This document shows, piece after piece, positions 1-64,000 of a stretch of DNA of 64,000 bases. Under the pieces are notes generated by a model, which saw only the letters and a list, made by a program, of their open reading frames with translations, did not search any database and had not been told where the DNA came from. Made by a program: the position numbers and the translations under genes. The stretch spans positions 1 to 64,000 of the forward strand of contig WEDG01006654.1 in the NCBI GenBank assembly GCA_017591395.1, read 5' to 3'. Every line of letters starts with the position of its first letter. The stretch's first letter is position 1. The DNA comes from Schistocephalus solidus. Its lineage: Eukaryota; Platyhelminthes; Cestoda; Diphyllobothriidea; Diphyllobothriidae.

Positions 1-175
1 TTGGTAGTACTTCGTTCAGTTACGTATTACTACTGAAATACCAAAGGTCGCGGGTTCGAATCCCAGGTTTGTCGTACTTGGGATTGAGTATAACTGGCTG
101 ATGACGGCTAAAAATCAAGAAATGGCCATTCCAGTCTCCCTTGTCGTTTGTCGGTTCCACTTTATCAACATATGC
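1..175 (+). repeat. tRNA-derived SINE with hammerhead-like core (5' cut by window edge)
   Basis: The tRNA-like head has a clear pol III B box (GGTTCGAATCC, 53-63) and the tail of an A box at the window edge. The body at 94-134 has the hammerhead layout: CTGG (94-97), CTGATGA (98-104), a 14-nt stem II segment whose pairing has decayed (105-118), GAA (119-121), the palindrome ATGGCCAT (122-129), T (130), and CCAG (131-134), which pairs with the first CTGG. It is the same family as the array at 30.5-32.3 kb, in the opposite orientation. Confidence 0.75.
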
Positions 176-622
176 TACACGTCGCTATGCGACCGTCTGC
201 GAGGGCTCTAGTCTGAGCTCCATGGCACAACGGAACATACATGTTCCTTAAGGAGATTGGTGATCCTCAAACTATCATATATATGTATATATTTCCTTTC
301 CGTAAAACATTGAAATAATTCAATTTAATCTCTTTGTCTTTTTTTCACCTCACATCATTTTAAATTGCTAATAAACATACGTACCATTCAGAAATTAACA
401 TTACAGCTGCTTCCCCATTTTTCTATTTCAATAAGCCTTTCCTTATTTGCACTCAACGACGATTGTTTTTTTAATTTTATGGGCAGGAAATCAACACTCT
501 GATGTCTTGTTTTTGGCAATCACTTCAAACTGTCCCAAGTAGTTTTTGCGCTGCAATTTCGAAAAACAACCACTTTCACTGTTACGGGTCGGTCTGACTT
601 TCACCTTGTATTGTTGGTGGCA

Positions 623-730
623 ATGAACTTGAAGCATCTACTCTTACTAGCTTTACTTACATCCTGTCTGTATTACGGAATACGACCAATCATATATGTT
701 TTCGCTTGCTCTACTTTCCTTTGCTGCCGG
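623..730 (+). CDS. SNX13: SNX13 exon 1: N-terminal membrane segment (tentative start)
   Basis: The ATG at 623 opens 36 codons rich in Leu, Ile, Phe and Cys (LLLLALLTSC, then PIIYVFACSTFLCC), ending at a GTATGA donor. SNX13-type proteins begin with a hydrophobic ER anchor at this place. The start is chosen because it is in phase and hydrophobic. An upstream exon or trans-spliced leader site cannot be excluded. Confidence 0.5.
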
Positions 731-3700
731 GTATGATGCTCCCTTTTTTATTTCACGGTTAGGTTTATGACCTTTCTTCCAGATGCTCGGTGGAAGTCCC
801 GAAAGGCATTTAACTGCTTATCACGCGGACTCATAAAAGTAAAAATTTTTAAGCTCAACCAATTTATCTTTTAGATTGATGAAAACGTTGTGAAAACCCA
901 TTTGAAGAGAGTGACTTATTCTGTTTCGGGGTGCAACGAACTTGATATAGTTATTGACCAGGTATTATCACTTCACCATGCATACTACGTTCTTAGATTC
1001 TGGATCATGTGATACAGGACTACGTTAAGAGTTGGTACGGCCCGCTAACGAATGAGACTGAATTCCTCCAAAACGTGCACTTCGGACTGGCTAACCTTCT
1101 ATCGGAACTTTCAAAAAAGTACTTTATTTTATTCTTTCTTATCTTGTAGGTTTCAAGCTATTAATTGGATTCCTTTTTTGATAGACGGCGTTCCAAATAC
1201 GGTGATCGATCATTTACGTATCTACAGGAAAGCGTTGGAAAGATTGCATGCCTCAAGGCAGGCAGGTCATGGCCATTACAGAGTCTTTTTTGATATCGAG
1301 GCAGAGAAAGAGGAACACTTTTGTCGGGAGGGTATATGCACACGCCCTGAAGACGAACTAAGTATTTTGGACATTTTCGTAATGTTTTGCTTAAGAACAC
1401 TTGCAGCGTCTTACTGAAGTTATCCTTTACGCCACGATGCCCAGTGACGATTTTGTAGTCCCAGCGTATCGGCTCCTCCTAAGAGTACGTTCCCACTTTT
1501 TCACAACTCCTTCCAAGGATGTCATTGTTAATGGAATTTTGCTACCAGCCGTAAATGTTCTTGCTGATCCTGATTTCGTTAATCGCACAATTATCAATCT
1601 GGTACGTTTGCGTGAACAAGTTTGACCCTTTGCTTATTTTTTTCATTACACTTCGAGTTGCAAGTTTGTTCGTTAGTATTGGAATTTTTAAAAATACATT
1701 TAAACCTTCACCCTACCAAATTAAAGCCCAATCAACCAAATATTCCACGATTTTAGCAACTTAGTATCACTTACCACTGAACGCCGACTGATGCTTGTTT
1801 ATTTTCTTTCTGAGTGACTATCGGAGGTAAATCTTGAGCGATGTTATCCTTCAAACTGTATTATACACCCACAACCCTGTGTGTTTATTGGGAAGCATAT
1901 CATCATCACTGTCTTATAATAATCAAGACTAACCACTTTCTATATGAAATCCATCTACTGGTCGAGGCGCAATTTCGTGAATCATATCTAAGAAGAATAA
2001 GGAAAATTTACAGTATAATGTTTCACCGAATATTTGTTTAGAAACCTTTTTCTTTATACGAGACCCATAAAATTACCTCCTTTGAGCGCATTTTTTTGAA
2101 AAATTACATATCCTGACAGACGCAATGTTTACCATAGTTGCCGAGACGTGAAAATTTGTTTATGCCGACAGTACTCATTCAACAGCGCTTGTGTCAAATA
2201 ATTATATCGTGTGCATTTTATATGAGCTCTGAGCAATGACCTTAGATACCCAAACCCGAGCCAAGGATTATGGAATATGCGCTTTTACCGAAGCCAACAG
2301 CTCCAGGTCGTGCACCAGTGTTTATTTGCTTTTCCTTATAGTGTAATGAGTCAGCATGCACCAGTCCCTACTTTGTACATTCACTTCGGATGTCGCGTAA
2401 TGCCCCTGAATTGGAGGCCGTCTTGGACAGCATCGTCAAATTTTCTGACCGACTTAGAGGACATGATTCTGGCGGCGAAGACGGTGTGTTTTTAAATCGG
2501 TTTCTAGTGTGCTCCTTGAAGCCTGATGGCAGTATTACAAATTTTCCTTACCAATACCGTCTTGTTCATCAGGTAGCCAGACGGCTTCTTGTTCCAAGAC
2601 CAACCCTCGACTGTGAGAATATAAGAAGTTTATGTTTTGTATCGCAGTACGAATAATGTTTTTACCCAACAGTTGTTTTTTTCTTCCTCTAGATGCAATG
2701 ATCAAGGCCCAGCTGAGCAGCTTGCAATTCATTAGCAGACTCTGCACGAACAGGATTGAACTGTTAAAAAGTCACTCTTCTCCAAAGGTACCCCTGAATC
2801 GTTTTTTGTACCTTTATGTTCATGCTTATAAGCAATTCATCGAAAAAAGTGTAAAATATCATAACAGGATGCTTTTTGCATTGCTTAATGCTAATTATAT
2901 GCTGTGATTTTCTTTTTTTTAAAGTGCGTAGAGGTTTAAATAGGCTGGAGCGGCGTGGAGATTAAAGCTGTCCAGCTGCATTGAGAGGATGGGTTAACGG
3001 GCAAGTGAGGTTTTTAACGAGAACAAATGTTTTTGCGATCGGTCAGACTTAGTCGGAAATCTTGATCAGTTTTTATTATTTGTAGGTACTAAACATTGCC
3101 TGAAAAAAACACGTGTATGCGACTGGGGCCATTGATGTGAAAGTAGCCTCTCAGGAGGGGTAAAAGATGTGGCGTACATTCTATGTGTAGGCAATGGCTG
3201 TCGCCTGTATATGTTACTTTGCCCACCGCTCTTGTTTGAGATCCTGACTTTCAAGCTGTAAGACCCGACGTGTTACTAAGTTTTGCACACTCTTTGCTAG
3301 ACGCCTGCATAAAAGCTAGGCGGAAGTGTAAGGAGGAAAATATGAATAGCTGAGGTAAAAGCGATAAAATGACGTTCATGGCCTTGGTTCGACTACATTT
3401 TCTGTACAAGTTAACGGTTTTGTTTAACTCTGCGTGGCACTGACTGAATGATCTAATTAGCTCGAATTATGAATACTGAAGCAAAATGGTGATAATTTTT
3501 TGAGTCTAGTATTGTTGGTCGACTTTTACGGGAGAAAGTTTGAGATGAAATCGTGGACTGGTGCGAATTAACTTTAGGCCTTTTGAAAGTTCCCTTTCCA
3601 ATTTTGCGTTACGCAGGACCGCGCACATTCCTACTTTAGGCCTGTCATTGTACGTAAGAGCTTGAAAACGCTTGCATCGTCTGTAAACATAATTTTTAGC

Positions 3701-6700
3701 CCATGCCTCCGTCGGTGGAAGATGCAGTGCCGACCTGTGATCTTTCTTTCGATAGCGTAATGAACAACGACATTGCAGTGGCCAACTTCCTCGGTAAGGT
3801 TAACTGCGTTTCCTTGTTTTGATTCTGTTCTCGTAATTTCATCAATTTTATTTTATGGGAGTCCTAAATAGCACCTCTGTTCTTTCACTCAGACTTTCTC
3901 ACCTCGCTGAATGAACAGTCCCTATTCAGTCTTTACTTGAATTGTGTGGTAAGTTCTATCCAGGTTGTTGTTCTCATTGTTTCCCCTGCTGTGTCTGTCT
4001 TGCTATATTTTGCGCGCAGTAGATTCGGGGATTTTACAGTTGAACAGTTTTTGACCAGATTGTGGGACTAAATATGGATTTCCTGTTTTGCTTTTGAGCC
4101 ACTACCTCTAATCAAGGTGGGAAAATCATGAGTTTGAAGTTGCTCTCATGTCGTTCAAAGCCCCTCATAATGTATGCGCCCACGAGCTTATTTGAAGGCC
4201 CTAGGGCGGGACAGGATGCATGTCTTCCGCTCAATCTTAGAACTTCAGACTACAATCCTAGTGGGTAATTTGCGCAGCAGTTAAAGTAAGGAATCTAGAT
4301 ATTAACCAAAAATTTAAATTACAATTTCTGCTGCATCTGCTTTTGTAAATCAGGCATATCGAAAACGTAGCCTGTAACCATAACCTGCCTGAGGCTGAGT
4401 CAACTCTCAAATCTTCCCTGTGAGGCAGAAGTCGTAAATTTTTCTCTAACTGGTCACTTGCCTTACTCGGACCACCCGAAATTTTCCATCCGATATAAGG
4501 AATTAGGGGGTAAGAAGGGAGGCGCACGAAACGCGTGAATTTGGGAGAAAAATTCAGAATAATTTCCACCTAAGTGATAAGTCTTTTCATGGAATCTAAT
4601 GCCAATACCTCTAAAGGATTTAATTTAGTTTTAGGGTTGTTCCTGCATCTTAATGCATGTGCCTTCATTGTGGGTACAGGGAAACCGCCCTGGTTCTGCT
4701 GATAGACAATTTGGTGGGATTCTCAACCCCTTTTGCGCTGTTTCTGCCTGGACACCATACGGCGCATTGCTCAGCGACGATGGTGGAACACTTTCTAACT
4801 CCCATCCTCAATCAAGTTTCAGTTTTTAAAATTATGCATTTGGAGTTTCTGGTCCCTGCTTTCCTACTTACCACTTGATCCCTCCAGTGAATGCCTAGGA
4901 TTGATCTCCGACCGCACACCTAGAAGACCCTTTGACAGCTACCACTCAGGTTCAAATGGCCCGATTACTTTGAAAAAATTCCAAATGAGAAACACCTGTA
5001 GGCTTTTTTCCCAGCAAAACAAAATTAACGGAAGCACATGAGCGTTACTAAATCCTTGTAGCAAAATAAGCTCCAAAACTCAGCACAGAAGTGATTTAAC
5101 CAGGTAAACTTTTGTGAAGGTTTGCCCAGTCCTAATTTATCATCGGTCGCGTTTAGCAAAAAGTTGCCGGTCTACACGGCTGCCTATGGCCTCAAATTTT
5201 ACTTGCCACTGATAAATGACTGCCTGAGTTTATTAATTTAAAATGCGCTACCTGCGCATTTTAAGTAACACCCATGTAGTATTTTACGCAGGCGCAATTA
5301 ACCCTACCCCCTAATGACTTCAATAGCATTAAGTCGTCAAACTGTAGCTGGAAGCTGATCTCGTGCCCGTTACTTTTCTCAGAACCACAACAGTAATCGT
5401 TTGGCTCGCAGAACGCCAGGGGCTCGGCTGCTGGTCCCCACCGTTTGGAAATAGCGTGTGTGCTGCGAGCACTTCCAAAGGCAGTGAATCGCATCGTACA
5501 CACTCACTCACTTATTTACCTTCTTTTTTTCATGCCGTATGAGCTTTGGGACCTTGCTTTTCTTTATTCAGTGCATTTACTTTGCAGGCATTTAGAGTGA
5601 ACGTGGAGTCTCTGTCAGCGGAAAGCTCCACAAACTCACCCCATACCTCGGATGACAAACTCACCCACGAGGATGTGACCATTGGACAGGCATTAAGAGG
5701 AGTCTTCATCGTCCTCCCCTGTGAACGCTAAGTCCGACCCCGAGACGGAAGTTGCCATGGAGGCTCGCTCTAGTCCTAGCTCTGATGAAGCTGAATTCTT
5801 CAACTTTGACTCACCGGCTTCCTCGGAGGAGACTGGCGCTACAGTGCCGCAAGATCTAAGGGCTTTTGGTGTCTCGCTGTGTAATTTAATCCTCCGAGAT
5901 CTGTCTCTTATCCCCGAGGAAACTGTACAAAATTGCCTACGCGCGCTGACTTCCACGGGCGCTCTAGATCCTTACGTTTTCTCCGAAGTGGAGGATGAGG
6001 TGAGCAGGCCTTCAAGCGTTTCAAATTAGCAGCGATAGCAAGGGTTGCTTTATGTGCTCCTTGAGAAGGCATCCGGTGGTACCAAGTCCCAACTTGACTT
6101 TTATCCCCTTTCAGCTTGTTAGAATCCTCTCCGATGATCGGTGCTTTGGCGCTTTCAAACGCAGTCCATTTTACACTCGAGCCCTCAACGAAATGGACTC
6201 CTCGACGGAGAATAACTCTGTAAGCCTAATCGTTCGCTCCCAAAAAGAGGAAGTGTCACCCTCCTCCAGTATGCGTCGACTGAGACGCAACTCGGAGGAA
6301 GTCGAACACTCCAATTTGACGGTGGACAATTCCACCATCGGTACCGTTCAGTGCTCCTTGTCCACTATATCTCCTCTGCCGAGTATGTGTTCTTTGCAAT
6401 TCTAAAAAAGTTCCATTCTTTGGTATTTTTGTCTTAAACTGTTTCCCTCGTTAAATTATCTTATTTTTGAAAATAGGTTTTATATCATCGTTGCTTTGAG
6501 GTGAAGACACGGGATTTCAAATTAAATACGCGCTCGATAGAAAGAGGAAGCTTGCTTTTGTTTAAAGGTAATGAAGAACGTCTCTCAAACCTGTAGTCAA
6601 TCGCCCGCGTGATCAGGTAGCCCAATTAAAGAAAAAAGGTAGTGTGAGCTGTAAACCGGAGCACATTCATACGCTACCGCGTAAAAAATATTCACATATG

Positions 6701-9700
6701 AATGGAGAATGTAAAATTAAGGCTCGCTTTCGAGATACATTTTTCATACCCAATCTCCCTGTCAAAAAATACTCCGTGTTTGCGTAGCTTGGTCTCCCGT
6801 TTCTGCTCTTTTAACCCGCCTACTTGCAGGGCCAGTCGAGGCATACAATGCGACAGAAAAATCCGAACTGCCCGATCGATTTGAATTCCTTGGTTAGCAC
6901 GACTGGACTCTAAATTTTCACCATCTATCGGTGCGCGAACACTGAAGGTTAGGGGTAGTCGTTCTCTATTGGCCCTTCCGGCGAGCAACAGACTGAACTG
7001 AACTCTACCCTAAGGGTTCTACAGAGTGATTTTTCTCAAATACAATGTCCTAGGGTGGATTTTATGTGCTAAAGGGCTGTTCCAGAAAGTGAAAAGCTGG
7101 CTTCTGCGCGGGGCGTGATACTTATACTTCATTTGTTTACGGCAAAATTAAGGCGCGGCATCTTCCGCACTGCCTCATACTCCCATCTGAGGTAGATTAG
7201 GTTGAGTAAATAATGAGAAGTTTTTGTGGTGAGTCATAATGTTTACAAATGAACTGCCGGCGGCCTGATCAATTTCACAAAGGGTTCGAGGCTTACACCT
7301 CTTTGTACAACCCAGCGATCATTTTCGTAGGTTTGAGTAACCATGGCGGTTCGTAGACTTCGTTTGCTAGAAAATGGCGCGGGTCTTCTTCAGTAAAACG
7401 GCAGCATGGATGCCCGTTTATATCAGCATTGTTAATAGGTACTTCATTCGATGTGCAAGGTTTGCCCTTAAAATCCTATTAATCATTCATACCTAAGAAC
7501 TGCTCTGGCCTCATTTGCCTTGAAGCCCACCAGTCGAGATACTATTCCAGGTGAACGGAGATGATCGTTTCTGGGGCAACAAAGCATAACAAACTTTCCG
7601 TGTTCATATCCACAATCAGGGCACCTTGGTGATTGCCACTTCTCCATCCTATAGAACATTCCGTCGCAATCACTATAACCTGGATCCGTGGCTCAGCGAA
7701 CAATCGGGCCTGGACTGAGATTTCAGGTCTTGGTGCGCCTGAAATGACAATATAGTCACCCGCAGCTCACTCTTTAATGAACCTTTGTGTATCCAACAGG
7801 CGCAACGTTAATTGCTTACGCCTTGAAATATTTGATCGCCATATATGGAAAGTCAACGATGAGATTTCTTTTCAAGGTTTGCAATTGTGTACTCCATCTA
7901 GTTTCTTGACAGGTAGTGGTCGGCCTTTTTATATCTTGCATGAATTTAGCTTATAAGTCGAACTAATGCCCATCTGGTGTGCAGCGGCCTATCCTGACTC
8001 GAAGCTGGAAATAAACATTTTGGCTTTGCCCTGTTGCTTAGGGTCTTCAATCTAAACAGACAGTCGTATGGAAACTAGCAGTTGAGAAGAGTTTATTGAC
8101 AAACGCATGGACACGGACTGGCCGTTTCTGACTTATTTTCCTTCATCAGTCAATTGTATCTCAACACCGGGCCGATCATACAGAAAAGCTCTCATCACTG
8201 CACTTGTGTGCTCACTTTGTCTTGTGGTGTCTAGTGACAAATAGAGTGCCCTGCGGTGTCCAGTGTTACTCGGGGTTCGAACCTTGGCCATCAGTGGTTA
8301 ATGATGGAAAACAGGCTAGAGATGGCTTTTCTACCCCCACTGTCCTTGTTCGTACACACTTCCTAAATACCCATTTGTTGTATCTAGAGGGAGACCAACA
8401 GTAAGAATTTACAGAAGCCATGGAAGTGAGCGCTTCTGTTTTCTCTGTCGGTACTGTTATTCTGTCTATCATAGTAGCTGTCGTGCGGCGGCTGGCGAGG
8501 CTAAAGAGGGCTAATCAAGGCAAAATCGGAACGACTGTGTCTCGAACCGCGCTTGGTGAGCGCCCTTATACCTATATACCCTATACCTTTACACCTGATA
8601 GCAACCGACAGAGAACAAGCCAGTGGCTTAATGATTAACTCGCCGGACTTTTAACCAACAGCTCGCGAGCCCAAGCCTCTGGAATGGCAAAACCTGTTTT
8701 TTTATAGCGGGCGGAAGACGGCTGGTAAACCGGAAGTGGCCATTTCAGACTCATGTCGTTATAGGTAATTTTTCTTACGTTTTGCTTTGGTTCTCTGGGT
8801 TTAGAGTTTTCGCAGACATTGTACATAGCGACAAATGCTCACTATTCAAACTGTTACTGACAGGACGGGGAAAATGTCAATGAAATTTTTTTGGTCTATC
8901 AACTTCCATCAGTTAGCTCTAGGCTAACCTGAGGCCGCGGAGACCCCGAGATTCAAACCCCGGTAACTTTGTTATCAAGCATTTGTATCAACTGCGCTGC
9001 CGGTTTTTCCGTGAGCCCTCAACCTCTAGGGTTCTCTCTGGAATATTGCAATCAAAACTGGCGTGACGTTCATCGACCTGTTCTGACTCGATGGTAGATG
9101 TTGACATTTCCCTCTTACCTTAATGACCGGAGTGGCGTGAGCGTGCGCCTAGGCGTGCCATCACACCTCCCCCACATGTAGTATTTGGTATGAGTGTGTA
9201 TTCCTGATAACGCCTGCTGTGTCCTGATCTGGTCCCTGTATTGGTCCAGTGAATATATCGCATGGCCTGTTGTACGGGCAACGGACCCTTATGCACGATT
9301 AGTTGAATGACATAATCATGCATCCTTTTTAACTGTTGAACACGTGTTCTATTACATTTTCTTCTCCGCAAACTTTCAGGCTCACAAATTGGTCAGAATA
9401 ACCCGTCATTGGCTTTTGTAAGTGGTAACACACTAATTTATTTTCAGTAAGCATTTTGACAACATTATCTTATGTGGCTTCACATCGTCGCCGTTGTTAA
9501 ACTTGCCTACTTATTTTATTTAGGTAGGTATGTTTCGTTTGCGTTGGTGCGATTGCGACGGTGATATTAGTTGTTAAGTTAAAGTTCAGGATTAGAAAAC
9601 TTTGGGTTGGTTTTAATCTAACGTTCAAGTTAAACCACCACCGCCACCACCAGTTGTTGCATTCCAATGAATCCAGGCTATGATGCCGGCTGCAAAGGAC

Positions 9701-12700
9701 TGCGTAGTTTTTGTCTCCGTCTTGTTTTAAACCAAGTTTCTTTCTCGATATTATTTGTTTTCTAGTTTTCAAGTCCGCCTAATTGTGGCAACTGATTCTA
9801 TCAAAAATGCTAAGCGTACAGGCATCCTACGTATTCTCTCAGCAATGAGAAGGGAACGAGACGAAAAGAGTAAATATAACTGCCTCTTGTTTTAGCCAAT
9901 GCGTCGACCTTGGTGGTGCACATTTAAACCTAGACGATTTCTGCGTCCTCCTGCCTGACTGCGGGGACCTTGATAGATAGTACTGCCTCTGACTTGCCTT
10001 TTGGTTGATCCATGACTACACAATCACGTCTCGCTTATCGCTGTCGTTGACTCGCCTCCGGCATACAGTTATTGTCGTGTATGAAACAAGGGCGCATTCC
10101 GTTTGTCCTAGGATGTCCCCTCTGCCGGTAGTGGCATTGCAGCCAGTATTCTGTAACCACCGAGTATTCGCGCCGAAGACAGGGGCGTTAGATTGGGCTT
10201 TCGTTGTTTACTTACCGTCAGACGTCGCATATGTCCCAATGGAGAGCTTGGCCGGTCAAGTTAATCATCTAGCGTCACTTCGACATCAATCTGAATGTTC
10301 CCAATTGCTGTCAACAGAACGCGAACCTATTGCTCGGCTGGCAAAGCGGTTCATTCCTGTCCTTGTCCGTAGTGCTCCTCAAAGTTGTCGTTAGTCAACT
10401 TCGCTGACAGTTCGCCTGGTTAGGTTGCTTCCTTTTACTCATGGTATTAGTTTTGTCCAGAAGTCCACATACCCAGATGACCGAAATTTTCCCCTACTTT
10501 CTCTCTTAAATCAACCAATCCCTCACTGTAGATCTGTATGGAGCATAAATCGCCTCCTTCGAATGTGACTGGGTTCTTATATGACACGGTTAAGTACCGA
10601 TTACCTGAAAACTACTTAAAATGACTTTCGGAATTTTTCTTGTAATCCGTTTTTTATACACTGTTTTGTGAATCTTCGGTTTTTCAGATTCCATCGCAAC
10701 CGATTGGTGCTCATGCAGACACCTACTCCGTTTCGATAACAGATTCAGGTACGTGCGTTCCTTAGTTACAAATCTTATGTTGTCTGGCCTCCCCTTGTAT
10801 CCCTTTTTATACTTGTTTACATCCATATCATCTTAGTTGTGGCTTCAAGGTAATTGTTTCTGGGCCCCTTTCCTTAGGCATCCATTAAAACCCGTCTCAA
10901 TCAGCGCGTAAGCATGGTGCAGCTGACGGGGTGAATTCCTGAACTGCTCTACGAGCTTTCGATGAAGATGCGGCCGAAAAGACAGACTTAAAGGATACGA
11001 AATCGCTATTGTTTGAATACTTTCAGGCGACTTCTATCTTCGCAGCGAATGGGAAATGGCTCACATCCGTATCGTGGGATTTTTTGACGGTATTTCCGTA
11101 CGCATAGCTGGATCTTAGACCTGATTTCAAGCCGATTTTCAAAAGCTCTACCGAAGTCGAGCTATTGTCGTGCCCCCGGTTGATTCGATGATTGGCAGGA
11201 AGTTGGTTCCAATGTAGCAGAAGTTTTCCATTAACACAAGGTTCACCATCTACCCTAACCGGGCAGTTATTTGCGACCGTGAAATCAGAGGTGGTTGTTT
11301 GCTTTTTTCGAATCTGATTTTGAAGCCTGCTTTCACCGTCGGCAGCTATGCTATCCGCAGCACATTATATTTATGGAAAGGAGCTTGTCAGAATCGTAAC
11401 GCCCTCAGGCCATTTCGATATGTTAGGTGCATTTGGCGCGACATGATGTAACACTCAGGAGGTCTGCTCACATACCCCAACGAGCCGCTCTCAGCTCGTT
11501 GTTTCACTGACTTGCTGAGAACGCGGTGCTGACTTATGTCGCAGGTGGCTTAGAAGTAGTCACTCCTTTCGCCATTGCCACTAACAATGGCTGTTAAAGA
11601 TGACGTTAAAATGCCAGTTCCGAGTCCCGCCTCTGAAATACATCTTAGGTGAACAATTGTATCATCTTCGGACGTTAGCCACTACCAAACATACTATTTA
11701 TTGTATTCCAGCAACTGTTTGTCAAATGCATCGAAGAAAGACTTTTGTTCAGCCTATTCTGGTTGTTTTTGTATTAATTGAACGTCTACTTAAAATATGT
11801 TAGTAATAATGTTTAACATATGCACCATTCTGCCCAAACACGCACCCGATAACATTTGTAGTTTGCTAGCCTTTTTGTATGTTGCTGTTTTTTTTTCCGT
11901 AGCATAATGCACTTTACAAATAGGGCTTTTAAGGGCACCTGTAGCTTAATCCCTTTGCACATAATTAGTTCATTGAGGATGAATAATTGATCCCTATTTG
12001 TCTCTTCCAAGCAATGACTTCGGAGGGTTACACCGTTTACACCCTGGAAGTCATCTGCACCTCGGCCGTCATAGGTCGAAGAAGCAGCTGGAAAATCAGT
12101 CGTCGTTTCAGCCAGTTCGACGACCTCCACTCGCTAATTGTTGACCAGGTAAACCTTTTGAATGATGAACCCGATTTTTTACACCCTCGTTTTCAATTAG
12201 CAACCTAGGCAAACCAGTTCATTTGGCAATCCAGCGCCACATAGAGTCACCTCTGTAGTCATTCATCAGTGGCCGCGGGCTGACCTCGTCCAGTAACTAC
12301 CGACAGGATGTCTTCTATCCAAGAGTGAAAGTTTAAACCTACCATCTCTACAAATGGTCAGGGCTGTTGTGTAGGAGTTGAAAAGTAGCGTAATATGAAT
12401 AGTAAACACCCAAGAGCGAGACCTGAAGCAGAGTGCAAGATTAACACATAACCAGGTCAGTAGTGTATACTTGACGACCACATTTCACATTTTGTCCCTG
12501 ACGTCTATACTCGAGCATCGCCTAGTTGGGGTTTGCCTGGACAAGTGCTAGGATTTTTTCAAATTTTCTGTCCTACATAGCCTGGCAGTGGTAAGGTGAC
12601 AAAGCGCTGGGGAGTCATTGGACGGGTAGCTAACCCCTCGGCGACATTGGCCTCGACAGGTTCATAGCGTGTCGGCCATGGTCGTCCAAAAATAGGTTAA

Positions 12701-15700
12701 GCCGTAGCGTGCGAGCGAAGTATAACCCTCTACCCCTCCTCCTGCAATAAATTCAAGATTGCATTGAGTACTGCGAAATTGGCAACCAACCACACGTCTC
12801 TATAGATTTTTATAAAAGCTGCGAGAACGGTACCAGCAAAATCAGCCTCTCCCCGTCTAGTAATGTCACTTAATATTAAAATACACGCATATTCAAACGG
12901 AACCTTTCAAGCGGATCCTTGCTCATAGAACCATACATCCTTATGATCAAATCTTGTACGAAATAAACAGAAGCACAGCCGTCTTATTTTGTCTTATCAG
13001 GTTACCACGTTGTTTTTTCTAATTGCTTGCTGACGTACCGGTAAGAAAGAAGGTTAGCCATACTTTCACATGCATACTTATCGAATACAAGGAAATGCGT
13101 ATGGTGGATATAGGTGCCGAGGTCAATGACCGTCTACCGAAAGAATGCAAGTAGCAATCACGCAAAAGACTATGGATGCTTATATATTTCTGTCTTGCCA
13201 ACTGATTTAATAGGATGGTTTTTGAGACCTGTTACTAGCTGTAGAAAGGCTGATAAAACTGCATTTGTTGTCAGGTGACATCCTGAGTGCATAGTCACAC
13301 TTTATCCATTTAATTGTCGATTTGGCGTCATTCTATCCAGTTAGTAGGCGCCTTCGAATAGGTCTGTCTGCAATGTAGAGTTGGATGGCTTCGACCATCA
13401 CTGATACGCGTAGAATATGCACTTGACCCTGCCTTTTGTTCGCAGACTACTTGAACTCTGGCAACAGACGTCGAGTTTAAGACTCATAAGAACTGCTGAG
13501 ACAAGGAACTGATAAATTATCGCGTTTGCCAGCGTCTTTACTGGTCCTACTATTTCGGGCCATAATGGTGGTGGTTGTGTCATAAGTCTTCTAATCCCTC
13601 CTTAGTGTAAGCAGACACTTAGCAAAATACTTCTCCGGAATGCTCGTAAGAGCTTTCATTCAAAAGACTTACTGAACAGCGACCGGCATGTACGCGCAGT
13701 AAATTCTAGAGGGAATAGCACAATGTGTTCGGTCGATGCCTAAGTACAAGCATATCGTACAATATCGATTTCTACCGCTACCGCGAGTGGTACTTGGTCG
13801 ATGAGTAGACGTATGGCTATCACAAATGAAACCGAATGATCGGCTGCGCGTCGCGCAGGAATCAGTAAAAAAATCCGCTCATTTCAAAAGGTGTTGAAGG
13901 AGTTAAAAGTTGACGTGACAAACACGGAAGAAAAATCCTCTAGTTTTTATGTTAGCGCGTAAATGTTTGCGTAAAGGAAAAACATGGCCGGTAATGACCG
14001 GCCGTTCATGGACTCTGATGGACTAATGAGTTCTTCCTTTGTGAGTGAATTTCTGGTTGGGCTGAGGATGGAAGCAGGCAGATCCTTCTTTCATGAACGA
14101 TTAACTCTCACTTTCCTCACAATTATATCAATCAAACAGTATCTCAGCAGACTGATATATCGATATATATATCGGTATATTTTGAACAATTAAATGATAG
14201 TAGGAACGAGGAAAGAGGGCTTTAACAAAATATTCAACAGTACTGGGGAAACAAGGGTAGGTCGTGGAAGGATAGTTGAAGCCAGAAGGAACTATATCCA
14301 CAGCGTCCCGCTTCGGATCCGATGGTGCTTCGGCGCACTCGGCTGCAACATATGAAGGTAGTAGACTCAGCACTTAGCTCATAACTTCCGTCACTATCTG
14401 TCTTATTCCGAAAGTCGTCGATTAAAACAACTAGAAGTTTGGTCGTTCTTACAAGTGGAGCGCATAATATGACATCCAGTATCCCAAAGGGCGCAACGCA
14501 ACACCTTGTATGCAGGTCTTGAAATTTCGGTATCCCGAAACTAAGAATCGTATCACCAGGGTAACCTATCTGGTTCGCAAAGAGCCTCGCTTGGAAAGTC
14601 TCGGACCGCAAGATTCGAAGATTTGTCCTTCCCGTCCTAGTTGCACTCGAATCAGGCAGTCGTAATCTATCTTTTCAGCCGCACCTTGCTTTTGGTCGGC
14701 TAAGGCACTTCTTGTGGCTGGTTAAAAGTTCCGTAAGCTATAGTCTGCTAGAAAGTAATGGTAATCCTGAGACTTACCGGGTTATAATTTTTGTTTGTTA
14801 TCGGTTTCCTTTCTGACGGTCGTTACATTTCGCGGCCTCTGTCTTCAGGACCCTTTGGTTTCCGCTTATGATACTGCAGTAACTACCCTGGAGGCCCGAA
14901 GTTCTCCATGAACTTCACTCCGCATTGAGGTTGACTATGTACACAGGGCATACGATGCCAATTCTTTAAGCCTGCCTTGTGGTGCTGCCGGAAACGTGAT
15001 TGATGTGGACTGAGCCCCGCCACCTTTGTAGTGTTCTTGCGTACATTGCGCGCCCTCAATTAGCTCCCTCTTACTATCGGTTCAGAGCCTTCAGATTACG
15101 GAGACCTGGGTGAGTCGGCATATGCCAGTCACGTAGTATATCACTTGTGCGTTTCCAGTTACAGCCACCATCCACTCATCTCTTCTTCTACCGCGCTTGT
15201 CATATTTCCTTTCGGTTTGAAGCACAACCTTTTTTGCGCACGTAGTTTTGTCTGCCTCCCCCCACCACCACGACCACACTGACTGATCACTTCATTTAAC
15301 TCCGACCGTTCACCGTTTAACACCACCACCACATTCCGCCCTTGTAAAGGATATTATTGTGAACAAGTAAGTTTTACCAACACAATCGTTACCAATATGA
15401 AACATGATTTTTTTCGATCCTCATAAATTAAATAAAGATGTCAAGAAGCACCTTGTTGTCGGTAGAGCACAGGTTTTATCTTAACCATCATTATTTGTGC
15501 ATTTGAGTTATTTTATGCAAAGACTGTCTGGGTTACTTCCTAGTCGATAAGTAACCGTGAAAAGACCCTCTATCAAACGAAAATCTTTGCTCTGGAGCGT
15601 TAAGTTAGACACTTTTTCTGCGGTCTGGTTTTTGCCAACAAACGTCCTATGAACGGAACCAGTAGAGTGCCGGTCAGTTGCGCAATTATGTAGTACGGCC

Positions 15701-18700
15701 ACTCCGTGATGCATTTCGATACTACAACGCAATCCTAGGGTAAAACGAGATGCTGGAAAGGTTTATAAGGCAAAATTATCAATTGTTTTCAGGAAAGTAC
15801 TTAAACAAGCAAATGTTTTCCGCGTTTTCACTGACTGACCTCTAGACAAGGATGAGCGGTGCGGAAATTCTTCAGCGAAGTACCCTAGTAAAGCAATATT
15901 ATGGGCATTACAATTACGATACTTCTTCGATTGACCAGGTGCATATGCCTCTAAAATCTACAAACGAAACTTAAACCGCCATCTATGTAAAAAGTTCCGA
16001 GAACATGTCATTCAGGTTATCGTTTTAACAAAATTGGCTTCCTTTGATAAACTCACACACCAAAACCTATCATCAAGGTTAGTCCAATGAGCCAACTTAA
16101 AACGGCAAAGTATTCACGGAAATTCAAAAGACGCCGTGAAACTCAGCGGACTCCACTGTTGCCAAAAACCACAGAGTAATTTTACCAACAAGAGTTCCCT
16201 AGAGACACAGATAACGGTAGGTCTATGATAACCTCTGCCATGTAAAATAGCTGTCCAAACTCATGAAGTCTTATCTATTTCATGAGTTACGGCCCGTCAC
16301 GCGAAATCAGCGACGCTGCGTTCCCCAAACTTGTTGAGACTCAGTTTGGTCAGATCAATTGGCCTCTCGGGGAGCGCTCAGGCGAACGCATTTTCCAACG
16401 CCAGTGCCGGTGAGCCAGATGAACGAGCAATAATGACGTCAACACGGCGGACGAAATTTCAGCGGAAAACGACCCGCATTCTGGCCATCAAACAATTAAA
16501 GCACCAGAGCGCAGTCATCATCGATCAAACGGAGAAGGGGCGTTTGTTGCCGTAGGCATGTAGGAGCATAGCGACTGCATCCTATAAATACCGTATCTGA
16601 TACTGTCTCTGATGATGGGTGTGAGTTGGAATCTGAAATGCCAGGCGAATAAAGCTCTTGTTCCAGCGATCGCAACCGAGATCGACATGTACTTCCCTTA
16701 CCCGCCTGTGCGTGGTGTCAAGACAGTTAAAAAGACCGGATACGGGGTCGGGCGCAGATTAATGATCTTCCATGGAGGGAAAGCTCGGGTTGTGGCATGA
16801 CCCGGCACCTACGCGTGCCCATGTTGGGCTTGCGCAACCACCATATTCAGCATGTGTTATAGGACCGCATCCCAAGTAAAGCCTACCGCACCCTGCATTT
16901 TCCCTCGTGTTGTTCCAGCGCATCTGCCACGTGGCCCGGTTAGGGGCACACGCTTGAAGACAACTGTCTATTGACTGCACCCTTTACAAAATCAGGCCAA
17001 GGATTTCGCCCTCCTTAGGACGGGGTGGGATTTTCGATGTCAAACACCCCAGAATAATAACGCCTACCGCACCCTAATTTTTCCCCCGTGTTGGTCCAGC
17101 ACATCTGCCACGAAGCTTGTGAAACATACGGTAGACATCGTCCGACTGTCAAACTATCCGGCAGGCTTTCTAAGGTTCACAAATATGAGGGTTCCGGAGG
17201 AATAACCCGGTTAAGCAGAAGTTGTTTGTCGGAACAGAGTTCTCATATTGCTAATGATTCTGTGGCCTTAATCGACTCTCCATTGTAAAATCATTTAATG
17301 CCAAAAAATAATGAGAATGGTAATTAATTGTCCGGTAACCTTATGCGTCGTCGGGTCGGTAGCGGATGATTTAAACCGCTTCGGTTTTCTGATGTTCGAT
17401 TTGACCCTCCATCGAGGTGAGGAAGCGTACGACAAACGCTTTTCACGCCTCTGAAAAATCTACCAAAGGACTGAGGCAGCGAACGAATAGAAAAAAAGTA
17501 GATCATTTCATGGCTAATTAACTCGGGCAATCATTTAAATTTTGGCTGATACTTGGCATTAAATGCCTTGGCAATGGCCAACCAACAATGTTCTCTAAAT
17601 CTTTAGCATGATAACAACTCTGCACCGATGAGCAGCGAAGGTTTCTCAGGCAGAGATATTTTACTTCAGTTGAAGTACAAATGCGAGGCGTTCACTGTTT
17701 ACCGTTTGCTACCTGGAACTGGAAATGTCGCATGCACCGCAATCCTGGTCAACCATCGCCCGCTTAACGCAGTTATGGCTAAAAAAAGGGATTCCGGCGA
17801 GACGGTCAGTTATAAGCCATCGGAAATGTTCCCCGGAGTTATAATTGCCATAACCACCGGTGCTAATAATTGCTCCTTGCTCTGGCTTCCTGTGTGTACT
17901 TACCTTGCCTATCTGCCTAGCTGGCGTTACAGTGGGTAGAGGGTGGTTTGCAGACACAATCCTTCTGGCGGTAGTACTTCACCTTTATCGAGGCAAATGG
18001 CTGACAATTACTGCAGACTGCGCACGGATTGCCAGGTAGGGTCTTCGCTGGTCTGTGTCTGGTCGGTAGACAAGTATAGTTTGTAAAGCCTTCTCTCCCC
18101 TCTCCATCTGACTGTACTAAAATCGATTCAGTTTACGTCGTGTAATTTTTATCACGGTTTCCACGTTTCAAACTGCACCATTGTTTACCCCCCTATTTCA
18201 ATAGGAAGTATATTTTCTCTTACATTTAACAGCTTTGTCCCTTTTTGAAGATGGATGTATGAGGAACCATCAGTGTTCAGCATTCACCAAACGACAGTTT
18301 GCTTTTCATTCTCCTCCGATTTGTGCTGTGATATCGAGTTTTTGCTCTTAATTGGGTCATACCTTTCGTCGTCGTCCTCCTGCTCCTCCTGCTCCTTCTC
18401 CTCCTCCTCCTCCTCCTCCTCCTCCTCCTCCTCCTCCCTCCTCCTCCTCCTCCTCCTCCTCCTCCTCCTCCTCCTCCTCCCTCCTCCCTCCTCCTCCTCC
18501 TCCTCCTCCTCCTCCTCCCTCCTCCTCCCTCCTCCTCCTCCCTCCTCCTCCCTCCCTCCTCCTCCTCCTCCTCCTCCTCCTCCTCCTCCTCCTCCTCCTC
18601 CTCCTCCTCCTCCCTGTAATCCTCGCCCTCTCACTCCCCGTTTTTACCCCTCTATCCACCATCCTCCATATCTCACTCTCGTCCTATTCTCCATCCGTCA

Positions 18701-21700
18701 CTCTTCTTTCTCATCCTCGCTCTCATCTTTCCTCCCCTCTCTCGCCCTCTCCTTCTTATTCAACCCCTCCTTTCCTGGTAATACTCCTTCCTCCTACCCT
18801 CCAGCCTCTTCTCCTACCACCACTTCTCTAGCCTTGCAACTCTTCTCCATCTCACCCTCCTTTTCCCGCGTTATCCTCATTACCTCTCCTTCTCCATGTG
18901 GTGCCTTTTTCCTCTTTAAGTTCTTTTTTGAATTACCACTCTTGGCTATCTTACAATCTCGATTTTTGAAACATTCGGCTGGGGATTGCCCGAATTTCTT
19001 AATTATTTTCATTTTCCTATTTTAGTGCGGTCGCATTCCCTACCTTAGGTTGCCCACAAAGAAGACACTGAGCAATTTGAACCCGGAATTCATTGAGAAA
19101 CGCCGTCGTGACCTTGAGGAGTACATTCAGGTGTCTGTTTGTCATTTATTATGCCTTGTATCCCCCTCCTCCTCCTCGTACTCCTCCTCCTGTAGCTTGG
19201 GAAATATTATTAGCATACTCTGCGGACACAGTTCAGGGTAGACTGGCAAGCGACCTCTCGTGTTCGCTGCGGGCACTTTACTCCTCATCTGTCACCACCA
19301 ACATCAACATCTTGTCCGAAGGCGTGAGGTTGTGAGGTCGGCGATTCGACTCGGTCGAGCAGCGAGACATCGCTTGGTCGAGACCGTTTATTGATTCTTG
19401 TAATCTGTCGGTTCCAAGGAAGTTCCGTTGGTGTGGCACGTTAACTATTATCTTATTGAAGGACTTGGGTTTGAACCCAACACCACCGCCGCCTCCAGTA
19501 CCAGCGATGGTGAATCGGTTCTAACCTGTCGTCATTGCGATCGCACATTCACCTCACACATCGGCCTGGTTGGTCACCTGCGAATCCATCGCACAGAGAC
19601 TGGCTAACTAGTGGCTGGAGCACCAACACACAGCAGAGACCACTGCCTCCAATGCCATCACTTCCCACGCGCATTCACTCATCGCATAGACCTGATCGGC
19701 CACATGCGCTTCCTCGAAAGCGGAATCCACTGCGATGCCAGCACATCTTCCGCACCCATGAACACTTCCTGTATTCCTCTCATGAGTTCGACTACCAATA
19801 CCAGCAGCAGATCCCCCCAGATTCAGCACCTCCCGACCTCCTCATTGTCACCACACATGCACATCACGCATCGGCCTGGTCGGCCACTTGTGGATCTATC
19901 GCACAGAGACCGTCGAACCAGTGCCAGGAGCACCATCATACACCAGCCGCACCATACCCAACTGTCCGCGTTGCCCACGTACATTCACACACCGCATGGG
20001 CCTTTTAGGTCACATGGGTCTCCCTGAAAACCTGTGGTAGAACACTGCCGACTATACCAAAACATCTTGCTCCATCAGTCTCTGCACCTTACATGATTAC
20101 ACGCAAAACCACAAAAAAACATGCTCTCTATCTGCATTGCTGACTAATAAGCAAGTATAATCCTCGGCTCCTCTGCTGCATGTGTGACCTGAGCTTGAGA
20201 ATATCATGGGGCTATAAGCGCCGTGGGTTGGAACGTTTACAGCTGACAATTACAGTCAGACCTCGCAGTCAGTCCAGTCTCTGTTGTGTGGAGTGGTTGA
20301 CTGGTAGTCTGAGAGTCAGGCTGCGATGGTCCTTCTTAACGTGACCTCTGGCTATCTCACACATGTGAGATGTGAGCCGTTCAACCCCCTGTTATGTGAA
20401 ATCCTGGTGCTTGTGTTTGGCGGGCAAGGTTGTGTACGTAGTAGACGTAGACGAGGTCAACAGCAACTGTGCCCACTTCTGCAACAGACAACTGACCGGC
20501 TCGGACGGTGGTCTGATTATGGGGATGAGGGAGATAATGAGGTCGACAGCTCAGCGCATTTATCTCACTATAAACAATCTGACGCGCATGAAACTATCAG
20601 GGTGCGCTAAAAGCCATGGCTTGGAAGGCTGCCAACTGAGGGGATAACTCGGACCACGTGGTCAGCCTAATGTGTGTTTTGTGTGGAGTGGCTAACTGGC
20701 GGACTGAGAGTCAGGATGCAATGGCTCCTTAATGTGGCATTTATGGCACTCCCACTCCGTGGGATCCGAGTCAGGTGTGGTAGTACGCCCTGGGGTGGCT
20801 CCGGCCGCGCCAGCTACCTGTGTTCTCTCCCATCTCCGGTCTTCTTGACTCTGTCATAACACCGGGCTCAGGTTGGGGAGGAGGAGAGTGCAGTTGATGC
20901 AGCGCACGTCTAATATCACTTAAAACTAAATCACGCGCAATTCGAAAATTCTGAAATGCGGTTTAGATTAGTAGGATTGCATAAATGGGATAGCAAGGAT
21001 AACATACATTCCTTTATGTGTCCGTATTTCGGTACGCGAACCTCATTGCCCGCCGTCTTTTGACCCCTTACACGCTCTTCCCTCTCTAATTGGATTATTT
21101 TACACTAACCCACTCTATTTGGCAAATCTTGCAGAGCCTTTGCTCGGTGGACGCCAGTGGGCGGTATCCGAAGCTGCATTCGATCCTTTTTAGCTTCCTT
21201 CACCAGGAGGATTGGGGCCGCAAGAAGAGCCTACCGAGCGGGGTGCGTTTATCCATTTTTCTGCCATTAAAATCCGTTTTTTTGGGTTTGCTTGGCACAG
21301 CGAACGGTGTTGTCCTAATGATCACTTCTTGGTGAAGTCTCGCCGGTCTTCTAAAAGAAGGCTTGCTGCGAACTGCCCACCAGAGTCTAACTGATGTTCC
21401 CATTGGTCGTGTTCTTATCTGATCAACAGGAGGACTTCGTTGTATTTAGAAAACTACTGAATCGGCGGGCATTTTCTTATCGTCTCGTAGCGCACCTGGC
21501 ATACAGTTACAATGTTAACGTGTGTAATTTTTAATGGAGTTAGTTTACCAACAAAAACAACCTACGCTGAGGTTATAATTCCTGGTTTTATCTTTGGCAG
21601 TCATGCCGAACGGATCAAACAATTGAGTTCTGGTTCAGCTCTCTACGTTATTTTGAGGGATGCACACTTTCTCGTTGTCCCCGAACCTACTTAAATTTGC

Positions 21701-24700
21701 GTGCTCCAGTCATTTTGATGAACCGCCTTGATTATGAATCCGTTCAATCCGATTTTCTGCCCTCTGAGCTGCAGAAGACAATACCGAAATTGGCAAAACT
21801 AACGTAGCTTCTCAAACCTTTCAAAACCATGCTCAAATTACGGGTGGAAATTCGTGAACACCACCCTTAGTAGTCCTGCTTCATGTGCTCTACGTGAAGG
21901 GACTTGACTGGCCTTGTCATGGATGTATATCTAACTAACACACAAAAGCCTGCTTGAAATCGGTTGTAGTTTTTTTGGCATCTTGCAATGAGCTACTACT
22001 GGGAAGATATGCGTATGTAGATCTTCCCAAAATTACTGTGGTAACTCGGACTAACCCCTTCGGGACAAATATTTTCAGGCTCCGTTCGAACGTTAATATG
22101 AATTAAGTAGGTGTTGTTCGGTTACGTTCTTCCTCGGGTAAGTGGGGGTCGGGTTTAAGGTAAGATTATGTTTACAGTTTAGGTCTGTCTTGAGGTTATG
22201 GTTAAGGTTAAGGACCCGCGTCCCAAGGCTTCACCAATAAAACACTTATTACCGCTCATCCCTGTAAGAAACGCTCCACGGCTTAGCTATTGCTGTCCCC
22301 GACTACATACCATATCCCTGCCGAGATATGTAAACCTTTTAGTTTTACTATGACCTCGAAATGTTTACGTACTTTGTTAGGTCGCCTCTATTGTCAATCC
22401 GCTGAAAGTTGTCGGCTCAGCTATGCTTTCCGTCCCGGACACGCTTATTGGTGGTGTTTCCAGAATGTTTAACCGGAGCACCACCTCCACCGCCTTTCGT
22501 GGTAGGACAGAAAAATCCTCCTCAAATGACCCCTTCGTTCCCTCGATAGATCAGGTAAGATTTTTGCAGCAGACCTCCTAAGGCTCAGCCTTTTTCATTT
22601 GGTATTTTCTCTACCCCCGCCCTGTTCATTAACACTGCATTCCTACCAATTATGGCATTCGAATCCAGATTTTTCTACCTGGGTTATTTCTTTACATTGA
22701 AGACCGCTGACCGAGCGATTTTTCGCACGCCCGACTCAGCTGTTCAGACCACTTCCATGCCATGCTTAGACCCGACTGTCTCCTGCTCTTTGATGCACTG
22801 AGATCGGCGGCGGCCTGTAATTCCTTACCAGGCCATTCAAATATCGCATGTTACGGTCGGGAAACCCTCACTTACCTTGTACTGGGCACTTCTAACTTTT
22901 TGTCTCCTGCGTGTCACACTACTTACGTCCAAAAAGTAGGTTTTTTGGCGCTTTCTCGCACTAAACGGTGGGCGTGGGATTGAACCATTGCGACCATTTC
23001 CTCCTCCTCCTCCTCCTCCCTCCTCCTCCTCCTCCCTCCTCCTCCCTCCCTCCCTCCTCCCTCCTCCTCCTCCCTCCTCCTCCTCCCTCCCTCCTCCTCC
23101 TCCTCCTCCTCCTCCTCCTCCTTCTCCTCCTCCTCCCTCCTCCCTCCCCTGAGTCGCCTTTTTGATCGACTGACGTTCGTTGGAGCTCTCTCTCTCTCTC
23201 TCTCAATTGCATCTGTACCCGTTCGTTCACGTTTTTAAAACAATTCTATTCCACGGACTCGGATCTGGCCCGATTTGCCTATCATATACTTTCGCAGTTT
23301 TTTGACACTGCATACACTACTGACTCCTGAAATTTCTATATGAGAATTTGATTTAGTTGGAGAGCAGGCATTTAAAGGTGTTAGTTCGGTTTGTTGTAGT
23401 GAATTGATGTACAGAAAGCTGTTAATTAATAAAGAGTTCAAATCAGATTGGTATATTGATGGGAAGACAGGGCTACATGGGCCAAAATCAGGTGTATGCA
23501 GGTTTGAGAGATCACCTCGTTTTCGGAAAAAAACAAGGGCGGATGCAGTCTAAAAAACTAAGTTTTGCAAATTTATGACGTTATGTACCAAAACCAGAAG
23601 GGGCAGTAAATTGAAATTTTATCGTAAAATCTTAGTATGTTTTCGGCCACTCTCTTTTGCGTATTAAATCTTAGAACTAGACTGAAAAATAAGCATATAT
23701 ATATATCGAAAAAAATGTTCCAAGAGAAAGATAGAAGTGACTTATTTAATTTTCAGCAGAAATTGTATCCATACTTTTCAGCGAAGTCGAAAAACCGGTC
23801 AACCGTTCGCAGTTCTTCCTTTACTTTACCTTTATAAAAACGTTAAGTACGCAGACATTCGTCATCAAAACATCTAATTAAAGCGCTTTTTTTAAAAAAG
23901 GTAACTTATTACAGAAAGTTGTTTAACTAATTATAGGCATATATTTTCCCGGCTTTTGGTGTGGACATTCATTTTCCTTGGCAGCGAGTTTTCATGTTTG
24001 ACTGAGTCTGCAAATATGACCTAGACGGTAAATGCTTTTATCAAATATCTTATTTTGAAGGTTTTACTAAACAAATTGAAAAGAATCTTCATTTATGGGT
24101 AGTCGACTGAAGACACTGAAAATCGTAAAGAATTTACCACATTTTCAAAGACAATGTGAAACTCATCGTTATTGAAAACCCGAAATAGCTTTAAAGATAT
24201 TTAACAATAGAAAAGTCATATTTATATACACAAATGGTATGTTTACAATTGCACCTGACAACTATTTAAATTTATTAGTCAGTGACCGGCCTGTGAACAT
24301 GCGAGCTTGTGAAATATTACATTCCTGTGACGTTCCTATCGGCGCAATCAAGCGAAAATATATTTCCTTTACCAAACGCATCTACGGTAATGTAAAAACG
24401 GATGCAAAACTGCCAATTCTCGTGAAACAGTGTTAGAATATACACTCACATGTTAGACTGCTTGATGACGGCCATACTTTACGTTGCGCTTAAGCTAGAT
24501 GAATAAGTATGTGTAAAACTCTAAAAAAGACTATTTTCAAAATGAATTCTACTTATACAGCTTAATTCACTCGTTTAGTTGCATGGGCACGCTTCCTATA
24601 CATTTAAAACTTCAGTTTTCTCAACTGGATCGATTTTTCACCTTGTCGTTATTTGTACCTTTTCTAAAAAAGTAGTATTTTTAGACAATGTAAAAGTACG

Positions 24701-27700
24701 TTGTAAGTAGCACTTTAATATTAATAATGATGCAGAATACCCGGAGATATTTCAGTTAGGTCAGGCTTTTGAACAAACTTCCTTGTGGCCCTCTGCAAAT
24801 AACTGCATTCCCTAAAAACTGCCTGCTTAATTTGTATGGAGTTTCCTTATTTACTTCCTATACCGTTAAAAATGCAACTATATTTTATATAAAATTTTCA
24901 GACAAGTATTATTTCTTGTACTCAATTGGCAGCAACATTCGGAAGAAGAGATATATTTTGGTTTTGAAAAAAATGTCTGATTCCCTAATAATTTGAACGA
25001 AGTTTTCTTTTCTACCTCCATTGAGGGCTGCTAAACTAAAAGCACTATTTCCTGTGTAAGGAATATCATAAATTTTTTATTCGCTTTTACGAAGACGTCA
25101 TATAGGGCTCATGAATTTTTGTAGTGGATGTTGTCTATGTGCTATACTTTACCGCCATCATTAAAAAATGTATAGATATGCTTTATGAATGGGCATTTCA
25201 TAATGAGAAACCTCTTAAAAACCAAAAAACACTTGTTCACTCTAAAATTTGCCTAAGATGCAAGTTGCTACTAGGAAGTTCAAGGAGAAATATTTTGTGG
25301 ACTTCTCTGATCATTAAATATCAATGAGGGAAATTCATACTGCGTAAGTTATCATTTTATGCTGAATCTAGTTTTTGCAGTCAACCTATGCCTTCCCAAT
25401 TTCCTCCCGAAGAAGACTTTGCTTTCAGTTAAAAAGCCTGCAATTTTGACATTTTGCGTTCACTACGTTGTCCATTTAAAAAAAATTAATGATCCGTAGA
25501 TGACACCTTTGTGTCATAGAGGAATTCACAACCTTCCATTGCTCAATTGGCTAGAGCGCTGGCCGTACTAAAGCTTTCCCCGTCCCACCGAAGCTGCTGA
25601 GTTTTTCACAGTCAAATTAATGCCTCCTCTGCGTCAACAGAAGATGCACAGTGTATGCGTATCTTCTTTTCGACTAATTAGCGTATCCATCCTCTGACGG
25701 TTTTTAATCTGTTTGGATTTTATTTGAGGTTACTTCTTTCAAACCATCTTCTTGTCTACTGATGATTTGCTGGGCACTTTGTAACAGTAGTTTGTGTCCC
25801 CCTTTTACCTATGCGTGTAAATGGAGAGCGTACCATTTTAGGCGACTGAACCCCTCTGACATATTTTTGTCGCTCAGGTCGAATCGGAAAACATACCCTC
25901 GCGTATTCTCTTCGTTCTGGTGGATGAAGTCTTCGGGCTGCAGAAGAAAAATACAATCTTCCGACGTGGTATACTCAGCATTCTGCATAACATTGTGCAG
26001 ACATTCTTCGGTGATATTGTCAACCGTAAAATTATTGAGAAAGTAAGTCTGTAGTTTTGTTCAATCAGTCCTCTTCTTGCAGGCAAGACGTGTTTTGTAT
26101 CAATTAAAGAATCTGCAAGAATATGTTTTAACGGTTAATTCCTTACCGGGGTGTTCTGGAAAACTGTGTCTAACTAAATCACTCTCTGGTCGATAATGTA
26201 GTCAAACAACTCACGAGACGTCCATAATTGTTGCATGATGCTCTGCACTCCTTTTCCAAAACTGCATTCTTGGTGATTTTGCAATTCAAGGGCTGCTTCC
26301 GCGTTATTTAAAGTTACACAGTCTACCGAACAGGAATCTATATGTTAGCTCTACTTGGGATACATTTGGGGATATTTGTAGCGTCTAAGCTGTTTGTACT
26401 CGCAGCACTACAAGCATCAGGCCTAATCTAGGGTTATAGAAAAAAATAAAAGGTACCTATGTGATGGATTTGTTGTGCACCGAACTCCCAACTGCGGTCT
26501 CAGGCGGCAGTTGTCGGGGGCGAAGTCAGGGCTAGTTTTAAATGCGTCCAGTCACGCCTGAGAGAGGGAAAGAGAATGAGACAGTGTTGGCAGTTGTTTT
26601 AATGTGTTCGTGGGACCCCTTAAACGGGCTGCGTGGTAGATGCGCTGGATCAACATGGGGGTCAAAGCAGGGTGTGCAGGCGTTAATATTATTATTTGGG
26701 ATGAGGTCCCATAACAAATGCCGTCCATGGAGGTAGCGCGTTCTCAACATACCGCACTCCGCTCTCCCACTCCGTGGAGATGAGTCATCTGGGCCGGAAC
26801 CTGCCTCCGGTCTTCTTGACTATGCCTTGATATCGGGCACAGGCGGGTAAGGGAGGAGAGAGTGCGGTAGATGCCGTGCAAGTCTTCTATAACTTAAGAC
26901 TTATTCACAGGCATGTCTCCGTCCCTGTACCACCCTAATGTGAAGCACACAGCGGGCATCGTTGGACTACGACAGTCAAATTGACGTATTGTATTGAAAG
27001 TCAGTAAAGTGTCTTCAGGTCAGCAATTCTGAAACCGCTCGCGTCGATGGTGAATAACTTTGAGGCGATGTGCCTTGAATTAAGACGCCGGACTTATCAA
27101 TGCTAGCGGTCAGCAGCATATATTAATCCCGTGTGATATCACCGCTTTTCGCTGTAGATATTCTCATGTCCTTCAAATACTCCAATTTACAATTCGTTCG
27201 TTTACTTCATTACGAGCTATGACAACGTTTTGTTCATTTTTTCGTGCGCGCTACGCTGCCGATACACTGAATCAAAACAAGGACCAGTTTGGTTCATGAC
27301 CCGCGTTAATCGGGTCATTTGGAATCCGTGCGAGTTCATAACTGTTGTCGTACATGCGCGCGTGACGCACTTTAGACCTAGGCTGTCACGCGCCGTCAGC
27401 CAGTGTGTCTCACCTCATCAACAATTGGTTGGCAGTCGACTGATGCATGAGAGGTAAGTGCACAGATTGGGGGATCAAATACCCACGTATAATCACTCCG
27501 CTCTTCGCTAGAGCAAATATGGCCTGCTTGTATCTACCATGAAGCGTTTAGAGACGTGACTTGGAACATTGCCAACTGACGGGATAATTCTATCCCTCTG
27601 GGCACTGCGGGTGGGACTTTACTGGCACTTCTATTTGTCCCCGCGAGTGATTTATTCGTAGACCTGTGCCGACGGAGCTTTCTTAAATTATATGTTGTCA

Positions 27701-29783
27701 TTTTTTCCTGAGCTTCGCGTACGTGATCATGCAGGACTTTATAAACTGCAGAAAGGTCACTCTGACTGTTCATGGAGTTGACATGTGAAAATCACGTTAT
27801 TAAGGCCATAGCTCCCTTAAAATAGAAAGTATGCCCAAATTCTCCAACGTGTGTTGAAATTTGAGAGTTTGCTTATACCCTCCACGTGCTCTTGTAGACC
27901 GGTCTATAATCTCTGTCCCTTGCCGCCTACGTAGTTACAGTCCCAATCATTTTAACTTATTTTATATACAACAGCTGAGATTATGTTGAGCGGCAGCGTT
28001 GCGTCTTAATGTGACCTTTATGTCACTCACGGATTTGAACCCGCAGAAGTGTTTTACATGTAAAGCAGAGCAGGTGAAATGTGACCCGTAGATGGGCTGC
28101 TTAGCAGCGCCAGCCATCGTCCGCTGGGCAGGTGACAACCGTTACTCTTAAATTTCGTTTGTTGTACGCTCTCGAGGCTTGCAGATCTCTATAAGTCCTG
28201 AATCTCTGCATTGAGTTCCCGCCACGTTTGTTATTTTTCAGGCGAATTTCCTCATCAGCGCTGGACAGATGGCCATCTACGCGGCCATGCTGCGTGATGT
28301 CCTCTGGCCGGATACTTCTGGCTGTGCAAGCCGTACGGACGCTACAGCCAACGTTCGAGACGCCGCGACGAAGCTGAGAACTCGTGTTCTCTGCCGTACC
28401 GCCATGCTTGGCAGCGTTTCAGGTGCCTACTCCTCTTTGCCCATCTCTCTTTATTTTATCCCGTTTTCTGCCCCCTCCCACGCAAGTTTTTACTCATACT
28501 CCTCGTATTAAGGCACTTGCTCCTCCGCCTCTTGCTTCTCTGCATTTGATTGCCTTGGTTGAAACATTTGATTTTTGGCTGCCAGTTTTTGATTCGTTGG
28601 CTCACCGATCGCGCAATGTGACCTTTTTGCCCCGTTATGCTTAGGGGCCCTATCTAGAACCCTGTAGACATTCGTATAACGATTATAAATACTTACATGG
28701 AAGGTTCAGTTAGTGTCTCGTACTTAAGTTCATATGCTCGATCACAACCGATAGGACGAAGAGTGTGTGTGGTTTAGTGGGTAGGGCGTTGGAATTCTCA
28801 CCAATAGAATACGGGTTCGAGCCTCAGTGGCTCTTGATGAGTCATTCGTTGCTGGTTGAGCGTGACGGGTGTTCAGGAACCGCATGACAAACAAATAAAT
28901 AAATGAAAAGAATGCACACATGCTATTTTTGGTAGCAGTCGGGTGACTCCAACATAGTCTCTTGGGCCATCTGTGATGAACTGAAATGCCCTGCCATTGA
29001 GCTTTAAGACGAAATTTTAAAAGCATGTTCCAGCAGTCACATCTGCAAAGCGACACTTTCACGTAAATTTGAATGCTCTCGATCGGCACTAGAGAGTTTA
29101 ACTTCATGCCCAGTATAAGCAATACCGATTATCTAGTGGCTAAGCAGTTTAGGCAGTCGCGGGACGCCAATATAATCTGTTGGGCCATCTAAGATAGACT
29201 GAAACGCCCTGCTGCTGATCTGTAGGACAAAATGTAACGGCCATGTATCTGTATTCACATCTATGATGCAACGCTTTCACTTGAATCTAAATACTCTCTA
29301 TCGAGTGTAAGGAAATATCGACGTCAATGTAACCAGTTAGGTCCTAACACAAAATAATCCAAATACTTACACAGCGTCGTCCCGCGTCGACTAGCCGCCG
29401 CCAAGGTGATGCTATCCCCTTAGGCGCTTCTTCACAAGATTCTATCCTGCCGTCTGGACAGGCCACCAGTTCTCGACCTTATGACCCCGCCGACTTACTG
29501 TCCACCTTCTAACCGAACTTCTCCGTTTGTAGAGGAATTGGCCCAGTACCTTGGTAGCGAAACTACGCGAGAGGGTGTTCAACGCGTGTTCACCCTCCTC
29601 CAACAGCGCTGCCTCAACCGTCGTCTTGTCTACCGTCTCTTCGAGGGTGTTCTGCTACTTGTTCTCAGCGATCATACCGACCAACTGAACGAAATTTACA
29701 ATGAAGACCTCTGTCCCCATAACAGTGGCCGTATCTGCAGCCTGCACACTCCAACTTCAGGTGAAGAGTGGAATCAGCGCTAA
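623..29783 (+). CDS. SNX13: Sorting nexin 13-like protein (PXA-RGS-PX-Nexin C), 21 exons
   Basis: Exons assembled by eye: 623-730, 797-838, 875-961, 1018-1118, 1150-1378, 1407-1484, 1518-1601, 2342-2483, 2693-2787, 3700-3793, 3893-3948, 5588-5701, 5733-5999, 6115-6382, 12012-12148, 19026-19130, 21135-21242, 22381-22554, 25878-26042, 28242-28422, 29470-29783. All junction phases agree and the sum is 2949 nt (about 982 aa); vertebrate SNX13 is slightly under 1000 aa. Approximate domain order is membrane segment (1-36), PXA (75-245), RGS (335-520), PX (590-705), linker (705-763), Nexin-C (765-end). SNX13 is preferred over SNX14/19/25 because of the Nexin-C motifs DEVFGLQKKN and NRKIIEK and the C-terminal LNRRLVY. 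In animals SNX13 is an ER-anchored, phosphoinositide-binding protein acting at endolysosome and lipid contacts, with an RGS domain reported to act on G-alpha-s. The first two exons are the weakest. I see no polyadenylation signal soon after the stop. Confidence 0.9.
797..838 (+). CDS. SNX13: SNX13 exon 2 (5' boundary uncertain)
   Basis: Open reading (RKAFNCLSRGLIK) to a GTAAAA donor at 839, in phase with the next exon. Acceptors at 762 and 773 have better pyrimidine tracts but do not fit the phase of exon 1. The acceptor at 796 fits the phase but is weak. Confidence 0.4.
875..961 (+). CDS. SNX13: SNX13 exon 3: start of PXA region
   Basis: Acceptor TTATCTTTTAG, donor CAG|GTATTA, phase 0 at both ends. 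Encodes IDENVVKTHLKRVTYSVSG and the helix NELDIVIDQ that precedes the DYV-WY motif. An alternative donor at 989 would extend the exon and leave a 29-nt intron, like the other tiny introns here. Confidence 0.7.
1018..1118 (+). CDS. SNX13: SNX13 exon 4: PXA
   Basis: Encodes DYVKSWYGPLTNETEFL, matching the conserved PXA opening (RDYVxxWYxxLxxxxxF) of SNX13. It ends with two bases of a split codon, and a 31-nt intron follows (1119-1149). Confidence 0.9.
1150..1378 (+). CDS. SNX13: SNX13 exon 5: PXA
   Basis: Encodes INWIPFLIDGVPNTVIDHLR through HYRVFFDIEAEKEEHFCREG and CTRPEDE, all recognisable PXA positions. The donor at 1379 gives a 28-nt intron, the shortest in the gene, and keeps the frame. 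Confidence 0.88.
1407..1484 (+). CDS. SNX13: SNX13 exon 6: PXA
   Basis: Encodes RLTEVILYATMPSDDF, the LCEVLLYLLLPPGDF segment of PXA. It is followed by a 33-nt intron (1485-1517) that is a multiple of three and has no in-frame stop, so the reading frame runs through it unspliced. Confidence 0.88.
1518..1601 (+). CDS. SNX13: SNX13 exon 7: end of PXA
   Basis: Encodes VNGILLPAVNVLADPDFVNR and TIINL, the strongly conserved GILLPLINxLSDPDYIN block that closes PXA. Donor CTG|GTACGT. Confidence 0.92.
2342..2483 (+). CDS. SNX13: SNX13 exon 8: PXA-RGS linker
   Basis: Acceptor TTTTCCTTATAG. Encodes CNESA, then RNAPELEAVLDSIVKFSDRL, matching the SDNIGELEAV helix of SNX13. Ends in phase 1 (GAC G) before GTGTGT. 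Confidence 0.88.
2693..2787 (+). CDS. SNX13: SNX13 exon 9: PXA-RGS linker helix
   Basis: Acceptor TTCTTCCTCTAG. Encodes DAMIKAQLSSLQFISRLCTN, RIELLKS and SSPK, matching the TIKNQINSLLFVKKVCDSRI coiled helix of SNX13. Donor AAG|GTACCC. Confidence 0.87.
3700..3793 (+). CDS. SNX13: SNX13 exon 10: RGS start
   Basis: Acceptor AATTTTTAG and donor GTAAGG. Encodes VPTCDLSFDSVMNNDIAVAN FL, aligned with VPLDSILVDNVALQFFMDYM at the RGS start. Phase 1 exit. Confidence 0.85.
3893..3948 (+). CDS. SNX13: SNX13 exon 11: RGS
   Basis: Acceptor TTTCACTCAG, donor GTG|GTAAGT. Encodes DFLTSLNEQSLFSLYLNCV, the RGS helix that reads LFFWMTVEGYR in other SNX13 proteins. Confidence 0.87.
5588..5701 (+). CDS. SNX13: SNX13 exon 12: RGS with lineage-specific loop
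   Basis: Acceptor TTTACTTTGCAG. AFRV continues the RGS helix, followed by a Ser/Thr/Asp-rich loop (ESSTNSPHTSDDKLT) that I cannot align. A 31-nt intron (5702-5732) with a weak GTCTTC donor must be removed to stay in frame. Confidence 0.78.
5733..5999 (+). CDS. SNX13: SNX13 exon 13: RGS
   Basis: Begins with an acidic, Ser-rich insert (SSPSSDEAEF, SPASSEETGA), then DLRAFGVSLCNLILRDLSL and PYVFSEVEDE, the second half of the RGS bundle. Donor GAG|GTGAGC, phase 0. Confidence 0.85.
6115..6382 (+). CDS. SNX13: SNX13 exon 14: RGS end and RGS-PX linker
   Basis: Acceptor ATCCCCTTTCAG. Encodes LVRILSDDRCFGAFKRSPFY, equivalent to the ERFYPSFRQNALY end of RGS, then a Ser-rich basic and acidic linker (SPSSSMRRLRRNSEEVE). 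Donor A|GTATGT, phase 1, before a 5.6-kb intron. Confidence 0.87.
6383..12011 (+). other. SNX13 intron 14 (5.6 kb)
   Basis: No supported gene inside. One degenerate tRNA-like stretch lies on the minus strand near 8935-9015. Around 9570-9640 there is a GTTAAG/TTAGG-flavoured stretch. The longest open frame (10005-10394, +) has no recognisable domain. Confidence 0.8.
8935..9015 (-). repeat. Degenerate tRNA-like (SINE head) sequence
   Basis: On the minus strand GCGCAGTTGATACAAATGC resembles a pol III A box, and GGGTTTGAATC about 35 nt later resembles a B box with one C to T change. There is no good acceptor stem, so it is a SINE head or tRNA pseudogene rather than a working tRNA. Confidence 0.4.
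12012..12148 (+). CDS. SNX13: SNX13 exon 15: PX domain, first part
   Basis: Acceptor TCTCTTCCAAG. Encodes EGYTVYTLEVICTSA, then SSWKISRRFSQFDDLHSLI. RRFSQF is the PX lipid-binding R-R/K-Y/F-S-x-F motif. Donor CAG|GTAAAC, phase 0. Confidence 0.93.
16860..17130 (+). repeat. Short diverged direct repeat, spacing about 181 bp
   Basis: GCCTACCGCACCCT, then a stretch through TTTCCC, CGTGTTG, TCCAGC and CATCTGCCACG, occurs at 16881 and again at 17062 with a few changes. This looks like an old two-copy tandem duplication. Confidence 0.6.
18363..18614 (+). repeat. (CCT)n polypyrimidine microsatellite
   Basis: About 250 bases of nearly pure C/T, mostly CCT trinucleotides with CCCT interruptions. The pre-mRNA strand is the pyrimidine strand. 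It lies 0.4 kb upstream of the exon at 19026 and produces low-complexity open frames on both strands that are not genes. Confidence 0.98.
19026..19130 (+). CDS. SNX13: SNX13 exon 16: PX domain, second part
   Basis: Acceptor TTTTCCTATTTTAG. Encodes RLPTKKTLSNLNPEFIEKRR and RDLEEYIQ, the PX PxK loop and following helix (LPGKKTFNNMDRDFLEKRKKDL in other SNX13). Donor CAG|GTGTCT, phase 0. Confidence 0.94.
19490..20060 (+). pseudogene. 3' zinc-finger part of a LINE, broken copy
   Basis: In the intron after exon 16. Degenerate C2H2 fingers are readable: CRHCDRTFTSHIGLVGHLRI followed by H, a second at CHHFPRAFTHRIDLIGH, and in another frame CPRCPRTFTHRMGLLGHM ending ENLW-stop. An in-frame TAA near 19605 and a frame change break it. 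The ending matches the antisense copy near 33.76 kb (DNLW-stop), where the fingers follow a reverse transcriptase on the same strand, so this looks like a 5'-truncated insertion of the same element. Confidence 0.75.
20270..20895 (+). repeat. Unclassified interspersed repeat, two partial copies
   Basis: GTGTGGAGTGG with CTGAGAGTCAGG occurs near 20290 and again near 20685. The second copy continues to CTCCGGTCTTCTTGACT and GGAGAGTGCAG. Related sequence recurs at 26.46-26.91 kb, and on the minus strand near 33.08-33.20 kb. No coding potential seen. Confidence 0.6.
21135..21242 (+). CDS. SNX13: SNX13 exon 17: PX C-terminal helix
   Basis: Acceptor AATCTTGCAG. Encodes SLCSVDASGRYPKLHSILFS followed by FLHQEDWGRKKSLPSG, equivalent to the segment ending VYDFLENKAYSKGKGDF. 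Donor GGG|GTGCGT, phase 0. Confidence 0.88.
22381..22554 (+). CDS. SNX13: SNX13 exon 18: PX-Nexin C linker
   Basis: Acceptor ACTTTGTTAG, donor CAG|GTAAGA. Encodes VASIVNPLKVVGSAMLSVPD and a Ser/Thr-rich tail ending PFVPSIDQ. VNPL and the following Val/Ser helix match the FVNPLRNSMRNVSNAVKSLP segment of SNX13, an amphipathic region implicated in lipid contacts. No single frame is long enough to be striking, so it needs splice context. Confidence 0.85.
22999..23148 (+). repeat. (CCT)n polypyrimidine microsatellite
   Basis: About 150 bases of CCT/CCCT repeats in the intron after exon 18, the same type as 18363-18614. A pure CT run follows at about 23186-23205. Confidence 0.97.
25535..25620 (+). 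repeat. tRNA-like SINE head, degenerate
   Basis: TTGCTCAATTGGCTAGAGCG matches a tRNA D-arm/A box well. No matching B box follows at normal spacing, so this is a decayed SINE head or tRNA fragment, not a tRNA gene. Confidence 0.35.
25878..26042 (+). CDS. SNX13: SNX13 exon 19: Nexin C
   Basis: Acceptor GTCGCTCAG, donor AAA|GTAAGT. Encodes PSRILFVLVDEVFGLQKKN, then FRRGILSILHNIVQTFFGD and NRKIIEK, the diagnostic start of the Nexin C domain (LLLMDEVFDLKERNQWLRRN, GDTINRKIVD). Confidence 0.95.
26460..26910 (+). repeat. Unclassified interspersed repeat, copy
   Basis: Contains CTCCGGTCTTCTTGACT, GGCACAGGCGGG and GGAGAGAGTGCGGTAG, shared with the copy ending near 20.9 kb. Intronic, non-coding. Confidence 0.6.
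28242..28422 (+). CDS. SNX13: SNX13 exon 20: Nexin C
   Basis: Acceptor TTATTTTTCAG. Encodes ISAGQMAIYAAMLRDVLWPD, then KLRTRVLCRTAMLGSVS. RDxxWP and RTRVxxKTxLL are the conserved Nexin C positions. Donor G|GTGCCT, phase 1. Confidence 0.93.
28755..28870 (+). repeat. tRNA-like SINE-type sequence, second family
   Basis: A box TGGTTTAGTGGGTAGGGCG (28770-28788) and B box GGTTCGAGCC (28813-28822) at normal spacing, with a partial anticodon stem TTGG/CCAA. No closing acceptor stem is evident, and the downstream sequence does not match the hammerhead-bearing SINE, so it is probably another SINE family. Confidence 0.5.
29470..29783 (+). CDS. SNX13: SNX13 exon 21: C-terminus and stop
   Basis: The acceptor at 29469 (GCCACCAG) is weak in pyrimidines but is the one that keeps phase. 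Encodes LAQYLGSETTREGVQRVF, then LNRRLVYRLFEGVLLLVL, matching GAETTRKGILRVF and LNRRMVYVFLEGF of SNX13. TAA at 29781-29783. Confidence 0.9.
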
Positions 29784-30519
29784 CTCCCCTCCTTTTTTAT
29801 CTACCCGAGTTTCTACAAAATAACTTTCTTCTGTGCCAATGAGCCTGTGCAAGGCCGATGTTTTGCTTTTATAAGGAAGCATTATTCCGCATTGATTAAT
29901 CGTCTGTTGTGACTGCATTGCAACCCTCTCACCCCGCCTTCCCTCCCTCGCACCGTCTTCATTTTTAATCTAATTGTAACTTCATCTTGAGTTATTTTTG
30001 TCTACAACAAGTTACAACGATTTCTCCTTTTTATGCACCTTCTTTCTATGACAAACTTGAATGGGCTCTATTTTTCTTATCGCTTCTCGGCTGCCTGACA
30101 TTTGGGACTCTATCCGGGTATGTTTTAAATACTGACTATTACTCATTGCTTCTAGAGGAAAGTCAACGTTAAGCTTGCTTGTGTGCATGTGCTTTTCGGA
30201 AGAATACTTTTCGGAAGAATACCTGACAGTCAGTCATTCAGAGGTAGTCTACTCATCTTTTTGTTCCAGCAATTTTCAGGCCTATCCGGCAGGATTTCAG
30301 GGTGTGTGGTAGTTTGCTTAAGGATCTCAGGAGTGTTGACTAAAGTCGTTAGCGCCAATCCTTCTCTAACTGATCGAATATTCTCAAGAGTTAACAGGCT
30401 TTGATCCTACTGCGACCTTGAGGGTAGATGTCGAGAACGCTTAAAGTATTCAATTAGCGTGCGCTGACTCTGTACTCATCAGTATGCGAGCCGTATAATT
30501 TAGATGCAAATTCATTTGG
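29784..30519. other. 3' flank of SNX13, nothing recognised
   Basis: Presumed 3' UTR and spacer. No AATAAA seen close to the stop, no other gene. Confidence 0.6.
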
Positions 30520-32345
30520 TTGGGATGTGGCATTCGTTGGCCATTTCTGACTCATTAGTTGTCATCAGCCAGTCATGCTGAACCCCAGGTGTTGCCCCAC
30601 CCTTTGCAGCTAAGGTTAAAGACAGAATAACATGACCGACGAAGACATGGGAGACTGGATTGGTATTTTCTGGCTTATTAGCCGTCATCAGCCAGCAATA
30701 CCCAACCCCAGGTTCTCTGGCACCCAAACTCGAAATCTCAAACTTTTGGGAAGGAGTCAAAAGCTCAACTCACTACACCACAAGCTCTTTGTCTTGTTGG
30801 TTTCGATCGGGAATATAAGCTTTGGTAAGTAGGCGCTCACTGATCGGTTACAGGATTTACTCGCCCCTTCGTGCCTTGGTTGTAACTCTCAAGCCCCGCC
30901 AGCAGCCTGCAGGGCGATAAGGATGTTGGCAGAAAAGCATGACCGAAGAAGACAAAGGAGACTGGAATGGCCATTTCTGACTTAAAAGCCATCCTCAGCC
31001 AGCCGTACACAACCCCAGTTGCATCGGCGCACGAGGCTTGAAGTCGCGAACTTTTTTGCAGAAGACAAACGCCCTACCCACTACGCCACGAGCTCTTTTA
31101 TTTGCCAGTTTCGATCGGGAATATAAGCTAATGTAATAACCGCTCATTGATCGGATACAGGACTCAATCTTTCTGTCGTGTCTTGGTTCTTACTCTCAAG
31201 TCCCCACCAGCAGCCTACAGGCAGATAAGGATGTAGGCAGAATATTATTACCGACAAAAACAAGGGAGACTGGAATGGACATTTCTGGCTTATTAGCCGT
31301 CATCAACCAGCAATACCAAACCCCAGACGCTGTGGCGTTCCATGCTCGAATTTTCGTAATTTTGGGCTGAAGTCAAACGCTCTACTCACTGCGCCACAAG
31401 CTCTTTGCCTTGTCGGTTTCGATCGCGAATATAATCCATGGTTAGTGGGCGCTCAGTAATCGGCTACAGGACTCACTTCGTCCTGTTGTGCCTTGGGGCT
31501 AATGCTCGAGCCCCGCCAGCAGCCTGCAGGCAGCTTAAGATGTAGGCAGTACAACTTTACCAACAAAGACAAGGGAGACTGGAATGGTCTTTTATGGCTT
31601 ATTAGCCGTCATCAGCCAGCCATACCCAACCCCATGTGCTGCGGCACCCGAGGTCGAAATTTCGAACTTTTGGAAAGGAGTCAAAAGCTCTACCTTCTAC
31701 GCCACGAGCTCTTTGTCTTGCCGTTTTCGATCGGGAATATAAGCTTTGGTAATTAGGCGCTCACTAATCGGCTACTGGACTCACTCGTCCGGTTGTGCCT
31801 TGGGGCTCATGTTCGAGCCCTGCTAGCAGCCGTTAGGCAGCTTAGGATACAGGCAGAATAACATGACCGACAAAGATAAGGGAGTCTTAAATGGCCATTT
31901 CTGCCTTTTAGTCGACATCAGCCAGCCATGCCCAACCCCAGGCTCTGCGGTGCCCGAAACTCGTAGTCGCCAACTTTTAAGAAGAATTCCAACGGCCTAC
32001 CTGCTGCGCCACGAGCTCTTTGTCTTACCGGTTTCGATCGTAAATATGAGCTTAGCTTAGTAGGCGCTAAACGATCGGTTACAGGACGTTCTCGTCGTGG
32101 TGTGCCTTGTGGCTAATGATCGAGCCCCGCCAGCAGCGTGCAGTCAGCTTATGATGTAGGCAGAAAAACATGAACAACAAAAACAAGGGAAACTGGAATG
32201 GTCATTTCTGTCTTAAAGCCGTCATCAGCCAGCCATACCAAACATTCGCGCTGCGGTGCCCGAGGCTCGAAATCGCGGAATTTCGGGCAGGAGTCATACG
32301 CGCTACCCACTGCGCCACTAGCTCAATGTCTTGCCGGTTAACTAT
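30520..32345 (-). repeat. Tandem array of tRNA-derived SINE, six units of about 308 bp
   Basis: The anchor CATGACCGAC and its variants recur near 30631, 30939, 31247, 31555, 31862 and 32169, giving a 307-308 bp period. Read on the minus strand, each unit has a tRNA-like head (GTGGCGCAGTGGGTAGAGC), a TCGAGC/TCGAAC B-box-like stretch, then a body with the hammerhead layout (CTGATGA, GGCT...AGCC hairpin, GAAATGGCCAT, CCAG) and a tail GTCTCCCTTGTC. Units differ by 10-20% by eye, so this is an old array. Several units carry core substitutions (for example GAA to TAA near 31593). Confidence 0.9.
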
Positions 32346-33719
32346 TCCTCTACTTCATAGTCAACAAAGCAGCATCCTCCTTAGGAAATTGTGGATTTTC
32401 CGTGTCCTCGGTTGCTCACTTAGACCCGAGGACTCATTTGAGTTTGCTCATATAAATCAATTACCTGATCATCCATTCAAATTAAAAATCGAACTCCCGC
32501 TGCTTGACCATAGAAAGGTTTTCTTCAGCCAGTGTATAGTCTGACTCTTGAGTTGCCTTCCGCTGAAGAAGGTGATGGCCACGTGTTTCAAAGAAAGCAT
32601 TCTTAAGTACTTTTCAAAAAAGACTATACGTTAAATTACGGCTACACATAGCCAGCTGTGTTAACCAATTGCACTCCAACATCTTTCCGTACTAAGCAAA
32701 GTAAACCTAAGCTTTTTTATGGAAATTATTTATCGTAAACACACCGCATACATAATGATATCAATTTTATTCTTAGTAAAAATGTTCATAAATATTGCAC
32801 ACACGTCAGTTCTTTAAACGTAGTCCGATGATGTCTAGCATTTGCTCCAAACCATGGATGTGCAATGTCGGTGATTAACGGGTGGATTGGATGTAAGTGA
32901 CAGTTGACTGGTGCTGCAGTTACCGTAATCTTTCCTCCCGTACCTGGAACTAATGGAATGACCGAGTGATGAAGACCGGGACAGAAGAGGGCCAGGTGGC
33001 TCGTGTGGCCTGAGCCACTACTCGGATTGCTACCACACCTTGGCCATAAAGGCCACATAAATAAGGAGCAATCTTCAGTTTAAATCGCAGTCTGCCAGTC
33101 AACTATGCAAACATAACACGCATGGGGCTGAGCGCGCGATCAGTGTTATCCCATCAGTTGGGAACCTTCCAAAGTCACAGATTGTATTACACAATGATAG
33201 TTTTAAGCGCGTCAGCTTTTTATAGTGACATAAATGCGATCAGATATCGACCTCAATTTTTATCCCACCACTGCAATCAGATCACCATCTAAGCCGGTCA
33301 GGTGTCTGATGCGAAAGTGGGCTCAGCGGCTGTTGAACTCATAAAAGCGTACTGCATCCACACGCTGGCCACCAAAAAACCGAAACCAGGTTTGTTCACA
33401 GACGGGGTTTAAAGGCTCTCATTTCACTAGTTTGAGCTAGGCAGAGAGCACACTAGAAAGGAGGCATTGCAACATGAGTCTAAGACCACTGGTCAGCCAT
33501 ACCACACAACACACATTTGACTGAATGCGATGTCAGACTTCTATCGTTCGGTGGCAACCTTTTAAGCCCCAACTTTGTATCGCACCGTGATATTCTCCAG
33601 CTCAGAGCACACATGCAGCAGAGGCGCCACATGGATAATAAGCCCAGGATTATATTTCAATCAGCTATGCAGACTGAGAGCATGATTCGTGGGGTGGTTC
33701 GTGTGGTCATGTGTGCTAC
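32346..33719. other. Spacer with repeat fragments
   Basis: No gene. Near 33.08-33.20 kb the minus strand matches the repeat seen at 20.27 kb (GACTGGCAGACTG, CCAACTGATGGGATAA). Confidence 0.6.
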
Positions 33720-36115
33720 AGAAGTAAGTGAGGAGAGTTTAATTGTTGAAGCGGTATTCTACCACAGGTTATCATGCAGACATATGTGACCTAAAAGGAC
33801 CATGTAGTGTGTGAGTGTGCGTGGGGAGTGCGGATATTTAATTTGGGGGACTTGGGTATATGTTGGTGCTTGTAGCACTAGTTCACCGATTTTTGTGTGA
33901 TTGCATTTCAAATGACCGACCAGGCCAATGCCTGATGTGCATGTGCAGCGACAATGAGGACAGGATAGGTCGAAAGAGGCTGAGTCTGGGGAAAGATCTC
34001 TTCCGCTGTTGGTCAGTTGGCATTATGTGTCATGCAAGGACTATGGGACCCGTTTATGTGTGCGTTATATGTGTTCCATTTTTTGTAATCGCGGTGGATT
34101 GACGTGCATGTATCTGAATAGGCCCATGTTGTAAGTGCGTGCGAAAGTGCAGTGAGAGATTTTGAGCTGGCGGTCTATGGTGTGAGTTGATGCTTGAGTC
34201 ACTTGTTCGCCAGTCTCTGTACAATGGATACACAACTGACTGATCAGGCCGATGTGTGAAATGAATGTGCGTTCGCAACGAGGACAGGCAAGTACCGAGT
34301 CCACATAGAAGGTAACGGGGACGATAGTAGTGCTGGTGGTGAAGGTGTCAGGTACTCGAGGATGGCCACTGATTGGGCGGAAATGGGGCAAGTCGCTTTC
34401 ATCGCCCTGATTGGCGCAAGGACTGGGGAGGGAGGATGTCCGTGATTGTAGTTATCCGTAGTTGTGGTTGTCGTCGTCGGGAGACCTGAAGCAGATGAGA
34501 CAGAAATTCATGTTGTGGGATTGTTGTTGCGTTTAGTTCTAAGATTTCTGACCAGGTCGATATACGCGCGAAATATGCGTTTACAGAGTGGGCATGACGG
34601 AAGTGATCGGGCATTAGCGGTATTGACAAGGGATGTTTATGTCATTTGAGTCACCCGTTTGTCTTAACAGCACTGAACCGGTTGGCCTCAACGATTGCGG
34701 CACAAGACTTCATGGCTCTTAGCCGCACTGTTCTGTCCTGGGCTAGGAACTCCCATGTCAAAATGTTGATTTGCAGTTGCTTCAGAGGTTTCTTAAAAAT
34801 ATCCTTTTTACATCCTTGTCGCGGAGAACCCGTAGAGAAGTCATTTGAGTTGTCGGTAGTCATCCATTCTTACTAGGTGACAACGCCATCACAGTTTTCA
34901 CTGGCGATTATTTGCGTGGATGCAGTGAATTACTGTCCGCTCCAGGACATCCGTGTACAAAATTCTGTCTTACCGTCGCAGCATCAGTTTTCTGTTGAGG
35001 ATGCTGAGATGGAAATGATTAGGTCTTATGGTTAGTTCAAGAACTGGGTCCAGTTCTCCGCTCCGTTGAGGAGTGTTGACAAGACGACGTTAATGTATAG
35101 ATTCAGTTTTGTGACAGTTAATTGCACTGGGGATTCCATACGAGGCCTGCAGCCGTATGAAGGACTGACTTACTTTGGAGATCTTTTAAGCAACATCCTT
35201 TTAGATTCTCAAATGGCGTGGAAGCGTGCTTCCCAAATAAGCAAAGACTTCCACGTTCGTGAACTGACCGCCTTTGACATTGATTTTGGGAGCTTTTTCT
35301 TGTGTGCTTGTTGGTAATGTGTGGATAATCACCATTTCGGCTTTATTGACTGTTAATTCAAAATAAGCACAGCCTTGGTCGAAGAGGTCCATGCTCCTAT
35401 GAATATCCTCCACCATCACCGTACTGAGGACGCAGTCATCCGCGAAAATCATGTCGGTTGTGTTGCTGTGTCGTCGGAAGCAACATCGGCTTTCCGGGAA
35501 CAATCCCTGCTGTAGGTGCTTATTAATTCTTTCAAGAAGGATACAGATGAATATCTTCCTGGCTGAGTTGAGCGACGAGATGCCTCTATGGTTGAGATGA
35601 TCGCGTGATTGTAATCTTGAGGATATTGTCCTTGGTGCCACATCTCCCGCAGTCATCCGGAATCCGCATTGCTTGCACACGCCTAGCTAAATTTTGTCGG
35701 ACACTGGTTCTTAACTGCTGGAATTCTGTTGCACAACCCGGCTGTTTCCTGATAGGGATGTTGGCAGATCCAGGTCATTTGTTTTGCCCATTTGAGTGAG
35801 CCAAGCAATGGGAGCATCATAGATGGCTGGTGAACAATTAAATACACTTCGGCTAAGCGCCTTAGAACGTGGGATTTCTCTGTCACAAGTTTTGTGCAGT
35901 AAGAGCTGAGAAGCGGTGTGGTTCACTTGATGCAGAGTTCATATATATATTGTTGGAAGCTTTTAGGAATTTTATTCATTTCATTGCTGTCCACATACCC
36001 TTGGATAACCTTAGACTTGCGGAACATCCAGGTGTCCGTCATCTAACGCAGCGCAACCGCTGCTTTACAAGGCTGCGAAATCTGAAGGATGCTTCCTTGA
36101 TGGCATCAGTGCGAC
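33720..36115 (-). pseudogene. Non-LTR retrotransposon (LINE) with C-terminal zinc fingers, internally deleted
   Basis: Reads 5' to 3' from 36.1 down to 33.72 kb with several frameshifts. Order: pre-RT region (EASFRFRSLVKQRLR; LTEKS-like at 35.88 kb), RT palm start (HRGISSLNSARKIFICILLE, LPESRC-GFRRH-like), then directly FADDC, missing the RT middle; LGSTL; C-terminal block LKQLQINILTWEFLAQDR with AAIVEANRFSAVKT (34.65-34.86 kb). On the same strand C2H2-type fingers follow: CPLCKRIFRAYIDLVRNL (about 34.6 kb), CPRCERTFISHIGLISQL (about 34.27 kb), further decayed ones, ending DNLW-stop near 33.76 kb. The family resembles the endonuclease-RT elements common in flatworms (RTE/BovB-like organisation; clade not certain). 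Confidence 0.85.
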
Positions 36116-36779
36116 CTAACCTGACCGTCTGTGTAATCTTAATTGGAATACTTCGATATTTTGTTCATGGTGTTCTCGGATAATCCTTAAAGATAATGGT
36201 GGTGATAATTTAGCCCGTTCATCATTTGTACTATACAGTACTCCTCTTAACCCTCCGGAGGTTAATGCTATGCCACAAGTTATTTTTTTAGAACCCAGCG
36301 GGAGAACCCGTTCCTTATTTAAGTTGCCATAATACCGCTGGATGTCTTTGCTGCCCTCCCGAAGAATCAACTAACTTGCACACATAAACTCTCTGTTCTG
36401 TATGCCAGATTCGTTTTTAATAATATGTCCCTGTTTCACACTCTGATCATCGTCCACAGACCAGGTATTTTTAAAGTAAGAAAAACGTTCCGTTGCCGAC
36501 TCCAAACTATCCCTTCAAGATTAAAATTATAGCCCATATTATCGTCACGACTACTTTGACGGACAAAGCTGTATCGATGTAAATCAATCGCATGCATTTC
36601 AACCATTCGAATAACGTTAATATACTGAGGTTAGAATATGCTTTTTAGCTTCAACTTACCTTCAAAATAAGAAAATGTTCCATTCCGTTTTGTTTACCGT
36701 TCACCCAATATCAGTGAGTATTAAGATCGCTGTCTCCTAAAGGCATTTCGTACCGCAGAAAACTTAAAGTTTAAGCATC
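36116..36779. other. AT-rich spacer between opposed LINEs
   Basis: Nothing recognised between the 5' side of the antisense LINE and the first readable endonuclease block of the sense LINE. Confidence 0.5.
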
Positions 36780-38352
36780 AATTGACTGCAGGTGATTTCA
36801 ACCTTCCTAATGTTCGATTTTTCCACATTCCGGCCCTATAAAGTTGGAGGACTAATTCAAAGCAGTAGATATCGGCATGTTTAATCAAGTTGCCGACATT
36901 CCTACCAAAAAATCAAGCATACGTGATCTCATCTTCTGCCTTTGCCAGTGCCATCTTCGGGCTGACTTGGAAGATCGAAAAACAAAATTAACTTTTTCCT
37001 TGATTTTTGATCAGATGTAGTCCAGGTCAGTATTATAAAGGCGGATGCTAATGATATTTTCTTTTCTCTTCTGTGTAATATATTAAAACGTCTCCTATAC
37101 AAACTCAACCGTATTGGGGTAAGGGGCAAGCTTTTGAAGTGGATTGAAAACTTCTTGATTGGGCGATCTCAGATTGTCCGTCTTGGCGATCAACAATCGG
37201 CGGAGGTGGCGGTTGAGAGTGGGGTTCCTCAGGGCTCCGTCTTTGGCCCTATCCTCTTCCTTATAAACATTGATGATTGCGTAAGTGGCTTGGACTGTGA
37301 CACCGCCATGTTGCTGACGATATAAAGCTTTGGAAGGTCATCCACAACGCAGCTGATGAAGAAAATCTACAGGCGAACTTGCATAGACTCGAGGAATGGT
37401 CGCAAAACTGGCTCCTCCCATTCAATGCTACCAAGTGCAATATTCTGCGATTCGGCAGAACCAGCTCTGGGCACCAGAGAATTTACTATCTGGACGACAC
37501 ACCGCTACCAGAGGTAGAGGCTCAGAAAGATCTAGGATTATGGATCACGCCCACACTGAAGCCATCGTTCCATTGCTCAAAAGTAGCAAAATCTGCCATG
37601 TTAAGCTTGTATCTAATTAAGCGAGCGTTTGCAAAGTTCGACAAAGAGTGCTTTAATAAGGTCTTCGGGATGTTCGTACGATCACAATTGGAATTTGCCA
37701 TACAAGCCTGGAGACCGTGGTCTGTCAAAGACCACAAAACCCTTGAGAAGGTACAAAGACGTGCAGCCAAGCTTGTTCAAGGTCAAAGCTGCCTGCCTTA
37801 CGAGACACGATTGTCTAATCTTGATCTGTTTCCTCTGGACTATAGACAGCTACGCGGCGACTTTGTACAAGCCTTTCGAATGCTGCGGCTTCAGGATTGT
37901 TGCCTTGCATCTGGCGACTTCTTTTAGCTGGCTACTACCACTACTTTGCGATTGACAGGTGCAAGACTCGACACAAGAAGGTTCTTCTTCTCCAACAGAG
38001 TGATTAAGGTCTGGAATGCTCTGCCGGCCGACATAATCATGTCCCCATCCGTTGACACTTTTAAGCGGAAATTTGACCAGTACAGCCATAAGTACCACCA
38101 CGACATCCGAAACTAACACATTTCCTGAAACATATTCCTACCCAAAATATTCGCGTCATATAACAAACTACTCCCTATTTTTGAGTAACATTATTTTATA
38201 ATTGTTTGTCCGATGCCCTGCAGTGTGTCCGGGAGATAACCATTTGTCCAACGTCCATTATATGTCAGCCTTTTTAATTTACAGTGTCACTGACATCATT
38301 AGGGAGCTCAAAGGCTTCGCCTATATTTCCCTTAATAAAACTGAACTGAACT
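36780..38352 (+). pseudogene. CR1-like LINE (Jockey superfamily), 5'-decayed, RT frameshifted
   Basis: A degraded endonuclease end is readable (GDFNLPNVRFF at 36791, then a frame change to SSIRDLIFC). A large part between it and RT is missing. RT resumes near 37095 (LYKLNRIGVRGKLLKWIENF, VPQGSVFGPILF). At about 37312 one missing T shifts the frame inside the catalytic FADD motif. The rest is open: LEEWSQNWLLPFNATKC to LGLWITPTLKP and LEKVQRRAAKLV, with another frame change near 37921, then RVIKVWNALPADIIMSPSVD. The 3' end shows AATAAA followed by CTGAA repeats (38335-38352), typical of CR1-type tails. Confidence 0.9.
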
Positions 38353-38355
38353 AGC

Positions 38356-39725
38356 TCTGGAAAGAGACATCTAGTATGTGGACTAAATCTTACATCCTTA
38401 CCATCCCCATACACGGCCAATCTACTTTATTTGACAACTTTTTGCCAATCAGCATACTTTCTGAATTTTCGAAGATCTCAAAGACCTTGCTTACAGATAC
38501 GTTGATGTATAACTTAACCGAAGTAAGAAACTGAGTTCATCCCAGCATGGGTTTCTCCAAACAAGATATTGTGACGGCGGTCAGCTCCCTTTCTTTGACT
38601 TTATCCTACAATCTAGGGTTAATGGTTTTGAACATCCATAGACCAATTCGATTAAACTCACACTTTGATTTGTTGACCATAATGTCTTTTTCTTAAAATT
38701 TTCCTTTTGTGGTATGTGCGGTAAAAATCTGAATTTGATATTTTCTTACGTGGCCTCTGGTGCACAATATATGAGTATCTCCAATGATATATCCAATCCC
38801 GCACGAATGAGTAGCAGAGTTTTTATTCGCCCGCTCTTATTTTGTCCTTTTTATCAGTGATGTACCTGGTTTATTATAGAATAATAGGACATTTTATGTC
38901 TACTGATGATTTAAACGCCGCCTTTCCATACTAGTGAATCGATCGCAATATCGTGCTCGAACTCATATAAAGTAATCTTTAGGCCTGTGCTCACTGGCGT
39001 TGTAGAGGATACCTTTCCATGTCTTGTTAGTGACGATCATTAGCCACAGCTACGAACCAAATGAGCGGGCGGTTACTAAGGATCTGGACATATCACATTC
39101 AGGTGTTTCTTAATCTGACCGAGCAAAGTAACCTAAATGTCTCGAAAGCACGTCAAACTTATGGGTTTATTCTCAGAAATTGTAAAACTATCATTATGAT
39201 AACCAGCCTTTTGAAATCTTTCATTAGGCTTGGCTTGGAATACTCTTCGCAGCTCTTTAGCCTTCTGCGCTCCAGTGGAAGAAATAAAATAGAATCGGTC
39301 CAGTATTTTCTTACTCAAACAGTGTAATCGTCGGAGCAAGCAAATCTGACGTATTAAGAACGCTGTGGGCTTATACACAGTGATCCTTTATGTTTTCAAC
39401 GATTACAGAAGGAAGTTTACATTCTGCTTACAATTTTAAACAGTCAAACATTTATTCCTCTTACCACTGTAATGTGGCCAGCTCACTATTGGCGCAGCAG
39501 TCAGCTGAGCGTCTTTTTAATGTTTTTCCATTTGCACTCACAGTGAGGTATCGCCAGTTTATTTCTTCGGCAAACGCCACAGAAATGTGGAATAAACTAC
39601 CCCAGATTAAAAAAACGTATTCTTTGTTTAAACGAACCAACTCTGCAACTCTGCAGTCTGCAATCGGTGCATTCCTCAGTAGACAGCGGGCAATCGTCCG
39701 CGGATGCACCCTGATTTGGTGAAGA
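38356..39725 (+). pseudogene. Second non-LTR retrotransposon, heavily decayed
   Basis: Starts a few bases after the CR1-like tail. RT block readable as WKETSSMWTKSYILTIPIHG, PISILSEFSKISKTLL and VHPSQHGFLQTR with stops and frameshifts, then LNVSKARQTYGFILRNCKT, RLGLEYSSQLFSLLRSSGRN KIESVQYF (39.06-39.31 kb) and a C-terminal part ending MWNKLPQIKK near 39.6 kb. A separate family from the preceding element. Confidence 0.75.
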
Positions 39726-39730
39726 ATCCA

Positions 39731-40960
39731 CCCACGGGCAGCGGTTTCTCTCTCCTGAATGATATACACTTAGGAAAAAAGGGACCATATTCTTACAGGC
39801 TTTTTTTCACTGCCTACCTGATTCCAACTAAACATTTTCCTCTGACATTGCCTGTCAACTAGCATTTCAAGCACTTATTTTTATGGAAGTAGTTTTTTCC
39901 ATATTGAAATGGCATTTATTGAAACAAGCATACTATAACTATAATAATTGAGACTGGAAGAGGTAAACTATATTGCGACGACTGCAGCACCAAGAGTGAT
40001 CAAGCTGCCTAAAAATAGTAAGCGAATTTAATTGTAGGACTGTTTAAAAGCTTAATCAGTAGAACAAGTCTCTTCTGTTATAGGCGAAAACATTAATGGT
40101 TATTGTTAATTAGCCAACAGCGTTAAGCATACGTCCGACTAACGATCTTAGTTAATAAATATCTTTTATTAAAAATTGATTAACCGATTCTATTTTCTTT
40201 TATTCAATCTTGCACACAAGTCTTAATAGAAAGAAGCAATATTATACAGCAGTTCTACACAGAGAGCAATAAACGCTTCGAATCTGTACTTGAACAGGTC
40301 ACAGTGAATCCAGCATTCCTACTTTTTTTCTTTTGAGGAAACTTAAAATTTCGAACTTTTCAGGCGTCAGTTAGGTGTAGAACTGCAGGGTACTCATCGG
40401 GTCAGTAAGAATGAGAAGCACACAATTTGCCAATCAGACAAAATAAGTGTGAAGAAAACAACTGGATTAAGGAGACACCTACGCCTTACTTACATTATTC
40501 ACACACATTCACCCAGCGTGATTGTAAGTGCCAAACGGAGAGCAAGGACGAGTTAGTGCGAGTCGATGTAATAGCATACCTGGCACTACCCACATGTTTC
40601 GGTTTTGCCATGGCAAATTAAATCGACATTCATCCCAGTGAATTCGGACCTCCTCGAGACCAAGAGAAGGTGTAGTAGCCTATGAGATAAATGACATCTG
40701 AAGAGCATGTCAACGGTCATTTGCGTATGGCCTCAGCCAAACCATTCCAGCTTCCACTCTTGCCCACAAGTGTTAGCGCATGAGCCTATCTATTATTTCT
40801 ATTCTCTGATTATCCCAAAAAGCATCTATCTCACACTGATAACATTGCTACATTCAGCCTATTTCCTATCAGGACGAGTAATTTATCTTAATGATCGACG
40901 AGCATTCGTTAATGTGTTTCGATATTTTTTTATTTGTGTTTTAATTTTTTTAAATTAAAC
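39731..40960. other. AT-rich spacer
   Basis: No gene or repeat recognised. Confidence 0.5.
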
Positions 40961-41014
40961 AGGCCAGCCAACGAGACCGTGCTTCAATGTTTAGTGTGGA
41001 AGACGTCTACAAAA

Positions 41015-41150
41015 ATATCGCCAGCTCGAGCCACTGGTGGTAAAGCACCTGGGGCTGTGTTTGACTGACTGATGACTGCTAATGAGCCTGAAATGGCCAT
41101 TTTATTCTCCCTTGTCTTGGCTAGTCATGTTTATCTGCCTATAATAGCAC
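41015..41150 (+). repeat. SINE fragment with hammerhead-like core
   Basis: CTGATGA at 41069-41075, a 14-nt segment (GCT...AGC pairing), GAA at 41090-41092, then ATGGCCAT (41093-41100) and TCTCCCTTGTC. Flanking stem I pairing is lost (TTATTC in place of CCAGTC). The tRNA head is barely readable. Confidence 0.65.
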
Positions 41151-44100
41151 TGGCGGTTCTGTGTCTGCTGGCGGGGCTTGCGTGTGTGTCCGAAGACAAA
41201 CCAAGTCAAAGGGAGTTCCGTCAGCGATCGGTTGGCATTTCAAATGAATATCGGCTTTTGGTTCACTCCAGTTCATAGGCGCCATCGCTTGAACTACTTC
41301 CCGCCTGACTTTAAATTAAGTAGTCAACCCGTTTTCTTAGTTAGGCATGATGATGCCTATAGATACAATTGTATCTTCGAGAAGACATGGTTTCAATCTC
41401 CAAGTGTCAGACGTAAACGGAAAATGTAGAAATACTTTGTCGCTTAAGAGTTGATAATTAGTTTTAACCCCTTTAAAAAAAGAACATCTACCTCAATTTT
41501 GTATTGCGCAGAAATCAAGTGTTCTATGCAGCGTAAATCAGATTTTGAAAATGCACTTTAAACATCTTGTGTCGTTTTAAACACCTTTGTGTATGTCAAA
41601 ATAATGTAATAAAAGTTCTGTTCAAAAGCATTTAAGTAAATTTTAGTTACAGTTAAATGCATAATATAAATTTTTTTGCCGAAGCCATCTCTGCATCATT
41701 AAGTGAGAGAATATTCCTGGCATTGATTTCAGTTCCGTTTTTAAATTATTCCCAACAGGCTTTCGAATAAACTTTAAATTTAACTGATCGACAATTATTA
41801 AGCTGCAGCTTAACACCTTTGCCGTGGATTGATGCACTATTTGGTTTGCAGTTAGTTTACAGTCTGTGAAAATCAAGTTATTATCTTGTTCCGTGGGAGT
41901 GACAAGAATGGTCTTCTGAAGCAGATTTCAACAGTTAAGATTAAATGCAGCTGGGGTCTGAACATTATTTTACCAGATTTTAATTGTCTGTTTGATAACC
42001 CCAATAATTTTACGGAAGCTAAGCTCAGGATGTAATTCAGGTATTAACTATTTCATGAACTGGCACTGATCCAAGGCCTGCCTGACTTTTAAAGGTGTCC
42101 TTTACCTGTTCTTCTGTAAAATACACACAAACTGTCAAATATATATTAAAGAGACTGAGCAGACCTGGTGATTATTTCTAAAACCAACCTTTAATCTAAA
42201 CCACACTAATTGGAAATTGCGGAGAACATTTCTCTCGAGCTATATTTACTAGAACTCTTTTTAATCTTCTCTTTTCTATGAGGCCTGGGCGAATTGATTT
42301 GTCAAACTCTTATAAACTGCTAATAAACCAACCCCAATAAATTGAAATCTACGTTAGCAGTAGGATATGACGCGGGAAAACGTACCTGCCTTTTTACAAA
42401 TGGACTTACGCTAGCTGCCAGTAGTCTCAGAACTAGAATCGGATTTATCGTTTGGGTAACGTTTAGTTTTACGTTTTGTACAGTTATTTTGGCAGTATGG
42501 TTAGAACTGCTAAGTATAATGGCAAGGGTGAGGAATACAACTATATCCATTAAATAGGAGTTTGGAATGGAAATGTCCTGCCGAATAACACATTTGACGC
42601 TGGGAATAATTCCAGGAAGTGTAATTCTTCTATGAACTAATATAATCCTAAACCATAGTGCTAAACTTAAGCCGAACACATCCTGAAACCCCAAACGTAA
42701 AGTTTAATTTAATCCCAACATTTTACCTTAGCGTTCCCTAGCACTATCGCTAATTTTACATTTAATCCACAACCTTAACTAAACCATTAACCGTAGATTA
42801 TCACCCCAAGACACCTATATAACCATTTTGTGGCATTTGCAGCTGATCCGGAAAGATGATTTCCACGAAAATCTGTGGTAGATCACCAAAAGCCCGACAA
42901 CATCTCCGCTCCTTTCATTAAAACTATCTCCATTATGTAGTATATCCCATGAGACATTATAAGAAAATTTTAGGTAATTGAATTTTGGAAGGCAAAAATA
43001 TGTACGCTCGAATTTTTATTGTAGTATATATTTGAAGAAAAAACATTTCTTTCAAAATACGCAAACGTTTCTGCTTACGATTTCCCTGACAAGTCTTTCT
43101 ACAATTATTAGTCACAAGCCCGCCTGTCAACAGATGATATAAGACGAAACTTTAAGACGTTAATTTCGCAATCGGCGAAATAAAGCAAACCATGTTTCCA
43201 TTCGACAAATAATAATTAAACAATCCAGAAATGGAAAAAAAAGAGAGAATAGTCTCGTGAAACCATGTTGGTACTGAAAGCTGCTTTCTAACGATCATCC
43301 TTAAAATTACATAATTTCTTAAATGCTGCTTAAGTGCCGGCAGCAGATGATTAAAAATTGAAATGGTAATTATATCTATCCTGCCTAAAATCCACTTTTC
43401 TCTGCTTGTAATGTCTGCCTGTGCATTTTAAAACTCTCATTTCCTCAGTTGCAGTGATTTTGAACTTTTTCAGATTTTGCCAAAATTCTAAAAATGCGTT
43501 TACTTATAAAAACCGATCTTAGATTTTTGTACGTATTTTGTTTTAAATTAAGATGACATTGATCGTCATTGCTGCAAGTGTTACGCACATGTGTTGGTGC
43601 CATATTCCGAGTGATTATCAATCGCTTATTTTTAATGAAAATATTCCGCACATTCTTTTTTACGGACTTACGGATGATTAGCGAACTCTACATCATACAA
43701 AGCATGTTTGCAAACGGCGCCCCTAACTGAGAAGTACCTTAGATTCTAGACTTCTGATCCATTTTGGCTGCCCTGCCAAGAGTTCGCATATTTAGAAAAT
43801 AGAGCATGAATATTCAGGGTCTGAAGATACGAAGACAAAAAAACTACCCGAAACTTCAGACACAAGATAAAAAATTCCCGCTGGACGCGACTTTTTCAAT
43901 TGATTTGTTATTTTTTTGACTGCTAGGCTTCAGTGGAAAATGACCTGAAGCTGCGTCATCCTCCCTTCATTGGTTTGATGCACCCTTATACAAAGAACGC
44001 AAGCGCGATTTCAATGTGTTCATACATCAAAAATACCCCGTAAGCCGTGCACCTAGGCTGACATGATTCTGTACATGAAGGTGCAAAAAAACTGACAGGG

Positions 44101-45183
44101 TCTTGTTTTTCCATTTTTTTTTCAGGATTTTTAAAAGAGGCTTGCTAAAAGTTGAAGATTATCTGTCATTTTGCTCAAATACCATCAAATTTTACTTACT
44201 AAGGAAATAATAGCGCCAATCCTTGCCTGAACGGGTTAAAATATAATGATTTTGCCTTTTTCTTCGAGCTCCGAAATCACGTTCATTATACAAAGTGAAT
44301 TTGGAGAGACTTGATTTTCCGTCTATTTTCTGTGGATGTAACAGGGAGGCTGTGGCCAGGGGGCTAGTTGGAACAGTCAGAGTTCCTTCGGTTTCCCTCT
44401 AACATGATTCATTTAAGGCTGCACAATTCTAGGTAGTTCAATCTAAACCTTTGAAAAAATGGACAATAACTATTCTGATTTCACTCAATCGCCCCGAAGT
44501 CCATTAAGAATAGCATAAACGTATAGAGCCCAAAGTTTCCCTTTCGTAATACTTGCCAACTTAGGTGAGTTTTTTTCCATTTCTTTAAGCACAATTATAA
44601 CTGCATTATTAGGGAGTAGGTAAGGGGCTTCGAACATTTAAATTTGGTTGAATATGTTTAAGATTTTTTAGAAGGTTATGGATTTGAGGTAAGTTATTAT
44701 TGTGGTTAAATTTAAGACGTGAGGACTAATAAAATGGATTTGATTTCAGGTTTGGAGTTCAATGGGAGAGGTAGCGTTAGCGGATTAATACTAGATTAAG
44801 TTACGCATTAGTTGGCACTTCTGAATACATGCTTTTCAAAATCAACAGGGTAAAGGTTGCAATTTTTGGATTTTACCCCTGCTAATAATTCAGTTTGTTA
44901 AACAGATACAGATAGTTTGAGGAGTTTAGGGCGAATGTATACGTTAATATCAATACATTATCACTTCCGTCGGATTTCCAATAACTTGGATTTAGACTGC
45001 CCTGCACCTGATGATTATTTCGGGTACATTTTATTCATTGCAATATATCCCGATTTTTAAAGAATTGATTAAATGCGCTTTCTACTTCTGTGTGAATCAA
45101 TGATGAGGAACTATTAGCTTAATCTGAATAATAACTTCGAACAATGAAGCTAATTATATTTTCTAACTGAAGATTTGTTAAAA
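41151..45183. other. AT-rich non-coding stretch
   Basis: No supported gene. A good acceptor (TTTTTTTTCAG near 44125) is followed by 28 open codons, not enough to call. At 42.64-42.80 kb and 44.6-44.8 kb there are TTAGG/CCTAA-flavoured degenerate stretches. Confidence 0.5.
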
Positions 45184-45231
45184 ATGCCTTTTACGTGCGA
45201 GGAAATGGAGATTGATAGTGGACCGCAGCAG
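45184..45231 (+). CDS. Possible first exon of an unrecognised gene
   Basis: ATG opening 16 codons (MPFTCEEMEIDSGPQQ) and ending exactly at CAG|GTAAGA. Short and without homology that I recognise. Its phase (0) does not directly fit the next candidate exon at 47904, so an exon would be missing between them or this is chance. Confidence 0.25.
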
Positions 45232-47903
45232 GTAAGACTTATTATTTAATTGTTCACACCTGAATGGAGAGTGAAGGCTAGTTCACAGCGTAAAGGATAA
45301 ATAATGAAGCCTTTGTTGATGACTCGCACTTTACTTATACAACAGAAAAATAATGACTTTGTAACGACGTGTATTTTGGTAGGACTAAACATCGAGAGTC
45401 GTGGACGGCAGTAAAGAAGCTCAGTATTGCTTCGGTCATTAGACCTGTCCCTGAACAAACTAAATGTTTGAAATTTTCTTAAATTTTGAACCACCTTCGT
45501 TTCTTGCAACATAACTCTTGTTTTTGAGAGACAGCCCATTGAATCCACCATTAAATTAGAAATGAAGGGACATGGTTTTAATTCAAGTCACCTATTTTGC
45601 AATTTGAAGGCCATGAAAACCATTAAGACTAACATTGAAAGGTGGACGTTTACCTGCGAACGCTTGCATTTTTATCAATCAAGTTTAGATTTTTCACTTA
45701 TTCTCAGCCAAGATGTCAACACATTGCCACTTACAACGAAACAGCTTTTGGTCACTTTAAAAATACCTTGGATTAAACTACATCTGAAGTAAATTGTACT
45801 TCTATTTTCGTATACTTACAACACTGCATTATCATTCACAATGCAAGCTAGATTCCTGAAAAATGAAGAAGCTTAATTATGATGAGACAATAAAATTCTA
45901 AGGGTTGTGTAAAAGACATTATTTAAAACAATTTTAAAGGTTTTTGAAAATTTTCTCAATGCCATGTTATAAAACCTTGCGCAATACAGCATGTATAGTC
46001 GGATTTCTCTGGTCCAATTATATGTCGAGTCAACGGGCCTATTTAAATCGTACCATCGGTTGCGCAGGGCGATAATGCTGTGCGTTTTTATTTCGTGCAA
46101 CATGTAAGTGCGAATTTAGCTATAAAAGTTAAAACATAACTAAAATTTCGTATAAGCAAATCAATTAAACCTATTGGATAAAGGCAATTAGGATTACAGG
46201 CCTATCTAAATGGCTCGCTCCCATTGAATACAGGGCTGTCTTGGAAGTTACTTGTTACACACTTTCTCTTTATGCGAGAATATATTTGAAACTTTCTGCC
46301 AAGCATTGGAGAGCAAAACCATCTCCATGTTCTAATTGTTTTGGGGAAAGTCAACTGCAAAGTATATTCTGACTGTCTGTGAGGCAGAATACAACAGCTT
46401 TATAAAACTTTAACTTTTCGTCTTACATTGATTCACAAAATGCATTGAGATTCGTGTAAATGACTTAAAAACAAGTATTTTTCATTGTGTATTGAAGTAA
46501 ACACCTCTGTCCAATGCTGTTACGTTTGCACCACTATTCCTTTTAATAGCAATGTTCTCAAAGGCGCTTCCAAAATCACATTGAATGTTGTAACTGCATA
46601 ATGCTAATCGCTTTTCTTCAGTAAAAAGAGTAAAAAATCACAGTGGTTTAAACTGATTAACAGTATTTCCATTTTTTTACTGGCAATTGTTATCTGCGTA
46701 TTCTATTACTTGCCGCTCTATGGTTTTTGATAGAGCAGATCTTGCGAGTTCCGTTAGCGTTCGGTGATAGTTCATGAACGACGTTGTCCCTAACGTTAGG
46801 TCCTAACTTTAGAAAGCACAGACGTGTATTAAGCGAGCTCGACTGGTTGTATTTTAATTCAGGTTATTTATCATGTAAGAGGTTAAACATCATTTGACGT
46901 ATGATATTTGCACTAAGAGAAGATAATCTGTTTTATCAATTATCGTTGGTTGTTTTAAATACGCTTGCGGAAGCGATTGTGGAATATGACAATTTAAGGT
47001 AGTTGACCACAGTCAGCAAATAATAAAAACGTTTGAAAGATAGTACTGACAGACAGGTTTTACTGGCTCCAGTTACATAGAAAAAATGAGGTTTACACAT
47101 TTTTCAATCATTTGGTTAATTGTTGTTCTGTTTCTGAAGATAAAAATCCATCTAGTAAAGGAGATACGGTTTTATAACACGTCTCACCCTTTAAAAGTTT
47201 TGCACTTATTCAACATTTTTGTTTGACATTCATGATGAAAACTACCAGTAGAAACGTTTTAAACGTAGAATTTTGAGGAATTTACCCAAAACATTGAATA
47301 TTTAAGGGATCCATTCTGAAGTGATAACTTCTAAAGTTTTTAGGAATGTTATGGCTACTCTGTTTCACTAATATCTAAAAGAAATAGCTTAAGTTTGCTT
47401 TCGACTTAATTAGTGCGCGCGTGGTCAGAATGTGATCCTTTAACTAATGTCTAATTTGAGCAGAACAGAAACGGAAAACAATTCCGGTAGATAGTTTCTA
47501 GCCCAGAGAGCTCTTTCAGATACTTAAAACAAGAATTTGTATGTTGTACTGTTTGTAATCGTGTCAATGTGTAAATACTCAAAATCTACACGCTTGGACG
47601 AGATCATCAAATTTAAAATCAGAAGAGAAGTGAGTTTCATAATAATTTACAGAAAATCAGTATCCAGGAGACAGCTGTAAGGAGCTCGGCTTTTTTTAAT
47701 TTAATTAAATTTAGACCAGTGGATTTGAATGCGTACCAAAACACATAAAATCTTAAGTTCTGATGAAAAAAACTATTCATTTATTTTTTCAACAAACTGC
47801 TTCTAGCATGTTTTATTCATTTTATACAAGAAATCTCATCAAAGAAAATGTATAATTAAAGTTTTATCAGGTACAATGTTCTACCTCTTTTCAAATATTG
47901 CAG
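45232..47903. other. AT-rich stretch, nothing recognised
   Basis: No exon, repeat or RNA gene that I can support. Confidence 0.5.
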
Positions 47904-47995
47904 GCGGAGTGGCCCCATTATCTTGGGGTTCGTCGGTAGTCACTGCTACTCATGGTCCATCACCCATTTTACATTTTGAAACTCAACATAAAGAG
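47904..47995 (+). CDS. Candidate internal exon, unrecognised gene
   Basis: Flanked by CAAATATTGCAG and GAG|GTAAGA. Encodes GVAPLSWGSSVVTATHGPSP and ILHFETQHKE. Enters with one base carried over and leaves in phase 0, which fits the candidate at 50413. GC content is higher than its flanks. No family recognised. Confidence 0.4.
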
Positions 47996-50412
47996 GTAAG
48001 AAGGACCATTTTATGTCTTCAAATTTTATATTCTGCGGAAATCAATTATTTTAGTTTATTTATTTTTCGAACAGAAAAGGCGTCGTGTGTGGCTGGCTGT
48101 CTTAAGTGTTGCGAGTTTAGCGATAATGCAAGCGGGTCTCGTTAAGTAAGAGGTGCAGATCCTAACATCATAGTTCAACACCCCACTGACAGCAGACAGG
48201 ATAATTGCGCTGGGTCATAAACGGTGCAAAATAGATAATAATAGATAAATAGATAATACATACTAGGTCGCATCCTGAGTGTATCTAGCCGATTGCTTAA
48301 TATATTTTCCTGACAATGATTGTAGATGGGCACTTAATGACGAGTTATAGCAAATACTTCAATGTATGCCTCTAGTCTCACTGGCAAGCCCGTTAGCAAC
48401 AACCCATTGGCTAGTATATTAAGGCCGAAATATGCTCGTGAAACGGCCCTTACTATACTAGTGGCCACCCACCTACTCTACTGGCTCGAGAGAGTGAGTG
48501 CCGAGGCATGACTAGGCACGTAAGTTAGAGAAAAGATCAGTGTATGTCAACATACAATTGTCACTTCTCCCGATGGAAATCAACACGGCGACAAGACTGT
48601 GGCGTAATGTATAAAGCAGTGGTCTTCTAACCAACTGGGTGTGGTTTCGAGCTTAAGGTCAATCAACATCCGGATATGAATAACTGATGAAGGCTTATAA
48701 TTAGAAAATTTATATTTTTGGCTGTTTTATCCTTGTCGATAGTTTGGTTTACGGAAAACGAATTATAAACTGTGTTCCAGTGCCGTATGTTTCCAGGCGA
48801 TTCTTGTGAAAAGGGTTTGAAAAACTGGTCACCTAGAACCTCAGCCACGCAATAAACCTCTGTTGGTTAATGGATCCTCTTCTTATTTGCATTATTCTGT
48901 TGATTATTATTCTTATTCTGACTAAGCTAATTGTTGTGTTGACGGTCAAGCCTAAGTAGTTAAAAATTCTTCATTCTCCTTTGAATCAACTTGCTTAACT
49001 CTTCATTCAATTTTTCGGCATTTGCCGGCTTCTAATGAGTACGCTTTCATTGTCGTGGACGTGTACACTAAAATAAACCTCAAGTTCTGTTGCGTTAGTC
49101 TTTAACCAATAAGGAAAATTGTATAAATGATTTCTTTTAGACTAAGGTCATCGTAAGGCAGTCAGATCGTCCGCGCATTGGCGGTTTTTTAAAAAGGTTT
49201 CATCTTATTTCTTTTCTTTTTCATTTACCTGATACGGCTATTTATGACTTTTGTATTAACTCTAAAAAAGGTAATTTACACTATTCCTGCACCATTTATA
49301 AAAAACATGGTTCGATTTTGTGACGTTTTCATGGAAGAAGTGTTCACGATTCCGAAAATACCAGGTTTCGCTTACTCTTAAATCTTTTGATTTCTTCCGG
49401 TGCAATTTTTGTGAATATCAATTTTACCCACAGTGAATAAACGGCTTTATGCTTAAAAAGTTGTGTTCTTTCAGGATTAACCGGCATTGTCTATTACACA
49501 ACCAAAAGGACGTTAGCTTAACATCGTCATGTTCTGGAGGGTTGCGTTAATTTAAAGCAAATATTCTGCCCAAACTTCTTTATGTTGGGTTTTGCCATAA
49601 AGGAAAGGAATGGAAAACATCATTTCCGGGTTTTAGTCTACATTCAAACATGAATTTAATGGGACAGTTTAAATGGAATGACACAACTGAGCCGTTTGGG
49701 ATTATTTTATATAGAGATCAGGCATTTATTTCAGCATAAAACTAAAATTTGTTAACAATAAAGCTACATTCGCGTAAAGTTTGTCGTCTGCTTTTATGCA
49801 AAAGGACATTTTATAAACGAACCTTTAGTTGCTTAAGTGTATTTGCAGTAAATAAATTTATTTGGTTTGCCTCATCCACCTACAGTTCACAAAAACTCTG
49901 AGATTTATAATGCTTAATTTTATTATAAATATACGCTGTGTAGTTACACAATGAAATATTTAAAAAATGCATACTGTAGCAAATTCACGACAAATGAGGT
50001 AACTGTTAAAAATCAGTTGATATGAATTACTAATCCCGTAAATAAGTTACTCACTGCCTGTTGAAATTTCTCTGTATTCATAGTTATCCATCATTGTCTG
50101 CAATATATCCCTTTGGATATAAATAAAAAAATGCGTTTTTGATCAGTTTGAAGGCAATTTAATCTATAAAGTAAATATAGCCAAGTATCGCACCCTCTAT
50201 TTTGTGATCTCCTACACTAAAAATGTTGTCCACCTTTAGAAAACGTCAACCCTAGGATGACATTTATTCCGGTATTACTTGAAATAGATCTTGAAGCACT
50301 TTGCCACGTGGCAAACTTCAGATTTTCTAATATTATTTTATAAACATTCTGTATTTTATAAATATGAAGTGCTATTCAACGGCACACTAATACGTGCCAT
50401 TTTTCTTTTTAG
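47996..50412. other. AT-rich stretch with a tRNA-like fragment
   Basis: GTGGCGTAATGTATAAAGC with GGTTTCGAGC at 48600-48655 looks like a decayed SINE head. Otherwise nothing recognised; would be one long intron if the flanking candidate exons are real. Confidence 0.4.
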
Positions 50413-50506
50413 AACGTATGGCTTGACGGAGAGCGTGTTAAAATCATAAATGATGCGTGTTATGTAAAGGAAGTCGAAGTAGGAAGACCGTGTTATATTA
50501 CAAAAA
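50413..50506 (+). CDS. Candidate internal exon, unrecognised gene
   Basis: Acceptor TTTTCTTTTTAG, donor A|GTACGC. Encodes NVWLDGERVKIINDACYVKE and VEVGRPCYITK, clearly protein-like in an AT-rich setting. Enters in phase 0, compatible with the exon at 47904-47995. Leaves with one base. No family recognised. Confidence 0.45.
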
Positions 50507-51182
50507 GTACGCAGCCTTTGCATTTTTATTTATGTTGCCTTCTTTAAATCAAAACATTTACAAGTTTTTTTTATTACGAGAATGACACTGGTTATCAATA
50601 ACTGGAACACTATGCAGATACATTTAAAATAATTGAAACTAGAAAACTCAAGTTTAGCACTGATTTAAGCTTATTATTTTTGTAGTTTGAGATCATTGCG
50701 CAAACATAGTATAGCCTGCAGTGTTTGGAAAATGTCCCTAGAAAACTGGGTTGTAAAATATTCAAACAAAGAGTGAGGAGTGTAGAATTACGCGTTAATT
50801 TGCTTTTTCACACAACTAAAGATTATCCGTTCATGCGTTTAGATTTTTCTACATTAGGTTCTGCATTGTGTCATTTTTATAAGTTGATTTTTTTTCGCTC
50901 CCAAGACTAGTTAAGCAAAACTTACCATTGCAAAATGAATAAGCACGTGCAGTCACAATAACATTCCAAGGATTTGGACGCTTAAATTTACCACCCTCCT
51001 TAAGAGACTATGAGATTTCATCAGAAGTAAAAACCACAGCTGCACCACTATAAAGGGAAATATATTTTTATCTGAGCAAAAAAAACAATGGGCGATTTTG
51101 CTCAGCAACAGTTACACCAGCAGCATTTTTTCTATCTCTTCTTTCTTACACTTTTGGAGCAATTGTAAATGCAGAGTCAAAG

Positions 51183-51291
51183 AGAACGAAGAGGAATTTA
51201 ACTCAATGCCTGACAAAACTTTGCAACCTGTCTACGCCTGCAACACCCGTCTCATGAGCGCACAGATTCTCAGTGTTTTACAAAAGAAAGT
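51183..51291 (+). CDS. Candidate internal exon, boundaries unsure
   Basis: Open stretch ENEEEFNSMPDKTLQPVYAC, NTRLMSAQILSVLQKK before a GTGGGT donor. A good pyrimidine tract and ATGCAG lie just upstream (about 51166), but the frame-compatible acceptor is the weaker CAAAG at about 51182. Confidence 0.3.
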
Positions 51292-51843
51292 GGGTCACTT
51301 GATTGCGAGTATTATATTAAGAAGGAATAGCTATAATTTTCTTACATCCTCGGACTTTTGGGTTATTATGTGAGCGAACTGTATCCCAATACAAACCTTT
51401 CTATTGTTGGGATAGTTTTAATGCCACCACATTCGTTCTTGTGTGGTATATGTTAAACGATGGTCGGATTGTGGGCATTCTAATCACCTTGATGTTCTAC
51501 CTGCTATGCCATGTTACTTTAATGCATCCGAACTACGTGGACACGTTCATAGCAGCTAAGTCAGGTGGTACAAATCAACGTCAGTCACGCACACCATGTC
51601 TCGTATACTCATCGCTTCCTCCTTGCCCCTAAAGAATGGTTCCTGTACTTATACAACCGCTCAGTCTAATGAAATTATTATCCAAATGATGAAAAAAGGA
51701 CCATATTTGTAACTAGAATATTAAACTTGCGAGCTTTAGCCTTTAGGAAGTACGTTGAATTTATAACATTTGCTTTTCAGCCTAAAATTCATCTTTGCGA
51801 TATTTCATCATATTATGCATAATCAAGCTCATCTACCTTTCAG

Positions 51844-51990
51844 TTTCTACTGGAGTTGCAACGAAAATCAAAATTTCGTCTGTGACTAAACACAAGGCGT
51901 TAATGCTGCATGAGTACTGCACATTCTTTGCACCACATTGCGTATTTCCGAAACCAACTGTAGGTAATAGAACATTCTTTACCAACAAAT
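51844..51990 (+). CDS. Candidate internal exon, unrecognised gene
   Basis: Acceptor CTACCTTTCAG. Encodes STGVATKIKISSVTKHKALM and LHEYCTFFAPHCVFPKPT. The good donor GTAGGT at 51960 leaves phase 0, which does not fit the next exon. A weaker GTGTGG donor at 51991 would fit. Confidence 0.35.
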
Positions 51991-52111
51991 GTGTGGTAAA
52001 CCGAATATGGTCTTTATAAAAGCGAAGCATAGTGTAATTATAAATATTTAGCCAACCATATAGTGTTACCAGTTTACACGTGACAATTAAATTCCAACGT
52101 TATTGTTTCAG

Positions 52112-52215
52112 GTGAATGTATTCCAGAAGCTTCGTTACCCTTGTCCAGGTTTATGAAGGGATTTAACGAGGTGAACTTAACGTTTGCAGCGTTAATTGAT
52201 CCACGTTCATATCAT
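52112..52215 (+). CDS. Candidate internal exon, unrecognised gene
   Basis: Acceptor TATTGTTTCAG, donor CAT|GTACGT. Encodes ECIPEASLPLSRFMKGFNEV and NLTFAALIDPRSYH. Enters needing one base, leaves phase 0. Close to the previous candidate, same strand. Function unknown. Confidence 0.4.
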
Positions 52216-54021
52216 GTACGTTTATTTTAATTAGTCTGTTAATTATCAAATTTGAAATTTTAGCCATGTTTAATGCATTTAGAAAGTATAAATTTTGGGC
52301 AAATTGATTCATTACACATCGTAGTCTGTAGAAATGCATTAAATGGGCTGAGTTATTTATTTTTAATGTGCCAAAACAACCAAATTAAGTTTATTTTGTA
52401 AATCATTCTTTGAAATATCTTATGAGAAGGCTCTTGTTTCATAACGTTTAATGATAGTCAAGGGGCTACCATGACTCTTACGTTTTTATTCTACTATGGT
52501 CTACCACCTCAAATTTTTGAAAGCCGTTTACAAACATTTACATTCAAAAATGAGAATGGAGGAGCATATGTGCATGAGGATTCTATAACTGCACCAATAT
52601 TTTGGGAATATTTCTTTATGATCGGAACGGCAATTTAAATAACTTACTTTAAACGCAGAGAAAACATTAAACTAAATGAATGGTGGAACAATTAAACAGA
52701 AAAAACTGATAAGGCTACATACACGTTTTACCTGGATGCTATTGCACAACTCATTATCCTTAGATTTTATTTTTCGTCATGTTGATATGCTCAGTTTGTT
52801 TTTATCTGCATCTAAAGTCAAACTACTTATACTTTTTTTTTTAGCTATTACTAGAAGACAGCACTGACATAATCTGCGAGTGGAAAAATACAAAGCATAG
52901 TTTATGGAAACCGATCATTTTGTCGTAAGTTTACCTGATAAAGGTGGCAAATTTATACTTGAGTAAGGCAACCATGAGAATAAAGTTTCACAATTTTACT
53001 TTTGAAATCAAATAATACAGTAACAATGTTTAAAAAAGGTGGACAATGGTTAGCCAGAGTGTGTTTTACAAACTATGTTAGTTCATAATAGCAGCAATGC
53101 TTGGGGATTGATGTGAGGTGTGGTCCATTATAAATATAGAAATTGCTTCGTCCAAAGTTAAATCCACCCGTATTTTAAGTAGTCTTAAGAAATCATTAAA
53201 GGAAAAATGTAAGAATGGCTTGCATAGTCACCTCAACCGGGCATTGGATTATAAAATTGGCTAAAATACATGTTGCTTTGCCCTAAATTCTCGGAAAAAT
53301 ATGTCGCACTGTTAAAATGAGTGTATGAGTTAAGTTTATTATTAGTTTAATCTTGAGGTGAAGGTCAGAGCTTGGAGTAAATTCATGAAAATGGTAATGG
53401 TTTTGGTTAATACCGTGTCTATTGTTTGGTTAAGTTTTAAGTTAGGGCAAAGGTTTGATTATAGTGAAAGGTAGGTTAAATGTTAAGTAATGTGTTTGCG
53501 TTAAGGCATGGAAACATTTTTTTCTCCTCAAATTGAAAGGTAAGGCCACGTTTCTTATGCGCGTGGGGTTGTTTCTATTCTCTTGTTCCATTTACGTGAC
53601 CATAAAAGGCATCAGTAAAAGTTAAATCCTGGGACAATTGTTACGCATAAATGCCTGTAAAATGAACGAATAATTAATAGAAGTGCTTCGCAAAAAATGT
53701 CCAAACACCTTTGTCATAAACTGGACCTCAGAGTAGCGAAAACATTTAAGAGGCATGTTAACTCACAGGCGAAATTCCACTAAATTAAACAGATTGTTTT
53801 GCATGCAATCTTTAAAACTGATGATCTTCAACATCAGAAAATAAATCGGTTTTAGCTCTTTTTTAATCAAATAACACGTGTTAGTCATCATGATGTATCA
53901 TACGCATATAACGCTCTATCTTTATAATATCGCAAAGGATACTAATGTTTTCTGAACACTCAATAAGTTTTAATATTTCTTGCTTTGCGTAAAGAATTGA
54001 CGCTTCAAAATAATAAAACAG
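52216..54021. other. AT-rich stretch, one short open frame
   Basis: An ATG-started frame of 55 codons at 52471-52638 (FYYGLPPQIFESRLQ) has somewhat protein-like content but no clear acceptor. At 53.33-53.52 kb there is a TTAGG/GGTTAA-flavoured stretch. Nothing else. Confidence 0.4.
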
Positions 54022-54132
54022 AAGTCTGGTTTAATGGACAATTTTACAAAGAAAACAAAATGAGGAATACTTACATATTTCGGAACGAAATATATAACTT
54101 TATTTCAATTTCCGTCGACTGGATGCAGACAG
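54022..54132 (+). CDS. Candidate internal exon, unrecognised gene
   Basis: Acceptor AATAAAACAG (poor pyrimidine tract), donor CAG|GTAAGC. Encodes VWFNGQFYKENKMRNTYIFR and NEIYNFISISVDWMQT. Alternating hydrophobic pattern suggests beta strands. Family not recognised. Confidence 0.4.
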
Positions 54133-54534
54133 GTAAGCCTTATTGTCTCTAAACGGATAATAATTCACCTAAATAAAAACGGTGGTGATTAAAACTTGAT
54201 TGGAATTTAATGATTTCAAAGCAGAACGTATTCTTCTTTACTGAAATTTGTGTGCAAAATCCAAATTTGCCCTTCAAATATCTGCAAATGGCGAACACAC
54301 GTCAATCATAAACTACTGCGTTGTCACAGTTGAGAAATCGGTTCTAACTGTTTCTTTGTCAAAATTAAGATTATGAATGCACTTATGGAGTAAACTAATA
54401 ATAACGTGTAAAAACGATTTATTAAAATTAACTATGCAAGCAGGCAAAGAGAACGTATAAATAAATATACTTATATATGAAGCGCCCCACTACCATTGTT
54501 AGACATATATTTATAGATATATATAAATATATAT

Positions 54535-55300
54535 GGCACAGATATTTTGCCATACTTCCGACATAGTTACTAACTAAAAGCTCAGACACGTGTTTTACCG
54601 ATGTTTCTGCTGCTGCATGACACAGCAACGAAGGGTTCGGCTACACAGTGGTTCCCCTAGATTCTCTATGCGGTTTCGGGTATATAGACTCCAGTGAACA
54701 ATCAAGAAAATAATATCTGAAATTATTCAGTGCAGGACACGGAGTCAGATGATTCAGTCATGACTATTTAGGGTCAGACCCAACATTTCAATGAACATTT
54801 GGGTCGATGACAATCAACCACTGTGAAAATACCACGTTATGCTCATTCTACGAAAAAGTAGTAATACAAGTAGTATAAATCTTATATGGCACAGAACTTA
54901 TACCGTACTTTCAACATAGGTACTAGCTTTGAGCTCAGACACGGGTTTTAAACGATGTTTCTGCTGTTTCCTTACGCAGCAACGAAATGTTTGGATACTC
55001 AGTGGATACTCACCCCTAGTGTTCTCTTTGCCGTTTCTAATGTATGGAATCCAGAGAATAATCAAGGAAATATTTTCTGAAAATATTAAGTGCAGGACAT
55101 AGAGTCAGATGATTCAGACATTACTTTTTGGGAGCAGACCAAACATTTCAATGAACATTTGGGTCGAAGAAAATCAACCGCTGTAAAATTACCACGTAAT
55201 GCCCTTTCTACAAACAGGTTGTACTCCAAGTAGTATGAATCTTATAAGGCGCAGATATAATGACGCACTTTCGACATAGGAAATAGCTAAAAGCCCCTAA
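54535..55300 (+). repeat. 355-bp repeat, two direct copies plus a start
   Basis: The anchor GGCACAG/GGCGCAG after CTTATATGG recurs at 54535, 54888 and 55248 (353 and 360 bp). Copies share CAGACACG, a GTTTCTGCTG stretch, CAGCAACGAA, the CATATAGA/CTCCAG region, AAGTGCAGGACA, ATTTCAATGAACATTTGGGT and CAACCACTGT. No coding potential. Confidence 0.85.
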
Positions 55301-55304
55301 AAAA

Positions 55305-55660
55305 GTCATGTCAAATAGTCGAATTACATGTCCTGCACTTATTAATTTCTTAAATTATTTTCTTGATTATTATCTGGAGTTCATATACCAGACGCCGCAT
55401 AGAGAACGCTTGATGACCCACTGGGTAGCCGAATCCCTCGTTGCTGCGTCTCAAAGCAGCAGAAACATTGGCGAAAAATGTGTCTTAGCTTTGAACTTGT
55501 TCCTTTGTCAGAAGTACAGTATAATATATGCGCCATATAAGATTTATACAACTTGTACTACTACTTGTTATTAGAATGGGCATTACGTGGTTATTCCACA
55601 GTTGTTTATTGTTGAAGACCCAAATTGTCATTGACATTTCGTGTCTCTCCCTAAAAAGGC
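55305..55660 (-). repeat. 355-bp repeat, inverted copy 1
   Basis: Reverse complement of the repeat at 54.5 kb, recognisable by ATGTCCTGCACTT, CGTTGCTGCGT, AGCAGAAACAT and GGGCATTACGTGG. With the direct copies it forms a large imperfect palindrome centred near 55.3 kb. Confidence 0.8.
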
Positions 55661-55669
55661 ATGTCCGAA

Positions 55670-56130
55670 ATTAGCTGACGCCATTTCCTACAGAGCTGAG
55701 TAGTAGTGCCTTTCCGTGATACACGGGCCGCAGATGGTCTTGATGGTTTTAAAACGGTTTTTTATTTCACGCGGTACGCATACCCCTGAATTTATAAACA
55801 TTTCCGATCATCCAGGCAACCTACATCTTCTGCAGCCGTTGTTGTACAAGGCGGTGGTATCTAAATAAGACTGCTTTGGTGGCATCAGTCCTTTGGTCCA
55901 TATAGAATTTGTGTAATACATTCTTCCCCGCGAGTAAGTTGCTGATGTTGGCGTCATTGTCATCAAACCAGTCCTGATTTTGACGGCAGGCGTTTCTGAG
56001 GAATACGAGGGCTGCGGAGTGGATAAGATTTCGCAGTTTGCACCATCGTGTTTCCACGGTGGCGTTATTATCTGGAGCATGCAGAATCTCCGGTTTCGCG
56101 GTTATTTGGTTGCTGAAAGCAAAATAATGA
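55670..56130 (-). pseudogene. LINE fragment (same family as 33.7-36.1 kb), pre-RT region
   Basis: On the minus strand: CRQNQDWFDDNDANISNLLA, GKNVLHKFYMDQRTDATKAV and YHRLVQQRLQKM, followed after frame changes by AWMIGN and KPF/NHQ pieces. This is the region between endonuclease and RT of the flatworm LINE whose 3' end carries zinc fingers. It sits between two inverted copies of the 355-bp repeat, so it probably inserted into that array. Confidence 0.85.
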
Positions 56131-56227
56131 GCAGGAAAATTAAAAAAAAGTATTCCACTTACCTTGCGGCCACTAACCTTGGGATCTTCGTTGGGGGTTC
56201 CAACATATCACCTGTAGTACGCTAAGA

Positions 56228-56592
56228 AATCATGACCCAATCACCTGACTCCATGTCCTGCGCTTAAAAAAATTTAAAATCTTTTTCCCCGATTATTCTC
56301 TGGACTCCATATTCCAGAAACCGCATAGAGAACGCCGGAGGATGCAAAGAGTATCCGAACCCCTCAATGCTGCGTCAAGAAGCATCAAAAACATCAGTGA
56401 AGCACCTGTCTGGGCTTTTATCTAGTACTTTTGTCGGAAGAACGGTATAATATATGTGCTATATAAGATTCATACTACTTGTAGTACTACTTGTGTGTAG
56501 AATGGGCATTACGTGGTTCTTCCACAGTGGTTGATTGTCTTCGACTAAAATTTTTTTATTGAAATTTCGTTTCTGACCCTTAAAAGTAATGT
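56228..56592 (-). repeat. 355-bp repeat, inverted copy 2
   Basis: Same family: CATGTCCTGCGCTT, ATTCTCTGGACTCCATAT, CGCATAGAGAACGC, CGGTATAATATATGTGC, GGGCATTACGTGG. Confidence 0.8.
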
Positions 56593-56815
56593 CTGAATCA
56601 TCTGACACCATGTCCTGAACGTAATTATTTCAGAAATTATTTCTTTGATTATTCTCTGAATTCTATATGCCAGAAACCACAAAGAGAACCCTGAGGGACT
56701 TACTGAGGAGCCAAACTCTTCGTTGCTGCGTCACGCAGTAGCAAACCCATCGGCGAAACACGTGTATTTGCTTTAAGCTCGTCCCTTTTTCGAAAGAACG
56801 GTATAATATATCTGC

Positions 56816-56820
<5 letters not shown>
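56593..56820 (-). repeat. 355-bp repeat, inverted copy 3, cut by the satellite insertion
   Basis: Matches the family up to CGGTATAATATATCTGCC, where other copies continue to the CTATATAAGAT stretch. Here a (TA)n tract and the 233-bp array begin instead, marking the insertion point. Confidence 0.8.

Positions 56821-56877
<57 letters not shown>
56818..56877. repeat. (TA)n microsatellite
   Basis: Pure TA run of about 60 bases abutting the first unit of the 233-bp array. Confidence 0.98.
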
Positions 56878-56878
<1 letters not shown>

Positions 56879-56882
<4 letters not shown>

Positions 56883-59459
56883 GGAATATATACATGTCAA
56901 ACAAGCGTATGACACTCACTGATGTGGTTAGGATCACACTTGATCCCATTACGTCCGCCCGCCAGCTAGCCACTGGCGATAAACGAACGTTGTGTCATAA
57001 GACACATGCCACATATAATTTATAGGTATGTTGCTATAGGTGCAACAGGCAAGACGTAGACAGCTGTTTCACGGTCGTTACCGATCATCAGTACGTCATA
57101 TGCCTTGTGCAGTGAGGAATATATACATGTCAAACAAGCGTATGACACTCACTGATGTGGTTAGGATCACACTTGATCCCATTACGTCCGCCCGCCAGCT
57201 AGCCACTGGCGATAAACGAACGTTGTGTCATAAGACACATGCCACATATAATTTATAGGTATGTTGCTATAGGTGCAACAGGCAAGACGTAGACAGCTGT
57301 TTCACGGTCGTTACCGATCATCAGTACGTCATATGCCTTGTGCAGTGAGGAATATATACATGTCAAACAAGCGTATGACACTCACTGATGTGGTTAGGAT
57401 CACACTTGATCCCATTACGTCCGCCCGCCAGCTAGCCACTGGCGATAAACGAACGTTGTGTCATAAGACACATGCCACATATAATTTATAGGTATGTTGC
57501 TATAGGTGCAACAGGCAAGACGTAGACAGCTGTTTCACGGTCGTTACCGATCATCAGTACGTCATATGCCTTGTGCAGTGAGGAATATATACATGTCAAA
57601 CAAGCGTATGACACTCACTGATGTGGTTAGGATCACACTTGATCCCATTACGTCCGCCCGCCAGCTAGCCACTGGCGATAAACGAACGTTGTGTCATAAG
57701 ACACATGCCACATATAATTTATAGGTATGTTGCTATAGGTGCAACAGGCAAGACGTAGACAGCTGTTTCACGGTCGTTACCGATCATCAGTACGTCATAT
57801 GCCTTGTGCAGTGAGGAATATATACATGTCAAACAAGCGTATGACACTCACTGATGTGGTTAGGATCACACTTGATCCCATTACGTCCGCCCGCCAGCTA
57901 GCCACTGGCGATAAACGAACGTTGTGTCATAAGACACATGCCACATATAATTTATAGGTTTGTTGCTATAGGTGCAACAGGCAAGACGTAGACAGCTGTT
58001 TCACGGTCGTTACCGATCATCAGTACGTCATATGCCTTGTGCAGTGAGGAATATATACATGTCAAACAAGCGTATGACACTCACTGATGTGGTTAGGATC
58101 ACACTTGATCCCATTACGTCCGCCCGCCAGCTAGCCACTGGCGATAAACGAACGTTGTGTCATAAGACACATGCCACATATAATTTATAGGTATGTTGCT
58201 ATAGGTGCAACAGGCAAGACGTAGACAGCTGTTTCACGGTCGTTACCGATCATCAGTACGTCATATGCCTTGTGCAGTGAGGAATATATACATGTCAAAC
58301 AAGCGTATGACACTCACTGATGTGGTTAGGATCACACTTGATCCCATTACGTCCGCCCGCCAGCTAGCCACTGGCGATAAACGAACGTTGTGTCATAAGA
58401 CACATGCCACATATAATTTATAGGTATGTTGCTATAGGTGCAACAGGCAAGACGTAGACAGCTGTTTCACGGTCGTTACCGATCATCAGTACGTCATATG
58501 CCTTGTGCAGTGAGGAATATATACATGTCAAACAAGCGTATGACACTCACTGATGTGGTTAGGATCACACTTGATCCCATTACGTCCGCCCGCCAGCTAG
58601 CCACTGGCGATAAACGAACGTTGTGTCATAAGACACATGCCACATATAATTTATAGGTATGTTGCTATAGGTGCAACAGGCAAGACGTAGACAGCTGTTT
58701 CACGGTCGTTACCGATCATCAGTACGTCATATGCCTTGTGCAGTGAGGAATATATACATGTCAAACAAGCGTATGACACTCACTGATGTGGTTAGGATCA
58801 CACTTGATCCCATTACGTCCGCCCGCCAGCTAGCCACTGGCGATAAACGAACGTTGTGTCATAAGACACATGCCACATATAATTTATAGGTATGTTGCTA
58901 TAGGTGCAACAGGCAAGACGTAGACAGCTGTTTCACGGTCGTTACCGATCATCAGTACGTCATATGCCTTGTGCAGTGAGGAATATATACATGTCAAACA
59001 AGCGTATGACACTCACTGATGTGGTTAGGATCACACTTGATCCCATTACGTCCGCCCGCCAGCTAGCCACTGGCGATAAACGAACGTTGTGTCATAAGAC
59101 ACATGCCACATATAATTTATAGGTATGTTGCTATAGGTGCAACAGGCAAGACGTAGACAGCTGTTTCACGGTCGTTACCGATCATCAGTACGTCATATGC
59201 CTTGTGCAGTGAGGAATATATACATGTCAAACAAGCGTATGACACTCACTGATGTGGTTAGGATCACACTTGATCCCATTACGTCCGCCCGCCAGCTAGC
59301 CACTGGCGATAAACGAACGTTGTGTCATAAGACACATGCCACATATAATTTATAGGTATGTTGCTATAGGTGCAACAGGCAAGACGTAGACAGCTGTTTC
59401 ACGGTCGTTACCGATCATCAGTACGTCATATGCCTTGTGCAGTGAGGAATATATACATG
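56879..59459 (-). repeat. 233-bp tandem array, 11 units plus 18 bp, hammerhead-bearing (retrozyme-like)
   Basis: Unit starts at 56879, 57112 and every 233 bp to 59209, then an 18-bp partial unit. Units are identical as far as I can see except for one base (T at 57960). On the minus strand each unit has a type I hammerhead layout. Each unit also has a small hairpin TGTGTC-TTAT-GACACA. The 72-codon frame repeated in every unit follows from the tandem structure and starts with GTG, so I do not call it a gene. Tandem units of 150-400 bp with type I hammerheads are known as Schistosoma SM-alpha and as metazoan small retrozymes. Confidence 0.95.
57048..57104 (-). ncRNA. Hammerhead ribozyme-like core, repeated in each 233-bp unit
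   Basis: Minus-strand order: GGCA, bulge TAT, GACGTA (stem I), CTGATGA, CGGT-AACG-ACCG hairpin (stem II), GAA, palindrome ACAGCTGT (stem III), C17, TACGTC (stem I partner), T, TGCC (outer stem I partner). The cleavage triplet is the canonical GUC, with the scissile bond between 57059 and 57058. Further copies start at 57281, 57514, 57747, 57980, 58213, 58446, 58679, 58912, 59145 and 59378. Stem III is so short that activity may need dimers, as known for newt and schistosome examples. The odd point is that stem II opens with a U-U mismatch where most hammerheads have G-C. Confidence 0.8.
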
Positions 59460-59667
59460 TTATATGTGGCCGCCAGTGGCTAGCTTGCGGTGGACGTAAT
59501 GGGATCAAATGTGATCCTAACCACATCAGTGAGTGTCATACGCTTGTTTGACATGTATATATTCCTCACTGCACAAGGCATATGACGTACTGATGATCGG
59601 TAACGACCGTGAAACAGCTGTCTACGTCTTGCCTGTTGCACCTATAGCAACATACCTATAAATTATT
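59460..59667 (+). repeat. Inverted single monomer of the 233-bp element
   Basis: One complete, circularly permuted unit in the opposite orientation to the array, running from TATATGTGG to TATAAATTAT and followed by (TA)n. It lacks about 29 bases including the TGTGTC/GACACA hairpin and differs from the array at a few other bases, so it is not a simple recent flip of an array unit. Confidence 0.9.
59577..59633 (+). ncRNA. Hammerhead ribozyme-like core in the inverted monomer
   Basis: GGCA (59577-59580), TAT, GACGTA (59584-59589), CTGATGA (59590-59596), stem II segment (59597-59610), GAA (59611-59613), ACAGCTGT (59614-59621), C (59622), TACGTC (59623-59628), T, TGCC (59630-59633). All core bases and stem pairs are the same as in the array units despite divergence elsewhere in the monomer. 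Confidence 0.8.
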
Positions 59668-59684
59668 TATATATATATATATAT
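59667..59684. repeat. (TA)n microsatellite
   Basis: Short TA run closing the 233-bp element on its right side. Confidence 0.9.
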
Positions 59685-59689
59685 TACTG

Positions 59690-59804
59690 TTTGGCGCTCA
59701 CCGGTCAGTTACAGGACTTACTAATCTCGGTATACCTTAAGGGCTAACTCTAAAGCCTGGCAAGTAGGCGTTAGTTAGCTAAGGATATAAGCAGATGAAA
59801 ATTA

Positions 59805-59812
<8 letters not shown>
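59690..59812 (-). repeat. SINE-unit fragment
   Basis: GGCGCTCACCGGTCAGTTACAG and the following GGGCTAAC, GTTAGCTAAGGATATAAGCAG match the inter-head part of the 308-bp unit at 30.5-32.3 kb. Confidence 0.75.

Positions 59813-59860
<48 letters not shown>
59810..59860. repeat. (TA)n microsatellite
   Basis: About 50 bases of pure TA between two SINE pieces. Confidence 0.97.
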
Positions 59861-59864
<4 letters not shown>

Positions 59865-60146
59865 AACATTACTGACAAAGAAAAGGGAGACTGAAATGGC
59901 CATTTCTGGCTTATTAGCCATCATAAGCCAGCAACACCTAACCCCAGGCGCTGCGGCGCTCAAATCTTAACCTCGCGACCTTGTTGGGCAGTGGTCCAAC
60001 GCTCTACCAACTGCGCCACGAGCTAGTTGTCTTGCCAGTTTCGATCGGGCGCTGCAGCGCCTGGGGTTGGTTATGGCTGGCTGATGATGGTAAATAAGCC
60101 AGAAATGGCCATACCAGTCTCCCTTTTCTTTGTCAGTAATGTTATT

Positions 60147-60147
<1 letters not shown>
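59861..60147. repeat. Palindromic pair of SINE copies between (TA)n tracts
   Basis: A minus-strand copy (59861 to about 60046, with A-box match GTGGCGCAGTTGGTAGAGCG on the minus strand at 60000-60019) is joined to a plus-strand partial copy (about 60047-60147). The ends GAATAACATTACTGACAAAG and its exact complement make perfect terminal inverted repeats. The plus copy keeps an intact hammerhead core: CTGG (60077-60080), CTGATGA (60081-60087), GAA (60102-60104), ATGGCCAT, A17, CCAG (60114-60117). The minus copy has a core change (CTTATGA). Confidence 0.88.

Positions 60148-60151
<4 letters not shown>

Positions 60152-60196
<45 letters not shown>
60152..60196. repeat. (TA)n microsatellite
   Basis: About 45 bases of TA on the right of the SINE palindrome. 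Confidence 0.97.
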
Positions 60197-60200
<4 letters not shown>

Positions 60201-60916
60201 GTGGGCTCGGGCCAAAAGACGATTCCCCATGAACTTATAGTAACGTTCTCAGGGAAAATTAATATTGGCAACTGAGTTCATCTTGTTTGAATTAAGGAAA
60301 CATTTGTGAACAAACTGGTCTAGCAGAACACTTGTTTATATTTTAAATGCATTATCGTTATGACCAAAATGATGGTGCGAATTAAATGATCCGTTTTTTG
60401 AGAGTAATATAATGGTAAGATATATTGCTTTGTCTGACAAAATAATATGTAATGAAAACTGACTGTCAAACGTCAGACCTGTTTTCGACCAAAGACTGTA
60501 ACGACCTCTATTGTTTTTAATTATAGGCAATGCACCTGAGGATGAAATTTGCTCAAGTAAAGTAACATGCGGTTTGGATTTTATTCTAATTTGACTTTTC
60601 TGTTCAAAAGTGGAATCTGTCTTCTTTGTGCTAAAGTATGGTACATTGGATAGTCCATGAACGAAGAAAATATTTTTTAGGTCTGATCTAACGAGTCTAT
60701 ATATATTCAGATAGGTAAATTATTTTTCGCAATACAATTCTGATATTCAATATACATTTCACTTAACTGTGTTTAGTTGACCCCTTAAGTACACTTAGAG
60801 CAGCCGTGAATTGTGAACATTTTTTGGTGATTGTTGGGCATTATCAAAGGATCAAATAAAATAATTAAATGTTTTTAATGGTGTCTCAAATGTATTTAAG
60901 ATGTTTAAGAGACCAG
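60197..60916. other. AT-rich stretch, nothing recognised
   Basis: No exon or repeat that I can support. Confidence 0.5.
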
Positions 60917-61016
60917 ACTCAACATAAGTCGTTGGGATTCACTCCGTCCGAGACCGCTGAGATTGTAACATGTCAGTCCAATGAACAGAAAAAACTGCAA
61001 GCATGGATATTGAAAA
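60917..61016 (+). CDS. Candidate exon, possibly PH-like C-terminus
   Basis: Open from GACCAG to an A|GTAATA donor, encoding TQHKSLGFTPSETAEIVTCQ and SNEQKKLQAWILK. The pattern (strand with EIVTC, then NEQKKLQAWI helix) is reminiscent of the end of a PH domain, but this is weak. The acceptor lacks a good pyrimidine tract. Confidence 0.3.
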
Positions 61017-61109
61017 GTAATATTTAAGGAGGTCAAATAAAAAATTATAACAAACAAAATTGAATCTACTTTTAAGATTAACCAAATTTTGCAAAAAAAG
61101 TCATTTTCC

Positions 61110-64000
61110 TCGACTAAGATAACAATGTGTTGCCTACCTGGCCATTAAGAATTCCGTTGGTTCAACTCAAACTCACTAAATTGAGAGCAAATGAGATAGT
61201 GCTGTTAAAATAGTCCCACATTATTTAAGGAAGAAGACATAAGGCGTGGCTTTTGCATTTATTTTAACATTTTCCTTCAAAATTCAAATGCCTCCGTTTC
61301 TATGCAAAATAATTACGCCTGCTGTTTTCCGGGCATACTGAGTGAACCCAATTAGGAGAAAAACAATAATTAAAAAAGAGGCTAAATTTGATTTCCAATG
61401 ATTAGCAGACAACCGTCAAATTTCCTGGATGAATAATAATCAGAATTATTTAAAGAATGCGCTTAATCAAATAACACTGTTCAAAATAATAGAAATACAA
61501 AAATGAATACTTTTATCTACCTTGTGAATACTAAATGTAACTTGCTGACTTTTGTTGTGAAATTGCCCATAAAATGTTTCAAAGTACATATGCATACCTT
61601 TTTTCCATTAATTGGCTGATACACCTAGAAGCTAAATTAACTTAAATATGCTTTTAAAAGCTTTTGCATTTGTTAAGCAATTTTGTACACAAATTACATA
61701 TCTTTTCGAATAACTGCCAAATATGGGCAGTCCACTTCTCACATACATTTCAAGTTGAATGTTTATCAATTAAATGATTCTGATCTTTTGATAAAGACCG
61801 CTTACTCAGATGTTATAATCAGAAAGTCGACATATTTTGAGCCATATTATTCTTACAACTCACTCAATTGTTCTTCGTTGGTCGATTATAGAAAATGCAC
61901 AAAATATGAGTTTCTCGTTTTAAACCCACTTGACGGAACAACCTTAAATTTTCATTTACAAAAGCTTAACGAACTGTATATGAATTAAAATATATGACTT
62001 TTTTAAAATAATAATAAATTTCTTTCCTTCAATTTTATTTAAACATATTGTCAGCAAATATTGCAATTTCAAATCTTTTTCAAGGCCTTATTCTATTTGG
62101 GATGATAACATATTTTCAACAGAGCTCATTTTGCTTGGCATTGATAACCCTGTGTTGGCAAAACTGGTCAATCTGAATTACGTTTGCACGTTGAAAACTC
62201 CATAAAGTATAAATGAAAAAAATGATGCATGTACACATATTCACACATTTATTAAGTATAAAAAGACAATGTGTGGCTTTTTTAAAGTGTTGACTAAGGA
62301 ATAGGCAGTTAATATGAAAAAAAGAATTGTTACACAGGTTGCCGACCACTGTTAAAACGATCGCGTTTTTTTTGCATTATAGGAGTCAAAACTGCGACTT
62401 TGCTTACACAAGGCCAGTTATTCTACGTGTGCTGCCATTCTACATTTATATTTTGCATTTTCTCAAGAAATCTTTAGCCTTCTTTTATATGCCAACTTGT
62501 GTCGCTAGTTGCTTTTTATGCATTATCAATTGATACGATTAGGAGTGAGGTAATGGTAGAATATGAGCCTCAATTTGCTGTCAAATGATAACGAGGCCAC
62601 CGTCAAATTTCCATCACGAATATTGATCAGTATTATTCAAATGGTGCGATTAATTACATCACACTGTCCAAAATATTGGAACCACGAATTTAAGTACTTT
62701 TAGGTTCAAAGCTTTAACTAAACGTATTTTGCTTATTTTTATTGTTGAACTAGCCAATAGGTTTTAAAATAACAAATGTATTACAGTTTCATATCCATTG
62801 GTTTTGTAAGAAGAAGCTGAGTAAATTTTAATATTTGTTTTTTTTTTCGAATGTGCAAGATGATTCCGAAAACGAATATTACAAAAAATTTTTAAGCACT
62901 TCTAAAAATGGGCAGCACACTGCTCAAGTATATTCCAAGTTGCAGGCATTGAAGTGTTTTTGATTTCGATCGTTATGATGTAGATTGTTACTACACAGGT
63001 ACAATAAGATCATTAGCATATTTAAAGCAGGAGAAAAATTTTCACATTTTATTTAAATGTGATTCATAGCTCTATTATGGAGCATGCCTGATTTCTTATA
63101 ATCTCGAACCAAATCCCTTGATTGACCAACCTGTCATTTTCATTTGTTAAAGCTTCACACATATTAAAAACATTTGTCTTCTTTTATAAAAACTCATTTA
63201 TTGGTTCTTGTGTTATTTGAATATATTATCAGCAAAGAATTAATTTTTTTATTTAAGGGAGTCTAACTTCTTCTTCGGATAATTAAATATTTGCATCAAA
63301 GCTTATTTCGCTCGGCTCCAATTACAATGTGTTGGCCAAACAGGGCACTCAGATAAACGCTTTCCTGCCTTAAACTCGCTTATGTCTGTCCGAAGTACAG
63401 GGCGCAATAGCACAGATTTACATAATATTTAAGAAAGGAACCAAATCAACACACTTTTTTAAATGTCGGACGAAATATTGGGCTATAAACGTGAAAATAA
63501 AAATTGTATTTGCGTCCACCAACATCATCGATTGCTGCCTTTTCACATTATAGGAGGAAAAAAGGAGATCATGCCCCCCCCAAGTAAGTTACTGTACGCC
63601 TTCTGCCTCTCCAAGCATGTATGTTCGGAATTTTACTTCCAAATTTGTAAGCTTACGTTTCTTTTTTAAATTATGATGCTTGTAAATATTTGACCTTAGT
63701 CAATGGAAATAATAAGAACTGTGACAATGATTTAAAAGGAAGCTCAATTTAATTTTCGATGATTCACAGATTACCGTAAAATTTCACAGATTTAAATTGA
63801 GTAGTATTTTTCAGAAAGTGCACCTTATAAAATAACACTGTTAAAAATGATGCAACTACAAATATGAATAATTGTTTGGCGCACTTCAAAAACTATCTGA
63901 AACTAACTGAATTTATTTGTGGAATTGCCCGAAAAATATTTCAAAGTACATATTCATACTGATATCTTATTAATTGTCTGTTTTACCAAATAGCTGAGTT
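61110..64000 (+). repeat. Diverged tandem repeat, period about 1.18 kb
   Basis: Matching stretches recur: CCGTCAAATTTCC at about 61412, 62599 and (changed) 63773; CAGCAAATATTGCAATTT at about 62053 and a variant at about 63230; AAATAACACTGTT at about 61470 and 63832. Units are strongly diverged, with indels. The array runs off the window end. Confidence 0.7.
61731..61988 (+). CDS. Candidate terminal exon with polyadenylation signal
   Basis: ATGGGCAG acceptor, then 85 open codons (HIHFKLNVYQLNDSDLLIKT, LVDYRKCTKYEFLVLNPLDG, ending NELYMN-stop) and AATAAA at 62013-62018. The next repeat unit (about 62890) has the same acceptor and first codons (HTAQVYSKLQALK), then stops, so unit 1 may be kept open by selection. 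A frame this long can also occur by chance in AT-rich DNA. No family recognised. Confidence 0.35.
   Translation, partial: STSHIHFKLNVYQLNDSDLLIKTAYSDVIIRKSTYFEPYYSYNSLNCSSLVDYRKCTKYEFLVLNPLDGTTLNFHLQKLNELYMN

Follow-up and report, generated by a model that had tools for sequence, protein, structure and literature searches.

The 233-bp tandem array in the window, i.e. the stretch of 64,000 nucleotides of Schistocephalus solidus DNA analysed here, is probably the product of one insertion of a non-autonomous retrozyme, in which a circular RNA was copied at a TA-rich target, most likely by a Penelope-like enzyme. With less assurance, we lean towards the broader reading that the genome records the missing step of the retrozyme cycle, namely annealing of a TA end of the target (with a dT:rG wobble) to a hammerhead-made circle and rolling-circle reverse transcription into the chromosome by an enzyme of the Penelope type, a tRNA-headed SINE and the Penelope elements following a similar TA-priming rule. 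The element itself belongs to a known kind; the novelty lies in the proposed priming sites, the mark in the first unit, the one-sidedness of the ends and the mostly clonal make-up of the arrays.

Organization of the tandem array

An earlier note on this DNA had described an array of 11 units of 233 bp with a single base difference, and both were found again at 56879–59441, followed by 19 nt of a twelfth unit up to position 59460 (Table 1). Ten of the 11 units are identical, the sole variant being an A to T change at unit position 150 of unit 5 (window position 57960), and the mean pairwise difference between the units is 0.08%. Features absent from that note are an inverted twelfth unit, a TA tract at either end, the pairing of U with U at 10.1/11.1 of the hammerhead, and a second hammerhead family. 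The inverted unit is made up of unit positions 141–132 (by eye), then 100–1, and then 233–137; we read it as a twin-primed tail with its distal end, at unit position 137, at site B beside TA.

Table 1. Coordinates of the array, of its hammerhead motifs and proposed priming sites, and of related elements (window positions unless a locus is given)
Feature	Positions	Strand
(AT)30 tract at the left (cDNA-start) end of the array	56818..56878	
Tandem array, 11.1 units of 233 bp; hammerhead-sense RNA corresponds to the minus strand	56879..59460	-
Proposed priming site A, first copy (unit positions 8-17, ATATATACAT); recurs every 233 bp	56886..56895	
Proposed priming site B, first copy (unit positions 133-147, ACATATAATTTATAG); recurs every 233 bp	57011..57025	
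Type I hammerhead motif of 45 nt, first of 11 identical ones; repeats every 233 bp, last at 59383-59427	57053..57097	-
Inverted unit with 31-bp internal deletion	59461..59666	+
Intact hammerhead motif inside the inverted unit	59584..59628	+
Short TA tract at the right end of the array	59668..59685	
Diverged tandem array, 5.6 copies of about 307 bp, tRNA-headed SINE, several copies having a hammerhead-like core, e.g. 30960-31004	30623..32339	-
Hammerhead-like core of another SINE copy, close to the 233-bp array	60075..60119	+
Penelope-like element, RVT_1 and GIY-YIG	L053:302-2121, L054:2213-4924	

The array contains no open reading frame of at least 120 amino acids, hence none for a reverse transcriptase or a GIY-YIG protein such as a Penelope-like element would encode. 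A Pfam search with six open reading frames of the window gave nothing above the cut-off and one weak match below threshold. The best protein relatives of a reverse-transcriptase reading frame in the window are found in Schistocephalus solidus (84% identity over 99%), Spirometra and Sparganum. At 18375–18613 and 22999–23147, the window also has long tracts of the TCC type, with the pyrimidines on the plus strand.

The hammerhead motif

The type I hammerhead layout which had been claimed for the minus strand is complete, at the level of sequence, in all 11 units and in the inverted copy. Each unit reads GACGTA-CTGATGA-TCGGTAACGACCGT-GAA-ACAGCTGT-C-TACGTC, with an outer GGCA/TGCC helix set off by a 3x1 internal loop, and thus contains the CUGANGA and GAA core, three stems, an NUH triplet and an open stem I. 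The predicted cut would fall where it had been placed before, between 57059 and 57058. Chance does not account for the compact geometry of the motif, since it was not matched once in 3,300 Mb of sequence (both strands) simulated by a first-order Markov process with the dinucleotide composition of the window, as compared to 13 matches in the window itself, comprising the 11 array units, the inverted copy, and one SINE copy. The covariance search with Rfam hammerhead models which the earlier note had proposed as a check counts against the hammerhead, as no match was obtained at the gathering score or at E values up to 10; a covariance model of our own was run on the 64-kb window.

The first pair of stem II (10.1/11.1) is U.U in the 233-bp family, and not a Watson-Crick pair. 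This is not disqualifying, because U10.1-U11.1 occurs in natural hammerheads and allows more cleavage than any other mispair, as stated in the available part of the source (PMC3088659); it may slow cleavage of the 233-bp hammerhead. The minimum-energy fold of a single motif lacks stem III, because the CUG of the core pairs with the CAG of that stem, and its local stability is modest (z -1.5 to -2.6). When two copies are folded together, their 8-nt palindromes pair with each other, and pairing of two hammerheads via this palindromic stem III may be needed for cutting. The predicted 233-nt circle folds with -79.6 kcal/mol, as compared to a mean of -58.4 kcal/mol for shuffled sequences, none of 300 being as low; stem I, the outer helix and stem II form in it, and stem III does not.

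In 28 of the 39 loci described below, one unit or more contains the exact 60-nt stretch of the hammerhead. A McDonald-Kreitman-like test, which set differences fixed within arrays against those between the units of an array, initially suggested selection on the hammerhead (p 0.0007); this signal was discarded as support, as subfamily variants had been counted many times over, and p rose to 0.10 once each shared variant was counted once.

Dispersed copies and uniformity of the arrays

A search of the genome (603.7 Mb, 8,019 contigs) with the 233-bp unit returned 1,586 first-look candidates, 40 of which were scored, giving at least 190 matches. The analysis covered 39 loci, i.e. the window locus and 38 of the loci L009–L047; L047 (contig C1294) was dropped as a near-duplicate of L009 (contig C2141), and L042, which is in opposite orientation, was excluded from the flank tables. 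As the best-scoring loci were sampled, the set is biased towards young, multi-unit copies.

The assignment of the array to the retrozyme-like tandem elements of metazoans, with a type I hammerhead, as put forward in the earlier note, is the best-supported reading of the sequence. Like metazoan non-LTR retrozymes, it consists of tandem units in the size range of 150–450 bp, each with a type I hammerhead motif, and non-coding copies are dispersed over dozens of loci with one-sided ends; from these ends we infer an RNA step.

The note had also invoked recent spread or homogenization. The near-identity of the units holds, whereas homogenization fits worse than birth of the array from a single RNA unit, which better explains the near-identity. 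Two observations favour such a birth: presumably older arrays contain units which differ by up to 6.5%, and arrays are mostly pure at the dimorphic unit position 27. At this position, 31 of the 35 informative arrays carry one allele only (about 11 expected from random draws), and mixed alleles occur in four (23.8 expected). Between the consensus sequences of 32 loci, the mean difference is 3.8%. Uniformity is highest in the array of the window, with its 11 units, and in that of contig C1337, whose 27 full units show a mean difference of 0.16%; the latter array, L010 (C1337:23023-29556), comprises 28 units of the same retrozyme and almost reaches the uniformity of the window array.

Ends of the arrays and inverted tails

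The ends of the arrays are one-sided. The cDNA-start end, named for the direction of growth of a cDNA made on hammerhead-sense RNA and lying on the left in the window array, falls at one of two internal sites in 29 of the 39 loci, as compared to two of 29 simple far ends (Fisher 1.6e-8). Starts lie at site A (unit positions 4–15) in 18 loci and at site B (unit positions 133–147) in 11; in L027, the start is also at B, as judged by eye. The simple far ends fit a uniform distribution (p 0.57), and none of the 29 lies at unit positions 178–182. Alternating TA makes up 80% or more of the 20 nt preceding the start end in 18 of 38 loci, and most of the other start ends follow a shorter TA run (by eye). 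Ten of the 39 loci start elsewhere than at A or B. They include the window array, which begins at unit position 1, directly after (AT)30 and 7 nt outside the TA of site A, and the first unit of which has C at position 15.

This position carries a mark of the insertion in most loci that start at site A. The first unit has T15 in 12 of 17 readable site-A loci and C15 in the other five, as compared to one T among 138 other readable units (C in 132, G in five; Fisher 3e-13); three units unreadable at position 15 were left out. By string count, a TA run followed by site A with T15 occurs at 52 places genome-wide, while T15 in the internal context occurs once. The T at position 15 of the first unit continues the TA alternation of the target. 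At site B, where later units read AATTT, the first unit is TA-like in L013, L025, L030 and L032, and L011 and L024 have TA-like first-unit letters there as judged from their left ends. Most simply, this pattern is explained by annealing of the target's 3' end to the RNA, position 15 forming a dT:rG wobble, and by subsequent extension of that end. Slippage of a microsatellite is no general explanation, because some of the TA runs are short, e.g. those of L009 and L035.

The end windows for sites A and B were fixed after a first look at the ends, and the T15 mark was spotted before it was counted, so that only six hold-out loci (L066–L071), found with another unit and read after the rule had been set, are independent of rule-setting. 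Five of the six start at A or B, the exception being L070, which begins with an inverted piece and continues with a unit from position 132. T15 is seen in L066 (first unit) and in L067 (inverted tail); in L069, the first unit has changed too much for a strict reading. Among the inverted tails, that of L067 ends at A and that of L068 at B, both beside TA, and that of L066 ends at unit position 10 without TA.

An inverted partial copy is found at the far end of 10 of the 39 loci, with its distal end at A or B in seven and elsewhere in three. In all nine readings, the inverted tails carry the position 27 allele of their own array. This match, together with the positions of the tail ends, is expected if the second target strand acts as a primer on the same RNA. 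Clear target-site duplications are rare, most being unresolvable within TA; possible ones were seen in L037 (10 bp) and L010 (7 bp).

Reading across the hammerhead junction was possible in 143 cases, and in 141 of these the length is exact. Because the arrays are mostly pure at position 27, the junction length is exact and far ends are absent from unit positions 178–182, we infer a template of one unit without an end at the cut site, i.e. a circular RNA deduced from genomic ends.

A second hammerhead family

A repeat of about 307 bp in the window has the same ungapped 45-nt hammerhead layout as the 233-bp family, with different letters in stems I, II and III. In an alignment of 12 rows from both families, picked by eye as intact from 50 SINE-family matches and 36 variant 233-family matches of 11 loci, 93.5% of the cells are paired, as compared to 19–38% with slid partners. 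The covariation score of these hand-chosen rows is above that of all 500 shuffles; seven of the 14 pairs changed on both sides, a number reached by 206 of the 500 shuffles, and 15 further pair types were counted, a number reached by 255 of the 500. The SINE pair 10.1/11.1 is mostly C.A, with U-A in some copies, and the hammerhead is minimal.

Both Pol III boxes, A and B, are perfect and lie in hammerhead sense in a 305-bp relative located in L033 (score 18 of 18), which is why we call the 305-bp family a tRNA-headed SINE; ARAGORN predicted no tRNA gene in L033. In the 233-bp unit, tRNA-like A and B boxes score within the range of shuffles. SM-alpha is a family of schistosome hammerhead repeats with a tRNA-like promoter. 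It resembles the present elements in being a flatworm hammerhead repeat, and the nearby 305–307-bp family shares the tRNA-like promoter, whereas tRNA-like boxes in the 233-bp unit do not exceed chance and the hammerhead of the second family is only short and minimal. The comparison with SM-alpha that the earlier note had drawn for the array thus suits the tRNA-headed family better than the 233-bp unit.

The sequence stretches analysed contain 45 blocks of the 305-bp SINE, of which 11 stop on their 3' side at unit position 191 and are followed by A/T-rich, mostly AT-alternating letters. Further SINE copies lie near window positions 92, 8111, 41063, 59889 and 60075. At 59808–60200, to the right of the array, two inverted SINE pieces form arms of 152 nt, including TA tracts, that are 92% complementary. 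The two different loci L024 and L033 share an identical junction of retrozyme position 136 to SINE hammerhead position 1, which is perhaps a chimeric element due to template switching.

Penelope-like elements

A genome search for GIY-YIG gave five matches, and L053 carries both RVT_1 and GIY-YIG. Twelve matches to the 3' end of the Penelope element were inspected: three run straight into TA (L053, L033 and one in L021), four have a tail ending in TA (L050, L046, L015 and one in L025), and five are not clearly at TA. In four of the 39 loci (L018, L028, L034, L035), the far end of the retrozyme is fused, within 12 nt or less, to Penelope coding sequence, in the same sense in three of the four. 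The amino-acid identity is only 34–49% in L018, L028 and L034; in L035 and its longer stretch L055, about 2.1 kb of Penelope element run on from the junction. These fusions support shared neighbourhoods and targets of the two elements. As to template jumps they are no more than suggestive, since the flanks show elevated Penelope cover at every distance from the loci (bin means 0.1–10%; 0.16% in the window). By eye, the Penelope 3' region contains CTGACGA...GAA and perhaps a short stem I, and may hold a minimal hammerhead.

Proposed mechanism

In the proposed cycle, transcription of the arrays would follow the minus strand, the resulting RNA would be cut into 233-nt monomers by its type I hammerheads, and a host ligase would circularize these. 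The steps after this are supported by the genomic ends: where TA-rich DNA is broken, in many cases within a TA microsatellite, the target's 3' end would anneal to the circle at site A (unit positions 8–17) or site B (133–147), both of which are A/U-rich and predicted to be single-stranded in the circle; by openness, they rank 2 and 7 among the 233 nine-base windows of its predicted fold. Reverse transcriptase would extend the target end for one to about 28 rounds and might stop anywhere, and the other TA target strand would sometimes prime a second cDNA on the same RNA, giving an inverted tail. Since the template would be one circle, the array would be near-identical from birth. The enzyme would most likely come from a Penelope-like element, comprising reverse transcriptase and GIY-YIG, whose own 3' ends often abut TA.

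Other templates for reverse transcription would account for parts of this pattern. A linear, uncut multimer, on which target-primed reverse transcription starts internally, is in our view an unlikely template. An element of Anolis of the Penelope-like type does use unprocessed RNA in vitro, with internal starts of reverse transcription (PMC11167929, in the part of the report available), which is a precedent, and passage of the junction at exact length in 141 of 143 cases is expected from an uncut multimer, too. However, heterogeneity should persist if there is no bottleneck of one unit, whereas the units of the most uniform arrays (11 and 27 full units) differ by 0.08% and 0.16%, other arrays reaching 6.5%, and 31 of 35 arrays are pure at position 27. 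If the template were instead a linear monomer cut by the hammerhead, with head-to-tail units arising from repeated template jumping, alleles should be mixed and the cut-site junctions irregular; the four mixed arrays among 35 (23.8 expected), the exact junctions and the lack of any of the 29 far ends at 178–182 render this extremely improbable, even if Penelope coding sequence at far ends, most clearly in L035, suggests jumps to other RNAs.

Two further readings involve DNA only. Extrachromosomal double-stranded satellite circles might be inserted or copied at broken TA repeats via microhomology, and the TA microhomology at the junctions and the target-derived sequence at the start of the array would fit strand invasion. 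We nevertheless consider this route very unlikely: a double-stranded circle predicts ends at A or B on both sides, but they are seen on the cDNA-start side (29 of 39 versus 2 of 29), where hammerhead-sense RNA predicts them. That the array is an ordinary satellite, homogenized by unequal crossing-over or gene conversion and carrying the hammerhead as a relic, would agree with its tandem, near-identical units and with the corrected p of 0.10 in the selection test; it is hardly credible in view of dozens of short arrays on separate contigs with repeatable TA ends, first units with target-like bases, and inverted tails, none of which is predicted by homogenization. Priming of a circular RNA at TA-rich targets thus remains our preferred reading.

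Comparison with known elements

Metazoan retrozymes, with platyhelminths among their hosts, were defined by Cervera and de la Pena (2020; PMC7229834), who propose, in the part of the paper available, that tandem cDNA is made from a primed circle and name Penelope elements as candidates. By that account, the present element is like metazoan non-LTR retrozymes in unit size (233 bp as compared to 170–400 bp), and shares with them the tandem arrays, the type I hammerhead in each unit, the absence of LTRs and of a protein, and a predicted compact circle. In contrast, the element described here has a U.U pair at 10.1/11.1 and lacks an Rfam match, its circle is a predicted one, and its two proposed internal priming sites and TA-rich targets have no counterpart in the available part of that paper (PMC7229834).

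As far as the accessible text on Poseidon of Anolis describes it (Frangieh et al. 2024, PMC11167929), both systems have two internal start sites of reverse transcription and A/T-rich targets, both target strands are extended, tandem copies are formed, and a hammerhead is part of the element. However, the start site of Poseidon is not homologous to the cut DNA, whereas in S. solidus the target appears to anneal, and the retrozyme is non-coding. LTR retrozymes of plants are likewise non-autonomous hammerhead elements and spread through circular RNA, according to the available part of the report (PMC4918200); they have LTRs, type III hammerheads and target duplications of 4 bp, as outlined in the accessible section of PMC7229834, unlike the element of S. 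solidus with its type I hammerhead, no LTR and no clear duplication. Among the literature matches listed, which cover few subscription papers, there is no report of tapeworm hammerhead elements or of TA-primed rolling-circle insertion.

In the literature consulted, re-entry of ribozyme-made circular RNAs into the genome is a proposal without direct evidence. The insertion ends described here indicate the start site, priming by the target, seeding by one unit and the likely enzyme, and the re-entry step thereby becomes testable with purified Penelope protein, the 233-nt circle and TA-ended DNA. Such a process would also be a general route by which satellite arrays are born uniform.
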